Source: Terribacillus halophilus
Lineage (GTDB): Bacteria; Bacillota; Bacilli; Bacillales; Amphibacillaceae
Length of the DNA stretch: 64,000 bases
Assembly (NCBI RefSeq): GCF_900162685.1
Contig: NZ_LT727827.1
Location: forward strand, 413,971 to 477,970
Direction: 5' to 3'
Positions 1-64,000 of the stretch are shown here, in pieces (the first letter of the stretch is position 1; every line of letters begins with the position of its first letter). The notes beneath the pieces were generated by a model, which made no database searches, was not told where the DNA came from, and worked only from the letters and a program-made list of their open reading frames with translations. The position numbers were made by a program, and so were the translations under genes.

Positions 1-866
1 TCAATAACTTCTGCTGTCACTTCTTCACCTCGGTGCGCCGGAAGGCAATGCAAGAAGATAGCAGAAGAATCAGCAGCTTGCATAAGTGCTTCATTTACTT
101 GGTAACCTCGGAAGGCATTTAATCTAGCCTGTGTCTCCTGTTCCTGCCCCATACTAGTCCATACATCTGTGTAAATAACATCCGCACCAGCAGCTGCTTC
201 TACCGGATTTTCTGTAATGAGCAGGGACTCGGGGTCCGCACTGATTGCTTTGGCTTTCTCTGCAATTTCTGGTATCGGCTGATAACCGGCAGGGGACGCA
301 ATACGAATTTGCATGCCTGTCTTTGCCGCAGCAATCATCAGACTGTTGGCCACATTATTGGCATCTCCAATATAAGCAAGCTTGACACCTTCCAGCGTTC
401 CCTTATGTTCCGAAATCGTCTGCAAATCTGCTAGTGCCTGACACGGATGATACAAATCTGTCAGACCATTAATGACTGGAATGGTCGCGTGAGCTGCGAG
501 CTCTTCCACCATTTTATGCGAATTAGCGCGAATCATAATCGCATCCAAATAACCGGAAAGAACCTTTGCAGTATCTGCTACTGGTTCCCCGCGCCCCAAT
601 TGAAGATCGTTTGCATTCAAATAAAGCCCCGTTCCGCCAAGCTGGTAGATACCCGTTTCAAAGGAAACGCGGGTACGTGTGGATGACTTTTCGAAGATCA
701 TCCCGAGTGTCTTCCCCGCCAGCGGCTGGCTCAGCTCACCTTTTTGATGCTGACTCTTCAGCTCTGCTGCCAGCTCTAGAATAGATAGAATTTCTTCCTT
801 CGTTAAATCTTGAAGAGAGAGAAGACTCTTCCCTGCCAATGTGTTTTTATCCGCTAACTGTTTCAT
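1..866 (-). CDS. argF: Ornithine carbamoyltransferase, 3' end cut by window edge
   Basis: Cytosolic enzyme that makes citrulline from carbamoyl phosphate and ornithine. Reading the minus strand from 866 gives MKQLADKNTLAGKSLL, then the carbamoyl-phosphate site SSTRTR, the HPCQALAD motif and the ornithine-loop HCLPAHRGEEV close to the window edge. About 288 of the usual 310-330 residues are present; the C-terminus lies outside. The start ATG shares one base with the carB stop (TGATG), so translation is coupled and argF is the last visible gene of the carAB-argF unit. The neighbours make the arginine-biosynthetic enzyme far likelier than a catabolic ArcB. Confidence 0.95.
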   Translation of the reverse strand, partial: MKQLADKNTLAGKSLLSLQDLTKEEILSILELAAELKSQHQKGELSQPLAGKTLGMIFEKSSTRTRVSFETGIYQLGGTGLYLNANDLQLGRGEPVADTAKVLSGYLDAIMIRANSHKMVEELAAHATIPVINGLTDLYHPCQALADLQTISEHKGTLEGVKLAYIGDANNVANSLMIAAAKTGMQIRIASPAGYQPIPEIAEKAKAISADPESLLITENPVEAAAGADVIYTDVWTSMGQEQETQARLNAFRGYQVNEALMQAADSSAIFLHCLPAHRGEEVTAEVI

Positions 867-3800
867 CAAACACGCTCCTTCTTCGCTTGCTCCAAATAGT
901 CCGACATCGACCGACATGCAGCCAAATCATCTTGACTTGCCAGCCAATAGCTTTCCATCGTAGCCAGGCTTGTGATACATGGGGTTTCTGTCTTCCAAGC
1001 TGCCTCACGAATACCTTGGAAGCCTTTCCGAGTGCTGCATACTGCTGTTATTTTTTGATCTTCAATCAACGTGATTGCTTCCTCATACGAGACAGCTTCA
1101 TAAGCCGTACTAACTGGCAGAAATGCTGCTGTCTCCAGTGTTAGTACAACATTTGGCAGCTGCTCTAAAAGACTTTCCAGCTGCGGTATATCCGATGAGT
1201 CTAAGTCTAGGAGCACTTGCGTCTCTGCTGTAAGCTTGCGGAGTGTCTTCTCTTTCCAACCGAACGCTTTGTGAAGTGCTTCCGGCACGGTCTCCCCGAT
1301 TCCAATTGCCTCTCCTGTTGATTGCATATCCGGACCGAGAAGCGGATCGACACCTGCTAATTTTGTCGTAGAGAAAACTGGCAGTTTTACCGCATAGAAT
1401 GGCTTTTCCTTTTGTAATCCCAGCGGGTAGCCTAGATTTTGCAGGCTCCCTCCCATTTGGATTTTTGTCGCTAAGTCTACTAACGGAATACCTGTCACCT
1501 TGCTGGAAATCGGAACTGTACGCGAGGCACGCGGATTCACTTCCAGTACATACAGCAGCTCTCGGTTTTCACTAAATACAAATTGAATGTTCATGATGCC
1601 TTTCATATTTAGAGCAGCTGAAATTTTTCTTGCATAGGATACAATCTGTTCCTTTTCTGTTTCATTCAAGCTTGGTGCTGGGAAGACAGCTGTACTATCT
1701 CCGCTATGAATGCCTGCCGGCTCAATATGTTCATAGATTCCTGGAATTAGAATGTCCGCACCATCACACACAACATCCACTTCAACTTCCATACCTGGCA
1801 CGTATTTATCCAAAAGCAGCGGGAATAAGCGTGATGGATGAATTTGCTGCTTTAAATCTTCTAAGTAAGTATTAAGCATATCTTCAGAATACAGAATAAC
1901 CATCCCTTGCCCGCCGATTACATAGGATGGGCGAATTAAAATCGGATAGCCGATCAAGCGAGCTTCTTTGTGCAAAGAAGTGGTATCCATCACGGTTGTA
2001 CCAGGGATATGCGGAATGTCCAGGTTATGAAGCAATGCATAAAAAGCTTCCCTGTTTTCTACCCGATCAATAGATGTTGTACTTGTTCCGGCAATCGTAA
2101 CGCCAGCTTCCTCCAGCTCCGCAGCCAAATTGATGGCAGTCTGCCCGCCAAACTGCACAAGCACTTCATCTGCTTGTTCTTTTTCGATAATATGGAGCAC
2201 ATCTTCTTTCGTAAGCGGCTCAAAATACAAATGATCCGCTGTGTTGAAATCGGTACTGACGGTTTCAGGGTTATTATTAATTACAACTGATCGAATACCT
2301 TGTTCGCGTAAAGATAAAGCTGACTGTACGGAACAAAAATCAAATTCCACTCCCTGCCCAATTCGAATTGGACCTGATCCGAGCACAACAACCTTCTTAT
2401 CCGCTGCTGGCAATGGATCCACCTCATCTTCTTCTGTCCAGCTCGAATAAAAGTATGGTGTTTGGGCAGAAAATTCTGCTGCACACGTATCCACCATCAT
2501 ATAAGATGGCTTGAGCTCTTGTTCCTTGATTAAACCTTCCACAGCTGCTAACGGCTGCTCAAATATCCGCGCTAGCGCAACATTACTGAAACCGAGTATT
2601 TTCGCATGTCGGAGAAGTTCTGGATCCGGCTGCCAGCCTCCGCTGCCTAAAGCTTGCTCTACATCGATGATACGTTTCATCTCATGGAGGAAGAATGTGG
2701 TGATTTCTGTCCATTCATGTATCGTTTCAATACTTATTTCGCGGCGAAGCGCTTCAGCGAGCAGAAACAATCTGCGATCATCTGCCGCTTTCAGCCCTTG
2801 CTCCAACGCTGCATCCGATAAAGCTTCCGCAGACGGCAGACGGAATTCCTCCAAGCCAACTTCTAAAGAACGAATAGCTTTGTGCAAGCCTGCCGGAAGA
2901 TTACGCGACAATGCCATCACTTCACCGGTCGCTTTCATTTGCGTGCCAAGCAGCCGGTCAGCTTGGGTGAACTTATCAAATGGCCAGCGCGGGATTTTTA
3001 CTGCAATGTAGTCGATTGCTGGTTCAAAGCTAGCGAATGTATCACCAGTAATGGGGTTGGGCACCTCATGTAAATGATAGCCAAGTGCAAGCTTGGCAGC
3101 GATACGGGCAATTGGATATCCTGTTGCTTTAGAAGCCAGTGCACTCGAACGGCTTACACGTGGATTCACTTCGATAATCACATATTCATCACTATCCGGG
3201 TTCAGTGCAAACTGAATATTACAGCCGCCAACAACACCTAATTCACGAATTACTTTACAAGATACTGTCCGCAGCATTTGGTACTGCCTATCTGTCAAGG
3301 TCTGGGAAGGAGCGACAACAATGCTGTCTCCTGTATGTATCCCAACAGGGTCGATATTTTCCATATTGCAAACAATAATGCACGTATCATTGCTATCCCG
3401 CATCACTTCGTACTCAATTTCCTTCCAGCCTTTCACACTCTGCTCGATGAGTACTTGGTTGATCGGGCTTGCTTGAATACCGCTTTTCACATAGCGCAAA
3501 AGCTCTGACAAATCATTCGCAATACCGCCGCCTGCTCCGCCTAGCGTATAAGCAGGACGAATAATAATCGGAAAACCTGTCTGTTCAGCGAAAGCCTTTG
3601 CTTCGGCTATGGAGGTAATTGGAAGACTTTCAGGTACAGGCTCTTTAATATCCTGCATCATCTGTTTGAACAGCTCCCGGTCTTCACCGCGCTGAATCGC
3701 ATCTAACGGTGTACCTAATAACGTAACATTGTAGCCTTCCAAAACACCTGCTTGGTCCAGACTGACAGCAAGATTAAGCCCAGTCTGCCCCCCCAATGTA

Positions 3801-4063
3801 GGCAGCAACCCATCTGGCCGCTCCTTCTCAATGATATTCGTCAGTGACTCACAAGTGAGCGGCTCCAAGTATACTTGATCGGCAAAAGCTTGATCGGTCA
3901 TAATTGTTGCTGGATTGTTATTAACAAGAATGACCTCGACGCCTTCTTCCTTTAAAGCGAGGCAGGCTTGTGTTCCTGCGTAATCAAATTCTGCCGCTTG
4001 CCCAATGACTATTGGACCAGAACCGATTACAAGGACCTTCTTAATTTGTGAATCTTTAGGCAT
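866..4063 (-). CDS. carB: Carbamoyl-phosphate synthase large subunit
   Basis: 1065 residues, full length. It has the duplicated ATP-grasp architecture: carboxyphosphate domain (about 1-400), oligomerisation linker, carbamate-phosphorylating domain (about 550-930) and C-terminal MGS-like allosteric domain. Visible motifs are VIGSGPIVIGQAAEFDYAG at the N-terminus, its echo VLGSGPIRIGQGVEFDFCS near 560, and EVNPRVSRSSALASKATG with its second-half counterpart EVNPRASRTVPISSKVTG. It uses ammonia delivered by CarA to make carbamoyl phosphate. Bacillaceae often carry both arginine- and pyrimidine-specific synthases; coupling to argF says this is the arginine one. The start overlaps carA by 8 nt and has GGAGTG upstream. 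Confidence 0.97.
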   Translation of the reverse strand: MPKDSQIKKVLVIGSGPIVIGQAAEFDYAGTQACLALKEEGVEVILVNNNPATIMTDQAFADQVYLEPLTCESLTNIIEKERPDGLLPTLGGQTGLNLAVSLDQAGVLEGYNVTLLGTPLDAIQRGEDRELFKQMMQDIKEPVPESLPITSIAEAKAFAEQTGFPIIIRPAYTLGGAGGGIANDLSELLRYVKSGIQASPINQVLIEQSVKGWKEIEYEVMRDSNDTCIIVCNMENIDPVGIHTGDSIVVAPSQTLTDRQYQMLRTVSCKVIRELGVVGGCNIQFALNPDSDEYVIIEVNPRVSRSSALASKATGYPIARIAAKLALGYHLHEVPNPITGDTFASFEPAIDYIAVKIPRWPFDKFTQADRLLGTQMKATGEVMALSRNLPAGLHKAIRSLEVGLEEFRLPSAEALSDAALEQGLKAADDRRLFLLAEALRREISIETIHEWTEITTFFLHEMKRIIDVEQALGSGGWQPDPELLRHAKILGFSNVALARIFEQPLAAVEGLIKEQELKPSYMMVDTCAAEFSAQTPYFYSSWTEEDEVDPLPAADKKVVVLGSGPIRIGQGVEFDFCSVQSALSLREQGIRSVVINNNPETVSTDFNTADHLYFEPLTKEDVLHIIEKEQADEVLVQFGGQTAINLAAELEEAGVTIAGTSTTSIDRVENREAFYALLHNLDIPHIPGTTVMDTTSLHKEARLIGYPILIRPSYVIGGQGMVILYSEDMLNTYLEDLKQQIHPSRLFPLLLDKYVPGMEVEVDVVCDGADILIPGIYEHIEPAGIHSGDSTAVFPAPSLNETEKEQIVSYARKISAALNMKGIMNIQFVFSENRELLYVLEVNPRASRTVPISSKVTGIPLVDLATKIQMGGSLQNLGYPLGLQKEKPFYAVKLPVFSTTKLAGVDPLLGPDMQSTGEAIGIGETVPEALHKAFGWKEKTLRKLTAETQVLLDLDSSDIPQLESLLEQLPNVVLTLETAAFLPVSTAYEAVSYEEAITLIEDQKITAVCSTRKGFQGIREAAWKTETPCITSLATMESYWLASQDDLAACRSMSDYLEQAKKERV

Positions 4064-5141
4064 ATGTTGTCACTCCTCTGTTCCGAACCGAATTCAGGAA
4101 TTGCTCAAATACATCGTACGTATCACTTGGTCCGGGATGTGCTTCCGGATGAAATTGGACACTCATAATCGGCTTTGAACAATGCTGCAATCCTTCTACG
4201 GATCCGTCATTCACATTGTTATAAAGAATATTCCATAAGGACTCAGAAATAGAAGCTTCATCGACCACATATCCATGATTTTGAGAAGTGATGGATACTT
4301 TGCCGCTCGGCAAATGCTGTACGGGATGGTTGCTTCCGCGATGTCCATAAGGAAGGCGCATCGTATTGCCCCCGAATGCGAGTGCCAGCAGCTGATGTCC
4401 GAGACAAATACCTAATGTCGGATAATGCTCTGCTATCCGTTTAATTTCATCTGCAAGGTAACCTAAAGATTTCGGATCTCCAGGACCGTTCGAAAGCAAA
4501 ACACCATCTACGCCTGCATCCTGCAAAGTCTCCAGTTTTACGTCAAAAGGAAACACGGTAACACTGCAATTGTTTTGCAGCAGCATCTCGCGGATGGAAC
4601 GCTTATACCCATAATCAATAATTGCTACATGCGCTGTCTGTAAACCCTTTGCCGGATAGAACTGCGCCTGTTTCACAGACACACTTTCTACAATTTTGTC
4701 TGATACTTTCGCTTGTGCTGGGATATTTCCCGGTGTTTTGGTCATCTTTCCGTACACATCCCCATGCTTGCGGATAATCTTCGTTAGCTTGCGCGTATCC
4801 ACTTGCGCCAGAATTGGAAAGTTATGCGCATTGGCAATATCCTGCAATGTCTGCGTTGCTTGATAGTGAGATGGTGTCTCACACGGTGTAGAAATAATAA
4901 GTCCATGAATAGATGGGTTATGGCTTTCCTTATCTTGGGTATTAAATCCGTAATTTCCGATTAACGGGTATGTCATCGTTACAATCTGACCGGCGTAAGA
5001 AGGATCTGTCATTACTTCTTGATAGCCTGTCATCGCTGTGTTAAATACCAATTCTCCATCTGATTCTGTTGGCTTTCCAAGCCAGACACCTTCCAGAACA
5101 TCTCCAGTGCTTAGCATTAAGTAGCCTTTTGTCTCTTCCAT
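4056..5141 (-). CDS. carA: Carbamoyl-phosphate synthase small (glutaminase) subunit
   Basis: 361 residues, typical length. The N-terminal CPSase small-chain domain is followed by a class I glutamine amidotransferase domain with nucleophile elbow GICLGHQLLALAFGG and the His/Glu of the triad in VQFHPEAHPGPSD. It releases ammonia from glutamine and channels it to CarB. The start has AAAGGAG about 9 nt upstream. The 89-nt gap to argH contains a promoter-like sequence and an ARG-box-like motif, so carAB-argF can be transcribed on its own as well as by read-through from argGH. Confidence 0.96.
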   Translation of the reverse strand: MEETKGYLMLSTGDVLEGVWLGKPTESDGELVFNTAMTGYQEVMTDPSYAGQIVTMTYPLIGNYGFNTQDKESHNPSIHGLIISTPCETPSHYQATQTLQDIANAHNFPILAQVDTRKLTKIIRKHGDVYGKMTKTPGNIPAQAKVSDKIVESVSVKQAQFYPAKGLQTAHVAIIDYGYKRSIREMLLQNNCSVTVFPFDVKLETLQDAGVDGVLLSNGPGDPKSLGYLADEIKRIAEHYPTLGICLGHQLLALAFGGNTMRLPYGHRGSNHPVQHLPSGKVSITSQNHGYVVDEASISESLWNILYNNVNDGSVEGLQHCSKPIMSVQFHPEAHPGPSDTYDVFEQFLNSVRNRGVTTYA

Positions 5142-5183
5142 TTATGCTGCTCCTTTCGGAAACGGAGTTATGTTTATTCTTAT

Positions 5184-5211
5184 TAATTAATAATTATGCA
5201 TCAATAGTCAA
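5184..5211 (-). promoter_or_regulatory. carA promoter with ARG-box-like motif
   Basis: Minus-strand TTGACT (5206-5211) is followed after 16 nt by TAATTA (5184-5189). Inside the spacer and reaching into the -10 lies TGCATAATTATTAA (5187-5200), which matches the motif in the argG promoter (TGCATAATAATTCA) at 12 of 14 positions. Both resemble the AT-rich ArgR/AhrC box. I infer ArgR repression with arginine as corepressor; the repressor gene is not in the window. Confidence 0.55.
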
Positions 5212-5234
5212 AGAAAGAGTGAGCAGGTGCTCAC
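5207..5234 (-). terminator. Possible weak terminator after argH
   Basis: On the minus strand GTGAGC-ACCT-GCTCAC (5219-5234) is followed by CTCTTTCTTTGA. The 6-bp stem overlaps the argH stop codon and the T-tract is interrupted, so partial read-through into carA is likely. Confidence 0.35.
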
Positions 5235-6646
5235 CCTTCGAGTTTGGCAGCCTGCTCTTCTGTCCATCTTTTATTTGTTGCAAGCAAGGCTTCTATATTC
5301 TCCACCTGCTGCTGAACCCGTTCCTTTGCAGTTCCTCCAGGTATATTCCTGGCTGCTACAACCGTTTCCGGGGCAAGTGCCTGATAAATATCTTCTTCAA
5401 TTAAAGCAGAAAATTGCTGCAGCTCTTCTAGTTTCAAATCCAATAAGTATTTTCCTTGTTCAATGCTGTACAGAACCGCCTGCCCGACAACAGCATGTGA
5501 TTCACGGAACGCCATCCCTTTTTCTACTAGATAATCAGCAAGATCGGTCGCATTGGAAAAATCATTGCGGACAGCTTGGTACATATTATCTTGCTTCACA
5601 TGCATCGTTTCAATCATAGGAGCGAAAAGTCCAAGCGCACCTTTCAATGTCTCTACTGTATCAAACATGCCTTCTTTGTCTTCCTGCATATCTTTGTTAT
5701 ACGCCAGCGGCAATCCCTTCAACGTTGTGAGCATTCCCATTAAATGACCGAAAACGCGACCTGATTTCCCTCGGACCAGCTCTGCTACATCAGGATTTTT
5801 CTTTTGCGGCATCATACTGCTTCCAGTTGAGAAGGCATCATCCAACTCTATGAAATTAAATTCCGCACTGGACCATTGCACCAATTCCTCTGAAAGCCGG
5901 GAAAGATGCATACTGATTAGACTGGCAGCGGATAAGAATTCCACTACAAAATCACGATCACTTACACTGTCCAGACTGTTCTCGGTAATGTCGTCAAAGT
6001 GCAGCTGCTTTGCTACAAAATGCCGATCAATTGGAAAAGTTGTGCCCGCTAAAGCACCAGCCCCCAATGGCATTTTATTCACACGCTTCCAGCTATCCTG
6101 CAATCGTTCCACATCACGCTGCAGCATATATGCGTATGCCATAAGATGGTGACCAAACAGTACCGGCTGCGCACGCTGCAGATGTGTGTATCCAGGCAGG
6201 ATTGTACCCAAATGCTGTTTCGCTTGTTCTGTCAGCGCTGTTTGCACAGCTCCCAGCAAGCCGATTATATCGACGATTGCTTCTCGCAAATACAAGCGCA
6301 TATCCAATGCCACTTGATCATTCCGGCTTCGGCCAGTATGCAATTTCCCCCCTACAGGACCGATTTGTTCAATCAGCAGTCGCTCCACATTCATATGAAT
6401 ATCTTCATCTGCTTCGGAAAGTGTCGCTTCTCCTGCTTGGATTTTGTTCAGCACTTGCTTCAAACCATCAGCAATAACACCGGCATCATCTTGTGAGATG
6501 ATGCCGCATTTGCCAAGCATTGCTACATGCGCCAGACTGCCTTGAATATCATATTTTGCTAGTTTTTGATCAAAGCCGATGGAGGAAGTGTAGGCGTCTA
6601 CTAATTCATTGGTCGGCTTCGTAAATCTTCCTCCCCATAGCTTCAT
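5231..6646 (-). CDS. argH: Argininosuccinate lyase
   Basis: 471 residues, a bit longer than the usual 455-465. It cleaves argininosuccinate to arginine and fumarate, the last step of the pathway. It belongs to the fumarase/aspartase superfamily and carries the signature loop [15 protein letters not shown] with the catalytic Ser, plus [12 protein letters not shown] in the N-terminal part and the conserved [10 protein letters not shown] segment. The ATGA overlap with argG (6643-6646) shows translational coupling in argGH. Confidence 0.97.
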
Positions 6647-7902
6647 TGTTTCACAGCTTCTTTTTTATCAATTTTCAACAATGCAGATGCTTCTGGTGCA
6701 GCTGTCTGTTGACGAGCTACTTCTGCTTGCACTTTTGTCGGAAGCCCCCATAGCTGAATGAATCCAAGTGCTGCATCATGATCGAACTTATCTTCTGGTT
6801 TGTATGTTGCCAAGTCAAAGCTGTATAGAGATTCAGCAGACTCACGGCCGATAACCAACGCATGTCCTTTGTACAGCTTCACTTTCACATTACCGGAAAC
6901 TGTCTGCTGTGTCTCTTCAATGAACGCCTGCAATGCTTTAGTAAGTGGAGAATACCACAGACCGTCATAAATCGTCTGTGCCAGCTTTTGTTCGACAATT
7001 GGTTTGAACTGAGAAATTTCACGTGTCATTGTCAAAGCTTCAAGCTCCTGGTGAGCAGCGATTAATGTTACAGCAGCTGGACATTCGTAGATTTCGCGAG
7101 ATTTGATACCTACTAATCTATTTTCCACATGATCTATACGGCCGACACCATGTTTTCCGGCGATATTATTTAGTTTTAGAATAAGTTCATCCAATGGATA
7201 TACTTCTCCATCAATCGCAACCGGTTTTCCTTTTTCAAAGCTAATTGTTACGATTTGAGCTTCATCTGGAGCTTCCTCTGGATCTGCAGTCAATCCGAAA
7301 GCATCACTTGGCGGCTGCTCCCATGGATCTTCGAGAATACCGCACTCATTGGAACGACCCCAAAGATTTTGGTCAACACTGTATGGACTTTCTTTTCCTA
7401 CAGGAACTGGAATATTATGCTGCTGTGCATATTCAATCTCCTCATCACGGCTCATCGCCCATTCACGAACAGGAGCAACAATTTTCAAGTCCGGGTCTAG
7501 TGCTGTAAAGCTGACGTCAAAACGCACTTGGTCGTTTCCTTTTCCTGTACAGCCATGTGCTACAGCAACAGCACCTTCTTCTTTCGCAATATCGACAAGT
7601 ACTTTTGCGATTAATGGACGGCTAAGCGCGGAAACAAGCGGATATTTGCCTTCATAAAGCAAGTTCGCTTTCAATGCTGGAAGTACGTATTCTTCTGCAT
7701 AAGCAGCTTTCGCATCTACTGTATAAGATTTGACGGCACCAACTTGCAATGCTTTTTCTTGAACGAAATCCAGATCTTTTCCTTCACCGACGTCTAAACC
7801 AACTGCGATAACGTCATAATTATATTTATCCTGCAGCCATTTAATTGCTACAGAAGTATCTAAACCACCAGAATATGCGAGTACGATTTTATCTTTTGCC
7901 AT
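6643..7902 (-). CDS. argG: Argininosuccinate synthase
   Basis: 419 residues. It joins citrulline and aspartate using ATP. The N-terminal PP-loop is [15 protein letters not shown], and the conserved [14 protein letters not shown] stretch follows near residue 120. The start has GGGAG upstream and follows a promoter with an ARG-box-like motif. First gene of the arginine cluster in this window. The last codons run into argH, and the C-terminal tail is slightly longer than in many homologues. Confidence 0.97.
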
Positions 7903-7945
7903 TTTTATATCTCCCTCTCCGTGCTGTATGCTCGATTTATCTATG

Positions 7946-7980
7946 TGAATTATTATGCAATAACACTAATATAAATTCAA
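7946..7980 (-). promoter_or_regulatory. argG promoter with overlapping ARG-box-like motif
   Basis: Minus-strand TTGAAT (7975-7980), 17 nt, CATAAT (7952-7957). The -10 lies inside TGCATAATAATTCA (7946-7959), the motif shared with the carA promoter. The -35 region itself reads TTGAATTTATATTA, a second AT-rich half-match. This arrangement suits ArgR binding that excludes RNA polymerase. Confidence 0.6.
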
Positions 7981-8051
7981 GCATTATTTTGTTAATTTTC
8001 CGACTTCGTATCCTATTACCTTAATCGATAGCAAGTGCCTGCCCACTTTTG

Positions 8052-8086
8052 TCCATAAAAAAAAGACGAGTCAAAGGACTCGTCTT
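8052..8086 (-). terminator. Rho-independent terminator of queCDE
   Basis: A perfect 10-bp stem AAGACGAGTC / GACTCGTCTT (8063-8072 and 8077-8086) with a 4-nt loop is followed on the minus strand by an uninterrupted T-run. It begins within 5 nt of the queE stop, so the operon ends here without queF. Confidence 0.9.
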
Positions 8087-8090
8087 CGGT

Positions 8091-8822
8091 TTATACACCG
8101 CGTTTATTCCCCCATACAAGTGTATGAAGCTGCGGCAATACACGGACATGATTCAGTTCATTAGATGCTGATACTTGATCGATCAGCCATTCATACTTCG
8201 CCAGCAGTGCATCCTTCAATGCAGCATCGTCATAAGTTGTCGTATCATCATTTCCGACTTGTACATAAAAACCCACATCTGGATAACGTTTATGCACATC
8301 CGTCGCATAACGTAAATCTGCTTCATCGAAAATGACAACCTTTAAGCTTACATGATAAAGACGCCCTGCTTCTCTTAGATTTTCAATTATTTCATCAAGA
8401 CGATGAAAGTCTGTTTTCATCAAGGAACTTGGCGGTTTTGGAGAGATAGTAAGATCATCAATCTCCAAGAACCAAGGCTGGTATCTGCTGCCTTGTGTTT
8501 CTAAGGCAATGCGAATATCCTTTTGTTTTAAAAACTGGGTGAACTCGCCTAGATTTTTTAACAGCGCTGGGTTTCCGCCAGAAATCGTCACATGACGGAA
8601 ACGGTCACCGCCGGTTTCCTGCAGCTCATCCCAAATTTGCTCGGCTGTTAACTGCCGAATGTCTTCTTTCGCTGAACCATCCCATGTAAAGGAAGAATCA
8701 CACCAGCTGCAGCTGTAATCACAGCCAGCTGTGCGGACAAACATGGTCTTTTGTCCGACGACCATTCCTTCTCCTTGTACAGTAGGACCGAATACTTCTA
8801 AAACCGGAAACTTACTTGCCAT
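8091..8822 (-). CDS. queE: 7-carboxy-7-deazaguanine synthase
   Basis: 243 residues. Radical-SAM enzyme that converts 6-carboxytetrahydropterin to 7-carboxy-7-deazaguanine in queuosine synthesis. The 4Fe-4S motif is CDYSCSWCD (CX3CX2C), preceded by the substrate-site GPTVQGEGMVVGQKTMFVRT; an ISGGNPAL glycine-rich SAM segment follows. It overlaps queD by 11 nt, has GAGGAAT before the ATG, and is followed directly by a terminator. Confidence 0.95.
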   Translation of the reverse strand: MASKFPVLEVFGPTVQGEGMVVGQKTMFVRTAGCDYSCSWCDSSFTWDGSAKEDIRQLTAEQIWDELQETGGDRFRHVTISGGNPALLKNLGEFTQFLKQKDIRIALETQGSRYQPWFLEIDDLTISPKPPSSLMKTDFHRLDEIIENLREAGRLYHVSLKVVIFDEADLRYATDVHKRYPDVGFYVQVGNDDTTTYDDAALKDALLAKYEWLIDQVSASNELNHVRVLPQLHTLVWGNKRGV

Positions 8823-9249
8823 CTTCTATTCCTCGCTTTGGTCGATATATGCAGTAGCTAGTAGGTGTCTCGCGCAAGAAAACTTGCAAGCACTGCGGCT
8901 GATGAGGCAGCTGATCCAGCTCGTTTTGAATCAATTCATAGATTTTCCGAGCCATTACTTCTGTTGTCGGAAAATCGTTTTCTTTCAATACATCTGTATG
9001 GTCGTTCAAATACGTGTGATCGAATTTTTTATGAATCAGTGCTTTGATGGTAGAGAAATTGAATAAAAAGCCGCTGTCATCCAATTCATCTCCAGCAATT
9101 GTGATATTGGCAAAATACGTATGCCCGTGAACCTGCTGGCACTTGCCAGCATCAGGATGCTGAATGCTATGCGCAGCAGCAAAATGCAAATCTTTATTCA
9201 ATTCATAACGAAAGTCATGCGGTACTTGCGGGTAGATTTGCTGAATCAT
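8812..9249 (-). CDS. queD: 6-carboxy-5,6,7,8-tetrahydropterin synthase
   Basis: 145 residues, QueD/PTPS-I type. It makes 6-carboxytetrahydropterin from dihydroneopterin triphosphate. The zinc ligands are visible as FAAAHSI and the pair in VHGHTY; the catalytic Cys lies four residues before that pair in [11 protein letters not shown] (CXXXHGH), which separates QueD from the eukaryotic PTPS. The start overlaps the queC stop by 4 nt (ATGA). Confidence 0.95.
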
Positions 9250-9905
9250 ACTTGTGCCGCCTTTTTCGCTTCGTACTGATCTAATCCGTTTTGACGCAGC
9301 TTACATGCAGGGCACTCGCCGCAGCCTGCCGCAATAACACCGTTATAGCAAGTGAGTGTTTTTTCCTTCACATATTCTAATTGACCGAGCTGGTCTGCTA
9401 ATTCCCACGTTTCGGCTTTATCCAGCCACATAAGCGGTGTATGAATAACGAAATCTTTATCCATTGATAGATTCAGAGATACATTCAACGATTTCACGAA
9501 AATATCGCGGCAGTCCGGATAGCCGCTGAAGTCTGTTTCACATACACCTGTTACAAGATGCTTGGCACCAACTTGATGCGCTAGAATTGCAGCGAAAGAC
9601 AAGAACACGAGATTACGTCCAGGTACGAACGTAGAAGGAAGCTCTCCTTCCTGTTCCTCAATTTCAATATCATCTCTCGTTAATGCATTTGGTGCCAGCT
9701 GGTTAAGCAAGGACATGTCCAGTACATGATGTTTGATTCCTTGTTCCTTGGCTATTTGTTCAGCCACTTCGATCTCCAAGCTGTGGCGCTGGTTGTAATT
9801 GAACGTAACTGCTTCCACTTCTTCGTATTGCTGCATCGCCCAAAACAGGCATGTTGTGCTGTCTTGACCGCCGCTGAATACGACGATCGCTTTCTCTTTC
9901 TTCAT
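9246..9905 (-). CDS. queC: 7-cyano-7-deazaguanine synthase
   Basis: 219 residues from the ATG at 9905. It turns 7-carboxy-7-deazaguanine into preQ0 with ATP and ammonia. The PP-loop is [14 protein letters not shown] and the C-terminal zinc site is the Cys cluster in [19 protein letters not shown]. An upstream in-frame ATG at 9971 would add 22 residues, but those codons lie inside the riboswitch terminator. The ATG at 9905 has AAAGGAGC in proper register and begins [13 protein letters not shown], so it was chosen. First gene of queC-queD-queE. Confidence 0.95.
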
Positions 9906-9936
9906 TTGTATGCTCCTTTTTCCAGACTTCCCCATT

Positions 9937-9965
9937 AAAAAAGCCTCTTTCGATTGGAAAGAGGC
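9937..9965 (-). terminator. Second terminator in the queC leader
   Basis: A perfect 9-bp stem GCCTCTTTC / GAAAGAGGC (9943-9951, 9957-9965) is followed on the minus strand by six T residues, 32 nt before the queC ATG. It lies downstream of the preQ1 expression platform, so the leader contains two consecutive intrinsic terminators. Confidence 0.75.
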
Positions 9966-9993
9966 TGACAATTATCCATAAAAAATAAAAAAG

Positions 9994-10050
9994 ACTATAC
10001 CCAAGGATATAGTTCCTTAGTTTTTTATAGAGGGTTGTGCTAGAACCTCT
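9994..10050 (-). ncRNA. PreQ1-I riboswitch with terminator platform
   Basis: The aptamer is on the minus strand at 10050-10017. It has the class I hallmarks: AGAGG opening P1, loop TTCTAGC, ACCCTCT closing P1, and the A-rich AAAAAACTAA tail that forms the pseudoknot. Directly downstream, ACTATA (10013-10008) can pair with TATAGT (9999-9994), followed by a T-rich tract. The competing pairing AAGGA/TCCTT would break that terminator. Bound preQ1 is therefore expected to stop transcription of queCDE. Confidence 0.93.
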
Positions 10051-10094
10051 CCCAGGATGGCCTGGATTTTTTATTTTATTCTGCTGATTATTGT

Positions 10095-10123
10095 ATCATA
10101 GCTGCATTATTTTGCATACACAA
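10095..10123 (-). promoter_or_regulatory. Putative sigA promoter of queCDE
   Basis: Minus-strand TTGTGT (10118-10123), 17-nt spacer, TATGAT (10095-10100). It starts transcription about 40 nt before the preQ1 aptamer. A small CCAGG/CCTGG hairpin (10052-10065) sits just ahead of the aptamer. Confidence 0.55.
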
Positions 10124-10146
10124 ATCACACTCGACGGGTACAACGG

Positions 10147-10188
10147 CAAAAAAAATCCAATCCTATGCTCCAAGGCATAAGATTGGAT
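10147..10188 (-). terminator. Terminator of ddl
   Basis: A 14-nt stem ATCCAATC..ATGC / GCAT..GATTGGAT (10155-10168, 10175-10188; one mismatch) with a 6-nt loop is followed on the minus strand by a run of T. It starts 9 nt after the ddl stop. Confidence 0.9.
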
Positions 10189-10197
10189 CTAATTTGA

Positions 10198-11304
10198 TCA
10201 AAGCTGCTCAAACGCTGCGTTACTTAACTCGCTGTCGCGTTTATGACGCTCAATAGCAAGCTGGATAAGGCGATCAATTAGGTCTGGGTAAGAGATTCCT
10301 GTGATATCCCAGAGTTTTGGATACATACTGATTTTTGTAAAGCCCGGCAGTGTGTTTACTTCGTTTACAACGAATTCGCCTTCTTCTGTCAGGAAGAAGT
10401 CAACACGTGCAAGTCCTTCGACATCCAGTGTTTGGAACACTTCGACAGCAAGTTTTCTTGCTTGTTCGGTAACATTCTCGGAAAGCGGAGCTGGTATTGC
10501 CAGTTCGGCGCCGGATTCATCGATGTATTTGGATTCATACGAATAGAATTCTGTTTGCGGAAGGATTTCACCTGGCAGAGAAGCCATTGGTTCTTCATTG
10601 CCTAATACTGCGACTTCAATCTCACGGCCAACAATCGCTTCCTCCACGAGTACTTTCGTGTCATAGCGGAAAGCTTCTTCCAAACCTTTATAAAACTCCG
10701 CTTCGTTTTTCGCTTTGCTCACGCCAACAGAAGAACCTTGATTGGCAGGTTTAATGAAGACTGTGCTGCCTAGTGTTTCGGCTACTTCTTCGTAGCGGAT
10801 AGATGCTAGCTGACGCTTCTTGAAGGTAAAGCCATTTGCAACGCGTATTCCTGCTTCTTTCAATAGACGCTTCGCAATATCTTTATCCATACAAACGGCC
10901 GAACTTAGGACATTTGGACCTACATATGGAAGGTTCGCTATCCGCAGCATCCCTTGCATGCTGCCGTCTTCACCGAGTGTGCCGTGCAGGATACTGAAAA
11001 TAACATCTACTTGATCTAGCACTGCACCTTGGCTCGGACTGACAAGCTGCTTCTCTTTTAACCCTGGGATAACAGCGATACCTTGATCGGAAGGCTTTAA
11101 TTCGATGTGCTTTGGATCTTGCGCGTTCAGCAAATAGTCTGCCTTATCATTCAGCTGCCATTTACCTTCTTTATCAATTCCAATTAAAACAACGTCATAT
11201 TTATCTTTATCGATTGCATCAGCAATATTTTTTGCGGATTGTAAGGATACTTCGTGTTCTGCGGATTTACCGCCAAAGACGATACCTACTTTTGTTTTCC
11301 CCAT
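10198..11304 (-). CDS. ddl: D-alanine--D-alanine ligase
   Basis: 368 residues from the ATG at 11304. It makes the D-Ala-D-Ala dipeptide for peptidoglycan. It is an ATP-grasp enzyme with GGKSAEHEVSLQSA at the N-terminus, HGTLGEDGS, the phosphate loop NQGSSVGVSK and C-terminal NEVNTLPGFT. The omega-loop reads SKYIDE; the Tyr is typical of D-Ala rather than D-lactate specificity. A start 9 nt upstream leaves no room for a ribosome site, whereas AAAGGA is 9 nt before 11304. The N-terminal third resembles enterobacterial DdlA more than I expect for a Bacillus Ddl (from memory). It ends at its own terminator and is divergent from the DUF4385 gene. Confidence 0.95.
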   Translation of the reverse strand: MGKTKVGIVFGGKSAEHEVSLQSAKNIADAIDKDKYDVVLIGIDKEGKWQLNDKADYLLNAQDPKHIELKPSDQGIAVIPGLKEKQLVSPSQGAVLDQVDVIFSILHGTLGEDGSMQGMLRIANLPYVGPNVLSSAVCMDKDIAKRLLKEAGIRVANGFTFKKRQLASIRYEEVAETLGSTVFIKPANQGSSVGVSKAKNEAEFYKGLEEAFRYDTKVLVEEAIVGREIEVAVLGNEEPMASLPGEILPQTEFYSYESKYIDESGAELAIPAPLSENVTEQARKLAVEVFQTLDVEGLARVDFFLTEEGEFVVNEVNTLPGFTKISMYPKLWDITGISYPDLIDRLIQLAIERHKRDSELSNAAFEQL

Positions 11305-11450
11305 CTGTATCATTCCTTTCTAACGTGAGACCATTGTTTTTATTTTATCACAAACGTGTAAAACTGCCTCTATGTCCAGTATAAAAATCGGTTTCATTGG
11401 CATCACTTTCGGTAACTATATACATTAACAACAGAGACAGGTGGAAGGAA

Positions 11451-11900
11451 ATGGGCTATTACGATCATTTTGATGAATCCATTAATTATCGCCAGCACCC
11501 TGAGAAATATCGCGTAGGACGCGGCGAGCAAGGTGTTCTGATGGTGGAACCTTACAAGAGTGAGCTCCTTCCCCATTGGCGCTTCAAGACACCGGAAATT
11601 GCAGAGGAATCGTGCCACAAGCTTTCCGAGATGTTTGAAGAATACCGAAAGCAAGATGATTTTGTCGGAATGGATATGGCACGTAAATATATCCAAATGG
11701 GCTATACGAGAGCCAGACGGTATGCCAATTATAAGAGCGGCATAAAATATAAGGATAAAGAAAAGAAAGAAATAAACGAGCGCCAAATTGATGAAGAGAA
11801 AGCTGCTTCCGCACAGATATTCAAACGTAAATGGGATGAAATTAGAGAAGATGAAGATTATCTTTCCCGAAAAAAGGCGCATCAGAAACAATACGGATAG
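11451..11900 (+). CDS. DUF4385 family protein
   Basis: 149 residues, soluble and highly charged. The track MGYYDHFDESINYRQHPEKY, then YRVGRGEQGVLMVEPYKSEL and LLPHWRFKTPEIAEES, with GMDMARKYIQMGYTRARRYAN near residue 85, is the DUF4385 pattern known from bacteria, eukaryotes and cyanophages. Function unknown. The start ATG at 11451 has GGAAGGA just before it; an upstream in-frame start at 11397 has no such site. It stands alone between divergent ddl and a co-directional DUF457 gene 58 nt away. Confidence 0.85.
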   Translation: MGYYDHFDESINYRQHPEKYRVGRGEQGVLMVEPYKSELLPHWRFKTPEIAEESCHKLSEMFEEYRKQDDFVGMDMARKYIQMGYTRARRYANYKSGIKYKDKEKKEINERQIDEEKAASAQIFKRKWDEIREDEDYLSRKKAHQKQYG

Positions 11901-11958
11901 CTATCATCTAAAGATTCTAGTATGCTTTTAAAGACTAACTTTTGGAGGCACAGCTAGA

Positions 11959-12585
11959 ATGAAAGGAATTACACATTTATTAATAGGTGCTGGCGCCGGT
12001 TTCGCCAGTGCTACTGCTTTGGATGCCGATGGCGCTGTCACCGTCACGATGACTTGTACGGCAGCAGTTGCCGCCCTGGTACCTGATTTAGACACAGGCG
12101 GACTTCTCTCAAACCGCATCACATTCTCACATAAAGCGATTCGCAATATTACTATCTTTATTGGATTATTGCTCATTTTATATAGTATGTGGAATCTTTA
12201 CGGCCAGGATCGCTATATCGGTTTAGCGATTGGGGCAGGAATTATGGTTCTTTCCCGCGTAATAAATAAGAAGTTCATGCTTCTGATTACCGGCATTGCC
12301 GTATGCTTAACCGGGCTGTACGCAGGGCATACTTGGATAGTGATGAGCGGCTGTTATATTGGCGTTGCATCCTTTCTTTCCCACCGGTCTTATACACATT
12401 CCTTAATCGGTCTGCTCTACTTCTACATAATGATGACATTTTTCGAACAAGAGACAGCCCTTTTCGGAACACAGCTTGCTGGCACAGCTGGTTATGCAAG
12501 CCATTTGCTGGCTGACAGCCGTATATTCCCGGTCAATAAGCGAGGAGTAAAATTACTCCTTCCTATAATAAAAAAAGAATTTTAA
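11959..12585 (+). CDS. DUF457/YdjM-type membrane metal-dependent hydrolase
   Basis: 208 residues with four to five hydrophobic segments. It carries the family signature: MKGITHLLIGAGAG at the N-terminus (His 6), ALVPDLDTGGLLSNRI (Asp pair) in the first third, HRSYTHSL and ASHLLADS in the last third. These His/Asp residues suggest a membrane-embedded metal site. B. subtilis YvsG is the relative I would name. GGAGG precedes the ATG. Its substrate is unknown. The next gene starts 13 nt downstream with AAAGGAG, so the two probably share a transcript. Confidence 0.8.
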   Translation: MKGITHLLIGAGAGFASATALDADGAVTVTMTCTAAVAALVPDLDTGGLLSNRITFSHKAIRNITIFIGLLLILYSMWNLYGQDRYIGLAIGAGIMVLSRVINKKFMLLITGIAVCLTGLYAGHTWIVMSGCYIGVASFLSHRSYTHSLIGLLYFYIMMTFFEQETALFGTQLAGTAGYASHLLADSRIFPVNKRGVKLLLPIIKKEF

Positions 12586-12598
12586 AGGAGACGATTGC

Positions 12599-13729
12599 AT
12601 GAACCCATTGCACACAGCAGAATTGGCAGAAAAAGTGAAAGCGAAGGAAACCGTCCATCTGCTGGATATTAGACAGGAAGCGGATGTCCAGGATTGGGCA
12701 GTCGATGCTGAGAATGTTATCCGCTACGATATTCCTTTCGCTGAGATTAAGGCAAATCCGACGAAAGCGCGGGACCAATTGCCCGAAAATGATCCTGTTT
12801 ATGTCATGTGCTATAAAGGCAAGTCAGCGCAAACAGCCGTCTCCCTTTTAGAGGCAGAAGGAATGGAGAAGGTGGTGCATGTCGTTGGCGGTATGCAAGC
12901 CTGGGGAGAAACAATTAGTCCGCGAAAAATTGGCGACCTTACTTATGGGGGAGCTATATATCAGTTTATGCGCATCGGTAAAGGCTGTCTGTCCTACATG
13001 ATTATCTCAAACGGCGAAGCAGCTGTTGTTGACCCAGCAAGGTTCACAGATGTTTATACTTCTCTTGCGAACGAACATGGCTGGCAAATCAAACATGTAT
13101 TAGATACCCACCTGCATGCGGATCACCTGTCTGGCGGCAGGAAATTAGCAGAGGAAACAGGCGCAGCTTATTGGTTCCCTGCTGATGATGGCAAAGACGC
13201 AACGTTTTCGTTCTCCCCGCTTAAAGACGGTATAAGAATTCCGTTTGGTCAGCAAGAGGAAGGCATGCGTTGTGTTGCCTCACCTGGTCACACGGAAGGA
13301 AGCGTTAGTTTTGTTGTGGATGATACGTACTTGCTGTCTGGTGATATTCTGTTTACGGAATCTATCGGTCGCCCCGACTTAGCAGGCCAAGCAGAACAGT
13401 GGGTGCAAGATCTTCACGCTACTCTATACGAAAAGTATCCATTGTTATCGCTGGATTTAATTGTCCTGCCTTCGCATTTTTCCGAGCTGGCGGAAATTGG
13501 CCCTGATGCTACTGTCCAAGCAAGAATGGAAGACCTTTACCGGAAAAATCCACGGCTTCAACTGCAGGATGCGAGTGAATTCACCGCTTCTGTTCTCGGC
13601 AGTATTCCTGCTCAGCAGCCGAATAGCTATCAGTTGATCAGAGAATCCAATCAAGGAAAAGAAACGATTACGGCCTCTGAAGAAGCAGATGTGGAATCTG
13701 GACCGAATCGTTGTGCAGTTAACAGCTAA
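12599..13729 (+). CDS. Rhodanese/metallo-beta-lactamase fold sulfur-metabolism protein
   Basis: 376 residues in two domains. Residues 1-105 are a rhodanese with the active-site loop MCYKGKSA (Cys near 66). Residues about 115-350 are a metallo-beta-lactamase-fold hydrolase with THLHADHLSGG, GHTEGSVS, SGDILF (bridging Asp) and the late His in LPSHFSEL. This pattern fits the persulfide dioxygenase-like (ETHE1/BlaI-type) branch, in which the rhodanese shuttles sulfane sulfur and the MBL domain oxidises glutathione- or bacillithiol-persulfide. Other persulfide-metabolising proteins carry the rhodanese C-terminally; here it is N-terminal. Substrate not proven. Confidence 0.85.
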   Translation: MNPLHTAELAEKVKAKETVHLLDIRQEADVQDWAVDAENVIRYDIPFAEIKANPTKARDQLPENDPVYVMCYKGKSAQTAVSLLEAEGMEKVVHVVGGMQAWGETISPRKIGDLTYGGAIYQFMRIGKGCLSYMIISNGEAAVVDPARFTDVYTSLANEHGWQIKHVLDTHLHADHLSGGRKLAEETGAAYWFPADDGKDATFSFSPLKDGIRIPFGQQEEGMRCVASPGHTEGSVSFVVDDTYLLSGDILFTESIGRPDLAGQAEQWVQDLHATLYEKYPLLSLDLIVLPSHFSELAEIGPDATVQARMEDLYRKNPRLQLQDASEFTASVLGSIPAQQPNSYQLIRESNQGKETITASEEADVESGPNRCAVNS

Positions 13730-13740
13730 TATATGACAGA

Positions 13741-14067
13741 AGAGGCCGGGACATAACTTGTTTAAGCTTTATAAAAATCCAAACAATTCTGTAATTAACT
13801 GCAGAATTGTTTGGATTTTTTGCATGGGAAACGGAGATGAGAGCATCGCTTCGGAAATACACTCCGCTGATTTTTGCTATGGGAAACCTTCACTAATGTA
13901 GGCAGAATATGTAGACTCCTCGAAAAAGATAGCGATTTTCTTGTTGGTGTCTACTTCAAAAGCCATTCTTGTCCGACGATAACAGCTAATGTTGGAGAGG
14001 CAGCAGCCGTCAGAGACTGCATTAAAAAGTATGGATCTAGTCATCGTTCGCTTTTAGGATGAATTAA
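13741..14067 (+). repeat. Dispersed structured intergenic element, copy 1
   Basis: About 327 bp that starts 12 nt after the MBL stop. The order is: AGAGGCCGGGACATAACTTG; a 19-bp perfect hairpin (13773-13791 with 13802-13820) followed by T's; a shared block TGGGAAACGGAGATGAGAGC with ATCGCTTCGGAAATACACTC (to about 13868); a divergent interior; and a conserved end, GATCTAGTCATCGTTCGC then TTTTAGGATGAATTAA. Copy 2 lies at 26690-26917 in inverted orientation. It codes for no convincing protein; a 62-codon reading frame inside it has no ribosome site and interrupts the conserved blocks. Confidence 0.85.
13773..13826 (+). terminator. Hairpin terminator inside repeat copy 1
   Basis: The stem AAAAATCCAAACAATTCTG pairs perfectly with 13802-13820, and the right arm runs into TTTTTT. 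It is the only terminator after the rhodanese/MBL gene, so the repeat serves as its 3' end. Confidence 0.85.
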
Positions 14068-14070
14068 TCT

Positions 14071-15249
14071 TTATACTTTTGTAAAAATGCCAAGCTTTTC
14101 AATCCGCTTCGCAGCTTCCAATAACCGCTCTTCTGAATCAAGCAGACCCGCACGTACATAGCCTTCCCCGTACGCACCAAATCCGTTTCCAGGTGCAACG
14201 GCCACATGCGCTTCTTCCAGCAAAAGATCAGCAAATGCTTCCGAAGTATACCCCTTTGGAACCGGCAACCACACAAAGAATGTTCCTTTTGGTTCTGGCA
14301 CCTCCCAGCCAATCGCACGAAGATGGCCAAGGAAAGCATCCTTTCTCGATTCATATGTATGAAGAAGCTCCTCTACACAAGTCTGATCCGATGTCAGTGC
14401 ATAAGCAGCCGCCTCCTGCATGGCACCAAACAGACTCACATAGACGTGATCTTGAATCAGATTAATACTTTCGATGACAGATGCATTGCCTACCGCAAAG
14501 GCGATACGCCAGCCTGCCATGTTATATGTTTTAGACAACGTGTACATTTCAATGCCGACTTCCTTGCTGCCTTCAGATTGCAAAAAGCTTTGCGGCTTCT
14601 TCCCATCAAATCCAAGCGCGCCGTATGCAAAGTCATGCAGCACACATATTTGATGTTTCTTTGCCAGCTCTACTGTTTTATCAAAGAATGCCTGATCTGC
14701 AGTTGCTGCAGTTGGGTTGTTCGGATAGTTAAGAAACAAAAGCTTTGCCTCCTCCAAATCCTCATCAGCAATTGCAGTATAATCTGGCAGGAAATCATGC
14801 GCAGCGGTTAAAGGCATTAGCGATGTGCGCGCTTGTGCCAACTCAATGCCAGACATATAATCCGGATATCCCGGATCTGGAAGCAGCGCCAAATCTCCTG
14901 GATTCAGCAAGCATTGGCTAATTTCCACTAAACCCGTCTTCGACCCGAACATAATTGCTACCTCAGTCTCTGGATCCAATTCCACATTATACTCTCGCGC
15001 ATAAAAATCACAGACAGCTTGTTTAAGAAAATCAAAGCCTCGGAATGGCGAATATTTATGATAAGCCGGATTATCAGAAGCTTCTTTTAGCTTGTCCACA
15101 ATATGCTGTGGTGTCGGCAAATCAGGATTCCCCTGTCCCAGTTTAATGATATCGTGCCCTTCCTGCTCCAGCAGACTTACTTTATGCACCAAGCCGGCAA
15201 AAAATTGTTCTGGCAGTCGTTTTAATGCATCCGAAATTGGAAAATCCAT
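14071..15249 (-). CDS. mtnE: PLP-dependent aminotransferase of methionine salvage
   Basis: 392 residues, class I aminotransferase. PLP lysine in YTLSKTYNMAGWRIAF, LNYPNNPT, and YGEGYVRAGLL with the substrate-carboxylate Arg. The sequence tracks Bacillus MtnE (YkrV) closely, including LGQGNPDLPTPQHIV and VHDFAYGALGFDG-type stretches, so the likely reaction is transamination of 2-keto-4-methylthiobutyrate to methionine using glutamine. A GTG start 9 nt upstream would touch AGGAGC; the ATG at 15249 has proper spacing. It is divergent from the SAM-riboswitch operon that carries mtnU, which disposes of the glutamine-derived 2-ketoglutaramate. Confidence 0.88.
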   Translation of the reverse strand: MDFPISDALKRLPEQFFAGLVHKVSLLEQEGHDIIKLGQGNPDLPTPQHIVDKLKEASDNPAYHKYSPFRGFDFLKQAVCDFYAREYNVELDPETEVAIMFGSKTGLVEISQCLLNPGDLALLPDPGYPDYMSGIELAQARTSLMPLTAAHDFLPDYTAIADEDLEEAKLLFLNYPNNPTAATADQAFFDKTVELAKKHQICVLHDFAYGALGFDGKKPQSFLQSEGSKEVGIEMYTLSKTYNMAGWRIAFAVGNASVIESINLIQDHVYVSLFGAMQEAAAYALTSDQTCVEELLHTYESRKDAFLGHLRAIGWEVPEPKGTFFVWLPVPKGYTSEAFADLLLEEAHVAVAPGNGFGAYGEGYVRAGLLDSEERLLEAAKRIEKLGIFTKV

Positions 15250-15298
15250 GTTACTCACGCTCCTGTTGTTACGCCTCTATTTCTGACTATTACCAATC

Positions 15299-15328
15299 TT
15301 GACAGTGTTGTGAATAGAGTGCGATAAT
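15299..15328 (+). promoter_or_regulatory. sigA promoter of the SAM-riboswitch operon
   Basis: TTGACA (15299-15304), 18-nt spacer, GATAAT (15323-15328). The -35 is perfect. Transcription would begin about 20 nt before the SAM aptamer. Confidence 0.75.
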
Positions 15329-15353
15329 GAACAAATCATACAGCAATCACACA

Positions 15354-15511
15354 CTCTTATCAAGAGAAGGCGGAGGGACTGGCCCGATGAAGCCCGGCAA
15401 CCGGTGCAGCAATGCACACGGTGCTAATTCCAACAGCAGCAAGCTGAGGGATAAGGGGAAGAAATGACACGACCTTTCCCTCTTCCATGTCCGCTTGGAA
15501 GAGTTTTTTTT
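15354..15511 (+). ncRNA. SAM-I (S-box) riboswitch with terminator
   Basis: The aptamer runs from CTCTTATCAAGAGAAGG at 15354 to GAGGGATAAG near 15455. It shows the conserved core: GGCGGAGGGACTGGCCC, GATGAAGCCCGGCAACC, a variable P3 hairpin, GGTGCTAATTCC and AGCAAGCTGAGGGATAAG. The terminator stem CTCTTCCA / TGGAAGAG (15480-15487, 15496-15503) with eight T's follows. SAM binding should terminate, so the two downstream genes are induced when methionine/SAM is scarce. Confidence 0.95.
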
Positions 15512-15537
15512 GTGTTAAAAATGACCGAGGTGATAAC

Positions 15538-16632
15538 ATGACAATTCAAATTAAAGGCGCGCCGAACTATTACGCCTGTGAAGAAAATATATTAGAAAGT
15601 CTGCCCGCAAAACTAGCTGAAATGGCTTGGACAAAAGGACTGCTTATCCATGGAGATGCATCGTGGAAATCCGCAGCTCCGTTTCTTGATCCAATCGATT
15701 TGCCAGTTGCACGGATTGCCTATAGTGGGCAGTGTACACATGCAGAAGCTGCGCGGCTAGCAGGCGCAGCACATGAGCAAGAAGCTCAATTCATTATTGG
15801 TGTTGGCGGCGGAAAAGTTTTGGATACTGCAAAAGCTGCGGCTAATGATGCTAACCTGCCAGTTATCTTAATTCCAACAATCGTCTCCAACTGTTCGCCA
15901 TGGGCTTCTCTTAGTGTTTTCTATGATGAAGCAGGAAACTTTGTTGAATATACAATCTTCCCCCGCAGTACATTTATGCTGCTTGTTGAACCAAAGCTGC
16001 TGCTTACAACGCCTGCTCCCTATCTGATTGCGGGAATTGGCGACACATTAGCGAAGTGGTATGAAGCAGACGCACTTACCGAAAAAATGACTAATCAGCC
16101 GCTTGCTGTCCAAATTTCCCGCAGTGCGGCTAAATTATGCCGCGATATTTTAATTGCAGAAGGGGATGCTGCGATTTGCTCGCTGCAAAATCATCGTGCA
16201 GACAGCGCCTTTTTACGTGTTGCAGAAACCGTTATTATGGCCGGCGGTATGGTAGGTGGTTTTGGTGATGAATACGGACGTATTGCCGGTGCTCATTCTA
16301 TTCATAACGGCTTGACACGAGTAGCCGAAACACACGAACAGCTGCACGGCAATAAAGTCGCTTACGGTATTCTTGTCCAGCTGGCTTTGGAAGAGAAATT
16401 TGATGAGATTTTAGTGCTGCTTCCTACGTACCGCAGACTCGGATTACCTACTGTCTTAAAAGAGCTCGGTATTAAAGATAATGTAGAAACTGCTATGAAA
16501 ACTGCTGCTGACGGCGCAGTTGCTCAAGGGGAATCCATTCACTTTATGCACGTCTCCACCTCTGAACAAGTTGTAGAAGCAATGCAGCGCTTGGAGTCTT
16601 TCATAGCAGCAAATCAAGGAGTGACACAATGA
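15538..16632 (+). CDS. Iron-containing alcohol dehydrogenase family oxidoreductase under SAM riboswitch
   Basis: 364 residues, glycerol-dehydrogenase-like branch of the Fe-ADH family. The NAD-binding loop is GVGGGKVLDTAKAAA. Metal ligands are seen as GIGDTLAKW (Asp), AGAHSIHNGL (His) and EQLHGNKVAYG (His). The ATG at 15538 has GAGGTGAT; an upstream start at 15487 would begin inside the riboswitch terminator and is rejected. It overlaps mtnU by 4 nt. The position under an S-box points to methionine or methylthio-compound metabolism. The physiological substrate is unknown; reduction of a methylthio-aldehyde is a guess. Confidence 0.85.
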   Translation: MTIQIKGAPNYYACEENILESLPAKLAEMAWTKGLLIHGDASWKSAAPFLDPIDLPVARIAYSGQCTHAEAARLAGAAHEQEAQFIIGVGGGKVLDTAKAAANDANLPVILIPTIVSNCSPWASLSVFYDEAGNFVEYTIFPRSTFMLLVEPKLLLTTPAPYLIAGIGDTLAKWYEADALTEKMTNQPLAVQISRSAAKLCRDILIAEGDAAICSLQNHRADSAFLRVAETVIMAGGMVGGFGDEYGRIAGAHSIHNGLTRVAETHEQLHGNKVAYGILVQLALEEKFDEILVLLPTYRRLGLPTVLKELGIKDNVETAMKTAADGAVAQGESIHFMHVSTSEQVVEAMQRLESFIAANQGVTQ

Positions 16633-17414
16633 AGCTAGCGCTTATTCAGCACAATGTGATTTTTGGCGATCCCGATACAAATTATGAGCAAGTAGAAGCG
16701 TTGATTAAAGAGGCACAGGAAAATGCTGACGTGATTGTGCTCCCTGAGCTTTGGACAACGGGATATGATCTGACAAGACTTGATGAAATTAGTGATACGC
16801 AAGGCGAAACAACGAAGCACTTTATCCGTAATTTGGCGAAGAAATATCAAGTAAACATCGTTGCTGGCAGCATTGCGAAACGAACAGAATCCGGCGTGTT
16901 TAATACCATGCTTGTTTACGGGGCAACAGGCGAACTGCTGCATGAATATGATAAGGCACATCTATTTCGTTTAATGGATGAGGAAAAGTTCTTGAATCAA
17001 GGGGACAAAACGGCATCGTTCTCTTTAGGAGCGGTACAAGCTGCCGGCGTCATTTGTTATGATATTCGCTTCCCTGAATTCATCCGCACACATATGATTA
17101 ACGGACAGCAAGTTCTGTTTGTCGTCGCAGAATGGCCAAAGCCGCGGCTGGATCATTGGCGCGCCCTTCTGTTAAGCCGCGCTATTGAAAACCAATGTTA
17201 TGTTGTTGCTTGCAATCGTGCCGGCAGTGACCCTGCTAATCTGTTTGCCGGTCATAGTATCATCATTGGTCCTTGGGGAGAAATAATCGCAGAAGCTGGC
17301 GAGGAAGCGACAATCCTATTTGGGGAAGCCAACTTAGACCAAGTAGATGAAGTACGCAGTCAAATTCCCGTATTCCAAGATAGACGGCCAACGATTTACG
17401 ACGTGCAAAAATAA
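16629..17414 (+). CDS. mtnU: Carbon-nitrogen hydrolase, probable 2-oxoglutaramate amidase
   Basis: 261 residues of the nitrilase superfamily. The catalytic triad is visible: Glu in VLPELWTTGYD, Lys in YDKAHLFRLMDEEKF, Cys in GVICYDIRFPE. The length and the residues around the Cys match omega-amidases such as Bacillus MtnU (YkrU). It would hydrolyse 2-oxoglutaramate left by the glutamine transaminase MtnE, which is encoded divergently on the other side of the riboswitch. Start coupled to the dehydrogenase stop (ATGA). Confidence 0.87.
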   Translation: MKLALIQHNVIFGDPDTNYEQVEALIKEAQENADVIVLPELWTTGYDLTRLDEISDTQGETTKHFIRNLAKKYQVNIVAGSIAKRTESGVFNTMLVYGATGELLHEYDKAHLFRLMDEEKFLNQGDKTASFSLGAVQAAGVICYDIRFPEFIRTHMINGQQVLFVVAEWPKPRLDHWRALLLSRAIENQCYVVACNRAGSDPANLFAGHSIIIGPWGEIIAEAGEEATILFGEANLDQVDEVRSQIPVFQDRRPTIYDVQK

Positions 17415-17505
17415 TATGACAAACTTATGACATGTTCTCCCTAAGAGTGGTAAAGATGGGCAAGCTTGCTTATACTATTAACAAATAGTTTCTGGGAGGG
17501 CTTTC

Positions 17506-17799
17506 ATGGAAGCGACTTTAAAATGGTTCCGTACAATTGGATTTTTAGAAGGAACGTCTTTGCTTCTGCTGCTAATCGTAGCAATGCCGTTGAAATACAT
17601 GATGGACATACCAATCTTCGTAACGTATATCGGCGCCATCCACGGCGGATTATTTGTCTTGTACGTGGCCTGGACTGGCTACACAACATTGAAAGTCGGC
17701 TGGGGATTGAAATGGGCCTTCTTCGCCCTTGTTGCATCGGTTATTCCATTTGGTTATTATATTTTCGATATGCGACTGCAGAAAACAGAGTTTGCATAA
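17506..17799 (+). CDS. DUF3817 (YdzA-like) membrane protein
   Basis: 97 residues. Three hydrophobic segments (about 8-30, 36-58, 65-85) fill most of the protein: LEGTSLLLLLIVAMPLKY opens the family pattern, and VTYIGAIHGGLFVLYV with a conserved His follows. Function unknown. GGGAGG sits 7-8 nt before the ATG. It ends in a bidirectional terminator shared with the convergent DUF456 gene. Confidence 0.8.
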   Translation: MEATLKWFRTIGFLEGTSLLLLLIVAMPLKYMMDIPIFVTYIGAIHGGLFVLYVAWTGYTTLKVGWGLKWAFFALVASVIPFGYYIFDMRLQKTEFA

Positions 17800-17830
17800 A
17801 AAAAGCGAGCAGGAATGCTCGCTTTTTTCA
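17798..17830. terminator. Bidirectional terminator
   Basis: AAAAGCGAGC (17801-17810) pairs with GCTCGCTTTT (17817-17826), flanked by A-run and T-run, so it works for both convergent genes. Confidence 0.9.
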
Positions 17831-18319
17831 TTAGACAAATGCTGCGATAAAGAACCATACAATCATAATAAGCTGAATGACAATCTTGGCTATTGATCCA
17901 CCGAGGAAGCCTAGCAACGATCCGATTGACGAATATAGTGCTTCCTTGGGCGTTCTTCTTTGGACTAACTCTGTCACCAAGACAGCAATAAATGGTACGG
18001 CAATGATACCAATAGGCGGGAAGATAAAGGAACCGACAATAACACCTATAGCTGCGATTCGTTCTCCCCATTTACTGCCGCCGAATTTCTTCACAAAGTA
18101 ACTATTCGCAATAATATCCGATATAATCAATATGACCGTCAAGATTACCATTGCAACCCAGAATAAGACAGACAAATCGCCATCACTTAGCATGAATTGG
18201 AACACAAGGAAACCAATCCAGAGCATAAGCGGAGATGGGATAACAGGGTAAATAATTCCTGCAAAACTAGCAATGAATGCCAGCCCAATAATAATCCACG
18301 CAATTATATCTAATGCCAC
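17831..18319 (-). CDS. DUF456 family membrane protein
   Basis: 162 residues, almost entirely hydrophobic with glycine-rich helices. IYPVIPSPLMLWIGFL near the N-terminus and KFGGSKWGERIAAIGV then FPPIGIIAVPFIAVLV in the middle are characteristic of DUF456. Start codon is GTG at 18319 with GGAGG 7 nt upstream. Function unknown. It has its own promoter region and ends in the shared bidirectional terminator. Confidence 0.8.
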   Translation of the reverse strand: MALDIIAWIIIGLAFIASFAGIIYPVIPSPLMLWIGFLVFQFMLSDGDLSVLFWVAMVILTVILIISDIIANSYFVKKFGGSKWGERIAAIGVIVGSFIFPPIGIIAVPFIAVLVTELVQRRTPKEALYSSIGSLLGFLGGSIAKIVIQLIMIVWFFIAAFV

Positions 18320-18382
18320 AAATAGTCCTCCACATCTTACCTTGTTAGTTCGTATTATGACACACCGAATAGGAAAAGAAAA

Positions 18383-19459
18383 TCAAAGCCTCAGCTTTTC
18401 AAAGAATGCCGCATTGTGCTGGACACTCGGATGATCTGGATGATAAGAAACAGCTTGGAGATGCGCAGACTTTGCTTGTTCCATCAGTCCCAGCCGAGAG
18501 TAGCAGAGTGTCAGCTGTACATAAGGATACCATGTTGTATACGCAGGTACACTAAAGCCTGGCAGTTCTTTTCCTTCATAATCCAAAGCTTGCCGGTACC
18601 AATAGGCACCTGCATCATAGTTTTGTTCTTCTGTAAAAAAGTCCCCAATAAAACAGCAAAATTCCGGTCGCGGGCGGTCATATTGAAAGGAACGAAACAG
18701 ATGCATACGATATGCTTCTTTATCTCCTGTCGCTTTACAGCAATCCGCCAAATACTGACAGGCGCGGATATTATCTTCTACCCAGCCCTGTTTGGAACGA
18801 AGAAAATCCATATAATAGGACTTTGCTTGTTCAAGCTTTCCATGGTCCTTCAGCTCATTAGCATAATAAAACATATCTCTTGGTGTCAGTTCTCTGCCAG
18901 AGGCAACGTAAGATTCGTAAATACGCAGATTACGGTCTGAGAGTATATGAGACTTTTCACTTTTTCGATGTGTGACGGCTATTTCTGATGCTACAATGTT
19001 CCCTCCAAATTCCAAGTACTCATGCACTGCCCCGCGCCAGCGAAAGTTTTTGCTGCGCTTCACGATTCGGTTACGTCTGTATAAAAATAACGGACGCCCT
19101 GCTTCATCTAGGGCTGTGTGATAATACATTGATACCACATCCACCTCATCATTTATCCCGCTCCATAAGTCACGAAGTGCTGCTTGATCCTCTGGCAAAA
19201 GTACATCATCTGCATCCAGCCACATAATATAATCACTTGATGCTTTGCTGAAGCTGTAGTTCCTCGCTGCGGAGAAATCATTGATCCATTCAAAATCAAA
19301 AATTTGGCTTGTAAAGCGGGAAGCGATTTCCTTTGTCTTATCTGTTGAACCTGTATCTACAATAATAATTTCATCTACTAAATCCTGTACACTTTCCAAA
19401 CATCCGGCAAGAACTTCTTCTTCGTTCTTAACAATCATACAAAGACTGATAGAATGCAT
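18383..19459 (-). CDS. Glycosyltransferase family 2 with C-terminal TPR-like region
   Basis: 358 residues, cytosolic. The GT-A domain (1-230) opens with SLCMIVKNEEEVLAGCLES, has IIIVDTGSTDKT for UDP-sugar binding and the DXD-like WLDADDVLL for the metal. The rest (about 190-358) is helical with repeated pairs such as YYANELKDHGKLEQA and LTLCYSRLGLMEQAK, typical of TPR-type tails in this subfamily. Acceptor unknown; no cell-wall or capsule genes are adjacent. GAGGTG lies 4-5 nt before the ATG. Confidence 0.85.
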   Translation of the reverse strand: MHSISLCMIVKNEEEVLAGCLESVQDLVDEIIIVDTGSTDKTKEIASRFTSQIFDFEWINDFSAARNYSFSKASSDYIMWLDADDVLLPEDQAALRDLWSGINDEVDVVSMYYHTALDEAGRPLFLYRRNRIVKRSKNFRWRGAVHEYLEFGGNIVASEIAVTHRKSEKSHILSDRNLRIYESYVASGRELTPRDMFYYANELKDHGKLEQAKSYYMDFLRSKQGWVEDNIRACQYLADCCKATGDKEAYRMHLFRSFQYDRPRPEFCCFIGDFFTEEQNYDAGAYWYRQALDYEGKELPGFSVPAYTTWYPYVQLTLCYSRLGLMEQAKSAHLQAVSYHPDHPSVQHNAAFFEKLRL

Positions 19460-19527
19460 ACGTCACCTCGACATTTTGTTGATACTCTAACGTATGCACA
19501 AGGGACACAGAGTATTGCCTGAAAGAG

Positions 19528-19893
19528 TTATCGTCGTGTTACTTTCCATACCCACCAAATTAACAGCGGCTGGAAAAGCAAGCGGATATAAAGAATTGCC
19601 TGGTTCGTCTCCTCCATACCAGGAGCCGGTATATCATAAACCGCACTATAGATATTTGCCGGGAAGATGGCAATAAAATAAATGATTGTTACAATAGCTG
19701 TGAATCGTCTAACCGAAGGTACTAGCAGACCAATAGCTAATACGATTTCTGCAATTCCAGTCAAATAAATTAAGAGATAGCGCAGCGGCACATACGCAGG
19801 AAGCATAGCGACAAACCCGTCATCTAATACAAAGTGTGCAATAGCGGCCGCGATAAACATAGCACTAAATAGATACAAACCAATCTTTTTCAT
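19528..19893 (-). CDS. DoxX-like membrane protein
   Basis: 121 residues with four predicted membrane helices. IAAAIAHFVLDDGFVAMLP, YVPLRYLLIYLTGIAEIVLA with the usual G-x-x-E, and PANIYSAVYDIP fit the DoxX/MauE-like family. The reading frame extends 25 codons upstream, but only the ATG at 19893 has an AAGAAGGTG-type site, and MKKIGLYLF looks like a normal membrane start. It lies 47 nt after the Nudix gene, so the two may be cotranscribed. Function unknown. Confidence 0.7.
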   Translation of the reverse strand: MKKIGLYLFSAMFIAAAIAHFVLDDGFVAMLPAYVPLRYLLIYLTGIAEIVLAIGLLVPSVRRFTAIVTIIYFIAIFPANIYSAVYDIPAPGMEETNQAILYIRLLFQPLLIWWVWKVTRR

Positions 19894-19940
19894 TGCCAGC
19901 GACACCTTCTTTTTCCTTATGTAATACCCTGATCCACTTC

Positions 19941-20423
19941 TTAAAAACTCCCCTCTTTCACTTCCCAATCTGAATAGACGATTGTTTCCAGTGGCAGTTC
20001 ACCGGAGCTTAGCCACTCTACAGCTTGTGTGACTAAAGGAGAACTGTTTGTGGCGGATAACTGTGCGACTGGCAGCCAGACAGCCTCTTTGGCATCTTGC
20101 CCGGCAAACTGCTCAGGCACTCGCAAGTCACCCTCCGCCTCTGCGACATACAAAACAGCAGTATGATGCACATGAGTAAAGCTCCTCCACTTCCACGGAA
20201 GCATGAAATCAGCTGCTCCAATTTGCTTTGAAATAGCTGCTGACAAGCCCGTTTCTTCTTTTACTTCACGAATAACAGCCTCCAGCAAGCCCTCTCCTTC
20301 TTCCAGACTGCCTCCAGGTAAATCATATCGGTTACGATAAGGACCTCCCCCTTTATGAATGACGAGCAATTTGCCTTCTTTATAGATGACAGCATAAACA
20401 CCAAATGCACGATGATACAACAT
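19941..20423 (-). CDS. Nudix hydrolase
   Basis: 160 residues. The Nudix box reads GGSLEEGEGLLEAVIREVKE then ETGLS and is complete, with the REVKEETG metal-binding core. It would hydrolyse a nucleoside diphosphate linked to some other moiety; substrate unknown. A long upstream extension was rejected because the ATG at 20423 (MLYHRAFGVYAV) has GGAGTG in register, and longer versions would run into the divergent ArsR promoter. Confidence 0.88.
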   Translation of the reverse strand: MLYHRAFGVYAVIYKEGKLLVIHKGGGPYRNRYDLPGGSLEEGEGLLEAVIREVKEETGLSAAISKQIGAADFMLPWKWRSFTHVHHTAVLYVAEAEGDLRVPEQFAGQDAKEAVWLPVAQLSATNSSPLVTQAVEWLSSGELPLETIVYSDWEVKEGSF

Positions 20424-20465
20424 TTTTAAAACACTCCATTCGATTTTTATTGAATATAACATGCT

Positions 20466-20497
20466 GATAATATAAAATATTATCGAGGTGATAATAT
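20466..20497. promoter_or_regulatory. Inverted-repeat operator before the ArsR gene
   Basis: GATAATAT-AAA-ATATTATC (20466-20484) is a perfect 8-bp inverted repeat with a 3-nt centre. A third GATAATAT copy (20490-20497) overlaps the start codon of the regulator. It lies between the divergent Nudix and ArsR genes. I infer autoregulation by the ArsR protein, with control of the coupled MFS pump. Confidence 0.65.
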
Positions 20498-21539
20498 GCA
20501 GATAATTCAGACTGGCTTTAAAGCAAATAATGATTATACCATTCATTTCGAATCATCGTTACTCTGGGAAGCGGCTTTAGGTATTGCAGCTATTACGAAC
20601 ACATCACTCTCTGGCACGCTGGAGCATATTGAAAAAATGTGGGATAACCCAGAAAATAGCTTGTCAGATCAGCTTCAACATTCTTTAAAGATTGTACATG
20701 AGCGGAATACATGGAAAGCACTGCTCCAATTACTTCACCATTCTAAGGCGCACAGTTTAGCAGATTGGTCAAAAGAAATGAAACAGATGCCCACTATCAT
20801 ATTGCGGGAGCAATGCCTGCCGTATATCGGCAGTTCGTTCGAAGAAATTCGAAAAGAAGCTGCTTCTGGAGATAAGCAAGCCATTGCAAAGCTTCAAGAA
20901 GTAACTGCGGATAATCCTTTCTTTCCAGACTATATCGCTTTTATTGCACAAACAGACAGTCAGTTCCTAAAAAAGCATTTGCTCGCTGTCATGACGGGTT
21001 GGTTCCAGGAAGTGATCAAACCGCACAATGAAGAATTACAGGATATGCTGACCCGGGATCTGGCAGATAAAAAGCGCAAACTGGAGACAATGGAACAACT
21101 AGATTTCATGCGCTGGATAACGAACAGTCCAAGCTTTAAGCCAGATGACTCCTTCCATACCGTTCTATTCATCCCGCATTACTACTACAGGCCGTGGACA
21201 ATAACCGCTGATTTGCCAGGTACAAAGGTGTTTTATTATCCCATCCACGCAAATAGCATCGATCCAGAAAACAGATATAATCCGGATACGATGCTCGTAC
21301 GTAAATATAAAGCACTCGGTGATGCCATGCGCCTTCATCTGCTAAAACGATTAGCCGAGGGTGAACAAACACTGCAGCAGCTGGCGGAACAAATACCTGT
21401 TGCTAAATCAACACTGCATCATCACTTGAAAATGTTGAAATCTGCAGGACTGATTGATTCCAATAAACAAGTTTACTATGTAAACAAACAACGAATTGCT
21501 CCCTTGGATAGTGAACTGCACTACTTTCTGAAGGAGTAG
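20496..21539 (+). CDS. ArsR-family transcriptional regulator with large N-terminal domain
   Basis: 347 residues. The last 80 form a winged helix of ArsR type: YKALGDAMRLHLLKRLAEGE, then TLQQLAEQIPVAKSTLHHHL as recognition helix and KSAGLIDSNKQVYYV as wing. The first 260 residues are a helical domain (DUF5937-like by layout) that probably binds an effector. No metal-type CxC motif is visible, so it is unlikely to sense metals. GAGGTG lies 6 nt before the ATG at 20496. It sits 4 nt upstream of an MFS pump, a common efflux arrangement. Confidence 0.85.
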   Translation: MQIIQTGFKANNDYTIHFESSLLWEAALGIAAITNTSLSGTLEHIEKMWDNPENSLSDQLQHSLKIVHERNTWKALLQLLHHSKAHSLADWSKEMKQMPTIILREQCLPYIGSSFEEIRKEAASGDKQAIAKLQEVTADNPFFPDYIAFIAQTDSQFLKKHLLAVMTGWFQEVIKPHNEELQDMLTRDLADKKRKLETMEQLDFMRWITNSPSFKPDDSFHTVLFIPHYYYRPWTITADLPGTKVFYYPIHANSIDPENRYNPDTMLVRKYKALGDAMRLHLLKRLAEGEQTLQQLAEQIPVAKSTLHHHLKMLKSAGLIDSNKQVYYVNKQRIAPLDSELHYFLKE

Positions 21540-21543
21540 TCCT

Positions 21544-22740
21544 ATGACAGAACAGCGAATTACGTTAACCCATCCATTATCCCGCCTAATGATGAGTACG
21601 ACCACAGCAAATATGGCCGGGCAAGTGTACAGCATTCTCCTTCCCCTGCTCGTACTAGAAGTGACATCTTCCGCCTTTGCTGTTACGGCCACAATTGCTG
21701 CTGAACGAGCATCGATGGTACTCCAGCCCTTAGTAGGACCTATATTAGATAGGTCAAATTGGAAACGCATACTGCTGCTAGCTGATGTTGCTCGTTTTGT
21801 TTGTTTTCTAATTCTCAGTGCGTTGGCTGCCTCAGGTCACTTGTCGATCCCGTTGCTATTGGTGCTTTCTTTTATCATTGGATTTGCTGCTATCTTTTAT
21901 CAAGGAGCCCAATTTACCGCCATTCCATTTATCGTATCTACAAGACAGCTGCATTTTGCTAATAGTCTAGAGAGCGCTCTTTATCAGCTGAGTATTGTTA
22001 TCGGTCCAAGTATCGGCGGCGTTGTTCTTTTATTCTTCCACATGCAGTTTAGTTTAATTATTATGAGCACCCTTGCTTTCTTTGCTCTTTGGCTGATTTT
22101 ACTTCTTCCTTACCAGAAAAATTCAGTTCGTGCTAAACCGTTTTCGCTCGCTGTCTACACACAAGAATTAAAGGAAGGCTTCGCTTTCATTTACTACAAA
22201 AAAGAAATCTGGTTCACTAATCTCATTCTGTTAATCTCCAATTTCGGTATTCAATTTCTTATTGTCTTGCTCGTCATTTTTATGGACAAGCTCACACATG
22301 ATCCGCTGCTTATCGGTATCGTCTTATCTTCCGGTGGTATTGGTGCTGTACTTGGCACAGTACTTGGATTTTATGCTGATCGAGTAGGTACATACAGACA
22401 AATACTGTTTGCAGCTAAAGTAATTGGCGGCTTATCCATCATCTTCATCAGTCTCACAGACAGCATCTGGCTGGTAGCTCTCCTCAATTTAATTGGGACA
22501 GCGTCTGCCGGAGCAATTAACCCAATCATTAAAACAATACGCCAGCAATACACACCACAGCATCTATTAGGCCGTGTCCAAGCATCATCTCGGTTCATCA
22601 CATTTACGTTATTGCCAGCCGCCTCAATTTGCGGCGGTTTGCTGTCAGAGTGGATAGGTACTGAATCAACTATTATGCTCGGTGGGTGTATTGCCACTAC
22701 CTCCGTTATATTTGTTTGGAAATTACCTCGTAAACTATAA
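21544..22740 (+). CDS. MFS transporter (efflux type)
   Basis: 398 residues, about 12 membrane segments. The loop 2-3 motif appears as GPILDRSNWKRILLLADV, and the second half carries GIGAVLGTVLGFYADRVGT. It resembles the enterobactin-exporter/macrolide-type drug-proton antiporters. It follows the ArsR gene by 4 nt with AAGGAG ahead, so regulator and pump form a two-gene operon. Substrate unknown. Confidence 0.88.
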   Translation: MTEQRITLTHPLSRLMMSTTTANMAGQVYSILLPLLVLEVTSSAFAVTATIAAERASMVLQPLVGPILDRSNWKRILLLADVARFVCFLILSALAASGHLSIPLLLVLSFIIGFAAIFYQGAQFTAIPFIVSTRQLHFANSLESALYQLSIVIGPSIGGVVLLFFHMQFSLIIMSTLAFFALWLILLLPYQKNSVRAKPFSLAVYTQELKEGFAFIYYKKEIWFTNLILLISNFGIQFLIVLLVIFMDKLTHDPLLIGIVLSSGGIGAVLGTVLGFYADRVGTYRQILFAAKVIGGLSIIFISLTDSIWLVALLNLIGTASAGAINPIIKTIRQQYTPQHLLGRVQASSRFITFTLLPAASICGGLLSEWIGTESTIMLGGCIATTSVIFVWKLPRKL

Positions 22741-22769
22741 AAAGAAGGCCCGCATTAAGGCCTTCTTAA
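22736..22769. terminator. Bidirectional terminator, MFS / subtilase
   Basis: AAGAAGGCC (22742-22750) pairs with GGCCTTCTT (22759-22767). The T-tract is better on the minus strand, so it serves mainly the subtilase gene. Confidence 0.75.
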
Positions 22770-22779
22770 TCAAGACAGT

Positions 22780-24042
22780 TTATTGAACAAGCGGGAAACC
22801 AAAGCCTGATGCATAATCATCGCCTCTTGCTGCTCCATAACCGCCGAGTATGTCGTTGGATTGTGCACGTGCTTGCAATGTCTGTCGCACTTGCGAGCTG
22901 CTTAAGCTTGTGTTTTTAGACCAAATTTTTGCAGCCAATCCGGAAATATGCGGAGTTGCCATTGACGTACCTGTTAGAGACGCATACGTATTTCCAGGGA
23001 AGGTTGAAAGAATTGCCGATCCTGGTGCTGATACTTCTACATCCCCTTGCTGGATTCGATAATCGCCATCTGTACGGCTGTATCCTCTGGAGGACGAATC
23101 AGCGACGCGGTATGTACCGTTTTGCTGGCGATTTTCCAGGTTGGCTACCCCAACAGCTTCCGGCAATCCGCCTGGATAATTAATTGATCCTTCATAAGGA
23201 CCGGAGTTACCTGTTGCAGCAACTACTAGTGCTCCTCTGCTGTTCGCATAACGCACAGCGCTTGCTATAAGTGAATCCTGCCCGCCGCCAAGTGACATGG
23301 AGATAATGACTCGCTCACCGCGGTTTGCTCCTTCATCAGCAGCTTTTTGAATCGCGTTAGCTATATCATCGGAATAGCCGCGACCATCATCGCCAAGTAC
23401 TTTGTATGCCCAAAGGTCAGCTTCTGGTGCTACACCGTAAACACCGGAACCATTACCACCGTTAGCCAGTGCACTCCCAGAAACATGTGTGCCATGACCA
23501 TCACGGTCGACACAACTGCCGTTCACTTGTCCGCTGTAATATTGCGTAAAGTCAATGCATTGCTCCACATTGGCTGCAAGGTCAGGGTGATTAACGGAAG
23601 TGCCTGTATCCAAAACGGCTATATTGATATTATTACCGCCAGAAGTGCGGGTGATGGATGGATTGTTATAAATTGCTTGAATACCCCAAGGTGTACGATC
23701 GGATACCGCCTGCGCTGAGACGTCTCGTTTCTTCGTCACCTCCTGTTTGGTATACACACTCACTTCGGTGACTTCCAAAGCTTTATCAGCTTTTAGTTCT
23801 TTGAGCTCCTTTTCGGATACTTCCGTTGTAAATCCCTGATTGCCAAAGCTGTTTCGGACACCGTGCTCCTGCTTCACTTTATCTGTAGCTTGTGTTGTGA
23901 ATACACCGTCCTTCTGCTTTACTAGTACTCGTACTTCATTTTGCTTTGCCGTTTGGTCTGGTGCAGCGGAAGCTTGTAACGGCTGAAAAGCGGCTAATCC
24001 TAACATGGCCACTGCAGCGACACTTACCAGTTTTCTTTTCAT
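22780..24042 (-). CDS. Secreted subtilisin-like serine protease (S8)
   Basis: 420 residues. Signal peptide 1-26 (MKRKLVSVAAVAMLGLAAF, cleavage after ASA). An I9-type propeptide covers about 35-110. The S8 domain follows, with Asp145 in VLDTGTS, His183 in DGHGTHVSG, oxyanion Asn279 in AATGNSG and Ser360 in TGTSMATPH. Cys162 and Cys177 flank the catalytic His region and could form a disulfide, as in the TA39/sphericase-type subtilisins, which it resembles. It degrades extracellular protein. GAGGTGATC lies before the ATG. Monocistronic. Confidence 0.95.
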   Translation of the reverse strand: MKRKLVSVAAVAMLGLAAFQPLQASAAPDQTAKQNEVRVLVKQKDGVFTTQATDKVKQEHGVRNSFGNQGFTTEVSEKELKELKADKALEVTEVSVYTKQEVTKKRDVSAQAVSDRTPWGIQAIYNNPSITRTSGGNNINIAVLDTGTSVNHPDLAANVEQCIDFTQYYSGQVNGSCVDRDGHGTHVSGSALANGGNGSGVYGVAPEADLWAYKVLGDDGRGYSDDIANAIQKAADEGANRGERVIISMSLGGGQDSLIASAVRYANSRGALVVAATGNSGPYEGSINYPGGLPEAVGVANLENRQQNGTYRVADSSSRGYSRTDGDYRIQQGDVEVSAPGSAILSTFPGNTYASLTGTSMATPHISGLAAKIWSKNTSLSSSQVRQTLQARAQSNDILGGYGAARGDDYASGFGFPLVQ

Positions 24043-24178
24043 TTGATCACCTCGCTAGTTTTTATAGTCACTGAAAAGTTCGTCCCTCTCTGTCTGTGAC
24101 TCTCAGAAACTATTACAGTTAATCTAGCATAGGCTTCCATGGAAATGTATTGGGAAATTAGGCAACATAAGCATACAG

Positions 24179-24272
24179 AAAAAGACATTATTCCCGTGTT
24201 TATTTCCTTCTCTCAGCAGAATATTTGCCCGGAAGCGATTTTCTGTGAGTTAAGGTGGAATAATGTCTTTTT
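24179..24272. repeat. Long inverted repeat with inner hairpin
   Basis: A perfect 16-bp inverted repeat, AAAAAGACATTATTCC (24179-24194) against 24257-24272, encloses 62 nt that hold a second imperfect pairing (CTCAGCAGAATAT region with ATTTTCTGTGAG). It begins 9 nt after the CopD-like stop. On the minus strand the right arm ends in TTTTT, so it can terminate that gene, but it is far larger than a normal terminator. Confidence 0.7.
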
Positions 24273-24281
24273 ATTGATAAT

Positions 24282-25346
24282 TTAGAATCGCAAACTAGTC
24301 ATAATTGCAGCGTACAAAAGTCCCGAAGCAGCACATGCAGCTGCCAAAGCAAAGCTTACTCTAGCTCTCTTTTTGAAAAAATAAAGAATGCTTACTAAAA
24401 ATAGTCCTGCTCCAACAAAGCAGACAATTCCCGTTATGCTCATATACCAGGTTGCGACACTTCCAGCTGTCACACGTTGAAAAATGCTGCCGAATATAGG
24501 CGCTGCTCCAGCATTGCTTAAAGCTTCTGCTATATCTGCTGGTGCTGGAGATGATCCTAGCAGCGCTGAACAAGCAAACACAATAGCCAAAAGAAACGCC
24601 TCTGCCCGGATCCAATTTAGAGGCTGTAAGTGAGGATGCTGCCGCACATGTTTCATTAAAAACATGTTGATAACGGTAAATACCAGCACAGGAATAAATA
24701 CAATATGCTTAATGAGTAACATCTGTCCATACGTTAGCATTAACACATTGCCGTAATCTTGTATATCCATGGCAAACAACATGACGACGATACCGCTGCC
24801 TATCACTGCCGTAACAAGCACTGTAGCAAATGGGGTGAACCATTTTAGGAAACTTTCCCAACTAAAGTGTTCGGATGTATAAAAACACACGTGTGCCAGC
24901 ACACCTACCCAAAAAACAGCGGCACTTAAGTGTACAAAGTGAGCAAAAGTATCTATTAAACCTGCGTCTGGATGGCTCCCATAAGCACGAAGAAATAGCA
25001 TGCCAAGAAAGAGAACAAGCGTAACAAATGGCAGTTTATCTACATACAGCAGCAGCCAGACACAAAGAGCCAGTAAAAAGATCCCAAGCCATACATGGCC
25101 AGCAGCTGTTTGGAATAATACTGTTAACAATGCTTTTCCATACCCGTCGTGCGCTCCGATTATCGACACCAAGTTAATAACTGGACCGCTAGTAACAAGT
25201 GCAGCAGACGCTGCACCAGCTAAGACATCACTTCGCGGTGTCTGAACTGCCGCTTCTTTTCTGCGAACAAGACGAAACACGATATGACCAGCAACAAATG
25301 AGAACGCAATGTAAGATAACAATTCCATTAACGGAACAAGAATCAT
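24282..25346 (-). CDS. CopD-domain membrane protein
   Basis: 354 residues, eight or nine membrane helices. FAHFVHLSAAVFWVGVLAH near residue 135 is the CopD signature with its His residues; further His lie in IKHIVFIPVL and in MKHVRQHPHLQPL. CopD proteins move copper across the membrane. In YcnJ-type proteins CopD is fused to a periplasmic CopC domain; here there is no CopC part, signal peptide or neighbouring copper gene. Copper uptake is therefore only inferred. Confidence 0.75.
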   Translation of the reverse strand: MILVPLMELLSYIAFSFVAGHIVFRLVRRKEAAVQTPRSDVLAGAASAALVTSGPVINLVSIIGAHDGYGKALLTVLFQTAAGHVWLGIFLLALCVWLLLYVDKLPFVTLVLFLGMLFLRAYGSHPDAGLIDTFAHFVHLSAAVFWVGVLAHVCFYTSEHFSWESFLKWFTPFATVLVTAVIGSGIVVMLFAMDIQDYGNVLMLTYGQMLLIKHIVFIPVLVFTVINMFLMKHVRQHPHLQPLNWIRAEAFLLAIVFACSALLGSSPAPADIAEALSNAGAAPIFGSIFQRVTAGSVATWYMSITGIVCFVGAGLFLVSILYFFKKRARVSFALAAACAASGLLYAAIMTSLRF

Positions 25347-25494
25347 GCTAAAGTAGTCCTTTTATAAAAAAATAATGCCTGCAGCTTCATTATTCACAAC
25401 TCCAATTTTCTACATATCTCTTCCATCGTATAAAAGAAACGAGCAAGCGTATAGAAGGAATTGTGACTAAAATTGCACACTTCTTTTGTATCGT

Positions 25495-25525
25495 AAAAAA
25501 GACACGTCCCAATCCAACATGTCTT
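25495..25525 (-). terminator. Terminator of the SEC-C gene
   Basis: On the minus strand AAGACATGT pairs with ACGTGTCTT (one G-T pair) and is followed by TTTTTT. It starts about 12 nt after the stop at 25537. Confidence 0.7.
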
Positions 25526-25536
25526 CATCATTCTGT

Positions 25537-26610
25537 TTATTTACCGCAGCACTGCTTATGTTTTTTCCCGCTTCCACACGGACAAGGTTGATTACGTCCA
25601 GTTTTAGTGTATGTTTTCATATCCACCACATTGGAAGGATTTTTGCGCAGCTGTATAGGCACGTAACCTTTCAACGTCCACTTTGGCGAGTTGTTGTTTA
25701 TAGCAACAAATAAGGCGACAACTTCTTGAATTATTTGTTCTGAGTTAACCTCAAATTCCGTGATAAACATCCGCACCATATTTTGAAGAGGAATATCTTG
25801 TTTTGTCATACTCAAATACTCATCCAGCAGGTCGTGAATTTCTTCCTCATTGATGGTGTAATTTTTCTGCATATACGATTTAAATGCACGGAGTGGCTTA
25901 TTTATTGCTAAATAGTTCTCTTCTCCAGCTTGTACAATCTGTTCCTTTGTATATGGGTAAAAGGCTAAATCAGACCTGCTTTGTATTGTGCGGAGCAACG
26001 CTTCTGGATCCTCTACACGCCAATCAGCCAATCCACTTGCAGCAAATTGGATATCGTTATAGTACAGGGCAGCATTGTGAATCACATCTATATAATAAGT
26101 GAAATCAAAAGAACCGCCAGTCAGCCTCTCCACATGCGAAATTAAATCTCGTACAGAAAGTGCGCCATAATGATACAGCAGCCCTCGTGTAAGTGTTATA
26201 TACGAAGAATTCTGCTTTACCTGTTTCACATAGGTCGGCGAATCAATTGTTCTGAATACTTGCATACACTCTTCAGGGATTACAAGGAAAGGTTTGTTAT
26301 CAATATCTATCGGAAACCAAATTAGCTTGTAAAATAATGCGTCTGCCCTGCCAGCTCCGAATCCCAATGCTGAGAGATAGCCTTGATTATTCATTGCCTG
26401 CTTGAACAGCTTGTATTGTCCTTCATCCATTGTTGCAAAGTTTGGTGCTAACTTTTTGGGAAGCAGTTCCGCCAATTTCGGCACCAAGTCACGTTTGTTC
26501 AGCTGACTAATTCCTTTTATTTTATAATCTCTTCTAATTTGATCCAGCTCACTCTTCGTATATGAAGCCAGTGCATCTGCTAAAGAGATTGGTTTAAGAC
26601 TTTTATTCAT
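25537..26610 (-). CDS. SEC-C zinc-binding protein with Rho-N/SAP-like N-terminus
   Basis: 357 residues. The C-terminus is a SEC-C motif, GRNQPCPCGSGKKHKQCCGK (CXCX8CC), as in SecA, which binds zinc. Residues about 1-50 (SYTKSELDQIRRDYKIKG, KRDLVPKLAELLP) look like a HeH/SAP-type helical module, which often binds nucleic acid. The middle is unassigned. A start 14 codons upstream lacks a ribosome site; MNKSLKPISL at 26610 has GGAGTG 7 nt upstream. Role unknown. Repeat copy 2 separates it from thiE. Confidence 0.8.
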   Translation of the reverse strand: MNKSLKPISLADALASYTKSELDQIRRDYKIKGISQLNKRDLVPKLAELLPKKLAPNFATMDEGQYKLFKQAMNNQGYLSALGFGAGRADALFYKLIWFPIDIDNKPFLVIPEECMQVFRTIDSPTYVKQVKQNSSYITLTRGLLYHYGALSVRDLISHVERLTGGSFDFTYYIDVIHNAALYYNDIQFAASGLADWRVEDPEALLRTIQSRSDLAFYPYTKEQIVQAGEENYLAINKPLRAFKSYMQKNYTINEEEIHDLLDEYLSMTKQDIPLQNMVRMFITEFEVNSEQIIQEVVALFVAINNNSPKWTLKGYVPIQLRKNPSNVVDMKTYTKTGRNQPCPCGSGKKHKQCCGK

Positions 26611-26689
26611 TTGTTCACTCCATTTATAAGGCATACCCCTATCATAATGCAATTCCTATCATTAAAAAAGAGAGCAGAACAAAACAAGA

Positions 26690-26917
26690 TTAATTCATCC
26701 TAAAAGCGAACGATAACTAGATCGGAGGAAGGCTAGGTTAGACCCCGCAATGTGTTTTTTGCACGAGGAGGATCACCAGCCGCCCGCAGGAAAGCGGAGT
26801 GTATTCCGAAGCGATGCTCTCATCTTCGTTTCCCACGCAAAAATCCAAACAACGCTGCTGTTGATTGCAGTATTGTTTGGATTTTTATATAGCTTAAACA
26901 GTTATGTCCCAGCCTCT
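26690..26917 (-). repeat. Dispersed structured intergenic element, copy 2
   Basis: About 228 bp, read on the minus strand. It starts 9 nt after the thiE stop with AGAGGCTGGGACATAACTG, then a hairpin (26839-26852 with 26873-26886 on the plus strand, inner CTGC/GCAG pairs), then TGGGAAACGAAGATGAGAGC with ATCGCTTCGGAATACACTCC. A GC-rich part unique to this copy follows (CAGCCGCCCG, GAGGAGGATCACC), and the end reads GATCTAGTTATCGTTCGC then TTTTAGGATGAATTAA. Compared with copy 1 the inner hairpin bases differ but still pair, so the structure is kept. Confidence 0.85.
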
Positions 26918-26926
26918 TCCAAATCT

Positions 26927-27550
26927 TCATAGCTTCAGCATATTTACTGTTTCTTGGATATTTGCTGCTTTCGTTAATACGGAGATAAAGGAAATACCAT
27001 CTGCTCCGGCTTCCCGCACAGCCTCCGCATTTTTGTGATTAATGCCGCCGATGGCTACAATTGGGAAATCGCCAAGCTGTTCTCGTATCCCTCGAAGTCC
27101 CGATAAGCCAATTGGACATTTGGCATCGATCTTCGTACGAGTTGCTGCAATCGGTCCAACACCGACATAATCAGCACCATCTTGGATTGCCTTATTGGCT
27201 TCTGCTGCATTTGCTGCACTCACTCCAATGATGAAATGTGCTGGACAGCGTTTCTTCACCTGCTGCATCGCTTCATCATCTTGTCCGATATGTACACCGT
27301 CTGCTCCGATAGCGATGGCCAGATCCACGTCATCATTCACAATGAAAGGGACACTGTATTCCCAGCATCTCTCCTGAAGTCGTTCGGCCAGCTGCCTTTT
27401 CTCCTGGCCGCTCAGTGCCTCTTTACCTTTTTCTCGAAACTGAAACATGGTGATACCCGCTTTCAGCGCCTGTTCCAATATCTCTTGTGGATTTTTATGC
27501 GGGCAGTTTTGAATACCCATAATAAAATATAGTGCTAATTTCTCTTTCAT
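26927..27550 (-). CDS. thiE: Thiamine phosphate synthase
   Basis: 207 residues, TIM barrel. It joins HMP-pyrophosphate and thiazole phosphate to thiamine phosphate. Visible: FQFREKGK, VNDDVDLAIAIGADGVHIGQ then D, IGVSAANAAEA, GADYVGVGPIAATRTK and VAIGGINHKNAEAV. It reads from its own upstream region: yckD on the opposite strand lies between it and the tenA-thiD-thiM operon, and no TPP aptamer is seen before it. It is thus probably outside riboswitch control. Confidence 0.95.
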   Translation of the reverse strand: MKEKLALYFIMGIQNCPHKNPQEILEQALKAGITMFQFREKGKEALSGQEKRQLAERLQERCWEYSVPFIVNDDVDLAIAIGADGVHIGQDDEAMQQVKKRCPAHFIIGVSAANAAEANKAIQDGADYVGVGPIAATRTKIDAKCPIGLSGLRGIREQLGDFPIVAIGGINHKNAEAVREAGADGISFISVLTKAANIQETVNMLKL

Positions 27551-27697
27551 TGTCTGCTCCTTTCTCCTCTCCCGCTATTCTTCTACGGCTCCTTGCATCG
27601 GACCTCCCAAATTAGGAAAAAGTGTGAAATACGGATACTACAACCCAAACTGCACAAAGTAAATGCAAGCTTTTTATTTTATAAGGAGATGATAAAG

Positions 27698-28021
27698 TTG
27701 AAATGGATAAAAGCTGGGGCAGTTGTTATCGCACTATGCTGCGGCTTGATTGTATGCAATCCCGCTGCATCTTTTGCTGCTGACAAAGCTGTGGCGGATG
27801 TGCTGACAGCTGAGCAGAAACAGGAAATAGCTTCATTACAGAAGGAAGCTTTAGAACAGGAAAAAGAGATCATCCAAAAGTACGTGGAATTTGGCGTTTT
27901 CTCCGAAAAGAAAGCCGACCAAATCATAAAGCATCTGGATGACCGCTTTGCACAGCTTGAAAAGGATGGCTTCGTTCCAAAGCCTCATCCGCATGGGCGT
28001 CCTCTCCAACCGAACAAGTAA
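27698..28021 (+). CDS. yckD: YckD-like secreted DUF2680 protein
   Basis: 107 residues starting with TTG at 27698. The AAGGAG site at 27683-27688 is 9 nt before this TTG, whereas the ATG at 27689 abuts it with no spacer. Signal peptide: MKWIKAGAVVIALCCGLIV, cleavage after ASFAA. The mature part is helical and charged (LTAEQKQEIASLQKEALEQE, GVFSEKKADQIIKHLDDR) and ends in a His/Pro tail (KPHPHGRPL). DUF2680 proteins have no known function. The gene splits the thiamine genes. Confidence 0.75.
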   Translation: MKWIKAGAVVIALCCGLIVCNPAASFAADKAVADVLTAEQKQEIASLQKEALEQEKEIIQKYVEFGVFSEKKADQIIKHLDDRFAQLEKDGFVPKPHPHGRPLQPNK

Positions 28022-28029
28022 TGCACTCT

Positions 28030-28058
28030 AATCAGCAGGAAATTCCTGCTGATTATTT
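28030..28058. terminator. Bidirectional terminator, yckD / thiM
   Basis: AATCAGCAGGAA (28030-28041) pairs with TTCCTGCTGATT (28043-28054), followed by ATTTTT on the plus strand. It lies between convergent genes. The tail on the minus strand is weak. Confidence 0.75.
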
Positions 28059-28847
28059 TTATGCCAGCTGTTTCACCTGTTCTAGAATACCCGCTTCATC
28101 CTGCAGCAAATACAGCTGATCTAAAAAGGCAACTTGGAAACTTCCGGGAGCTGTTGCTTGTTCGGCTGCTCTTTCAGACGCAATCCCATAGAAAGCAAGC
28201 GCCCCGATGCATGCTTCTACTACATTTTCCGCCGCGCCTGCACATGCTGCCACCACTGCGCCCAGCAAACAGCCAGAACCCGTGATTTTCGTTAACATGT
28301 GATGACCATTTGCTATGCTGAACGTCCGCTCTCCGTCAGAAAGAATATCTACTTCGCCTGTTGCAATTACAACTGCTTGCAACTCGTCAGCAATTCGCCG
28401 CACTAGATCATAGGAGATACCTTCCCTGTTTCCATCTACCCCTTTCACTTGGGCAGATGTTCCGCCCAGGACAGCGATTTCGCCTGCATTCCCTCGAATA
28501 ACTGTGACATCTACTTCTGCCAAGATACGGCGGGCTGTTTCGGTCCTGTAAGCTGTTGCTCCAACGCCGACAGGATCAAATATAACGGGGATGTTAAGTC
28601 TGTTCGCCTCTTTGCCAGCAAGAATCATTGCTTCTGCATCTGCTGCGGCAAGTGTGCCGATATTTAGTAAAAGCGCCTGTGCATGCTGTACCATTTGGGC
28701 AGCTTCTTCCTTGGCTGATGCCATCACCGGCGATGCACCGAGTGCTATCAAACCATTCGCCGTAAAGTTGATTACAACATTATTTGTAATACAGTGAATT
28801 AATGGATTTATTTCACGGACTTGTTTTATTACATCAGTATATGCCAT
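28059..28847 (-). CDS. thiM: Hydroxyethylthiazole kinase
   Basis: 262 residues. It phosphorylates the thiamine thiazole moiety for salvage. Ribokinase-like fold with NPLIHCITNNVVINFTANG at the N-terminus, PVMASAKEEA, DPVGVGATAYR and the anion hole GSGCLLGAVVAA. The ATG at 28847 (MAYTDVIKQV) has AGGAGA 9-10 nt upstream; an extension of 25 residues further in is not supported. It overlaps thiD by 14 nt and is the last gene of the riboswitch-controlled operon. Confidence 0.95.
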   Translation of the reverse strand: MAYTDVIKQVREINPLIHCITNNVVINFTANGLIALGASPVMASAKEEAAQMVQHAQALLLNIGTLAAADAEAMILAGKEANRLNIPVIFDPVGVGATAYRTETARRILAEVDVTVIRGNAGEIAVLGGTSAQVKGVDGNREGISYDLVRRIADELQAVVIATGEVDILSDGERTFSIANGHHMLTKITGSGCLLGAVVAACAGAAENVVEACIGALAFYGIASERAAEQATAPGSFQVAFLDQLYLLQDEAGILEQVKQLA

Positions 28848-29670
28848 TATGCAGTTTCTCCTGTACTGGTACGCTTTGCAGCCGGTAACCCCAATGGTTC
28901 GTCGGGCCGTTTCCGTTTCCAAGCTGCAGCGAATATTTGATAGCTGCTGTCACATAGTCTTTTCCGACTTGCACGGCTTCCTGCAAAGATTTTCCTTTTG
29001 CTAGCTCCGCCGTAATTGCTGCTGAATATGTACAGCCTGTTCCGTGCGTATGCTTTGTTGGAATGCGCTCCGCTTTATAAGAAGTGAAGCTTTCGCCATC
29101 ATACAGCCAATCCGCTGCTTCATGCCCTTCCATATGGCCGCCTTTTAGAAGAACAGCTTTTGCTCCAAACGCTTGAACAATCCTTTTGGCTGCTTGCTTC
29201 ATGCCAGCTTCATCCTCTATCGTCATACCAGTTAATTCTTCCGCTTCCGGCACGTTCGGGGTAATGAGAGATGCCAGAGGAACAAGATATGTCTTCAATG
29301 CATCTCTTGATTGCTCTCCCATTAGTGCATGCCCGCTTTTGGCATACATAACTGGATCCATCACATAAGCTGTTGCTGATCTTTCCAGCACGCTAGCTAT
29401 GACACGCATCATTTCTTCAGAGGTAATCATCCCGGTCTTTACTGCATTTGGTTCAATGTCGGAAAAAACCGATTCTAGCTGTTGTTCAATAAATGGTACA
29501 GGAATATGGTGAACTGCCTGCACACCTGTCGTATTTTGCGCAACGAGGGAGGTAACGACACTCATGCCGTATACCTCTCGCTCTTGAAATGTTTTTAAAT
29601 CTGCCTGTATCCCCGCACCGCCTGATGGATCCGTTCCAGCTATCGTTAATGCACTTTTCACTTTAGACAT
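28834..29670 (-). CDS. thiD: Hydroxymethylpyrimidine/phosphomethylpyrimidine kinase
   Basis: 278 residues, ribokinase family. It phosphorylates HMP twice to HMP-pyrophosphate. ALTIAGTDPSGGAGIQADLK is the substrate loop, and HGTGCTYSAAITAELAKG the anion hole with the Cys typical of true ThiD. AAGGAG precedes the ATG. It overlaps tenA by 8 nt, giving tight coupling. Confidence 0.96.
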   Translation of the reverse strand: MSKVKSALTIAGTDPSGGAGIQADLKTFQEREVYGMSVVTSLVAQNTTGVQAVHHIPVPFIEQQLESVFSDIEPNAVKTGMITSEEMMRVIASVLERSATAYVMDPVMYAKSGHALMGEQSRDALKTYLVPLASLITPNVPEAEELTGMTIEDEAGMKQAAKRIVQAFGAKAVLLKGGHMEGHEAADWLYDGESFTSYKAERIPTKHTHGTGCTYSAAITAELAKGKSLQEAVQVGKDYVTAAIKYSLQLGNGNGPTNHWGYRLQSVPVQEKLHNGIY

Positions 29671-30361
29671 GAATGGCTCCTTTCTTGAGCGGTACCATCC
29701 AGTCTTGTTCCGTAGTGGCCATTTCCCAAAAACTATGCTCCAACATACAGCTCTTCAAGAATGCTTTCCGCGCGCGTTCCTTGGCAGCCGAACCGGCCAT
29801 TTCAGCCCATTTATCCAATCGTTTGCAAAGTTCGGCTGTCACATCTGGCATTCCATCTTCTTTATTTGCATAAAACATGATCCACTCTAAAAATGGATTA
29901 GATTGATCTGGCGCCTTTGTTTCAATAATATGAGCTGCCAGTGCCTGATACGTCCATGGACAAGGTAAAAGCGCAGCCATCAATTCTCCCATATCTCCTT
30001 GTACAGCGCTGTTCATCATATGCGAAATATAGTGATCGGCTGCAGGAGGCGGTGTCATCTTCTGCAAGTCCTCATATTGCACGCCTGCCACTTTACAAAA
30101 GACATTGTGCGGATGAATCTCACTGTGCAAGACAAAGTGAATTTGAGATTGAAAGAACGCCATTTCTTCTCTTGTCTCACATTTGCTGACTGCCAAGCCA
30201 TAGATTCTTGCAAATGCAGTCAAGTACTCATAATCCGCTTTCACGTAATGAATTAACGCCTCACGCGGCACCTGTCCATTCGCCACCCCTTTAACAAAAG
30301 GATGCTGATAAATCGCTTCGAAAATCGGGTTTGCTTCTTCTCTCAACTGTGCAGTAAACAT
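29663..30361 (-). CDS. tenA: Aminopyrimidine aminohydrolase (thiaminase II)
   Basis: 232 residues, all-helical TenA family. It hydrolyses formylaminopyrimidine breakdown products of thiamine to recover HMP. The nucleophile is Cys134 in LLPCPWTYQALA; KADYEYLTAF, HNVFCKVAG and the late Glu in SFWEMA are also in place. AAGGAGGAG stands 5 nt before the ATG. First gene after the TPP riboswitch: salvage of HMP (TenA), its phosphorylation (ThiD), and of thiazole (ThiM). Confidence 0.94.
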   Translation of the reverse strand: MFTAQLREEANPIFEAIYQHPFVKGVANGQVPREALIHYVKADYEYLTAFARIYGLAVSKCETREEMAFFQSQIHFVLHSEIHPHNVFCKVAGVQYEDLQKMTPPPAADHYISHMMNSAVQGDMGELMAALLPCPWTYQALAAHIIETKAPDQSNPFLEWIMFYANKEDGMPDVTAELCKRLDKWAEMAGSAAKERARKAFLKSCMLEHSFWEMATTEQDWMVPLKKGAIHV

Positions 30362-30421
30362 ATATTTCTCCTCCTTAATTGGAGAAAGTCCTGTTTCGGG
30401 TGATTGGCGCCGGAACTATAC

Positions 30422-30451
30422 AAAAAAGCCGCTCCAGAAGTATGGAGCGAC
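30422..30451 (-). terminator. TPP riboswitch terminator
   Basis: On the minus strand CGCTCCA / TGGAGCG (30430-30449) is followed by TTTTTT (30422-30427), between the TPP aptamer and tenA. It is the expression platform. Confidence 0.85.
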
Positions 30452-30495
30452 TCGTTTACATTGTAATAGTATGTAAGATACACGAATCCGGCTCC

Positions 30496-30577
30496 ACTTC
30501 CCTACGCTGGTTTTAACCAGATCAGGTTCAAAGGGATTAAGATTACTCTTATCTCAGCCTAACGGCACCCCTAGTGG
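30496..30577 (-). ncRNA. TPP riboswitch (THI element)
   Basis: The minus-strand aptamer has ACTAGGGGTGCC, GGCTGAGATAAGA (the pyrimidine-sensing T-loop), CCCTTTGAACCTGATCTGG and the closing AGCGTAGGGAAGT. All the conserved THI-box segments are present in order. With the terminator downstream it should switch off tenA-thiD-thiM when TPP is plentiful. Confidence 0.96.
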
Positions 30578-30642
30578 ACTTCCTCGAAATTCAGTTGTCT
30601 CCTTTACTATCACACGCATGGATGAGATTGTCAACGGATCTA

Positions 30643-31671
30643 TCAGGTAAAATACTCAATTCGTGACTGCGGAAACATTTTATAAATATTACTGCCTATC
30701 ACGTCTTTGATTTCTTCTTGCTCTTCATTTTGATACACATACTTTCCAATACCATAACGGCCCCACTTGTACTTCCGCTTATTTTCATCCAGCTCAAGCT
30801 TCGACATCGGATAGTTCTTCTGAATAACACGTTTCGCCGGCTTCGTAAAACGATGCTGAATCAATTCAAAGGTCAGGTTCTTTTTGGCATGAGCAGGAAG
30901 AGCTGCTTCGAGATGCTCCAGCATCTCCGGATATCCTTGCTGCCAGCCTTCATGCAGATAAATTGGCGCTACAATAAAACCTAACGGATATCCAGCTTCG
31001 GCTACCTTTACAGCTGCCTCTATTCGATCCTTCAAGCGGGAAGTACCTGGTTCAAAGTACTTGATAACATAATCGTCATTAATACTGAAACGGAATCTTG
31101 TTCGGCCTTTGTGATCTGCATCAAGCAAGTGATCGACGTGCGCAAATTTTGTTACAAAGCGCAGCTGGCCATGCTCCGAGCGGCCAAAGTATTCGATTGC
31201 ATGCTTGAGTGTATGCGTCAGATGATCAATACCAACGATATCTGAGGTACAAGAAGCTTCAAAACGTGTTTCCTCCGGCGCTCTTTCCTTCATATACTGC
31301 TCAGCGGCATCAAATATCTCATCTGTGTTTACATACGTGCGAATATACGGTTTAGATCCCATCGTAGTCTGCAGATAACAATAATGACAATGTCCCATAC
31401 AGCCTGTCGCAAATGGAATTGCATACTCTGCCGATGGTTTGGATGTATCGAATTTCAATGTTTTCCGCACACCAACGACTAATGTTGATTTTGCTGTACG
31501 ATATTTTTGGAAGTCATTATCCCCGGGCAGGTTACGAACCTGATTATGGGAAGTCGTTTCACGAATTTCCACTCCCATATCTTTGAACTTGTCTCGCAGC
31601 TGCACACCTAGCGGATATTCCAACGCTCTCGGTTCAATATAAACAAGCTGCGGTACAAATGGCTTAACCAT
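30643..31671 (-). CDS. splB: Spore photoproduct lyase
   Basis: 342 residues, same length as B. subtilis SplB. Radical-SAM enzyme that reverts the thymine spore photoproduct during germination. The cluster motif is CMGHCHYCY with Cys91, Cys95, Cys98 and the tyrosines 97/99; the H-donor Cys141 lies in EASCTSDIVG. Numbering fits the start at 31671 (MVKPFVPQ), which has GAAGGTGG 6 nt upstream; a 27-residue extension is rejected. It overlaps splA by 8 nt. This gene shows that the host forms endospores. Confidence 0.97.
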   Translation of the reverse strand: MVKPFVPQLVYIEPRALEYPLGVQLRDKFKDMGVEIRETTSHNQVRNLPGDNDFQKYRTAKSTLVVGVRKTLKFDTSKPSAEYAIPFATGCMGHCHYCYLQTTMGSKPYIRTYVNTDEIFDAAEQYMKERAPEETRFEASCTSDIVGIDHLTHTLKHAIEYFGRSEHGQLRFVTKFAHVDHLLDADHKGRTRFRFSINDDYVIKYFEPGTSRLKDRIEAAVKVAEAGYPLGFIVAPIYLHEGWQQGYPEMLEHLEAALPAHAKKNLTFELIQHRFTKPAKRVIQKNYPMSKLELDENKRKYKWGRYGIGKYVYQNEEQEEIKDVIGSNIYKMFPQSRIEYFT

Positions 31672-31909
31672 AATAACCACCTTCGGACAAACCGAAAGCA
31701 GACACGTACGCTTCTTCCGCTTCACCAAGATCTTGATAGACCGCCACTTCATCAGTTAGCGGATAGTACGTTTCATAAACAAACAAAGCCAGTTCACCAG
31801 GTTTCTCTGGGTTATGAACAACCGCTGCTTCCTGTATATTGGCAACTCCCTGTGCATGGGGATTGCGAATGATCACATATACAACCTCACCTGCTTGAAA
31901 AGTATCCAT
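31664..31909 (-). CDS. splA: SplA, regulator of the spl operon
   Basis: 81 residues starting MDTFQAGEVVYVIIRNPH at 31909 with AGGAGG 8 nt upstream. The core, NIQEAAVVHNPEKPGELA and YETYYPLTDEVAVY, matches SplA. In B. subtilis SplA is a negative effector of splB, transcribed in the forespore by sigG. No RNA-binding motif beyond the compact fold can be read from the sequence. It is upstream of splB with an overlap. Confidence 0.9.
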   Translation of the reverse strand: MDTFQAGEVVYVIIRNPHAQGVANIQEAAVVHNPEKPGELALFVYETYYPLTDEVAVYQDLGEAEEAYVSAFGLSEGGYYG

Positions 31910-32027
31910 TCCAATTGCCTCCTTTGTACATACTGCAACTAGTTTGTACACATTGGCTGCAAAACATGTAAAAAAATGAACCCTTTTCCAAGAAGTATTC
32001 GTCTACTTCATAGAGGAGGGTTCGAAG

Positions 32028-32099
32028 GTGAAAAGTTTGATAGCTGTTTTTTTATTGCTAATCCTATCTTTTATTAGTTACTACTTGCTAACCAATTAA
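32028..32099 (+). CDS. Small hydrophobic peptide (23 residues)
   Basis: A GTG start at 32028 with GGAGGG 7 nt upstream encodes MKSLIAVFLLLILSFISYYL plus LTN. One continuous membrane helix with a positive N-terminus. It lies between divergent splA and convergent MCP, and a small GAAGTA/TACTTC hairpin (31992-32009) precedes the site. Too short for standard annotation. I know of no named relative. The strong ribosome site is the main support. Confidence 0.45.
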   Translation: MKSLIAVFLLLILSFISYYLLTN

Positions 32100-32100
32100 T

Positions 32101-33813
32101 TTATATACGAAAACGAGCGATAGAAGTTTGCAATTCTTCCGCCAAGAATGCAAGCGAGCTGGAGGAAGCGGCAATCTCCTGCATGGCTGCCAGCTGCTCT
32201 TCTGTTGCTGCTGACACACTTTCTGTCGATGCTGCACCTTCTTGTGCTACCCCATTCACTTCAGCAAGTGAACGATCGACAGTTTCAGAACCACCTATTA
32301 ACCCTTTCAATGCTGCGCCCACTTCTTGGAAATCTTCCACTAGACTAGCTACTGCTGTCTCAATTTGCGTAAAGGAACGACCAGCTTGATCAACAACGCG
32401 TGTACCCGCTGTCACTTCATCGGCAGCATGCTGCATGAGGCCAATTGTTTTTGTCGTATCCTGCTGGATATAGCTTACAAGCGAAGCAATCTGAGCCGCT
32501 GCTCCGTTCGTCTCTTCTGCAAGTTTCCGCACTTCATCGGCGACTACCGCAAATCCTTTTCCGTGCTCTCCAGCACGAGCCGCCTCAATCGTAGCATTCA
32601 GTGCCAGCAGATTAGTTTGTGCGGAAATGTCTGTAATCACTCCTGTAATATCGCTAATCTCCTTAGAGCGCTTATTCAAGCTCTCAATCGATTCTGATAG
32701 ATTTTGTACATGAGATGTAATCGTATGCATTTGCTGATTTACATCTTTTATTGCACGGCCGCCCTCGACTGACAGCTCGGATGTTTTTTCTACTGCAGTT
32801 TCCACATTTTGCGAATTCATGACTATTTTATTCGTATGCTGTTTCATATCACTCATCGTTGCACCAGTTACCGTTAGCAGTTCCAGCTGCTGGCCTGAAC
32901 CTTCTGCTAGCTCCTGCATCGTCTTGGCAACATGCTCGGACGACGTACTGCTTTGCTCTGCACTCGCGCTTAATTCTTCCGAAGAGGCAGCTACTTGCTG
33001 CGATGTGTCATGAACCACGCGAATAATGGAACGCATCCCATCTGCCATCGTATTATATGACGCTGTTAGCTCTCCTATTTCATCCTTGGATTCATACGTA
33101 CCATTAGAAGTGAAATTACCTTCAGCAGCTTTCCCTAATAAATTCCGCAATTCATTTACAGGTGAAACGATGAGCCGTGCAATGAAAATCCCTGCTGCTA
33201 TTAATAGCAGCAAAGCAACTGCAATTGTTGCGCCTAGAATAATGGTAGCTAGTTGTACATCTTGCTTAGCCTGCTCATATGTTTGCTTGGCATTTTTTAT
33301 ATTTTGTTCTTGCAGCTGTTGTAATGCCTCATTCACACTTCTCCGATGAGGAATCTGTTCAGAAACGTACAGTTCATAGGCTTCTTCGTTTTTATTCTCT
33401 AACGCCAGCCGCAGCACCCGGTTTCTGACACTATTCAAATCACTGCGCTGCTGTTTGTACGTTTCAAACAGTTCTCTGCCTTTTGTTGATAAATCACTAT
33501 TCTCCAACTTGTCCATTTCTTCGTCTGCGTTGAGGATGGATGTTGTAAGCTTATTATTCAGTTCATCACTTCTAGTTTTATCTGATGCAAGCATGAGTTC
33601 TAACATATAAGCATCATTCGCCCTGTTGTACTCACTTATCTTGCCTACTGACAAATTCGGCAGCATCTTGTCTTTATACATTTCTTCTGTTTCTTGTGCC
33701 ATATCCCGTGTGGAAAGCAAGCCAACTGCACCTACAATCCCTAAAGCCACTGCACCGATTAGAATCAAGATAAGCAGTTTCATCTTGATTTTTACATTTC
33801 TAAGAACTTTCAT
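32101..33813 (-). CDS. Methyl-accepting chemotaxis protein
   Basis: 570 residues. First membrane helix 11-33, extracellular four-helix-bundle sensor (about 35-185), second helix about 190-213 ([20 protein letters not shown]), HAMP, then the cytoplasmic signalling bundle with the hairpin tip [20 protein letters not shown] and the downstream [17 protein letters not shown]. It relays ligand binding to CheA/CheW, which are not in the window. Ligand unknown; the sensor is of the 4HB_MCP kind. AAAGGGG lies before the ATG. Confidence 0.93.
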
Positions 33814-33935
33814 TTTCCGTATCCCCTTTGAGAATAGCTACTATACAGCCGCTACGGACCATATAATGACTATCCATATATCGGCCTGGTTGGTGAAAAA
33901 TAAAGCTTTTTTAAGAAAATGCAAAGATTTCCATG

Positions 33936-33982
33936 CATGAAAATAACCTATCACCAAGATAATCGTAATCCTTGGTAATAGG
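33936..33982 (-). terminator. Terminator of the EAL gene
   Basis: CCTATCACCAAG (33947-33958) pairs with CTTGGTAATAGG (33971-33982; one mismatch). The minus-strand tail is TTATTTTC, moderate. It starts 18 nt after the EAL stop. Confidence 0.6.
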
Positions 33983-34000
33983 CTGGATTTGAATTATGTA

Positions 34001-35032
34001 TTATCGACTAGGAAACAAGCCGCTTTCAGCTACTGTTTTTGGTCCTGGTTTCCCAATATAATAGCCTTGCGCTAAATCAATACCAATCTGCTTACAAAAA
34101 AGAAATTCCTCTACCCTTTCAATCCCTTCTGCCAGCACCTTTGTCCCTAACGCTTTGGCAACGGTAATGACCTGATGCAGAAATGCTTGCTTGTCTGCAT
34201 TTTGATCACAATAAGAAATATACGCTCGATCTATCTTTACTACATCGGGCTCCAATTCTTTGAACAATTCCAGTGTCGAATAGCCGGCTCCGACATCATC
34301 AAGTGCGACTTTCATTCCTTCTTGCTTGTATCGTTTAAAAATACGTTTTAAGCGTGCGACGTCATCAAGTTTCTCTGTCTCAACTACTTCAAAAACAAGA
34401 TCACGCGGATCTATATGATATCTTTCAACGGTTTGGAAAGTTTGTCTCAAACAGAAGTCGGGGTTATAAATGGTGGACGGAAGAAAGTTGATAAAGCTCT
34501 TTATCCCTTTTGCTATTCCTTCTTCTGCTCTTTTCTTTACTGCTGTCTGTCTCGCACGCTGATCCAGCATAGAAGTGAGCCCTGCTTCTGAAGCAAAAGT
34601 AAACAGCGCGGCAGGGGATACTTCCCGTTTATTCATTCGCAAAAGATGTTCATAACCGTATATTCTTTCATCCTCTATCGAAATAATGGGCTGTACATAA
34701 GAATGGAACGCCTCTTGATGGATAATCTCTGTAAATTGCGGATAAAGAACACGATGAAACAGCTCCTCAACAGATATCATGGGATATTGATGGGTCACTT
34801 TCTCAGCAACTGTACATACGGCACCGTTCATGTTATGGTGCCGCAGCGTAAGGAGCATTTGTTCCAGCTGCTGTAACGTAAAGTATTGAAAAATAGAATA
34901 TGTATCTGTTTGTTTGTGCGGATTTCCAATTGATAAGTTTTTATTTGTATCAGGCAGCTTCAGTAGCAATTCCCCAGCATGGGGGATATGCAGGACCGTC
35001 CCGCACATTGCGCACACATAGGATTGCTCCAT
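34001..35032 (-). CDS. EAL-domain cyclic-di-GMP phosphodiesterase
   Basis: 343 residues. The EAL domain (about 100-340) keeps most catalytic residues: YEHLLRMN in place of EALLR (the Glu is kept, Ala changed to His), Asn in SFINFLP, Glu in FEVVETE, the pair DDVGAGYS, Lys in DVVKID and Glu in LAEGIE, ending QGYYIGKP. It should hydrolyse c-di-GMP to pGpG. The N-terminus has a lone CAMC Cys pair and an unassigned helical part. Start overlaps the yjbQ stop by one base. The altered EHL motif leaves activity uncertain. Confidence 0.8.
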   Translation of the reverse strand: MEQSYVCAMCGTVLHIPHAGELLLKLPDTNKNLSIGNPHKQTDTYSIFQYFTLQQLEQMLLTLRHHNMNGAVCTVAEKVTHQYPMISVEELFHRVLYPQFTEIIHQEAFHSYVQPIISIEDERIYGYEHLLRMNKREVSPAALFTFASEAGLTSMLDQRARQTAVKKRAEEGIAKGIKSFINFLPSTIYNPDFCLRQTFQTVERYHIDPRDLVFEVVETEKLDDVARLKRIFKRYKQEGMKVALDDVGAGYSTLELFKELEPDVVKIDRAYISYCDQNADKQAFLHQVITVAKALGTKVLAEGIERVEEFLFCKQIGIDLAQGYYIGKPGPKTVAESGLFPSR

Positions 35033-35445
35033 TATGCTTCACTCTTTTCTGCTGCTATAACCTGTACAGCATATTTACGCATTCTAGGTCCATCAAATTC
35101 ACAGAAATAAATGCCTTGCCACGTACCGAGGACAAGCTTTCCTTCTGATATGGATACGGTTTGGGCATGCCCCACAGTACTTGTTTTTAGATGTGCTGCT
35201 GTATTCCCCTCCATATGCCGATCCTTAGGATGTTCCCAAGGGTACACCTCATCAAGCCGGCACAGAAAATCACGCTTCACATCTGGATCTGCATTCTCAT
35301 TGACAGTAATACCTGCTGTGGTATGCATAGAAGAGATATGCACGATCCCCTCCTTGATGCCAATAGATTGAATATAACGCTGAATAGAGTCCGTAATGTC
35401 GATTATCTCATCGTGATGCTTCGTTTCTAAAGGGAAAATGTTCAT
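35032..35445 (-). CDS. yjbQ: YjbQ/UPF0047 family protein
   Basis: 137 residues, starting [18 protein letters not shown] at 35445 with AGGAGG 6 nt upstream. Conserved [20 protein letters not shown] and the metal-site His in [20 protein letters not shown], then [11 protein letters not shown], define the family, which has been described as a secondary thiamine-phosphate synthase in E. coli. Its biological role is not settled. It is coupled to the EAL gene downstream by a one-base TAATG overlap. Confidence 0.85.
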
Positions 35446-35553
35446 AGCTCTACCTCCTAATCTATCTATATACCCAAATTTATTCGACATTCTTCTACAA
35501 AATCCTTCTTTAACTAAAAAAAGTGTTTTTTGCTTTTACAGTGGTGTAACCAT

Positions 35554-35584
35554 AAGAAAAAGCAGTCCGCATTTGCAGACTGCT
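35554..35584 (-). terminator. Terminator of the flavodoxin gene
   Basis: On the minus strand AGCAGTC / GACTGCT (35578-35584, 35561-35567) with a short extra GCA/TGC pairing is followed by TTTTTC. It lies directly after the stop codon. Confidence 0.75.
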
Positions 35585-35585
35585 C

Positions 35586-36056
35586 TTATAAACTGCGCTG
35601 TTTATCAAGTATGGAAGCGAACGATGCGGCGAACTCCTGGCAGTTGCGTATATCCTCGTCTTCCGGTGAAAGATCCACCTTGAGACTTTCAGACACAATC
35701 TCCGCTCCGCGCTCCTTAAACTTTTCTTTAAATGTGTCAATAGCGGCACCAAAGCTTGTATAAATGGAATCACAAGACCCGAAAAGGGCAACTGGCTTGC
35801 CTTCTAGATCGATGTCATCTAATTCATCATAGAAGTCCTCGATTTCATATGGGATATCTCCGTCGCCCCAAGTGTAAGTGCCCATTAAGATGCCATCATA
35901 ATCTGTCAATTTAAATACATCAACCTCATCTATATCAATCTGGAGCTTCGTTACGTCCGCTCCTTGCTCTTCTAACGTTTGTTCCATAATGTCAGCCATT
36001 TCTTCCGTATTGCCTGACATACTGGTGAATGCAATCAGAACACTTGCCACCTTCAT
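35586..36056 (-). CDS. Flavodoxin
   Basis: 156 residues. FMN phosphate loop FTSMSGNTEEMA at the N-terminus, GTYTWGDGDIPYEIEDFY (W/D flavin contacts) and FGSCDSIYTSFGAA in the 90s loop. Very acidic, as usual for these electron carriers. It replaces ferredoxin under iron shortage. In B. subtilis the relatives YkuN/YkuP are Fur-regulated, and a Fur-type box lies in the promoter here (36087-36101). Confidence 0.93.
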   Translation of the reverse strand: MKVASVLIAFTSMSGNTEEMADIMEQTLEEQGADVTKLQIDIDEVDVFKLTDYDGILMGTYTWGDGDIPYEIEDFYDELDDIDLEGKPVALFGSCDSIYTSFGAAIDTFKEKFKERGAEIVSESLKVDLSPEDEDIRNCQEFAASFASILDKQRSL

Positions 36057-36086
36057 TCACTCCCCTTCATCTGCCCTCATTTTAAT

Positions 36087-36101
36087 TGATAACCATTCTC
36101 A
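36087..36101 (-). promoter_or_regulatory. Fur box in the flavodoxin promoter
   Basis: On the minus strand TGAGAATGGTTATCA matches the 7-1-7 Fur box TGATAATNATTATCA at 12 of 14 defined positions. It fills the spacer between TTGACA and TAAAAT (18 nt), so Fur-Fe(II) would block RNA polymerase. Confidence 0.75.
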
Positions 36102-36127
36102 ATGTCAAATGGAGCGCTTAGGAAGCA

Positions 36128-36331
36128 TCAGTTTCCTTTGATAGCTTGGTAAGCAAGTTTGAAGTTCTTCTTCGTATCTTCCCCAAAGACATTAAGATCT
36201 CCTTCAAAGATTTGATCAACTGTTAGCTGATAAGCTTCCTCGACTGTACAGCCGCGGGTGTTCAGCAGCAGGCGAAAGTAGGATAAGAAATATTCCTCAC
36301 TCAGAATCGCTGCGTTTTTCATCATATTCAT
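36128..36331 (-). CDS. Small hypothetical protein
   Basis: 67 residues, predicted helical, no signal peptide or membrane segment. MNMMKNAAILSEEYFLSYFR, CTVEEAYQLTVDQIFEGDL and EDTKKNFKLAYQAIKGN give a mild acidic protein with one Cys. AGGAAAGGTAG lies before the ATG, and the stop is followed by the flavodoxin promoter. I do not recognise a family. Codon use is like its neighbours. Confidence 0.6.
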   Translation of the reverse strand: MNMMKNAAILSEEYFLSYFRLLLNTRGCTVEEAYQLTVDQIFEGDLNVFGEDTKKNFKLAYQAIKGN

Positions 36332-36427
36332 ACTACCTTTCCTTATGAATCCATGCTACTAGCGTAACATAGATTCTGGGGTATAATACAGGATACAGCA
36401 GTATATGCGGAAAGAGAAGGTTTGTTC

Positions 36428-36820
36428 ATGAAGATCTATATTGCAATCGGGTGTGGCGGCAGCATTGGGGCACTGCTGCGCTACCTTGCCGGAATAGTTA
36501 TTCCGCAAACAGCAAATTTCCCCATGAGTACACTAATCATTAATATCCTCGGCTGCTTTCTTATGGGATATGTAACGAACTTAGTTAAGCAGCGTTACTT
36601 TGCTCAAAAACAAGCGTTGGCAAAGGGGCTCACCACTGGTATGATCGGTGCTTTCACGACATTCTCGACGGTCAGTCTGGAAGCGGCTCTGCTCATACGA
36701 GATAGTATGATAAGTGTCGCACTAATTTACTTGGTAATCAGCTCCGCGGCCGGGTTAGCAGCACTTATGCTTGGCTTGCGGCTAGCACCAGATCCATCAC
36801 GAGGGAGGCAGTCAGCATGA
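36428..36820 (+). CDS. crcB1: Fluoride ion channel CrcB/Fluc, first subunit
   Basis: 130 residues from the ATG at 36428, four membrane helices. GCGGSIGALLRYLAG opens it; GMIGAFTTFSTVSLEAALL holds the central Phe/Thr pore track and Na+ site. It exports fluoride. AGAAGG stands 8 nt before the ATG; a TTG two codons earlier is unlikely. The overlap with the second subunit (36817-36820, ATGA) points to a heterodimer. No fluoride riboswitch is visible upstream. Confidence 0.93.
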   Translation: MKIYIAIGCGGSIGALLRYLAGIVIPQTANFPMSTLIINILGCFLMGYVTNLVKQRYFAQKQALAKGLTTGMIGAFTTFSTVSLEAALLIRDSMISVALIYLVISSAAGLAALMLGLRLAPDPSRGRQSA

Positions 36821-37161
36821 ATATGCTCTTTGTGCTCCTTGGAGGCTGGCTGGGAGCCATATCGCGCTACGAAATCAGCAAGCAAGGACAGCGCATATGG
36901 AAGAAAGAATTTCCTCTGCCGACCCTGCTGACAAATGCAGCTGGTTCCTTTTTGCTGGGGCTTGTGTATCAATTAAATTGGGGTGTAGAATGGCAAAACT
37001 TCCTCGCTGTCGGATTCCTGGGCTCCTTTACAACTTTCTCCACTTTCCATCTGGAGCTAGTCCAGTTAGGGAGTAAAAGAAAGCTTGCTGCAGCTATCAG
37101 TTATGTGCTCGGCAGCTATGTGCTCGGTATAATGCTAGCAATAATCGGCTTCTCCATTTAA
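36817..37161 (+). CDS. crcB2: Fluoride ion channel CrcB/Fluc, second subunit
   Basis: 114 residues, four membrane helices. GGWLGAISRYEIS and GFLGSFTTFSTFHLELVQLG are the matching motifs. Fluc channels are dual-topology dimers; Firmicutes often have a pair like this, with each subunit inserted in opposite orientation. Coupled to crcB1. Followed by a strong bidirectional terminator. Confidence 0.93.
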   Translation: MNMLFVLLGGWLGAISRYEISKQGQRIWKKEFPLPTLLTNAAGSFLLGLVYQLNWGVEWQNFLAVGFLGSFTTFSTFHLELVQLGSKRKLAAAISYVLGSYVLGIMLAIIGFSI

Positions 37162-37196
37162 AAAGGGACACTGCGCTTGGCAGTGTCCCTTTTCGT
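37161..37196. terminator. Bidirectional terminator, crcB2 / DUF4064
   Basis: A perfect 14-bp stem AAAAGGGACACTGC (37161-37174) against 37180-37193 with a 5-nt loop. It ends transcripts from both sides. Confidence 0.92.
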
Positions 37197-37198
37197 GT

Positions 37199-37636
37199 TT
37201 AGTAACTGTCTATTGTGTTGCTGTCTTGCGTGTTGTGCTGATCTATCGGTTTGCGGACGATTGCCAAGATACCTGCAACCAGGTAAAGAATGGACGTTAC
37301 AAACGATCCAAACAAAGTTAAGATTGCTGACAGTACCGCTGTCACAATAAAAACTACGCCAGCAGCTGTTGATCTGCTGTTACGACGTAATAAAACAATA
37401 CCAACGATACCTAGAATAGCTGAAATTGTACTAACAACAACGAAATACCACCCTAAACCACCAAAGAAGCTGCTCATAATATCCGCGTCTTCCGTTGTGA
37501 TTGTAGGGTCATTGTATAATTCCTGCGATATGTCATCTCCAGCTACGCCAATCAATATCCCAGTTAAAATAGCACCTAATGCATTAAGAACAACACCGAT
37601 GATTCCCAGAACCTTTTCTGCAGTACGTTTAATCAT
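37199..37636 (-). CDS. DUF4064 membrane protein, third tandem copy
   Basis: 145 residues with four membrane helices. It begins MIKRTAEKVLGIIGVVLNAL, the motif shared by all three copies. Conserved second half: AILGIVGIVLLRRNSRSTAAG and SILYLVAGILAIVRKP. The short loop between helices 1 and 2 is acidic (SQELYNDPTITTEDADIMSS). Function unknown. Last gene of a likely five-gene operon with an ABC transporter; 24 nt after the second copy. Confidence 0.8.
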   Translation of the reverse strand: MIKRTAEKVLGIIGVVLNALGAILTGILIGVAGDDISQELYNDPTITTEDADIMSSFFGGLGWYFVVVSTISAILGIVGIVLLRRNSRSTAAGVVFIVTAVLSAILTLFGSFVTSILYLVAGILAIVRKPIDQHNTQDSNTIDSY

Positions 37637-37660
37637 GCTGTTTCTCCTCTCTCTTTTTGT

Positions 37661-38071
37661 CTATTCGATATGCTGTGCTGGTCTTCTGGCCAATACCATC
37701 ACACCAGCAATAAGATACAACATTCCGCCGATAAATCCCGCTAATAATGTCGCAATTGATCCTACTAATGATACGATAATCAGCATAATCCCTAATCCTG
37801 TTTGCTTGCGATCAGCTTTTAACTTAACCGCTGCAACAATACCGAGAATCGCACAAATTAAGGCTACGGCAATTACAACAATACCAAAAACATTTGCTAT
37901 ATCTGCAATCGCTCCAGAATCAACTGGTTGATTTACGCCACTATCCAGAATTTCCTGGCGTGCAGTTTCCGGGTCATATGCTGCTAAACGAATCCAAGTC
38001 GAGATTGCAGTATAAAGGAAGACGACCGCACCAATGATGGCAAGTACTTTCTCCGCTGTACGTCTTAGCAT
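37661..38071 (-). CDS. DUF4064 membrane protein, second tandem copy
   Basis: 136 residues, four membrane helices. MLRRTAEKVLAIIGAVVFLY matches copies 1 and 3. GMLYLIAGVMVLARRPAQ gives the conserved end. The extracytoplasmic loop (SGVNQPVDSGAIADI) differs from the other copies. The three copies are diverged paralogues rather than recent duplications. Function unknown. Confidence 0.8.
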   Translation of the reverse strand: MLRRTAEKVLAIIGAVVFLYTAISTWIRLAAYDPETARQEILDSGVNQPVDSGAIADIANVFGIVVIAVALICAILGIVAAVKLKADRKQTGLGIMLIIVSLVGSIATLLAGFIGGMLYLIAGVMVLARRPAQHIE

Positions 38072-38098
38072 GTTCCTCCTCCTTTCTGCAATTACTTC

Positions 38099-38524
38099 TT
38101 AATATGTTTCTCCTCTATCATTATATTGCTCAACTGGCTTACGCACAATCGCCATGATGCCAGCAATCAAATAAAGTATGCCGCTGATGAAGCCAAAAAA
38201 GACAGAAAGAATAGTCCCAAGGACCGCCGTAATGATAAGCAGAATACCTGCACCCTTCGCAGGTTTATTATTTTTCAGCATTGCCAGAGAAACAAAACCA
38301 AGGATTGCACAAATAACGAGTACAATGATCAACCATATAGATACTCCGTTCATAAGACCTGACAATGCTTCCGCTTGATCTTGTGATATATCACTCTGGT
38401 TTGTAAGCTGATTTGTCGTGGTTTCTTCTGAAGCACCTAATCCCAATGCAGTCCAACCACCAACGATTAAGAATAAAACCGCTCCAATAATAACCAACAC
38501 TTTTTCCGCTGTTCTTTTTACCAT
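38099..38524 (-). CDS. DUF4064 membrane protein, first tandem copy
   Basis: 141 residues, four membrane helices. MVKRTAEKVLVIIGAVLFLI is the shared start and ISGILYLIAGIMAIVRKPVE the shared end. It follows the ABC permease by 22 nt, so it belongs to that transcript. The loop after helix 1 is polar (SEETTTNQLTNQSDISQDQA). Function unknown. By analogy with other small partners of antimicrobial-peptide ABC modules it could adjust specificity or envelope sensing; that is inference. Confidence 0.8.
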   Translation of the reverse strand: MVKRTAEKVLVIIGAVLFLIVGGWTALGLGASEETTTNQLTNQSDISQDQAEALSGLMNGVSIWLIIVLVICAILGFVSLAMLKNNKPAKGAGILLIITAVLGTILSVFFGFISGILYLIAGIMAIVRKPVEQYNDRGETY

Positions 38525-38546
38525 AATAATTCCCCTCTCCTATTGA

Positions 38547-39479
38547 TTAATTACCTGCTACATCACGTTTCGTGAACAATACCCAGCCTATTACAAGGAA
38601 GATCAGATAATACACAATAATTGTTACAACCGCGAATGTAAGCGTTAGATCTTCAACTAACTTCATACCCGTTGTGAACTGTGTCAAATCCAGATTTGAG
38701 AAAAGTACATATTTAGCAAATGGCTTGTCATAGATAAACAAGACAATGGAACTGCCCGCAAACATAAGGAAAATAGCTGTACCAATTGCTAATGCACCAT
38801 TTCGCAATGCTGCTGAAATCATAAAGGCAAATGTTGCCCATACAACTAGTTTAACTAGCTGTAACCCATAGTCCTGTGCAATACGTGTCCACACAGACAC
38901 TTCTACTACTTTTCCGTCCTTCACCTGTAGTACAGAGCCGTCTCCCCCGAGACCGAACAAAAGCATTCCAAATAGCCAGGAGAAGATAAATAATACGATT
39001 AATGCGGTTAACGCAAAAAGTAAGACACTTGTGTATTTCGCAAAGAAAATTTTCGTCCTTGTAGCTGGCCGAATTAACAGGAGCTTAATCGTTCCCCATC
39101 GGTATTCATTCGCTATGATACCACCAGCTACAATAATCGTAAGTAAGCTCAGCACACTAGTCAGCATGTTGCTGTCATATAGAAAATCCCACGCCGTCAT
39201 TCCATCTGGCATCAAATCATTTTCTATGCGGTAATTATTTATTAAAATCTGCGTGTCAGCTTGGTCAATCTCAGCAAGAGATTCGTTCTGGTCTTGAAGT
39301 TCTTGCTTCCATGTTGCTTCATCGTAATCTGTTGTAAAGTTATCTGCTGTCCGTGTTATTAAGGCAAATCCTAGTACAACAACAACGAGGATACCCAGCA
39401 TAATCCATGTCGCCAGCTGGCTGTACAGTTTTGTCTGTTCATTCCGCACCAGTTGGAAAAAGTTACTACTCAATGACAT
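38547..39479 (-). CDS. ABC-2 type transporter permease
   Basis: 310 residues with six membrane helices. MSLSSNFFQLVRNEQTKLYS has the cytosolic coupling helix, and NEYRWGTIKLLLIRPATRTK is the ABC-2 loop. It forms the pore of a BcrAB/lantibiotic-immunity-like exporter with the ATPase encoded just upstream (14-nt overlap). The ATG at 39479 was preferred over a TTG three codons earlier. Paralogue of the permease at 44376-45320 (both carry NEYRWGTIKLLL- or TEFGTGTIKLLL-type loops). Confidence 0.88.
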   Translation of the reverse strand: MSLSSNFFQLVRNEQTKLYSQLATWIMLGILVVVVLGFALITRTADNFTTDYDEATWKQELQDQNESLAEIDQADTQILINNYRIENDLMPDGMTAWDFLYDSNMLTSVLSLLTIIVAGGIIANEYRWGTIKLLLIRPATRTKIFFAKYTSVLLFALTALIVLFIFSWLFGMLLFGLGGDGSVLQVKDGKVVEVSVWTRIAQDYGLQLVKLVVWATFAFMISAALRNGALAIGTAIFLMFAGSSIVLFIYDKPFAKYVLFSNLDLTQFTTGMKLVEDLTLTFAVVTIIVYYLIFLVIGWVLFTKRDVAGN

Positions 39480-40392
39480 TCTCTCCAATCACGTGTAAGA
39501 ATTTATCTTCTAATGTCTTCCGTTCAACTGCTACAGCATACATCTCGATATCCGCTACAGCTAAAGCCTTAATAATTGGCGGCATCTGATCACGAGAGAT
39601 TGGGAATAACAGCTGATTGTTATTGTCAACTGCCGCAATGCCAAACTTTTCTTGAAGCAGCTGTTTGGCATTTTCAAGCTGCGCTGCTGAACAATCTATC
39701 TTTACCATTTCTTCTGGCACGTCCTTGTCCGTACTATGGACTTCTTGGATAGAAATAAGTTCGCCGTTCTTTAAAATACCGATACGATCACACATTAATT
39801 CCATTTCCGAGAGTAAGTGGCTGGAAACGATTACTGCCACATTCTCTTCTTCTGCTAATTTGCGAATATAATGGCGAATTTCACGGATACCGGATGGATC
39901 CAATCCATTTGTCGGCTCATCTAGTATTAATATCGATGGTCTATGTAATAATGCCTGTGCAATACCGAGACGCTGTCGCATTCCTAACGAATACCGCTTC
40001 ACTTTCTGACTGATGCTTTTTTCCAATCCAACAAGCTTCACAACTTCATCAATTCGATCTCTTGTTATGCCTGGAATCATGCGAGAAAAGACAAGCAAAT
40101 TCTTGTAACCAGACATAAATCCGTATAATTCTGGATTCTCTACAATTGCCCCTACATGCCGGATAGCACCTTTGAAATCTGATTTAATACTTTTTCCCTG
40201 GATTCGTACGTCTCCTTCCGAGATACGAATCAGACCTACCATCATGCGGATTGTTGTAGTCTTACCCGCTCCGTTCGGCCCTAGAAATCCAAATACTTCA
40301 CCCGGCTGAATATCAAAGTCCAGACCTTTTACAATTAATTTCGAACCGATTTGCTTTTTCAAGCCAATCAGCTGCATGGCCGGTTCTGCCAT
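39466..40392 (-). CDS. ABC transporter ATP-binding protein
   Basis: 308 residues. Walker A GPNGAGKTTTIRMM, signature YSLGMRQRLGIAQALL, Walker B ILILDEPTNGLDPSG and the switch His in VIVSSHLLSEM. The C-terminal 80 residues follow the BcrA-type accessory pattern. First gene of the operon ATPase-permease-DUF4064 x3; AGGAAGGGTG lies before the ATG. Close paralogue of the ATPase at 45313-46233. Likely role: export of, or immunity to, a peptide or membrane-active compound. Confidence 0.92.
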   Translation of the reverse strand: MAEPAMQLIGLKKQIGSKLIVKGLDFDIQPGEVFGFLGPNGAGKTTTIRMMVGLIRISEGDVRIQGKSIKSDFKGAIRHVGAIVENPELYGFMSGYKNLLVFSRMIPGITRDRIDEVVKLVGLEKSISQKVKRYSLGMRQRLGIAQALLHRPSILILDEPTNGLDPSGIREIRHYIRKLAEEENVAVIVSSHLLSEMELMCDRIGILKNGELISIQEVHSTDKDVPEEMVKIDCSAAQLENAKQLLQEKFGIAAVDNNNQLLFPISRDQMPPIIKALAVADIEMYAVAVERKTLEDKFLHVIGENVIE

Positions 40393-40473
40393 TTTTTCAC
40401 CCTTCCTGTAACAATTTTGTCACCTTTCCATAATATGTACGGAGCACCTTGGCCGATTGTTTCACTTTTCTAT

Positions 40474-40502
40474 AAAAAAACCATGAATCATATGATTCAT
40501 GG
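40474..40502 (-). terminator. Terminator of the LPDTA protein gene
   Basis: A 22-nt perfect palindrome at 40481-40502 (arms CCATGAATCAT) is followed on the minus strand by seven T's, 12 nt after the stop. Confidence 0.85.
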
Positions 40503-40513
40503 CGCTGTACGTA

Positions 40514-41881
40514 TTAATTACTATATTTTTTACGTCGATTCCATACATAAAGAGCTGCTCCTGCTGCCAGCAATACAGTACCTACAGCCAAAACATTACC
40601 AATTGGAGAAGCGGTATCTGGCAGACGTTTCCCTTCTTGTTTTACCGTTTCTGCAGCAACCTTAACTGGTGTTACCACCGCTTTTTCTTTGACAGGAGCT
40701 TCATGTTTGTACGCTGTCTCTACCTGTACTTCGGGCTTTGGTACTTCTATCTCCGGCACATGTTTCACCAAGTCAGAACCGAATAGTTCACCCGTGATAG
40801 TAAAGTTAAGCAAATGGTTCCCTTGTATATCGACTAAATATACTAATAGTACTCGATTCTCTAAATTGGTCACTCGCAGTAACTCTTCCATTGTTACGGG
40901 TGTTTTTGTATCGCCGTCAACCAAATAAAAAGCTGCTTTCATTTGGAAGATATCCATTAGGTCATCCCATATAGCAATCAGTTCCTGTCCTTGCGCTTCT
41001 GTCAATTCCGTGGATGTTTCAAAGTCTCCCAGCGCTTCTGCACGTGTTGCAATATCCTCTAAACCTAAGATAAAAGCTTCCGGATTATTCACCACTACGC
41101 CTTCCATATACGTGTATGCTCGGAAAAATTCTTCTTTACTTATGCCGATCAAATCAAGAAACGGACCAGCCATTTCCCAATAATCATCCACGGAGAATTC
41201 GCCGTAACCTGTTGCTTCGTATACAAATTCAGCGAGTTCTTCATAGCTTTGAAAGTCATTCAGTGTTCTATTGTTTTCAGCTAATAGCTGATTGAATTCT
41301 TCCTGTGACAGTTCGGTTTCCTGCAGAAGGAAATGCAGAGACACGCCATTGACTTCGTTGTAAATCAATTCGTATATGTTATCCATGCTCAAATAGCTGT
41401 ACAAGTCGAGCCCGTTTACGGCAAACAAATCCGCAAGTTCCTTCTCCGTTAATCCGAATTCTTCCGCTAACAATTGAAGATTTTCGGAGGTTGCGGGATC
41501 TCCCAATAACCAGTATAAATCAGAGTATAGTAGAATATCAGCCGCAGTGTATCCCTTATCGGCCAAACCCATTTCTGTCAGCGCTTTCGTTATATCTTCC
41601 ATTCTATAACCCGACTCATCCAAGAAAGTCTGAAGGTTCTCTTCTGTGACAGGCTCTCCTAACCATTCCCGTAATTCTTGCAATGAACTAGCTTCATATT
41701 CTTCGATGGTCCCCCACTCAAAATCTTTTAAGTACCGGTTCAAACCTTTTACATCAGTTCCAAGCTCAACCGCATAGGCTTCCAACTCTTGTTTGTTAAT
41801 GGCAGCAAACGCTGTCTGCGGTGCCACTGCTTGCAAGCAAAGCAAAACCATGATTATTCCAACCAATAGCTTCTTTGTCAC
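40514..41881 (-). CDS. Processed acidic surface protein with LPDTA sorting signal
   Basis: 455 residues. Signal peptide 1-27 (MTKKLLVGIIMVLLCLQAVA, cleavage after AFA). The bulk is an acidic helical region of repeated EAY/LAEFL-like units. The C-terminus is a sorting signal: LPDTA, then a hydrophobic helix (GNVLAVGTVLLAAGAALYVW), then RRKK. It matches the 'processed acidic surface protein' family by acidic repeats and the LPxTA type motif. LPxTA is recognised by class D sortases; none is encoded in this window, so the enzyme must act from elsewhere. Function unknown. Confidence 0.82.
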   Translation of the reverse strand: MTKKLLVGIIMVLLCLQAVAPQTAFAAINKQELEAYAVELGTDVKGLNRYLKDFEWGTIEEYEASSLQELREWLGEPVTEENLQTFLDESGYRMEDITKALTEMGLADKGYTAADILLYSDLYWLLGDPATSENLQLLAEEFGLTEKELADLFAVNGLDLYSYLSMDNIYELIYNEVNGVSLHFLLQETELSQEEFNQLLAENNRTLNDFQSYEELAEFVYEATGYGEFSVDDYWEMAGPFLDLIGISKEEFFRAYTYMEGVVVNNPEAFILGLEDIATRAEALGDFETSTELTEAQGQELIAIWDDLMDIFQMKAAFYLVDGDTKTPVTMEELLRVTNLENRVLLVYLVDIQGNHLLNFTITGELFGSDLVKHVPEIEVPKPEVQVETAYKHEAPVKEKAVVTPVKVAAETVKQEGKRLPDTASPIGNVLAVGTVLLAAGAALYVWNRRKKYSN

Positions 41882-41991
41882 GCACGTTTCCTCCTGGAAA
41901 TATATTTATTTAATTCCAGATTATTATAATCTCGTAATGACAGCTTGGCTACATTTATTTTCACAGAATCCGAAGTGTTCCTCTAAAAACT

Positions 41992-42019
41992 GAAAAACCC
42001 CTTCGCAAAGGGGTTTTTT
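41992..42019 (-). terminator. Terminator of the GNAT gene
   Basis: AAAAACCCC and GGGGTTTTT pair around TTCGCAAA (about 41993-42018), with flanking A/T runs. It starts 7 nt after the stop. Confidence 0.85.
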
Positions 42020-42025
42020 CGACAA

Positions 42026-42487
42026 TTATTTCAAGGATATACCCATGCGTTTTGATCGGACTTGCATCCCCATCTTCACATAGAAATCTTCCGCTCGATT
42101 ATTGAAATTCCATACGTTCAACTCAATTTCGGTAGCGCCTATCTTTTTACCGTGACGTTTGATTTTCTCAAATAAGTGACCGCCAATTCCTTTTCCGCGC
42201 ATATCGGAACGGACACAAAATTCTTCAATAAAAATATGGGCCTTATGCGAAACTGTTTCGCTCGTAATCCGTATAGTAGCAAAAGCCATTACTTCCTTCG
42301 CTTTTTCTACGAGAAAAACTTTCTTGTTATCTAAGTATATATTACTCTCGAACACATGCTGATCCAGCGGTTCCGCCTTCTTGACGAAATACTCCGGCTG
42401 ATGCTCATAATGTGTGTTATATAATTCCTTGTAAAGAATAGCGATTTGCTCATAATCTGATAACTTGGCTTCGCGTATCTTAAACAT
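42026..42487 (-). CDS. GNAT family N-acetyltransferase
   Basis: 153 residues. Motif A is VRSDMRGKGIGGHLFEKIKR, with the acetyl-CoA loop RGKGIG; ELNVWNFNNRAEDFYVKMGM is motif B. Substrate unknown. The ATG at 42487 (MFKIREAKLSDYEQI) has GAGGTG 5-6 nt upstream; the in-frame extension of 15 residues is not supported. Monocistronic. Confidence 0.88.
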   Translation of the reverse strand: MFKIREAKLSDYEQIAILYKELYNTHYEHQPEYFVKKAEPLDQHVFESNIYLDNKKVFLVEKAKEVMAFATIRITSETVSHKAHIFIEEFCVRSDMRGKGIGGHLFEKIKRHGKKIGATEIELNVWNFNNRAEDFYVKMGMQVRSKRMGISLK

Positions 42488-42694
42488 AGGCTTCACCTCT
42501 GCAGCTTGTAGTCTCGTTAACCAGTTTATCATGTTCGTCCCCCTCCGTCATAAAACTAATTGAAATAAACTGCCTCCAGCAGTGAAAACGCTTCTTATAA
42601 GCCATTTCTCCACAAGATAGAGGAATCCCTGCGCCACTTTGACAAGTTCCGGCGTGTATAGGAAAATAGAAGGAATGAAAGGAGGTGTATACAG

Positions 42695-43075
42695 ATGCTG
42701 TACGCTTTTTGGAATTTATTCGCTGAAGATTTTACCTCATTGGTTTTCTATATCGGTCTAACGATGACTGTTATCCTGGCACACAAGACTACAACTAGTG
42801 TTGCCAGCCATTTTCGCTCCTCAGAAGCGATGCATTGGCAATATGTTTGTCCAATAGATAATCGGTCCTATCATATGCCGGAGCATATTGTGCACTGCAG
42901 GCCAATTATTCATTGGCTGATCCGCATAACCATGCGAAAAGATGGTCCAGATGACGATAGTGAAGCGGAGTCCTTGTTGTATGTAAAGAAAAACCATTCG
43001 ATACAACAAGGAGGAAATCAATTTTGCAACGCACATCTGTATCCACTTTCTTTAAAAAGTACGGTATTATCTTAA
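42695..43075 (+). CDS. Hypothetical membrane-anchored protein upstream of yidC
   Basis: 126 residues. AAAGGAGGTG sits 6-8 nt before the ATG, one of the strongest ribosome sites in the window. One membrane helix (YAFWNLFAEDFTSLVFYIGL to about 30), then a hydrophilic tail with several His. The last 17 codons overlap the yidC reading frame. It could be a small gene that couples to yidC, or a leader open reading frame for yidC expression. No family recognised. Confidence 0.4.
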   Translation: MLYAFWNLFAEDFTSLVFYIGLTMTVILAHKTTTSVASHFRSSEAMHWQYVCPIDNRSYHMPEHIVHCRPIIHWLIRITMRKDGPDDDSEAESLLYVKKNHSIQQGGNQFCNAHLYPLSLKSTVLS

Positions 43076-43806
43076 GCTCCCTTACCCTAATAATCTTGCT
43101 GGCAGGATGCCAAGGAGAAAACGGGGCGCCATCTGATGGCGGCTGGTTCAATCACTATTTTGTAGATCCCTTTTCTTACTTGATTAAATTAATTGCCAGC
43201 TATATCAATGATGACTATGGAATCAGCATCATCCTAATCACATTAGCTGTTCGTCTTATCTTGATGCCCTTCATGCTAATGCAGCAGAAAAAAGGATATG
43301 AAACGCAGGAAAAGATGAAACTTTTCAAACCTGAATTAGATGAATTACAGGCGAAATATAAAAACAAGACAGACACCGAGTCACGTCAGAAACAACAGCA
43401 GGAAATGATGCAATTGTATCGCAAACACGGCATGAGTCCATTCTCTGCCATGGGGTGTCTGCCTCTGCTGATTCAAATGCCGTTTTTATTCGGTTTTTAT
43501 TCTGCGATTCGCAGCACACCAGAGATTGCAACACATGATTTCCTATGGTTCAATCTCGGTACAGCCGATATTAGTCTTACCGTCATTGCAATGGCAATCT
43601 ATTGGCTTCAGTACCGCGTTTCCCAGATTGGCGTCGATCCAGCCAGACGACAGCAAACGCGTTTGATTGGTATCATTTCACCACTGATGATTGGGTTTAT
43701 TTCGTTCAGCTCTCCAGCTGTACTGCCTTTGTACTGGGCAGTTGGCGGTGTATTCGTCATCTGTCAGACATTGCTGGCAAAAAAACTATTCCAAAAGAAA
43801 AATTGA
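43024..43806 (+). CDS. yidC: Membrane protein insertase, YidC/SpoIIIJ family
   Basis: 260 residues starting with TTG at 43024; AAGGAGG is 9 nt upstream. It is a lipoprotein: the signal ends in the lipobox LLAGCQG. The Oxa1 core follows: FVDPFSYLIKLIASYINDDY, SIILITLAVRLILMPFM with the conserved Arg of the hydrophilic groove, CLPLLIQMPFLFGFYSAI and a Cys/Pro-rich helix pair. It inserts membrane proteins with or after Sec. Bacilli usually have two; this is one of them (SpoIIIJ or YqjG type, not resolved). Overlaps the upstream small ORF. Confidence 0.92.
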   Translation: MQRTSVSTFFKKYGIILSSLTLIILLAGCQGENGAPSDGGWFNHYFVDPFSYLIKLIASYINDDYGISIILITLAVRLILMPFMLMQQKKGYETQEKMKLFKPELDELQAKYKNKTDTESRQKQQQEMMQLYRKHGMSPFSAMGCLPLLIQMPFLFGFYSAIRSTPEIATHDFLWFNLGTADISLTVIAMAIYWLQYRVSQIGVDPARRQQTRLIGIISPLMIGFISFSSPAVLPLYWAVGGVFVICQTLLAKKLFQKKN

Positions 43807-43812
43807 GCATAG

Positions 43813-43850
43813 AAAAAACCACCTCTCCAATCTGGAGAAGTGGTTTTTTT
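43813..43850. terminator. Bidirectional terminator, yidC / ohr
   Basis: AAAACCAC-CTCTCC pairs with GGAGA-GTGGTTTT (one bulge), flanked by A- and T-runs, between convergent genes. Confidence 0.88.
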
Positions 43851-43858
43851 GCTTTTAC

Positions 43859-44275
43859 TTATTGTACAACGTTTACTTTCAAATCTACATCGATGTTGCC
43901 GCGAGTTGCTTTGGAATAAGGGCAGAACTGATGTGTTTTTTCTAAAAGATCTTCCGCTTCTTCCTGGGAAACACCTTTCACGTCAACTGTGATAGCAGCA
44001 GCAATTTTAAAACCGTCACCATCTTTTAATAGGCTTACATCAACAGAAGTTTCTGTCTCAACGCGTTTACGCTCAGCTCTTGCTACGTGGTTGAAAGCAC
44101 CGTCGAAACAAGCAGAATATCCTGCTGCGAATAGTTGTTCTGGATTAGAACCTTGCTGATCTTTCCCGCTTCCCGGCTGTACAAGATCAAGATCGATCAA
44201 ACCGTCATTAGATTTTACATGGCCTTCACGTCCGCCAGTTGCTTTTGCGTGTGATGTGAACAATACGTCACTCAT
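43859..44275 (-). CDS. ohrA: Organic hydroperoxide resistance protein (Ohr/OsmC)
   Basis: 138 residues. A thiol peroxidase that reduces organic hydroperoxides. Two redox Cys lie in GYSACFDGAFN and HQFCPYSKATRGN; the conserved TGGREGHVKSNDG and EQLFAAGYSACF match Ohr rather than OsmC. An AGGAG site stands 9 nt before the ATG. No OhrR gene is adjacent. The Ohr paralogue (OhrA or OhrB) cannot be settled. Confidence 0.93.
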   Translation of the reverse strand: MSDVLFTSHAKATGGREGHVKSNDGLIDLDLVQPGSGKDQQGSNPEQLFAAGYSACFDGAFNHVARAERKRVETETSVDVSLLKDGDGFKIAAAITVDVKGVSQEEAEDLLEKTHQFCPYSKATRGNIDVDLKVNVVQ

Positions 44276-44375
44276 GTTAATTCACTCCTATTTTGTTTAT
44301 TAGTTTTAAAAAAACTGCATACATTGTTATTACTTCCTTTTTACAGCTATTTTAAACATATTGCAACTGATGTGC

Positions 44376-45320
44376 TCACGCAGTTACATCTCTTTTGATG
44401 AAGCTGAACCAAGTTATAGCTGTAATAATAATGAAGTAGACTAGCATGACCACTATCGAAAAAGTCAATGTCATATCCGCAACTGGCGGTGTATTTCCGG
44501 GAGTGTAGGCAATTAAATCCACATTGTTGAAAAGAATATATTTTGACCAGTCATATCTAGAAAGAACCATGCTGATTGTTGGGAAAAACATTGATATAAA
44601 GATAGAGAATCCAATTGCAAGTGCTGTGTTGCGGAACACTGTGGATAAAGCAAATGCAATGGTTGCATATATCAGTACTTGGATAAAGTTCAACCCATAA
44701 TCTCTTATCGTGGATACGAGCATATTACTATTCAACACTTCTCCATTTTCAATGATAATTTCTTTAGCGTCGAAGTTTGTAAAGCCAAAGAATATACCTC
44801 CGACTATAAAAGAAAATCCAATAAAGAATAAGAAGAAGATAACCATCGTTACTAGCATGCTCACATACTTAGAAGTCAACACACGGAAGCGTGATGGTGT
44901 TTTTGTGAGCAGCAGTTTGATCGTTCCTGTACCAAACTCAGTGGATACCATCCCTCCTGCAATAATGGCAACAAACATAATAAGAAAAGCTGAGCCATAG
45001 AACATAACGGTATCCATATAGGCAGGCAATGTATTATCTTGAACTGGCTGAATATCTTGATCAAGCTGATACTGAAGCAATGCTATATCACCTTCTACGT
45101 CCGATTGCTCAAGTGTGCCTTCCTCTACATATTGCTGATAATCCTTAATTTGTTGTTCGTTCTCTGCACGCCAGTCACTATTATCATCTGGCGCATAATA
45201 AGCTGTAAATGCCGCAATCGTAATAAATAAAACGGCTGCAATGCCTAACATAATCCACGTCGACAAACGACGGAATGTTTTCATATGTTCATTTCGTACC
45301 AATCCAATAAACTTAGACAA
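44376..45320 (-). CDS. ABC-2 type transporter permease
   Basis: 314 residues, six membrane helices, starting with TTG at 45320 (MSKFIGLVRNEHMKTFRR), with GGAGGGAAGGA upstream and an 8-nt overlap with the ATPase. The ABC-2 loop is GMVSTEFGTGTIKLLLTKTP. Close paralogue of the permease at 38547-39479. It ends the second ABC operon: permease, GntR regulator, two ATPases, permease. Confidence 0.88.
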   Translation of the reverse strand: MSKFIGLVRNEHMKTFRRLSTWIMLGIAAVLFITIAAFTAYYAPDDNSDWRAENEQQIKDYQQYVEEGTLEQSDVEGDIALLQYQLDQDIQPVQDNTLPAYMDTVMFYGSAFLIMFVAIIAGGMVSTEFGTGTIKLLLTKTPSRFRVLTSKYVSMLVTMVIFFLFFIGFSFIVGGIFFGFTNFDAKEIIIENGEVLNSNMLVSTIRDYGLNFIQVLIYATIAFALSTVFRNTALAIGFSIFISMFFPTISMVLSRYDWSKYILFNNVDLIAYTPGNTPPVADMTLTFSIVVMLVYFIIITAITWFSFIKRDVTA

Positions 45321-46233
45321 TTTCCTTCCCTCCAGTCAATTCCAAGAATGTATCTTCTAATGTTTTTGTTTCTGCTTGGATACCATAAATATTAATAGCT
45401 TCCTTTGTCAGCTTGGCTGCAGCTACTGGTATTTCGTCACGTGTTAGTTCTATCATGACTTTGTCATCTTTGATTTGCGGTTTCTTGCTGCCCATATCAC
45501 GAAGCACGATAGCTGCTTGTTCCACTGGCTCTACTTGGAAACTGACCATCTGTGTTTGTTCACTAGACAATTCATGAACCTGCTGCACTCCGAGCATCTT
45601 ACCATGCTGAAGAACACCGATTCGGTCACACATCAATTCCATTTCACTTAACAAGTGGCTCGATACAATGACTGCTAGCCCTTCTTTTTCTGCTAGGTTC
45701 CGGATATAATGACGCATCTCGCGGATACCCGCTGGGTCAAGGCCATTTGTCGGTTCATCGAGAATAAGAACATCCGGACTGTGCAGCAAGGCTTGTGCAA
45801 TACCAAGACGCTGCCGCATGCCTAGTGAATAGGTCTTCACTTTGTCGTGAATTCTATTTTTCAAACCAACTAGCTCAATCACTTCATCAATCCGTTTTTT
45901 ATCGACATTGTCACTCATTCTTGCAAAATGCACAAGATTCAGATATCCAGATAAATACTTATACATCTCCGGATTCTCAACGATTGCTCCAATATGTTTC
46001 ATCGCTGCACCATGAGACGTTTTAATGCTATTCCCCTTTATAAGAATCTCCCCATCTGTAATGCCCATTAGCCCGACAATCATTCGGATTGTTGTTGTCT
46101 TACCAGCTCCGTTCGGTCCTAAGAAGCCGAACACCTCACCGGGATAAATGGAGAAATTGATATTATCAATAATCTTGCGACCGCGAATGACCTTTGTAAC
46201 CTGCTTAATTTCAACTGCTGGCTGTTTTTGCAT
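45313..46233 (-). CDS. ABC transporter ATP-binding protein (BcrA-like)
   Basis: 306 residues from the ATG at 46233 (MQKQPAVEIKQVTKVI), where AAAGGAG is 9 nt upstream; a 20-codon extension is rejected. Walker A GPNGAGKTTTIRM, signature YSLGMRQRLGIAQALL, Walker B VLILDEPTNGLDPAG, His in SSHLLSEMEL. Nearly the same length and order of motifs as the ATPase at 39466-40392. Paired with the permease downstream. Confidence 0.9.
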   Translation of the reverse strand: MQKQPAVEIKQVTKVIRGRKIIDNINFSIYPGEVFGFLGPNGAGKTTTIRMIVGLMGITDGEILIKGNSIKTSHGAAMKHIGAIVENPEMYKYLSGYLNLVHFARMSDNVDKKRIDEVIELVGLKNRIHDKVKTYSLGMRQRLGIAQALLHSPDVLILDEPTNGLDPAGIREMRHYIRNLAEKEGLAVIVSSHLLSEMELMCDRIGVLQHGKMLGVQQVHELSSEQTQMVSFQVEPVEQAAIVLRDMGSKKPQIKDDKVMIELTRDEIPVAAAKLTKEAINIYGIQAETKTLEDTFLELTGGKEIV

Positions 46234-46276
46234 ACTTTTTCGCTCCTTTGCTTGTTTTAATAGCTCGAAGGCTTCT

Positions 46277-46966
46277 TTACTCATAAATCGCACTCATCCA
46301 TTCCAAAATGCCCTGCTGCTCATCGTAGCGAAGATCTTCGACATTACGATGATCTACAATCTCTCCATCCTTTATAGCGAGAACTTCATCAAGGATCATC
46401 TCAACTTCCATAATTTGATGCGTGGAAAGCAAGACAGTTTGCTTCTCTGTATCCACGAATGTAATTAACCCTTTTACGATGGAATCACGCACAAGCGGAT
46501 CCAGACCTGAAAGCGGTTCATCCATCAGCAGGACAGGCACCTCTCTTGATAAAGTTAAGATGATTTTTAAACGCCCGCGGTTTCCTTTGGAAAGGTGCTT
46601 TACCTTTGTGTTTGCATCCAAATTCATATAAGCACGAATCTCTTCTGCTTTGTCTTTGTTGAAATCAGCGAACTGCGAAGCGAAGAAATCAATTGTCTGC
46701 TGCACCGTATAAAAAGAGTAATACTCATCCAGCTCTGATAGATAACTGACCTTCGACGCAATGCGGCGCGTCACTTTGCTTCCGTCGATTTCAATCGATC
46801 CTTTTGTCGGGGTAACCAGTCCAGCGATAAGCTTCATCGTCGTAGATTTTCCTGCTCCGTTCAATCCGACAAGTCCAATGATTTTACCTTTATCAAGCTT
46901 CAAGCAGACATCTCGTAATGCTGTCTTAGTCATGTATCGCTTTGTCACATTTTTAAACTCAATCAT
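46277..46966 (-). CDS. ABC transporter ATP-binding protein (YtrB-like)
   Basis: 229 residues, start ATG at 46966 (MIEFKNVTKRYMTKTAL) with AAGGAGG. Walker A GLNGAGKSTTMKLI, ABC signature weakened to LSKGNRGRLKIIL, Walker B PVLLMDEPLSGLDPLV, His in LLSTHQIMEVEMI. It is a different subfamily from the BcrA-like ATPase next to it; short C-terminus. The two ATPases suggest either a heterodimer or two transporters in one operon. Overlaps the GntR gene by 8 nt. Confidence 0.88.
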   Translation of the reverse strand: MIEFKNVTKRYMTKTALRDVCLKLDKGKIIGLVGLNGAGKSTTMKLIAGLVTPTKGSIEIDGSKVTRRIASKVSYLSELDEYYSFYTVQQTIDFFASQFADFNKDKAEEIRAYMNLDANTKVKHLSKGNRGRLKIILTLSREVPVLLMDEPLSGLDPLVRDSIVKGLITFVDTEKQTVLLSTHQIMEVEMILDEVLAIKDGEIVDHRNVEDLRYDEQQGILEWMSAIYE

Positions 46967-47336
46967 TACTTCTGCCTCCTTCAAGATATATCCGCAATCC
47001 TGCTTGGATCTCCTCATTCTCGTAACCCATGTCATGCATAACTTGAATGAAATGCTCAATTTGATCATTTTTCAACTTTTCACGAGTAGAAAATAGAATC
47101 TCTTCATTCTCCGTTACGAATGTTCCTTGTCCTCTGCGTGATTCCACGATTCCCGATGCCTCCAGTTCGCGGTACGTGCGCTGTACCGTATTCGGATTAA
47201 CTTTTGATGAAACCGCCATTTCCCGAACGGAAGGCAGCTTGTCACCAGGCTTCAATTCACCGCTGACAATCTGCCTGTTCAGCCGATCTGCCAGCTGCAG
47301 ATAAATTGGCTGGGATGATTGAAATGTATCGGTCAT
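46959..47336 (-). CDS. GntR-family regulator, YtrA type
   Basis: 125 residues. Winged helix at the N-terminus: PIYLQLADRLNRQIVSGELK, then PSVREMAVSSKVNPNTVQRT as recognition helix and GIVESRRGQGTFVTE as wing. The short C-terminal tail (about 45 residues) is the YtrA subfamily hallmark. In B. subtilis YtrA represses its own ABC operon and responds to cell-wall antibiotics. Here it follows the first permease by 3 nt and overlaps the next ATPase. Likely operator: 48144-48192. Confidence 0.9.
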   Translation of the reverse strand: MTDTFQSSQPIYLQLADRLNRQIVSGELKPGDKLPSVREMAVSSKVNPNTVQRTYRELEASGIVESRRGQGTFVTENEEILFSTREKLKNDQIEHFIQVMHDMGYENEEIQAGLRIYLEGGRSND

Positions 47337-47339
47337 TCT

Positions 47340-48125
47340 CTACACCTCTACTTTTTTGTCTAATAACCATGATGTAATGAAAAAGATGACTGTAACGACG
47401 ACTGCTTCAAATAGATACATACCAGCGTATATCTTGAAATCTTGTTGAAAATTGATCATTGCATTTACGATATTGTTTTCGAAATTCATGCTGGATGCAA
47501 AGTTACCCAAGTCAATCATTCCCCACGACGTTATAACTTCGTAAAACTTTGTCAGAGGGAACCATCCAAAATAAATACCATTAAAAACCCAGAATCCAAA
47601 GAATACGACTACTCCACTAAGAAAGGCAGGCATATAACGTTCTAGGAGTAAAAAAAGAATATAAGCCAAGGTAATATACACTGCTAGGTCAAGGGAAAAT
47701 AAGATAGCATGGATGGATAAAATAACGCCAATTTTCAACCACGAAGCAGCAGATAACTCTATAAATACTTCTAATCCTCCGAAATAAGCCGCTAGACTTG
47801 TAATTAGCAAGGAAAGGATTAAATATACTGTGCCGGTAAGCAATTTGGCTAGTAGCAGTCCAGATGCATGCATCGGATTATGAAGCCATAAATGCATTCT
47901 TTTCTTTTCACTTCCTAAACTGTAGAGCATATAAATCGCTAGAAAGAAAAAGTGACCAGCTCCCCAAACCAATCCGAAGATTCCAATCGGTTGCAAGATA
48001 TGATCGAACTTATACCCAATCCCTCCTACAACCGCAACGCCGATAATAAAAATGATAAGAGACAGAAGAAAAATTGGTAAACCTAAACGAAATTCCTTCT
48101 TTACCAATGGCAACCATGTCTTCAT
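47340..48125 (-). CDS. ABC transporter membrane protein
   Basis: 261 residues with six membrane helices: LVKKEFRLGLPIFLLSLIIF, HFFFLAIYMLYSLGSEKKRM and later segments. The first cytosolic part is the typical MKTWLPLVKKEF. Permease-like, partner of the YtrB-like ATPase. First gene of the operon, with its ATG 20 nt below the GTAC boxes. GGAGGG lies before the ATG. Confidence 0.8.
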   Translation of the reverse strand: MKTWLPLVKKEFRLGLPIFLLSLIIFIIGVAVVGGIGYKFDHILQPIGIFGLVWGAGHFFFLAIYMLYSLGSEKKRMHLWLHNPMHASGLLLAKLLTGTVYLILSLLITSLAAYFGGLEVFIELSAASWLKIGVILSIHAILFSLDLAVYITLAYILFLLLERYMPAFLSGVVVFFGFWVFNGIYFGWFPLTKFYEVITSWGMIDLGNFASSMNFENNIVNAMINFQQDFKIYAGMYLFEAVVVTVIFFITSWLLDKKVEV

Positions 48126-48143
48126 AAATGAAACCCTCCTGAT

Positions 48144-48192
48144 GTACCTCTGTATTAATTAGATAGTACACTAGTACAGAAGTACACGTCAA
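48144..48192 (-). promoter_or_regulatory. ABC operon promoter with periodic GTAC boxes
   Basis: On the minus strand TTGACG (48187-48192), 18 nt, TACTAT (48163-48168). Three GTAC tetramers (48182, 48174, 48166) recur every 8 nt across the spacer and -10; a fourth lies at 48144. The arrangement fits an operator for the YtrA-type regulator, which is the second gene of this operon. Confidence 0.6.
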
Positions 48193-48203
48193 TAGGCAAA
48201 GAA

Positions 48204-48240
48204 AAAAAGCTGGAACAATTTTACTTGTGCCAGCTTTTCC
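48204..48240 (-). terminator. Terminator of gldA
   Basis: AAAAGCTGG (48205-48213) pairs with CCAGCTTTT (48230-48238), with partial inner pairing. The minus-strand tail is TTTTTTC. Confidence 0.85.
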
Positions 48241-48246
48241 TTTATT

Positions 48247-49356
48247 TTAGCCTTCAAATCCGATTGTTTCTTTATAAGCCTTGGAATAAGCATCAGCAGC
48301 TTTAATGGCATCAACTACTTGATCAGCTGTGATTGCGCCAGGCATGTTATGAATGGATTCGCCTTCTTGCACTGCTTGTTCGGCTACTTTCTGCAGGTCT
48401 TCGTCGGAAACATCTTTTAGCTTGATGTCTTCTAGTGTAACTGGAAGTCCCAGTGCTAGATAAAAATCAATGTACGTGTTGATTTCATCTAGTGTACGGT
48501 CTTCTAGTGCAAGCTGCACGAGAGTACCAAATGCTACCTTCTCCCCATGTGTCAGGCTGTGAATGTCACCATGCAGGGCTGTGAATCCGTTATGAATCGC
48601 ATGCGCTCCTGCAAGTCCGCCACTTTCAAAGCCAAGACCGCTGAGCAGTGTGTTTGCTTCAATTACTGCATCTAGAGCAGGTGTTACAATTTTTCGTTTG
48701 TTAGATTCGTATGCAAGCAGACCGTACTCAAATAGTACTTCTTCTGCTTTTTCTGCAATTGCTTGACCAGCTAGTGTTGCTTTTCCGCCTGCCATAGTAG
48801 TTCCTCTGCCTTCGATAGAAGCACGTGCTTCCACCCAAGTTGCCATTGCATCAGCAATACCGGAAGCTAGGAAGCGAGGCGGGGCTTGTGCAATGATTTT
48901 CGTATCTACTAATACCAGGTCTGGATTTTTATCGTAGAATTTGTAGCTTTCAAATGTACCTTCTTCAGAGTAGATAACACTCAAACCGCTTGTCGGCGCA
49001 TCTGTGGATGCTGTCGTCGGCATGATAACAACACCAACCTGCAGTTCATCGGCAACTGCTTTAGCTGTATCAAGCGTCTTACCGCCGCCAATACCGATCA
49101 CAACATTGCTTGCCTTCCCTTCGCCTGCGATGCGCTGAATCTCCTCTGTAGATGCTTCACCGCCGAATACGACTTTTGTAGATTTCACGCCTTCATTCTC
49201 TAAATTATCGAGAACTGCATTACCTGCTAAATCCCAAACAAAGTCATCCGCTAGCACAAGCGCGTTATCACCGATCTTCTTCACGTACTCGCCTGCTTTT
49301 AGCAATACATCTTTACCTTGTACATATCGACTCGGACTGGTAAATACTTTTTCCAT
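48247..49356 (-). CDS. gldA: Glycerol dehydrogenase
   Basis: 369 residues from the ATG at 49356 ([14 protein letters not shown]) with GGAGGGG 7 nt upstream. NAD-dependent oxidation of glycerol to dihydroxyacetone. Loop [18 protein letters not shown] binds the cofactor; metal ligands Asp in [10 protein letters not shown], His in [11 protein letters not shown] and His in [24 protein letters not shown] is the family motif. Monocistronic. Paralogous to the SAM-riboswitch dehydrogenase at 15538. Confidence 0.92.
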
Positions 49357-49497
49357 CGTTGACCCCTCCATCACTTAAATTTGCTTACCTAATCTTCTAC
49401 CCTGTTTGCCAACTTAACTAACATTAAAATCGAGGCAAAAGTGCAGCCTTTCTTGCATATATTTCAAATGGAGTAGTAATGAAGAGGAGGCCAACCA

Positions 49498-50400
49498 TTG
49501 ACACAGCAGCCGAACGAAAAATACCGGCCGGTTCAGCCCGGTACGAATTTTTATTTTCCGCCTCAGCATCAGGACCAGCAGCCTGGTATTGAAGGACTCA
49601 TGCAGCCCAGACCAATCATTGAGTCAGATAGCTATAAAGGTTCAGGAAAGTTAGAAGGGAGAACAGCGATTATTACCGGAGGAGACAGCGGCATTGGCGC
49701 TGCTGCTGCAATAGCTTTCGCTAAAGAAGGCGCCGATGTTGTGATTCCTTATTACTACGAATATGAAAATGAAGATGCCAAACGAACAAAAAAACGAATT
49801 GAGCAGCTTGGTCGTCGCTGCACATTGATTGTAGGCGACTTGCGCAGTGAAGAACATTGCCGCGCCGTCGTTGCCCATACGATTAAAACGTACGGAAAGC
49901 TAGATATTTTAGTGAACAATCATGGTGTTCAATTTCCGCAACATGCATTGACCGATATCGCCACTGCTCAATGGGACGCCACATTCCATACAAACATCTT
50001 TGCTTTCTTCTATCTAACGAAGGCTGCGCTGCCGCATTTGAAGGATGGCAGCACGATTGTCAATACCACATCCGTGACTGCGTATGAAGGTAGACCAGAC
50101 TTAATTGACTATGTAAGCACCAAAGGAGCAATTGTCGGTTTTACTCGTGCACTATCCCAAAATCTAGCCACAAAAGGAATTCGAGTGAACGGCGTTGCCC
50201 CAGGACCTATTTGGACACCACTTATTCCATCCAGTTTTTCAGCAGATCAAGTAGCTACATTCGGGCAAGATGTTCCGATGAAGCGTGCCGGTCAGCCGTA
50301 TGAGCTCGCTCCTGCCTATGTTTATCTTGCTTCCGAAGACTCTTCTTATGTAACCGGCCAGATTATCCACGTAAATGGCGGAACAATGGTAAGTTCCTAA
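49498..50400 (+). CDS. SDR family oxidoreductase (YhdF/YhxC-type)
   Basis: 300 residues, start TTG at 49498 with GAGGAGG 7 nt upstream. Cofactor motif ITGGDSGIGAAAAIAF; NNHGVQ; Ser in NTTSVTA; catalytic YVSTKGA. The long N-terminal arm (about 50 residues, with PQHQDQQPGIEGLMQPRP) is typical of the stress-linked clade that includes B. subtilis YhdF. Substrate unknown. Ends in a bidirectional terminator. Confidence 0.88.
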   Translation: MTQQPNEKYRPVQPGTNFYFPPQHQDQQPGIEGLMQPRPIIESDSYKGSGKLEGRTAIITGGDSGIGAAAAIAFAKEGADVVIPYYYEYENEDAKRTKKRIEQLGRRCTLIVGDLRSEEHCRAVVAHTIKTYGKLDILVNNHGVQFPQHALTDIATAQWDATFHTNIFAFFYLTKAALPHLKDGSTIVNTTSVTAYEGRPDLIDYVSTKGAIVGFTRALSQNLATKGIRVNGVAPGPIWTPLIPSSFSADQVATFGQDVPMKRAGQPYELAPAYVYLASEDSSYVTGQIIHVNGGTMVSS

Positions 50401-50437
50401 AAAAAGAACCTGCGCTAAGCTAGCGCAGGTTCTTTCC
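50401..50437. terminator. Bidirectional terminator
   Basis: AAAGAACCTGCGCTA (50403-50417) pairs perfectly with 50421-50435 around a 3-nt loop, shared by SDR and the convergent Fe-ADH. Confidence 0.9.
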
Positions 50438-50442
50438 TGTTC

Positions 50443-51609
50443 TTAATAAGATGCTTTGTAAATCTCAAGTGAATCTTCTTTATTCAAAGTACGGTAGCCG
50501 CCGAACTCTCCATTCGCATAAGCTTTTTCAGCCATAAGCTCTAAGCTGTCATCAGAGATATCGTAATCGCGAAGGGTAGCTGGTGCATCAATGCTATTCC
50601 AGAACGCCCGCAATGCATCAATTCCTTCCAGCGCCGCTTCTTTATCAGACTTACCAGCTGAATCGACCCCGAAGACGCGCTCCGCAAGCTGCTTAAAGCG
50701 AGGAGCAGATTTTTCATCCAGTACATGCTTCATCCAGTTCGGGAACAAAATTGCCAAACCGCCGCCATGCGGAATATCATGCACAGCAGAAACTGCATGC
50801 TCGAGGTTATGTGTTGCCCAGTCGCCACGGTAGCCCATGTTTAATACACCGTTCAATGCCATCGTACCGCTGTAAAGGATTGTCGCACGGTACTCGTAAT
50901 TTTCCAAGTCCTCAAGCAGCTTCGGACCTGTTTCCATTACTGTCCGCAACAAGGATTCACAGAAACGATCCTGCAGTTCTGTATTGGTTGTTGTATGGAA
51001 ATAATGCTCCAAAACGTGTGACATCATGTCAACGATACCGTAAATTGTTTGGTCACGCGGCACCGTAAATGTGTTTTGCGGATCCAGTATCGAAAATTTC
51101 GGGAATGTATGCGCACTTCCCCAGCCGTATTTCTCGTTTGTTTCCCAGTTTGTAATGACGGAACCAGAATTCATCTCGGAGCCTGTTGCTGCAAGTGTCA
51201 GCACAGTACCAAATGGAAGGGCGTCGTCAGCGGACGCTTTCTTCGTTACAATATCCCATACATCTCCGTCATATTTAGCACCCGCCGCAATGGCTTTTGT
51301 ACAGTCAATCACACTTCCGCCTCCGACTGCCAATAACACATCGATGTTTTCGTTCTTACAGATTTCAACACCTTTTCGTGCTGTTGTAACACGCGGGTTT
51401 GGCTCTACGCCAGCTAGTTCAAATACTTCTGCATCAATTTCTGCTAATTCTTTTAACACATTGTCGTACAGACCGCTGCGTTTAATGCTGCCGCCGCCAT
51501 AAACAAGCAATACTTTCTTGCCATATGCAGGAATTTCTTCTTTTAGTTTATCTAATTGGTCTTTACCAAAAATCAATTTCGTTGGGTTATAAAACGTAAA
51601 ATTATCCAA
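50443..51609 (-). CDS. Iron-containing alcohol dehydrogenase, YugJ/YugK (butanol dehydrogenase) type
   Basis: 388 residues, TTG start at 51609. The ATG five codons upstream contains its own GGAGG; that site is properly spaced only for the TTG, and the protein then begins [16 protein letters not shown] exactly like YugJ/Yug[17 protein letters not shown] binds NAD(P); metal ligands Asp (GIVDMMSHV), His (HVLEHYFH), His ([17 protein letters not shown]-type segment). Reduces aldehydes to alcohols. Third Fe-ADH-family gene of the window. Confidence 0.9.
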
Positions 51610-51690
51610 TCTAATCGCCTCCATGGTTTATTATGCTAAAGGGTCGGTATAGAGTAAAGCAATTCGCTCACACATAAAACTAGGATCCAG

Positions 51691-52548
51691 TTATGCTCGT
51701 TCCAGCGGCAGCGAGCAGCAGCGGAATGACCCGCCGGATTTTATGATTTCCGAGAAGTTCACTTCTACAACTGTGATACCTTCGTTTCGCAGCGCTTCAT
51801 TTACTCGCTTGTTGGAAGGCAGACTTAACAATTTACCAGGTGCAAAAGAAAGAACATTCGTCCCCATGTAAAACTGGTCTTCCTCCGATATCTCGATGGT
51901 TTTGTACAGCTGACGGAAACGTTCCAAATCTTTCTGTTCAAAAGCATCCGGATAAAGTATCGCCAAGTCCTCCCGTACCAGATTAAATACGCAATCTAAG
52001 TGCAGAATATCTTCACGAATTTTTACAGGTATAATCTCATATTCCGGAAGCAGTTTTTGCACCTGCTGAACAGCTTTCTGTTCTGTTCGTTTGCTGAGCC
52101 CAATCCATACACGCTTTCCGTCTACTACCACATCGCCGCCTTCAATCGTTCCATGGGTAATGTCTTTGTATGTAAGCTCCTGATTCTCAAGCCACTCACG
52201 CAATATTTTTGTTTCTCCCTTACGAATCTCATCTTCCATATTCGACGTAAATAACGTATCTCCTATACAAAAACCAATATCACGTGTGTAAACTTGTTCA
52301 TTAAACGGTTCATGAGCCGGTACAGACATAACATCCACCCCATGATTCCGAAGTGCAGTGACAAAATCTGTATGCTGCGCCATTGCTAGTTCCCGGTCAA
52401 TGTTATGGTTCAAATAATGCTTTTGCGTTTCGTTAATAACCTTTCTAATTTCCATATATGCTGGCGGACAGACAACAACATGCTTCAGCTGTCCGAATTC
52501 TGACTGACACTTTGTTTGCGGTTTTTTCTCTTCCTGCATCTTGGTCAT
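51691..52548 (-). CDS. Amidinotransferase/dimethylarginine dimethylaminohydrolase-family protein (YkgA-like)
   Basis: 285 residues of the guanidino-modifying superfamily. The fold markers are RDIGFCIGDTLF, EGGDVVVDGKRVWIGLS, catalytic His in DILHLDCVFN and a double Cys GGSFRCCSLPL near the C-terminus; the second Cys is in the nucleophile position. It resembles B. subtilis YkgA. The physiological substrate is unknown; arginine, dimethylarginine and agmatine-like compounds are options. GGAGGG lies 8 nt before the first ATG. Confidence 0.85.
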   Translation of the reverse strand: MTKMQEEKKPQTKCQSEFGQLKHVVVCPPAYMEIRKVINETQKHYLNHNIDRELAMAQHTDFVTALRNHGVDVMSVPAHEPFNEQVYTRDIGFCIGDTLFTSNMEDEIRKGETKILREWLENQELTYKDITHGTIEGGDVVVDGKRVWIGLSKRTEQKAVQQVQKLLPEYEIIPVKIREDILHLDCVFNLVREDLAILYPDAFEQKDLERFRQLYKTIEISEEDQFYMGTNVLSFAPGKLLSLPSNKRVNEALRNEGITVVEVNFSEIIKSGGSFRCCSLPLERA

Positions 52549-52618
52549 ATAATTCCCTCCAGTGGTTGGCTTTTAGATACATATCTCATCTGCACTCTTT
52601 ACCATTCCCTTTTTTCGG

Positions 52619-52645
52619 GTTTAATAAGCTGCCAAAAAAGGGATA
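52619..52645 (+). promoter_or_regulatory. sigB-type promoter of the GSP26 gene
   Basis: GTTTAA (52619-52624), 15 nt, GGGATA (52640-52645), close to the sigB consensus GTTTAA N12-15 GGGTAT. The gene downstream is a general-stress family member, which supports it. Confidence 0.75.
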
Positions 52646-52676
52646 CTACCTGTAGAAAGTGAAGGAGGAGAGCGAA

Positions 52677-53099
52677 GTGGAACAAGCAGAAGTCAAAAAA
52701 CATGTGGAACAAATTCTGGATAAACAGAAGATCGGAACACTTGCCACCGTCCAAGATGGCAAACCTTATAGCCGATACATGGCCTTTTTTAATGAAGGAT
52801 TCACATTATATTGCGCGACAAGCGGAAGCTCCCATAAAGTAGATGATATTGAGAGCAACCATAACGTCCATATCTTATTGGGCTACAATGGCGACGGTGT
52901 TGGTGATGAGTTTGTCGAAATCGAAGCCGACGCCAAAGTAAGCGAATCCCCGGAATTGAAACAGCAGCTGTGGAAAGACAGCTTTAAGGCATGGCTAGAT
53001 GGTCCGGACGATCCTGATTATGTTGTCTTGGAAATCAAACCAGATAAAATCTATCTAAAAAACATTAATAAAAGCGACGTTTATACAGTCGATCTTTAA
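52677..53099 (+). CDS. General stress protein 26-like pyridoxamine-phosphate-oxidase-fold protein
   Basis: 140 residues from the GTG at 52677. A GTG six codons upstream is followed by the ribosome site GGAGGAG itself, so it cannot be the start. KIGTLATVQDGKPYSRYMAF, TSGSSHKVDDIESN and ADGKVSESPE-like sections give the split-barrel flavin fold (FMN or F420). B. subtilis YdaG is the relative, with the same length. Role in stress is known only by regulation. A sigB-type promoter precedes it. Confidence 0.88.
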   Translation: MEQAEVKKHVEQILDKQKIGTLATVQDGKPYSRYMAFFNEGFTLYCATSGSSHKVDDIESNHNVHILLGYNGDGVGDEFVEIEADAKVSESPELKQQLWKDSFKAWLDGPDDPDYVVLEIKPDKIYLKNINKSDVYTVDL

Positions 53100-53101
53100 A
53101 C

Positions 53102-53135
53102 AAAAAAGCAGAACTGCTTATGGTTCTGCTTTTTT
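53102..53135. terminator. Bidirectional terminator holding the STAS stop codon
   Basis: AAAAAAGCAGAAC (53102-53114) pairs with GTTCTGCTTTTTT (53123-53135). The STAS gene's stop (53118-53120) lies in the loop, and its last codons form one arm. Confidence 0.88.
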
Positions 53136-53876
53136 TACATAAATGGAGATTGCCTGTTGCAAACTGGCCATTGCGTCAGCTTGCAACGTACCTTTTGATC
53201 CAAGTCCTTGAACCTGCGATGGTGACAGCCCAACAATCACTGTTTTCGTTCCCATCAGCTGAATCGCTTCAAACAGCTGTCCGAGCTTCTCTTTTCCATT
53301 CATCGTTATCTTGCCGACACCATGAAAATCGAAAAATACTTGCTCATATTCCTCTTCATCTATTCTCGATAGAATATTCGCTTCAATTACCTGCAGCTTA
53401 TCTGCTTGTAAATCACCGAACAAAGGAACCAGACCCGCTTCCTCATAAAGTGGAATGAACGGACCGCTAAGTTTATGGATACGATTGATCGCATCCTCCA
53501 GCTCTTCTTTCTTTTCCAGTAATTCAAAGTCTGTCTCTGACAGCCTGGACCGAAGTTTCATTAAATCGCTAGCAAGCTGGTCAATCTCTTTCGTTTTCTC
53601 TACACAAATTATATGTGCTTCGTCCGCTTCCCATCGCACAGAGATCTCGAACACAGCCAAAGGATCATGCTTTGTTTTCATATTTAGTTCGAATTGCATC
53701 TCAGACAAATGCGGCTGTATATACTGGCTGACTTTCTGCCGGTTCTCTTCATCAACCAAACTGCTAAAATCATCTCCAATTAAGAAGATACTGCTGGCGG
53801 CATGTGAATAATCAAGTATCTTCCAATCTGAGCTGATGAAGAAATAAGGCAAAGGTAAGAATTTACCGGACGCCAT
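53118..53876 (-). CDS. RsbR-like protein: PAS-like domain, coiled coil, STAS
   Basis: 252 residues from the ATG at 53876 (GGAGGAA 9 nt before). Residues 1-105 look PAS-like (LPYFFISSDWKILDYSHAAS). A heptad coiled coil follows (LASDLMKLRSRLSETDFELL), then a STAS domain from about 130 to the end (VFFDFHGVGKITMNGKEKL, GTKTVIVGLSPSQVQGLG). The order matches the RsbR stressosome proteins. The positions of the two phosphorylated Thr of RsbRA appear here as His (DFHGVG) and Gly (VQGLG), so it is probably not phosphorylated, as in YtvA. It follows the cobalamin-binding gene (14-nt overlap). Confidence 0.78.
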   Translation of the reverse strand: MASGKFLPLPYFFISSDWKILDYSHAASSIFLIGDDFSSLVDEENRQKVSQYIQPHLSEMQFELNMKTKHDPLAVFEISVRWEADEAHIICVEKTKEIDQLASDLMKLRSRLSETDFELLEKKEELEDAINRIHKLSGPFIPLYEEAGLVPLFGDLQADKLQVIEANILSRIDEEEYEQVFFDFHGVGKITMNGKEKLGQLFEAIQLMGTKTVIVGLSPSQVQGLGSKGTLQADAMASLQQAISIYVKKAEP

Positions 53877-54510
53877 CTGCCTGTTCCTCCGCCAATTCAT
53901 TTAGCCACCCTGCCACTTGGTCTAAATCGTAAATTACTTGCGTCTGTCTGCCGCAATAGGGCCTGATATCATGCATTGAAACCACTCGGCCTCCAACCAT
54001 AATCTTTGGCTTCCAAGGTAATTGCTCAAAAGCAGCAATGTATTCCTTCAGAGCAGGAATACGATATGGAATTGCAGCAGATAAACCGATTACTTTTGGC
54101 CGCCACTCCTCTGCACTGCTTAAAGCATGCGCTAAGGGCAGGTTAGGGCCAAGATGCCGAACTTGCCAATGCTGTTCTTCAAACAGAGCTGCTACCATCT
54201 TGGAACCAATAACATGCTGCTCCTCTTCCAAACAAAGGAACATCGCTTTATCTTCGGATTGTTTGTTTATCCGTTTAAATGGAAATATATACTGCGCCAG
54301 CGCAAAGTCACATACACTTGTTGCTAAGTGCTCGTCCGCTACTGTGATTTCATTACGCAGCCATTTCTCTCCAATATCATACATCGCCGGTGTTATGATT
54401 TCCTTGTACACACGGATACTTGGTCTTGGATCATCTGCTAAAAGGCTGTACGCCTGCCGCTCATCACCAGCAAGCAACGCTGCCGCAAAATGCTGCCAAG
54501 CTTCTGTCAT
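53863..54510 (-). CDS. Cobalamin-binding protein with CarH-like W-X9-EH motif
   Basis: 215 residues from the ATG at 54510. The N-terminal helix bundle (about 1-80) carries W50 followed nine residues later by E60-H61 (KWLRNEITVADEH), the signature of the light-sensing CarH/LitR cobalamin domains. The Rossmann domain has the base-off motif with Glu in place of Asp: EQHVIG (E97, H99, G102), then SAAIP and VGGRVV. There is no MerR DNA-binding domain, so it cannot act as CarH does. It is cotranscribed with the RsbR-like protein. GAGGGTGA stands before the ATG. No enzyme domain. Confidence 0.82.
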   Translation of the reverse strand: MTEAWQHFAAALLAGDERQAYSLLADDPRPSIRVYKEIITPAMYDIGEKWLRNEITVADEHLATSVCDFALAQYIFPFKRINKQSEDKAMFLCLEEEQHVIGSKMVAALFEEQHWQVRHLGPNLPLAHALSSAEEWRPKVIGLSAAIPYRIPALKEYIAAFEQLPWKPKIMVGGRVVSMHDIRPYCGRQTQVIYDLDQVAGWLNELAEEQADGVR

Positions 54511-54522
54511 CACGTATCACCC

Positions 54523-54900
54523 TCAGTTGTCTTCGTCCTTGTTTTTTTCTGCATGCAATACTTGAATTCCTTCCTCCAAACATGCTTTGAAAAAGGAATA
54601 CTTCTTCTTTTCCATAGATGCTTCCAAAAGTGGTATCAGCCGCTCATAATTGTCTATAATAATCTTTTCATTCATACCGCGGGCAGAAAGCAGTTCAGAA
54701 AGCCACATCGTATAATCTTTAAATAGCTGCGAATCATCCGCCTCATAAGCAGTCTGCAAATAATTTAAGTGATGCTGATTATCCTCGCGCGTTCTTATTT
54801 TTCCGTTTTCCCCGTAACGTTCATATAAAGATGGATACGCGTCAAAGATGTCTTCCACGATTTTATCAAGCAATTCTTCTGCTCGGATTGTTGTGTTCAT
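54523..54900 (-). CDS. Helical hypothetical protein in the cobalamin/STAS operon
   Basis: 125 residues, strongly helical and acidic, no membrane segment. DIFDAYPSLYERYGENGKIR and LQTAYEADDSQLFKDYTMWL, then LSELLSARGMNEKIIIDNYE, resemble helical modules that I recall from actinobacterial cobalamin-domain proteins; this is a loose memory. The ATG overlaps the HmoA-like stop by 4 nt and has GAGGTGG upstream. The cobalamin-binding gene starts 12 nt later. It is probably a partner of that protein. Function unknown. Confidence 0.65.
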   Translation of the reverse strand: MNTTIRAEELLDKIVEDIFDAYPSLYERYGENGKIRTREDNQHHLNYLQTAYEADDSQLFKDYTMWLSELLSARGMNEKIIIDNYERLIPLLEASMEKKKYSFFKACLEEGIQVLHAEKNKDEDN

Positions 54901-55202
54901 TGCGTCACCACCTCAAACATTTTTACCGTAGGCCGGATAGCCGCCAGTTCTTGATCCGGGTATTTTTTCTCCCGATCGTGAATGCGCTTGAAATCATCCC
55001 CGCTAATCCAATCTATATAACTCTGCTTGTCTTCCCAAGTAATCTCCACGGTCAATTCTCCCGGCTTCTTCTGATTGTGAAGCAGCCGGAACTGCTGGAA
55101 ACCCGGAGCCTGATCCACTAGTTTCGATCTGTTTCGATAAATAGCAATCACTTCCTCTGCTTTTTCAGCAGGAACATCGAAAATCGAATGTACGATATAC
55201 AT
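54897..55202 (-). CDS. Antibiotic-biosynthesis-monooxygenase-fold protein, HmoA-like
   Basis: 101 residues. Dimeric ferredoxin-like fold (MYIVHSIFDVPAEKAEEVIA, ELTVEITWEDKQSYIDW). IsdG-type haem monooxygenases need an Asn, a Trp and a His ten residues later; here Trp and His have that spacing (DWISGDDFKRIHD) and an Asn in RNRSKL. It may bind or degrade haem. First gene of the operon after a consensus sigA promoter. GGGGGG precedes the ATG. Confidence 0.7.
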   Translation of the reverse strand: MYIVHSIFDVPAEKAEEVIAIYRNRSKLVDQAPGFQQFRLLHNQKKPGELTVEITWEDKQSYIDWISGDDFKRIHDREKKYPDQELAAIRPTVKMFEVVTQ

Positions 55203-55263
55203 GGAACCCCCCTATATTGCTGTATTCCGCGATTAATAATAGGTTATCATAATCGGATTTGCG

Positions 55264-55292
55264 ATTATAGCATTTAAGGTTTGCACCATCAA
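55264..55292 (-). promoter_or_regulatory. sigA promoter of the HmoA/cobalamin/STAS operon
   Basis: On the minus strand TTGATG (55287-55292), 17 nt, TATAAT (55264-55269). The -10 is perfect. It abuts the terminator of the MFS gene. Confidence 0.75.
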
Positions 55293-55321
55293 AAAAAGCC
55301 ATGATCGGCTGATCATGGCTT
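55291..55321 (-). terminator. Terminator of the MFS gene
   Basis: AAGCCATGATC (55296-55306) pairs with GATCATGGCTT (55311-55321); T-run on the minus strand. It starts 6 nt after the MFS stop. Confidence 0.9.
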
Positions 55322-55326
55322 TTCTA

Positions 55327-56565
55327 TTAACTTAAGCGATCCATCGCACTTCTTCTTGTAATGAATAACACTAATCCAACAAGTACAGCTGCTGCTGCCA
55401 CAAAATATGGCGCTCCAATTGAAATATGCTCAGATATTTTCCCAGCAAGCCATGGAGAGATAGAACCACCTGTGAAACGCAGGAAGCTGTATGCCGCTGA
55501 AGCAGTAGAACGTTCTACTGGAGATACTTCCATCACAGCTGTTGTCATGACCGTATTGTTAATACCAAGGAGCAGCCCCATCAACGCTATCATTACAATG
55601 AGGAACCAAGGTGTATGAGAGCCGATACCCATTAAGGCCAGCGTAACAATAATACCGACCATCACCCAACCGAGTGACTTTTTCGTACCTAGTTTTGATT
55701 CAAACGAAGGAGCGATGAAAATTGAACCAATTGCAAGCATTACACCCCAGACAAAGAAGACAAAACCGATTCCAAATTCTCCAAGATTTAAGACAAATGG
55801 TGAATAAGTCAACAAAGTGAAGAATCCGAAGTTATAAAATAGAGCTGTCAATCCAATCGTCAAGAGCCCTGGGTGCCGCAGCGCCTGAAATGGCGCCGAA
55901 AGCGGGCTTTTTCTTGCTGGTTTCGGTATATCCGTCAATAGAATCCACACTGCCAGCAATCCGATCAGCATTAGTACAGCCACTCCGAAGAAAGGTCCCC
56001 GCCAGTGAATCGATCCAAGCAAACCGCCCAACAGCGGACCGACTGACATTCCTAAACCTAAAGCCGCTTCATACAGCATAATGGCAACTGCCGAACCACC
56101 GCTTGAAACACTGACTATGACAGCTAGTGCTGTAGATATAAACAAGGCATTTCCCAGCCCCCAACCAGCCCGCAGACCAACAAGCGCATCAATATTGCTC
56201 GCCAGCCCGCCTAAAGTGGAGAATAGGATAATAATGACTAAACCAATCAGCAGCGTCATTTTCGGACCAATTCTACTGGACAGCCAGCCTGTAATCAGCA
56301 TCATGATTCCCGTAACAAGCAAATAACTAGTAAATAATAGCTCTACTTGGCTAGGCGTTGCATCCATTTGTGCTGCAATGGATGGAAGAATCGGGTCAAC
56401 AAGGCCAATTCCCATAAATGCAACGACGCAAGCAAAAGCAACCGCCCACGCTGCCTTCGGTTGCTGAAAGATTCGTTTTATACTATGTGCATCTTCTTTT
56501 AATTCTTGTTCTGCTTTTTCAATTTCGTGCCCATCGGGTATCGTTTCTTTACGAATGTCCGACAT
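55327..56565 (-). CDS. MFS drug transporter
   Basis: 412 residues, 12 membrane helices, from the ATG at 56565 (AAAGGAG 9 nt before). SSRIGPKMTLLIGLVIIIL is the loop 2-3 motif; GMSVGPLLGGLLGS is the antiporter motif C, and SSRTVPI-like elements are absent. DHA1-type multidrug efflux, similar to YfmO. A hydrophilic N-terminus of about 45 residues (HEIEKAEQELKEDAHSIKR) is unusual. The MarR regulator lies immediately upstream. Confidence 0.88.
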   Translation of the reverse strand: MSDIRKETIPDGHEIEKAEQELKEDAHSIKRIFQQPKAAWAVAFACVVAFMGIGLVDPILPSIAAQMDATPSQVELLFTSYLLVTGIMMLITGWLSSRIGPKMTLLIGLVIIILFSTLGGLASNIDALVGLRAGWGLGNALFISTALAVIVSVSSGGSAVAIMLYEAALGLGMSVGPLLGGLLGSIHWRGPFFGVAVLMLIGLLAVWILLTDIPKPARKSPLSAPFQALRHPGLLTIGLTALFYNFGFFTLLTYSPFVLNLGEFGIGFVFFVWGVMLAIGSIFIAPSFESKLGTKKSLGWVMVGIIVTLALMGIGSHTPWFLIVMIALMGLLLGINNTVMTTAVMEVSPVERSTASAAYSFLRFTGGSISPWLAGKISEHISIGAPYFVAAAAVLVGLVLFITRRSAMDRLS

Positions 56566-56583
56566 ACACTCATCTCCTTTCAT

Positions 56584-56988
56584 TTAGTCAGCAAGCATTT
56601 TTCTACTCAGCCGGATGAACTCATTTTTCTCTTCTTCCGTCAATTTATCCAGGAAGGAGCCGAATGCTTTATCACGCGCCTCCGAGAAACTCTCATAAAA
56701 ATCGGAGCCTTTTTGTGTGATAGCCAGCATGACTACTCTGCGGTCTTTCTCGGAATGAATTCGCTCCAAATAACCGTCCTTCATCATGCGATTTCCTAAA
56801 TTTGTCGCACCGCTAAAGCTGATGCCAACTTCTTCAGCCAAATCTGACATGCGCATCGGACCATTATTTTTTAATAGCCTTAGCAAGACAAGCTGCGGCC
56901 CGGAAATCTGAAAATCCCATTCTTTCCGCAACGCTTTATTCACATTGCGTACTAATTCAATAAAATCAACCATATCTCTGCTTTCCAT
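56584..56988 (-). CDS. MarR-family transcriptional regulator
   Basis: 134 residues from the ATG at 56988 (MESRDMVDFIELV), with TGGGGG upstream; a longer version from 57048 would remove the operator region. Winged helix: ISGPQLVLLRLLKNNGPMRM, SDLAEEVGISFSGATNLGNR and the wing RIHSEKDRRVVM. Gene order (MarR then MFS, 18 nt apart) indicates an efflux operon controlled by its own regulator. No Cys is near the N-terminus, so OhrR-like redox sensing is unlikely. Confidence 0.88.
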   Translation of the reverse strand: MESRDMVDFIELVRNVNKALRKEWDFQISGPQLVLLRLLKNNGPMRMSDLAEEVGISFSGATNLGNRMMKDGYLERIHSEKDRRVVMLAITQKGSDFYESFSEARDKAFGSFLDKLTEEEKNEFIRLSRKMLAD

Positions 56989-57037
56989 TAACAAACCCCC
57001 AAAAATGCTTTGTACTCTAGTATTAGTATACCTCAAT

Positions 57038-57055
57038 ATTTCATACATGTGAAAT
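57038..57055. promoter_or_regulatory. Probable MarR operator
   Basis: ATTTCA-TACATG-TGAAAT, an inverted repeat with 6-bp arms, overlaps a minus-strand -35-like TTTCAC whose -10 would be TATACT (57025-57030) after 18 nt. Position before the MarR/MFS operon fits autoregulation. Confidence 0.5.
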
Positions 57056-57064
57056 AAATCAATT

Positions 57065-57099
57065 AAAAAAAGTTCCGGCTGCTTCTAACAGCCGAAACT
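57065..57099 (-). terminator. Terminator of the 77-residue membrane protein
   Basis: AGTTCCGGCTG (57071-57081) pairs with CAGCCGAAACT (57089-57099; one mismatch). On the minus strand the tail is TTTTTTT. Confidence 0.85.
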
Positions 57100-57104
57100 T
57101 CTGC

Positions 57105-57338
57105 TTACCCTTTTCTTTTCAGTGTTTTATCTGTCTGTTCATTTACAGCTTGGCGAATGTGATATAATTCAGCATACATTGCTGCGGCAAAAGCAGCAAT
57201 AATGCTAAGCAAGACACTGACAATCATAGCCAGGAAGTCCAAATCAAATCCCAGCATAGCTACCATTCCAATGATAAAACCTATGACCAATCCAATCCCG
57301 GTGAATTGGAGTAAATTACCGAATGTTACAGAGTACAT
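57105..57338 (-). CDS. Small membrane protein of unknown function
   Basis: 77 residues with two membrane helices (about 8-30 and 33-55) and a charged C-terminal tail (HIRQAVNEQTDKTLKRKG). The start at 57338 (MYSVTFGNLLQF) has AAGGATG 9 nt upstream; 19 extra codons upstream are mostly charged and lie in the divergent promoter zone. No family recognised. Divergent from the GNAT gene. Confidence 0.6.
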   Translation of the reverse strand: MYSVTFGNLLQFTGIGLVIGFIIGMVAMLGFDLDFLAMIVSVLLSIIAAFAAAMYAELYHIRQAVNEQTDKTLKRKG

Positions 57339-57458
57339 CCATTCCACATCCTTCCGTCTGCCTGTTCTCCTAGTAACTCTGTACCCCAAATCCAATCGGA
57401 CTATTCATCCTGCTGATGCTTTAGTATAATAAGCCAAAAAACACTTGGGGGAATCGAC

Positions 57459-57950
57459 ATGCAATATCGTATCGCTACTATTGAAGACCTGCCTGACATC
57501 GTCTCCATTTATAATTCCACCATTGCAAGCCGCATGGTTACAGCAGACTTGGAAGAAATAACTGCAGAAAGCAAAGTGGAGTGGTTTCATCATCACAATG
57601 AAAAGCGACCGCTTTGGGTGGTAGAAGAGGACAGTCATATACTTGGCTGGATCAGCTTAGAGCCTTTCTATGGCCGAGCTGCTTACGATAAAACAGTAGA
57701 AGTCAGCATTTATCTGCATGCAGACACAAGAGGAAAAGGGCTTGGAAAGAATATGCTGCAATTCGTCTTAGATCAAGCAGAAGTTCTTGATTTCAAGACC
57801 GTCTTAGGGTTTGTTTTTGGTCATAATCAACCGAGCATTAAGCTTTTCGAAAAATTTGGTTTTACACCATGGGCGAATATGCCAAACATAGCAGAACTAG
57901 ATGGTGTGGAGCGGGATTTAATCATTTTAGGCAAGCGAATTCGCGCTTAA
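57459..57950 (+). CDS. GNAT N-acetyltransferase, phosphinothricin-acetyltransferase-like (YwnH type)
   Basis: 163 residues. YRIATIEDLPDIVSIYNSTI opens the Pat/YwnH family; acetyl-CoA loop DTRGKGLGKNML; ending with the motif HNQPSIKLFEKFGFTPWANM. Such enzymes acetylate phosphinothricin or methionine sulfoximine. Substrate not proven. GGGGGA lies 5 nt before the ATG. Confidence 0.85.
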   Translation: MQYRIATIEDLPDIVSIYNSTIASRMVTADLEEITAESKVEWFHHHNEKRPLWVVEEDSHILGWISLEPFYGRAAYDKTVEVSIYLHADTRGKGLGKNMLQFVLDQAEVLDFKTVLGFVFGHNQPSIKLFEKFGFTPWANMPNIAELDGVERDLIILGKRIRA

Positions 57951-57954
57951 AAAA

Positions 57955-58111
57955 CTATCCACATGTGGATAAATAACTTATTGCACCATTCGTCAAATTA
58001 TTCTGTGCATAAGTTGCCTTATGCACAAATTATGTGAACAAACAGAATCTTTCTGTGTACAAGCCTGCCTTTACCCACAAAAAAATGTGCATAGCCTTGT
58101 TTCTATGCACA
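57955..58111. other. Cluster of DnaA-box-like sites between convergent genes
   Basis: Eight nonamers close to TTATNCACA lie in 157 bp. Perfect: 57964-57972 (minus), 58004-58012 (minus), 58019-58027 (plus). One mismatch: 57955-57963 (plus), 58054-58062 (minus), 58071-58079 (plus), 58086-58094 (minus), 58103-58111 (plus). Six of them form three inverted pairs, and the last pair is also a terminator stem. B. subtilis has such DnaA-box clusters outside oriC. No replication gene is adjacent. Confidence 0.6.
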
Positions 58112-58116
58112 TTTTT
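58079..58116. terminator. Bidirectional terminator, GNAT / treR
   Basis: AAAAATGTGCATAG (58081-58094) pairs with CTATGCACATTTTT (58103-58116) around an 8-nt loop. The stem overlaps two of the DnaA-box-like sites. Confidence 0.85.
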
Positions 58117-58124
58117 CATTCTAT

Positions 58125-58838
58125 TCATTTCGTTCTTCGAGCAAATTCGACAAACCGGAATTTATCTGGACGGTGTTTCGACTCTGTAAATTGAAATAAT
58201 GTTGTGTCTTCTAGATAAACAGCACTGCGTACGACTACGAGCTGTTGATAACCTCCCATGTCCATTACCTCTGTGTCTGTAGCTTCTGCCTCCTCTACGA
58301 CAACCTCTTTTCTTGCATAGCTGATTGATAAACCGACCTCTTGCTCTAAATAATCATAGATAGAATCACGAGCAATCGCTTCCGTAAGTGCCGGTGCGCA
58401 CGCAGCCAACAGCAAATCTTTGTCATAGATTACCGCTTCTCCATCTAACTTTCGCAAACGGTGCAGCTCCCAGACGGGTGTGTCTTTTTCGCATTGCAGC
58501 ACTTCTTGCATATATTCATCCGCTAACTTGTGCTTGAGTGCCAGTACTTGTGTTTCCACTGTCTGAGACATCGAACGGGCTAATTCCTTAAAGCTTGTCA
58601 ATCCGCTCACCGGCAGCGGCAGCTTATTCTGTTCTAGGACCACAGAGCCCTTTCCTTGCAGTTTTTGAATATAACCGTTCTGCGATAGCAGCTGCAAGGC
58701 TTTTCGCACGGTTTCCCTTGATGTTTCAAATCGTTCGGACAGTTCATTTTCAGAAGGCAGCAGCTGCCCCGCCTCCATTTTAGCCGCTTGTATTTCTCTT
58801 GCTATTACATCGTAGATTGCTTGAAATTTTCTTTGCAT
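58125..58838 (-). CDS. treR: Trehalose operon repressor (GntR/HutC)
   Basis: 237 residues. Winged helix at the N-terminus (LPSENELSERFETSRETVRK as recognition helix) and a UTRA effector domain. TreR binds the operator in the treP promoter and is released by trehalose-6-phosphate. Third gene of treP-treA-treR, 12 nt after treA; the operator is at 61998-62023. A weak AAAGGC lies before the ATG. Confidence 0.92.
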   Translation of the reverse strand: MQRKFQAIYDVIAREIQAAKMEAGQLLPSENELSERFETSRETVRKALQLLSQNGYIQKLQGKGSVVLEQNKLPLPVSGLTSFKELARSMSQTVETQVLALKHKLADEYMQEVLQCEKDTPVWELHRLRKLDGEAVIYDKDLLLAACAPALTEAIARDSIYDYLEQEVGLSISYARKEVVVEEAEATDTEVMDMGGYQQLVVVRSAVYLEDTTLFQFTESKHRPDKFRFVEFARRTK

Positions 58839-58850
58839 TCGATCAGGCCT

Positions 58851-60524
58851 TTACGATTTACTATGGTAAATGACCGCCTCATACGGGCGAAGCTGTATCT
58901 TACTGTAGTCTGGTGTACTATCTTGATAGTTGGAAAGAAGAATCTCAGCCTCTCCTATTTCTTTTTTTGGATAAGTGAATTCTGCACTTTCACCAAAGAA
59001 GTTCGCTACAACAAGAAGTTTTTCACCATTCCATTTCCGTTCATAACTGAAGATACGTTCATCATCCATGCTTAACGGTTCATAGTCTCCATGCGTTATA
59101 ATAGCATATTCTTTCCGCAAACGAATCAGCTTTTGATAATGGTAGAAAATAGAATTGTCATCTTTCACTTCTTTCTCGGCGTTAATTTCTTTATAGTTCG
59201 ACGCCACAGACAGCCATGGCTCTCCTTTTGAAAAGCCAGCATTTTGCGCTGCACTCCATTGCATGGGCGTTCTGGCATTATCTCTGGAACGTCTCTGGAT
59301 AATCTGCATAACCGCACTTTCATCCAAGCCTGAGTCCTTCAATTCTGTGTAGGCATTCTGCGTTTCCACATCATTATAATCTTCTATTGAAGAGAACTTA
59401 GGATCTGTCATCCCTATCTCTTCCCCTTGGTAAATATAAGGCGTTCCTTGCATCATATGCATAACGGTTGCAAGCATCTTTGCTGACTCACGGTGATACA
59501 GCTCATCATCGCCAAACCGGCTTACGATACGCGGTTGGTCATGGTTGCACCAAAACAACGCATTCCATCCGCCAGCTTGATACATGCCTATTTGCCAATC
59601 TGATAGAATCTGTTTCAGTTTGATAAAATCGAGTTTTCCGTCTGTCCATTTCTTTCCCTTTTCATAGTCCACTTTCAAATGCTGAAAGTTGAACGTCATA
59701 TCCAGTTCATTTGCATCTGGACTCGTATACTGCTGGCAAGCAGCCAGACTCGTCGAAGACATTTCGCCTACTGTGACAAGATTATGAGGAGCAAAGACGG
59801 CTTGATTCATCTCTTTCATAAATTCATGGACTCTTGGACCATCCGTATAGTACTCTTTGCCGAACTGACCATCAGGAGCACTTTCATCATGCGGAAAGCT
59901 TTGGACTTTTGATACAAGATTGATAACATCCAGGCGGAATCCATCCAGTCCTTTTTCTGCCCAGAAGTTCATCATCTTATATAATTGGTTGCGAACTTCG
60001 TTATTTTCCCAGTTCAGATCTGCTTGCGTTTTGTCAAACAGATGTAAATAATACTGATTGGTATGCTCCTCGAGAGCCCAGGCAGTACCGCCGAACTTGG
60101 ACACCCAATTGTTCGGTGCGTTTCCATCACTGGAGTCTCGCCAAATATAATAATTGCGGTACGGATTATCTTTTGACGTTTTGGCTTGCTGGAACCACTC
60201 GTGATTGGTTGATGTGTGATTTATTACAATATCCATCATCAGCTTCATATCCCGATCGTGCAACTCCTGCACCAGACATTCTACATCTTTCATCGTGCCA
60301 TACGCAGGTTCAATGTCGTAATAATCGCTTATATCGTAACCATTATCACGCTGCGGCGACCGGTAAATTGGTGTCAGCCAAACTATATCAACACCGAGTT
60401 CTTTTATATAGTCCAGCTTCTCGATAACACCTTGTAAGTCTCCCATTCCAGAAGCTGTTGTATCATGGAAACTCTTCGGATAAATTTCATAGACTGTACT
60501 TCTTTTCCACCATGGTTCTTGCAT
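58851..60524 (-). CDS. treA: Alpha,alpha-phosphotrehalase
   Basis: 557 residues, GH13. It cleaves trehalose-6-phosphate to glucose and glucose-6-phosphate. Conserved regions: DIVINHTS, GFRLDVINLV (nucleophile Asp), VGEMSST (acid Glu) and WCNHDQPR (Asp). The ATG at 60524 (MQEPWWKRSTVYEIYPKSF) has AAGGAAG 9 nt before; a TTG three codons upstream abuts that site. Follows treP by 18 nt. Confidence 0.95.
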   Translation of the reverse strand: MQEPWWKRSTVYEIYPKSFHDTTASGMGDLQGVIEKLDYIKELGVDIVWLTPIYRSPQRDNGYDISDYYDIEPAYGTMKDVECLVQELHDRDMKLMMDIVINHTSTNHEWFQQAKTSKDNPYRNYYIWRDSSDGNAPNNWVSKFGGTAWALEEHTNQYYLHLFDKTQADLNWENNEVRNQLYKMMNFWAEKGLDGFRLDVINLVSKVQSFPHDESAPDGQFGKEYYTDGPRVHEFMKEMNQAVFAPHNLVTVGEMSSTSLAACQQYTSPDANELDMTFNFQHLKVDYEKGKKWTDGKLDFIKLKQILSDWQIGMYQAGGWNALFWCNHDQPRIVSRFGDDELYHRESAKMLATVMHMMQGTPYIYQGEEIGMTDPKFSSIEDYNDVETQNAYTELKDSGLDESAVMQIIQRRSRDNARTPMQWSAAQNAGFSKGEPWLSVASNYKEINAEKEVKDDNSIFYHYQKLIRLRKEYAIITHGDYEPLSMDDERIFSYERKWNGEKLLVVANFFGESAEFTYPKKEIGEAEILLSNYQDSTPDYSKIQLRPYEAVIYHSKS

Positions 60525-60542
60525 GATAATCAACTTCCTTTC

Positions 60543-61949
60543 TTATACATTCTTTTTCTTTTTAGCAAACAAATAGGTTGTAACAAATGGGACGACAATT
60601 ACAATTATCATTCCGATAGCAAAAGCTCCCCAGCTGCCTGGCAGAATGGAGAAGATTCCCGGCACACCACCGATGCCGACTGAACTCGCTTCTACTCCTC
60701 TCCAAGCGATAAAAGTTCCTGCTACGGCAGATGCACCTAAAGCTAGAAAGAATGGATAACGGAAGCGCAGATTCACACCAAATACAGCCGGCTCTGTTAC
60801 ACCTAGCCATGCACTAATCCAAGAAGTAAGTGATAAGCCGCGCAGTTTTTCATCTTTGGTTGCCAGCATAACACCTAATGTAGCTGATCCTTGTGATATA
60901 TTAGACAACGCTAGAATTGGCCATAAGAATGTTGCACCTGTATTCGCAATCAGCTGCAAATCCAGCGCCAAGAATGTATGATGCAAGCCAGTGACAACAA
61001 GCGCTCCATACAACGCACCGTACAGCAATCCACCTACTGGAGCAGCTGTGTCAAACACTGCTACAAAAGCATCTGTAATCGCATTTCCAACGATAAACAT
61101 AACTGGTCCAATTACGACAAAGCTTACTATACCCGAAAGCAGAAGTGAGACAGGTGCCACCACTAGTAATTGAAAGCTGTCTGCTACTTTACGTCTTAGG
61201 AACACTTCAATTTTTGCCAAGACCCATGATGCAAACAGCACGGGCAGCACTTGGCCTTGGTAACCGATACGCTGGATCTCCAACCCGAATAAGTTCCATA
61301 CTGGCGCATTACCTTCTAACGCTGCACTAGCGTAATCCGTCGGACTTAATAACGATGGGTGAATTAATGCTAAACCGAGCACCATTCCCAGCAGCGGACT
61401 GCCTCCAAATTTCTTTACCGCAGACCAGCCAATTAATGCGGGCAGAAAGGCAAAAGCAGTATTCGCAATAACGTAAATCATATCTGCTATGCCAGCCCAC
61501 TGCGGATACACTTGAATGATTGACCCGTCGAAGAAGATACCCTCGTTATTGAGGATGTTATGAATACCGAGCAAAAGACCTGCTGTCACAATCGCTGGCA
61601 ATATCGGGATAAATATATCGCCAAGTGTTTTTAATGCTCGCTGCAGCGGATTTCCTTTCCCACTGACACTTTCTTTGACTTCCTCTTTAGTAGATTCCCC
61701 TATCCCAGTTACTTGAATGAACTCCTTATACACTTTATCAACTGTACCTTGTCCGATTACGACTTGATATTGGTTATTTGCTGAAAATGAACCCTTTACC
61801 ACATCAATATTCTGAAGCGTCTCTTTATCGACTTTCTCCTCATCATGCAATGCCAATCGCAAACGTGTGACACAATGGGTTGCCGCTTGTATATTATCTC
61901 GTCCACCCAATGCTGCGACGATTTCTTCCGCCTGTTGTCTTATGTCCAC
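60543..61949 (-). CDS. treP: Trehalose-specific PTS enzyme IIBC
   Basis: 468 residues from the GTG at 61949. The EIIB domain at the N-terminus has the phosphorylated Cys in ATHCVTRLRLAL; EIIC follows with about ten helices and a GXXE-like substrate site. It takes up trehalose as trehalose-6-phosphate with a IIA supplied elsewhere. An extension of 34 codons runs through the TreR operator region and is rejected; GAGGTGG lies 6-7 nt before the GTG. The length agrees with B. subtilis TreP. Confidence 0.92.
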   Translation of the reverse strand: MDIRQQAEEIVAALGGRDNIQAATHCVTRLRLALHDEEKVDKETLQNIDVVKGSFSANNQYQVVIGQGTVDKVYKEFIQVTGIGESTKEEVKESVSGKGNPLQRALKTLGDIFIPILPAIVTAGLLLGIHNILNNEGIFFDGSIIQVYPQWAGIADMIYVIANTAFAFLPALIGWSAVKKFGGSPLLGMVLGLALIHPSLLSPTDYASAALEGNAPVWNLFGLEIQRIGYQGQVLPVLFASWVLAKIEVFLRRKVADSFQLLVVAPVSLLLSGIVSFVVIGPVMFIVGNAITDAFVAVFDTAAPVGGLLYGALYGALVVTGLHHTFLALDLQLIANTGATFLWPILALSNISQGSATLGVMLATKDEKLRGLSLTSWISAWLGVTEPAVFGVNLRFRYPFFLALGASAVAGTFIAWRGVEASSVGIGGVPGIFSILPGSWGAFAIGMIIVIVVPFVTTYLFAKKKKNV

Positions 61950-61996
61950 CTTTTCCACCTCGCCTTTTCCTTGATGATGTAAGCGAATACAGCTAA

Positions 61997-62034
61997 AGCA
62001 TAACTTGTATATACAAGTTATGCAAGCGTTTTCT
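61997..62034 (-). promoter_or_regulatory. tre promoter with TreR operator and cre
   Basis: A 26-bp perfect palindrome at 61998-62023, with TTGTATATACAA at its centre, fills the spacer between TTGCAT (62020-62025) and TATGCT (61997-62002) with 17 nt between them. Overlapping the -35 on the upstream side is AGAAAACGCTTGCA (62021-62034, minus strand), a near-consensus cre for CcpA. Both repressors thus act on one promoter. Confidence 0.88.
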
Positions 62035-62100
62035 ATTACTATATACCCCAAGAATCTACTCTGGATTATTAATTTTTAAAGTAGTAAAATGGTAAAGTAT

Positions 62101-62116
62101 TTGTAAACGTTTGTAA
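62101..62116. promoter_or_regulatory. Possible second cre-like site
   Basis: TTGTAAACGTTTGTAA resembles the cre core (AAACGTTT) but lacks the final CA of the consensus. It lies 60 nt before coaA and 68 nt above the tre -10 region. Either promoter could be its target. Weak call. Confidence 0.3.
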
Positions 62117-62160
62117 GTTGAACTATTTCTCAAAATAGCAGATAAAAGTTGAGGGTAATC

Positions 62161-63084
62161 ATGCATACATATAAACCTTACTATCATTTTTCAAGGGAAA
62201 ACTGGGCAGCTCTTTCCAAAACAGAACGCCTACCCCTGACACAAACAGAACTTGAAGAAATACGCGGTATTAATACGAGGATATCTTTGCCTGAGGTAGA
62301 GACTGCTTATATGCCGCTGACCAATCTTATTTCCTATTATTTAGAAGCAGCCGAAACGCTGCATGCTAAAGCGGGTGCTTTTCTAGGTACAAAGGAAAAG
62401 AAAGTACCGTTTATCATTGGTATTGCCGGCAGTGTCGCTGTTGGTAAGAGTACAATAGCAAGGCTTCTGCAATTGATGCTCTCCCGTGCTTTACCGCATA
62501 AGAAAACGGAACTTGTCACAACCGATGGCTTCCTCTACCCCAATGCTGTATTACAGGAAAAACAGCTGATGCAGCGAAAAGGGTTTCCAGAAAGCTATGA
62601 TATAAAAGCATTGATAGAATTCATGGGGCAAGTGAAGGCGGGTACGACCAATATTAAAGGTCCGCAGTATTCCCACCTCACGTACGATGTCTTGTCAGAA
62701 CAAACTGAGCTGGTAACGGACCCGGATATTTTAATAGTAGAAGGGGTAAACGTACTGCAGGTAAAGAAAGAATACCAATTCTTTGTCAGTGATTTCTTCG
62801 ATTTCTCCATTTATATCGATGCCGACGAAGAGAACATCGAAAAATGGTACAAAGAGCGATTCCTTATGCTTCGAGCAACTGCATTCCAGGATCCAAAATC
62901 CTATTTCCGCCACTATGCGGAAGTGCCGGTGGAAGAAGCACTGCAAACAGCGGAAACGATTTGGGAGACAATTAATGCTAAAAACCTGCATGAAAACATC
63001 CTGCCAACAAAAGGCCGTTCTGACCTTATTTTAAGAAAAGGAAACAATCACGAAGTCGAAGACGTATATTTACGTAAACTCTGA
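62161..63084 (+). CDS. coaA: Pantothenate kinase, type I
   Basis: 307 residues. First step of coenzyme A synthesis. P-loop GIAGSVAVGKSTIARLLQ; FPESYDIKALIEFM; YSHLTYDV; VEGVNVLQV. The ATG at 62161 (MHTYKPYYHFSRENWAAL) has GAGGG 5 nt before; a TTG four codons earlier is inside that site. Type I (bacterial CoaA), feedback-inhibited by CoA in E. coli. Divergent from tre. Confidence 0.95.
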   Translation: MHTYKPYYHFSRENWAALSKTERLPLTQTELEEIRGINTRISLPEVETAYMPLTNLISYYLEAAETLHAKAGAFLGTKEKKVPFIIGIAGSVAVGKSTIARLLQLMLSRALPHKKTELVTTDGFLYPNAVLQEKQLMQRKGFPESYDIKALIEFMGQVKAGTTNIKGPQYSHLTYDVLSEQTELVTDPDILIVEGVNVLQVKKEYQFFVSDFFDFSIYIDADEENIEKWYKERFLMLRATAFQDPKSYFRHYAEVPVEEALQTAETIWETINAKNLHENILPTKGRSDLILRKGNNHEVEDVYLRKL

Positions 63085-63106
63085 TAGTGAAAGGGGTCTT
63101 TCCATC

Positions 63107-63973
63107 ATGCCGGACATTTACCATCAAATATCTAGTCAACGGGAGCATATGTCGAAGTCCCAAAAGAAAATTGCCAATTACATCATTGAACACCCGAATC
63201 AATCACCGTTTCTTAATGTAGAAGGATTAGCAAAATCAGCCGGGGTAAGTGATGCCACAATCGTCCGCTTTGCTTCATTTATGGGGTACCGAGGCTTTCC
63301 AGAAATGCAGCTGGCGCTTCAAAATGCGATGCAGGAACAACTAAATGCAACCGAACGGTTCAAGAAACCTTCTGACGATACCGAATCAGAAGATCAAGAT
63401 TTATATGCCATCTTCCTGCGAGATCAAGCGAACATTCAAGAGACAATGGAAGGAATTGATATGCCAGCCTTCCATGCTGCAGCTGACACAGTTATTTATT
63501 CGAAACGAATCTTTATTTTGGCAAATCGCAGCGCCGTCAGTGTAGCGGATTTATTGCATTACCATTTATCATTTATTTTTGAAAATGTAGAGATTGTGGA
63601 GCCATCTGACCGTGCAATTGACCAAATCTCAACAATAAGGGAAGACGATGTGCTAATTGCTTTAAGCTTTGTCCGCTATTCCAATCACACGCTGCGGCTG
63701 TTTCAAATGGCAAAGGATCGCGGAGCGAAAGCAATTGCCTTCACTGATGGCTTGTCGTCTCCTTTGCTTTCCGCAGCTGATTATTCGTTCATGGCTTCCA
63801 GCAAATCGCCTTCACTGACGCATTCGCTGACTGCTCCAATCAGTTTGATTCATGCGTTCATCGCTTTAATTGGAAAAGAGAAGGCTGCTGATGTCAAAAA
63901 ACGCCTCCGTACAATTGAGGAGGCGTGGCGTGACTTTAATGTATTTTCTAACTTTAACAATTCCGGGACATAA
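63107..63973 (+). CDS. RpiR/MurR-family transcriptional regulator
   Basis: 288 residues. HTH_6 domain at the N-terminus (SKSQKKIANYIIEHPNQSPF, AKSAGVSDATIVRFASFMGY) and a SIS sugar-phosphate-binding domain (about 125-260; LIALSFVRYSNHTLRLFQMA, IAFTDGLSSPLLSAADYSF). It regulates genes in response to a phosphosugar. Target genes are probably outside the window. AAAGGGG lies 10 nt before the ATG, and coaA ends 22 nt upstream. Possible cotranscription with coaA. Confidence 0.88.
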   Translation: MPDIYHQISSQREHMSKSQKKIANYIIEHPNQSPFLNVEGLAKSAGVSDATIVRFASFMGYRGFPEMQLALQNAMQEQLNATERFKKPSDDTESEDQDLYAIFLRDQANIQETMEGIDMPAFHAAADTVIYSKRIFILANRSAVSVADLLHYHLSFIFENVEIVEPSDRAIDQISTIREDDVLIALSFVRYSNHTLRLFQMAKDRGAKAIAFTDGLSSPLLSAADYSFMASSKSPSLTHSLTAPISLIHAFIALIGKEKAADVKKRLRTIEEAWRDFNVFSNFNNSGT

Positions 63974-64000
63974 TGCGCGTATTCCCTTCTAAGCAGAGCA

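Follow-up and report, generated by a model that had tools for sequence, protein, structure and literature searches.

Organisation and conservation of the operon

The window (the whole stretch of Terribacillus halophilus DNA that was analysed, 64,000 nucleotides) carries a four-gene operon on its minus strand at 53118..55202, which runs from an HmoA-like protein through a 125-aa globin and a B12 protein to a STAS protein. The host is a soil bacillus. The features assigned were:

55264..55272, minus strand: extended -10 region TGCTATAAT, in front of the operon
54897..55202, minus strand: HmoA-like ABM-fold heme monooxygenase subfamily, proposed bilin maker (101 aa; Pfam ABM 7.9e-14)
54523..54900, minus strand: stand-alone photoglobin, proposed bilin-binding subunit (125 aa; profile matches, D40/W66)
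53863..54513, minus strand: CarH/photocobilin-type B12-binding module without a DNA-binding domain (216 aa from GTG, 215 from ATG)
53118..53876, minus strand: putative PAS-like N-domain, helical linker and STAS domain, YtvA/RsbR-like output (252 aa from ATG)

The four overlapping or closely spaced genes described in the first-pass annotation were borne out by the coordinates: the HmoA-like and globin genes overlap by 4 nt, a gap of 9 nt separates the globin gene from the B12 gene, and the B12 and STAS genes overlap. The open reading frame of the STAS protein opens at 53900 (260 aa), and its relatives use the in-frame ATG at 53876 behind GGAGGAAC. The single consensus promoter proposed for these genes held only in part. 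Its extended -10 (TGCTATAA) was kept in four Terribacillus, but the -35 (55287-55292) varied, and the promoter-like sites found in the scan were at the level of the shuffles (7 versus 7.4).

Among genomes sampled in the order, the globin was present in 163 of 397, and the loci with an intact-length globin gene formed a set of 61. All four genes were recognisable together in 37 of these loci, including one (L111) in which the B12 gene lies in two frames. A gene order unique to one genome, which had been named beforehand as grounds for giving up the proposal, was thus looked for and not seen; the four genes do form a conserved operon. In G008, one of the 13 globin copies in the family, a stop codon interrupts the globin match.

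The 125-aa protein as a photoglobin

The 125-aa protein had been entered as a helical protein of no stated family; the gene stood, but its anonymity did not. Compared with solved structures, the globin profile matched the biliverdin domain of SasPcob (8.8e-6), phycocyanin alpha (4.7e-4) and AbPcob (1e-3), the SasPcob match dropping to 3.3e-3 when the set was widened to 38 globins. Against a mean column identity of 40% for the globin (38 rows), D40 is kept in 60 of the 61 loci and W66 in all 61. The equivalent residues in SasPcob, Asp270 and Trp296, contact the biliverdin. The single loss of D40 occurred in L115, an orphan without an hmoA, B12 or STAS partner. The AlphaFold model, made from the single sequence, was of poor quality (pLDDT 62), with structural matches no better than those to unrelated helical proteins.

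The position of the bilin-attaching Cys of phycocyanin is occupied by T37 in the window globin, as by Thr in Terribacillus, and the chromophore Cys of the phycobiliprotein CXRD motif is therefore absent from this protein. Across the 61 loci, 38 globins have a Cys at this position.

Based on the profile matches and the two contact residues, the 125-aa protein is assigned as a stand-alone photoglobin of the bilin-binding type. It is the most informative gene of the operon and was overlooked in the first-pass annotation. Because the globin is of this type, the sensor seems to use two chromophores, as photocobilins do, and not B12 alone.

The B12 protein and its relation to the globin

In the B12 protein only two Pfam domains passed a cut-off, B12-binding_2 (1.2e-11) and B12-binding (1.8e-13), and the MerR-type N-terminal DNA-binding domain of CarH transcription factors was not found by Pfam. 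The protein therefore lacks a DNA-binding domain, as had been stated at the outset. The B12 signature noted there was also present, namely W50-x9-E60-H61 and an E-x-H-x-x-G motif with Glu for Asp and the axial H99 (both in ATG numbering); all 46 aligned rows have W, E, H and this axial His. These residues agree with the photocobilin-type CarH motif, W-x9/10-EH with E/D-x-H, as defined in the available text of two papers (PMC10979010, PMC11796333), the second of which gives GxxW, EH and GxxxP plus the axial His as the signature of a light-type site. The best solved relatives of the module were the photocobilin SasPcob (4e-16) and the cobalamin-binding protein 8jbs (2.3e-15), followed at weaker values by AbPcob (1e-9) and CarH-type entries (2e-7 and weaker). 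The sequence supports placing the protein among CarH-type B12 modules, here with no DNA-binding domain attached.

Globin and B12 module are two genes in the window and in the order loci examined. Outside the order, in the same phylum, they are fused in 11 of the 12 loci, and one of these has an hmoA-like gene just upstream. Where the hmoA-globin pair stands apart, a dedicated B12 protein was present elsewhere in all ten such genomes sampled; five of the ten separate B12 loci have short N-domain proteins (165 to 220 aa) with no recognised STAS domain.

The HmoA-like protein and proposed bilin supply

In the HmoA-like protein W65 and H75 are kept and the catalytic Asn of IsdG is replaced by Ser6. 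Within the subfamily, S6 was found in 53, W65 in 53 and H75 in 55 of 55 rows. The Asn-Trp-His triad of the IsdG family, as defined in the available text of PMC5557675, is therefore not present, Ser-Trp-His standing in its place, and this Ser makes activity and product uncertain.

A possible action on tetrapyrroles had been suggested for this protein. Its HmoA-like identity was confirmed (Pfam ABM), but the loose tie gave way to a gene bound to the globin: in the 159 genomes of the family the subfamily has 13 full-length copies, all 13 beside the photoglobin and none elsewhere, and the next-best score after these members was 57.6 bits. Since no canonical heme oxygenase was found in the 159 family genomes or in 48 further carriers of the order, the HmoA-like protein is likely the bilin maker. 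Among carriers of the fusion, four of five from the same class have a heme oxygenase; the seven distant ones lacked a heme oxygenase, and the short stretches inspected contained no hmoA-like gene.

The STAS protein and the output

The C-terminal domain of the fourth protein is a STAS domain of the RsbR/YtvA type. Pfam STAS matched at 4.8e-4, just below the cut-off, and the closest solved STAS proteins were YtvA (3e-18; structure 2mwg) and RsbR; the NCBIfam YtvA model matched at 60 bits, for a cut-off of 250. The phospho-threonines of RsbR are lacking in this STAS domain, and in the alignment the sites have Thr/Ser in 3 of 40 and 2 of 40 rows. Pfam found no Rsbr_N globin domain in this protein; the genome's own RsbR has one.

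For the N-domain, Pfam PAS was found in 2 of 13 family members (best E 0.014), the profile match to PAS was colinear but weak, and an order of two strands, helices and three strands appeared in a poor model (pLDDT 44). A PAS-like fold is thus a candidate assignment, so that of the PAS-coiled-coil-STAS architecture initially described, the RsbR/YtvA-like STAS domain stands and the PAS domain is not established by sequence. In four of the 61 loci a histidine kinase replaces the STAS protein, and the N-domain is common to both kinds of partner. The STAS output first proposed is hence present in the operon but is not the sole output.

The same genome has an rsbRSTUVW-sigB-rsbX cluster (gene names partly by eye), about 110 kb from the operon, and two PAS plus STAS proteins (Pfam), which we take to be LOV-STAS proteins, LOV by motif. 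RsbT is so common (149 of 159 genomes) that finding it together with the operon is uninformative.

Discussion

The operon probably encodes a photocobilin whose two parts are separate polypeptides, together with an enzyme that supplies its bilin and an output to the general stress response. It is best read in this way because the globin is fused to the B12 module in nearly every one of the 12 loci from outside the order. We infer a light response, bilin chemistry and entry into the stressosome. The HmoA-like enzyme would open heme to a linear tetrapyrrole, which the photoglobin would bind with D40 next to the pyrrole rings and W66 by a terminal ring, as in the SasPcob structure. The globin would dock on the CarH-type B12 protein, a contact made covalent in the fused versions, and that protein, judging by its invariant residues, would hold adenosylcobalamin between W50 and E60-H61 with the His below the cobalt. 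By analogy with photocobilins, green light through B12 or red light through the bilin would break the Co-C bond and change the assembly, which the STAS protein may read through its N-terminal domain. Acting within the stressosome as an RsbR paralogue of YtvA type that cannot be phosphorylated, the STAS protein would then release RsbT, and sigB would become active. At the histidine-kinase loci, this sensor would act on a phosphorelay instead.

More tentatively, and with some doubt, the system may be a widespread, self-sufficient biliprotein system of Bacillales, in which the chromophore of a phycobiliprotein-type globin comes from an ABM-fold Ser-Trp-His enzyme instead of a heme oxygenase. The Cys-bearing globins might bind bilin covalently without a lyase and, with the separate B12 protein, would form a split two-colour photoreceptor acting on the stressosome or a histidine kinase.

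It is unlikely that the STAS protein is instead a free anti-anti-sigma or partner-switch protein of another pathway, outside the stressosome and without sigB as its target. The missing Rsbr_N domain, the mostly absent phospho-sites and the distance from the rsb cluster fit such a role, but YtvA also lacks Rsbr_N and is located away from the rsb cluster, and YtvA and RsbR are the closest solved STAS proteins.

We give little credence to the B12 protein signalling alone to the STAS protein, with the 125-aa protein as a structural adaptor without chromophore. The B12 photoreceptor residues are complete, and the globin of AbDPcob has lost most of its biliverdin affinity and may keep another role (PMC10979010, available text); however, D40 and W66 persist in an otherwise divergent globin, which travels with the heme-oxygenase-like gene even where B12 is elsewhere, and the sole D40 loss is in an orphan.

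Just as improbable is a unit that reads heme, bilin, cobalamin status or oxygen and not light, the stress response adjusting metabolism. All three ligands are tetrapyrroles and the host group of Terribacillus is not photosynthetic, but the genome's two presumed LOV-STAS proteins make light a likely stressosome input here. Low-iron expression of many IsdG-type enzymes (PMC5557675, in part) would also suit tetrapyrrole sensing, against which stands a B12 site of the light type (PMC11796333, in part).

Photocobilins are recent, and the role of stand-alone ones is called unclear by the authors (PMC10979010, available text). The split photocobilin proposed here would place such a sensor in Bacillus relatives, next to an output of a defined class in the same operon, and makes the operon a candidate longer-wavelength light input to sigB, which red light activates in B. 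subtilis (PMC3019169, in part). If the HmoA-like protein makes bilin, it would be a second enzyme family for photoreceptor chromophore supply. With Cys in some globins and Thr in others at the position where phycobilins attach, covalent and non-covalent bilin binding could be compared among natural proteins, and a compact red/green optogenetic tool made of two parts would be of use. Should the self-sufficient biliprotein reading be true, the general stress response would have a red- and green-light input beside the blue-light YtvA.

Comparison with known systems

YtvA and RsbL are LOV-STAS blue-light inputs of the stressosome. They share with the STAS protein the RsbR-paralogue architecture and a STAS domain mostly without phospho-threonines, but have a built-in LOV flavin domain, whereas in the operon separate B12 and bilin proteins would read light. 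The photoglobin family, reportedly described by Schneider et al. in 2022, is said to couple a non-heme globin to B12-binding and signalling domains in a predicted light-sensing bundle, and the operon has the same coupling. With the IsdG/MhuD/HmoA monooxygenases the HmoA-like protein shares the ABM fold, Trp and axial His; the subfamily differs in the change of Asn to Ser and in being tied to a bilin globin.

BBAG-2 of Myxococcales binds biliverdin and goes with a B12-binding protein and a heme oxygenase (PMC10151467, 2023). These systems resemble the operon in combining a bilin globin, a B12-binding protein and a heme-oxidising enzyme, but the available text of that paper describes a classical heme oxygenase, no STAS output and a BBAG-2 without the CXRD motif.

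The photocobilins SasPcob and AbDPcob (Zhang et al. 2024, PMC10979010) have the same type of B12 module, and the bilin globin of SasPcob has its Asp and Trp at the positions found here. According to the available text, they signal to an enzyme domain, which can also happen through contact between proteins, and STAS, SpoIIE and PP2C proteins are named as possible partners of SasPcob. The operon differs from them in having two separate genes, globin then B12, and in adding an HmoA-like gene and an RsbR/YtvA-like partner without a canonical heme oxygenase. Photocobilins are reported there without the Cys that most of the 61 globins possess.

Identity of the 125-residue protein

The positions claimed for all four genes were confirmed in the window, and the domain calls agreed for three of the four proteins (an ABM fold, two B12 domains and STAS, from Pfam). 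The consensus promoter claimed for the operon was supported in part. For the protein described in the first-pass annotation as helical, gene and position were borne out, but its identity as a photocobilin-type globin had been overlooked.

No Pfam family matched the 125-residue protein above the cut-off. When the single sequence was compared with solved structures, the two best matches were photocobilin SasPcob records and fell in its biliverdin-binding globin (E 0.015). A 13-row profile brought up SasPcob first (8.8e-6 and 9.0e-6), followed by phycocyanin alpha (4.7e-4) and the photocobilin AbPcob (1e-3), and the first match beyond photocobilins and phycocyanins appeared only at E 0.96. A broader 38-row profile placed phycocyanin at the top (5.9e-4) and SasPcob down at 3.3e-3. 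When 38 globin members were scanned singly, Pfam Phycobilisome was touched by 11 with weak E-values (best 0.0011) and the next families by two each; single matches to unrelated helical families were also seen, stronger in two members (6.1e-6 and 5.3e-5).

Asp270 and Trp296 are two biliverdin contacts stressed in the SasPcob paper (PMC10979010), whose numbering equals that of the chain plus 6 (chain W55/E65/H66/H102 being Trp61/Glu71/His72/His108). With this offset, the two residues aligned with globin D40 and W66 in the 13-row profile alignment. Residues were counted over 61 loci, the window included, with L034, L035 and L036 excluded from the 64 examined as they held broken copies only. D40 was kept in 60 and W66 in all 61. 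The sole loss of D40 was at L115, a locus with no hmoA, B12 or STAS gene nearby and with no dedicated B12 protein found in its genome.

In both the 13-row and 38-row profile alignments, T37 of the globin aligned with the Cys of the phycocyanin C-x-R-D motif. This position was Cys at 38 of the 61 loci, Thr at 21 and Ala at two; the Terribacillus globins have Thr. The motif is said to be absent in BBAG-2 globins and present in BBAG-1/3 (PMC10151467), and photocobilins are said to be without this Cys (PMC10979010). A fused globin-B12 protein of Azospirillum has C-V-E-D at this position, and bacilli are therefore not the only carriers of the Cys. The fusion with the CxxD Cys is found on Azospirillum brasilense megaplasmids (L180 and L181:4938-6047). 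Directly after the gene lies an open frame that resembles a histidine kinase by eye, where no features are annotated (L181:6066-7307).

The B12-binding protein

As claimed, W50, E60 and H61 (ATG numbering) were present in the B12 protein, together with an axial His within E-x-H-x-x-G and the motifs G-x-x-W and G-x-x-x-P. These are close to the signature published for light-responsive B12 domains, given in PMC11796333 as GxxW, EH, GxxH and GxxxP. Across 46 aligned rows, from which those with fewer than 150 matched positions had been left out (e.g. loci L034, L035, L111 and L112), eight of 11 checked positions were invariant, including W, E, H and the axial His; the remaining three were kept in 45, 44 and 39 rows.

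Partnership of globin and B12 module

Of the 397 genomes sampled within the order, 163 carried the globin, distributed over 51 of 135 genera. A phylum-wide sample of 398 genomes gave 15 with a match, 12 of which do not belong to the order. At 11 of these 12 loci, a single protein of 352-375 aa carried the globin N-terminally and the B12 module C-terminally, the same order as that of the two window genes; the twelfth had the globin only, in a 202-aa frame. The outside-order stretches spanned only about 3.3 kb, and one fusion (L151) had an hmoA-like gene directly upstream. In a tree based on few columns and with unsettled bootstrap, a supported branch (96/98) placed all 61 stand-alone globins on the same side. 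At the level of sequence, the globin and the B12 module are partners. Sequence likewise shows what the genes are, that they co-occur, that ligand-contact residues are kept, that heme oxygenase is missing and that the output is swapped. The operon products would be expected to bind B12 and a bilin, to respond to light and to form a complex.

The 61 loci represent one or a few per genus and four from Terribacillus, and gene sets were scored within the sequence retrieved around each globin, in most cases 4 to 6 kb to either side and less for a few.

Gene sets at the 61 loci with an intact-length globin gene
All four genes recognisable: 37
hmoA-globin only: 10
hmoA-globin-B12 with histidine kinase: 4
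hmoA-globin-B12: 4
globin-B12-STAS, hmoA not called: 3
globin alone: 3

Some genes were split over two frames (B12 in L111 and L112, hmoA in L126). For the six loci without a called hmoA, tblastn gave a full-length match in L112, broken or partial matches in L127 and L119, and no match above chance level in L033, L115 and L135. The frame at L119:2901-3242 is chimeric: of the HmoA-like protein it keeps only roughly the final third, behind a start unrelated to it. This frame adjoins a full-length globin in a genome without a dedicated B12 protein.

Each of the 10 genomes in which the hmoA-globin pair is separate encodes a dedicated B12 protein elsewhere (at least 182 bits). Beside that gene, four had a full-length STAS partner, one had a STAS gene split over two frames together with a second B12-kinase locus, and five had a short protein that has just the N-domain in common with the STAS protein. 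At L163, L167, L170, L171 and L172, the B12 gene is followed by such a protein of 165-220 aa.

The genome holding the window measures 3.45 Mb. Its nearest named relatives found were two Terribacillus saccharophilus strains, in which the B12 protein is 81-82% identical and the genes flanking the operon are the same. Past the operon end, a DDAH/arginine-deiminase-family gene (window 51691-52548) adjoins a PNPOx-family gene (52659-53099), a pair retained in the Terribacillus loci compared. Among 10 Terribacillus genomes, five carry the B12 gene. In another Terribacillus (G003), the syntenic site, flanked by the MFS and PNPOx genes, retained pieces of hmoA and globin (L036:4780-5120) while the B12 and STAS genes were gone, a pattern pointing to loss.

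The HmoA-like protein and its possible role in bilin supply

The globin was found in 17 of 159 family genomes, as decayed pieces in three. In 13 of these 159, the HmoA subfamily reached scores of 182.9-193.3 bits; all 13 genomes carry the globin, and every copy adjoins it by coordinates (Fisher's exact p 6e-16, uncorrected for shared ancestry). In G008, which is among the 13, a stop codon interrupts the globin match. Below these scores, the best in the family was 57.6 bits, from a piece of 38 residues, and the rest were 43.6 or less. Of the four remaining globin carriers, G065 (locus L033) lacked hmoA and the other three (G003, G024 and G127) had decayed loci.

Canonical heme oxygenase (PF01126) was found in none of the 159 family genomes (three of 14 control genomes were positive) and in none of 48 further globin carriers of the order. 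It was present in four of five same-class fusion carriers and in none of seven distant ones. Because the HmoA and heme oxygenase distributions are complementary, the HmoA-like enzyme is the best candidate for making the bilin. Counting against this role, the catalytic triad of IsdG is Asn-Trp-His (PMC5557675), whereas that of the HmoA subfamily is Ser-Trp-His (S6 in 53, W65 in 53 and H75 in 55 of 55 rows), and the Ser in place of Asn leaves a bilin product uncertain. The bilin source of the seven distant fusion carriers is also left unexplained.

The STAS protein and alternative outputs

The solved structures nearest to the STAS domain were YtvA (3e-18) and RsbR (1.7e-15); the NCBIfam YtvA model gave 60 bits against a cut-off of 250. 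The positions of the two phospho-threonines of Listeria RsbR, which we take to be T175 and T209, held Thr/Ser in three and two of 40 STAS rows, and a YtvA-type protein would fit this scarcity. The genes rsbR, S, T, U, V, W, sigB and rsbX form one cluster in the same genome, about 110 kb off (names assigned partly by eye). We infer that the STAS protein may enter the stressosome, and likewise the direction of its effect on sigB. The genome also encodes two YtvA-like PAS-STAS proteins (G000 C13, loci L057:1086-1895 and L063:1095-1895), presumably LOV-type by motif; a search of this genome with an E limit of 1 gave 19 STAS matches. A 350-aa STAS protein is encoded at L062:5381-6433.

At four loci (L110, L113, L122 and L126), the protein beside B12 retains the N-domain (4e-30 or better) and ends in a histidine kinase, with HATPase_c in all four and HisKA in all four, one below cut-off. 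At L178, the N-domain is joined to a histidine kinase part with HATPase_c only, and at the decayed locus L034 a kinase was recognised by eye. As read from these sequences, a histidine kinase takes the place of STAS as the output of this B12 module. The N-domain stays constant while the outputs are exchanged, which suggests that it receives the signal; it is likely a PAS domain.

Relation to known systems

Schneider et al. in 2022 reportedly described photoglobins linked with B12 and signalling domains. No account of a split photocobilin combined with an HmoA-like gene that replaces heme oxygenase and with a YtvA-like STAS partner turned up in the literature searched, the likeliest source, Schneider et al. 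2022, lying outside that search. Photocobilins have already been described (PMC10979010), and in Myxococcales bilin globins are associated with B12 proteins (PMC10151467). The component parts are all of known kinds.
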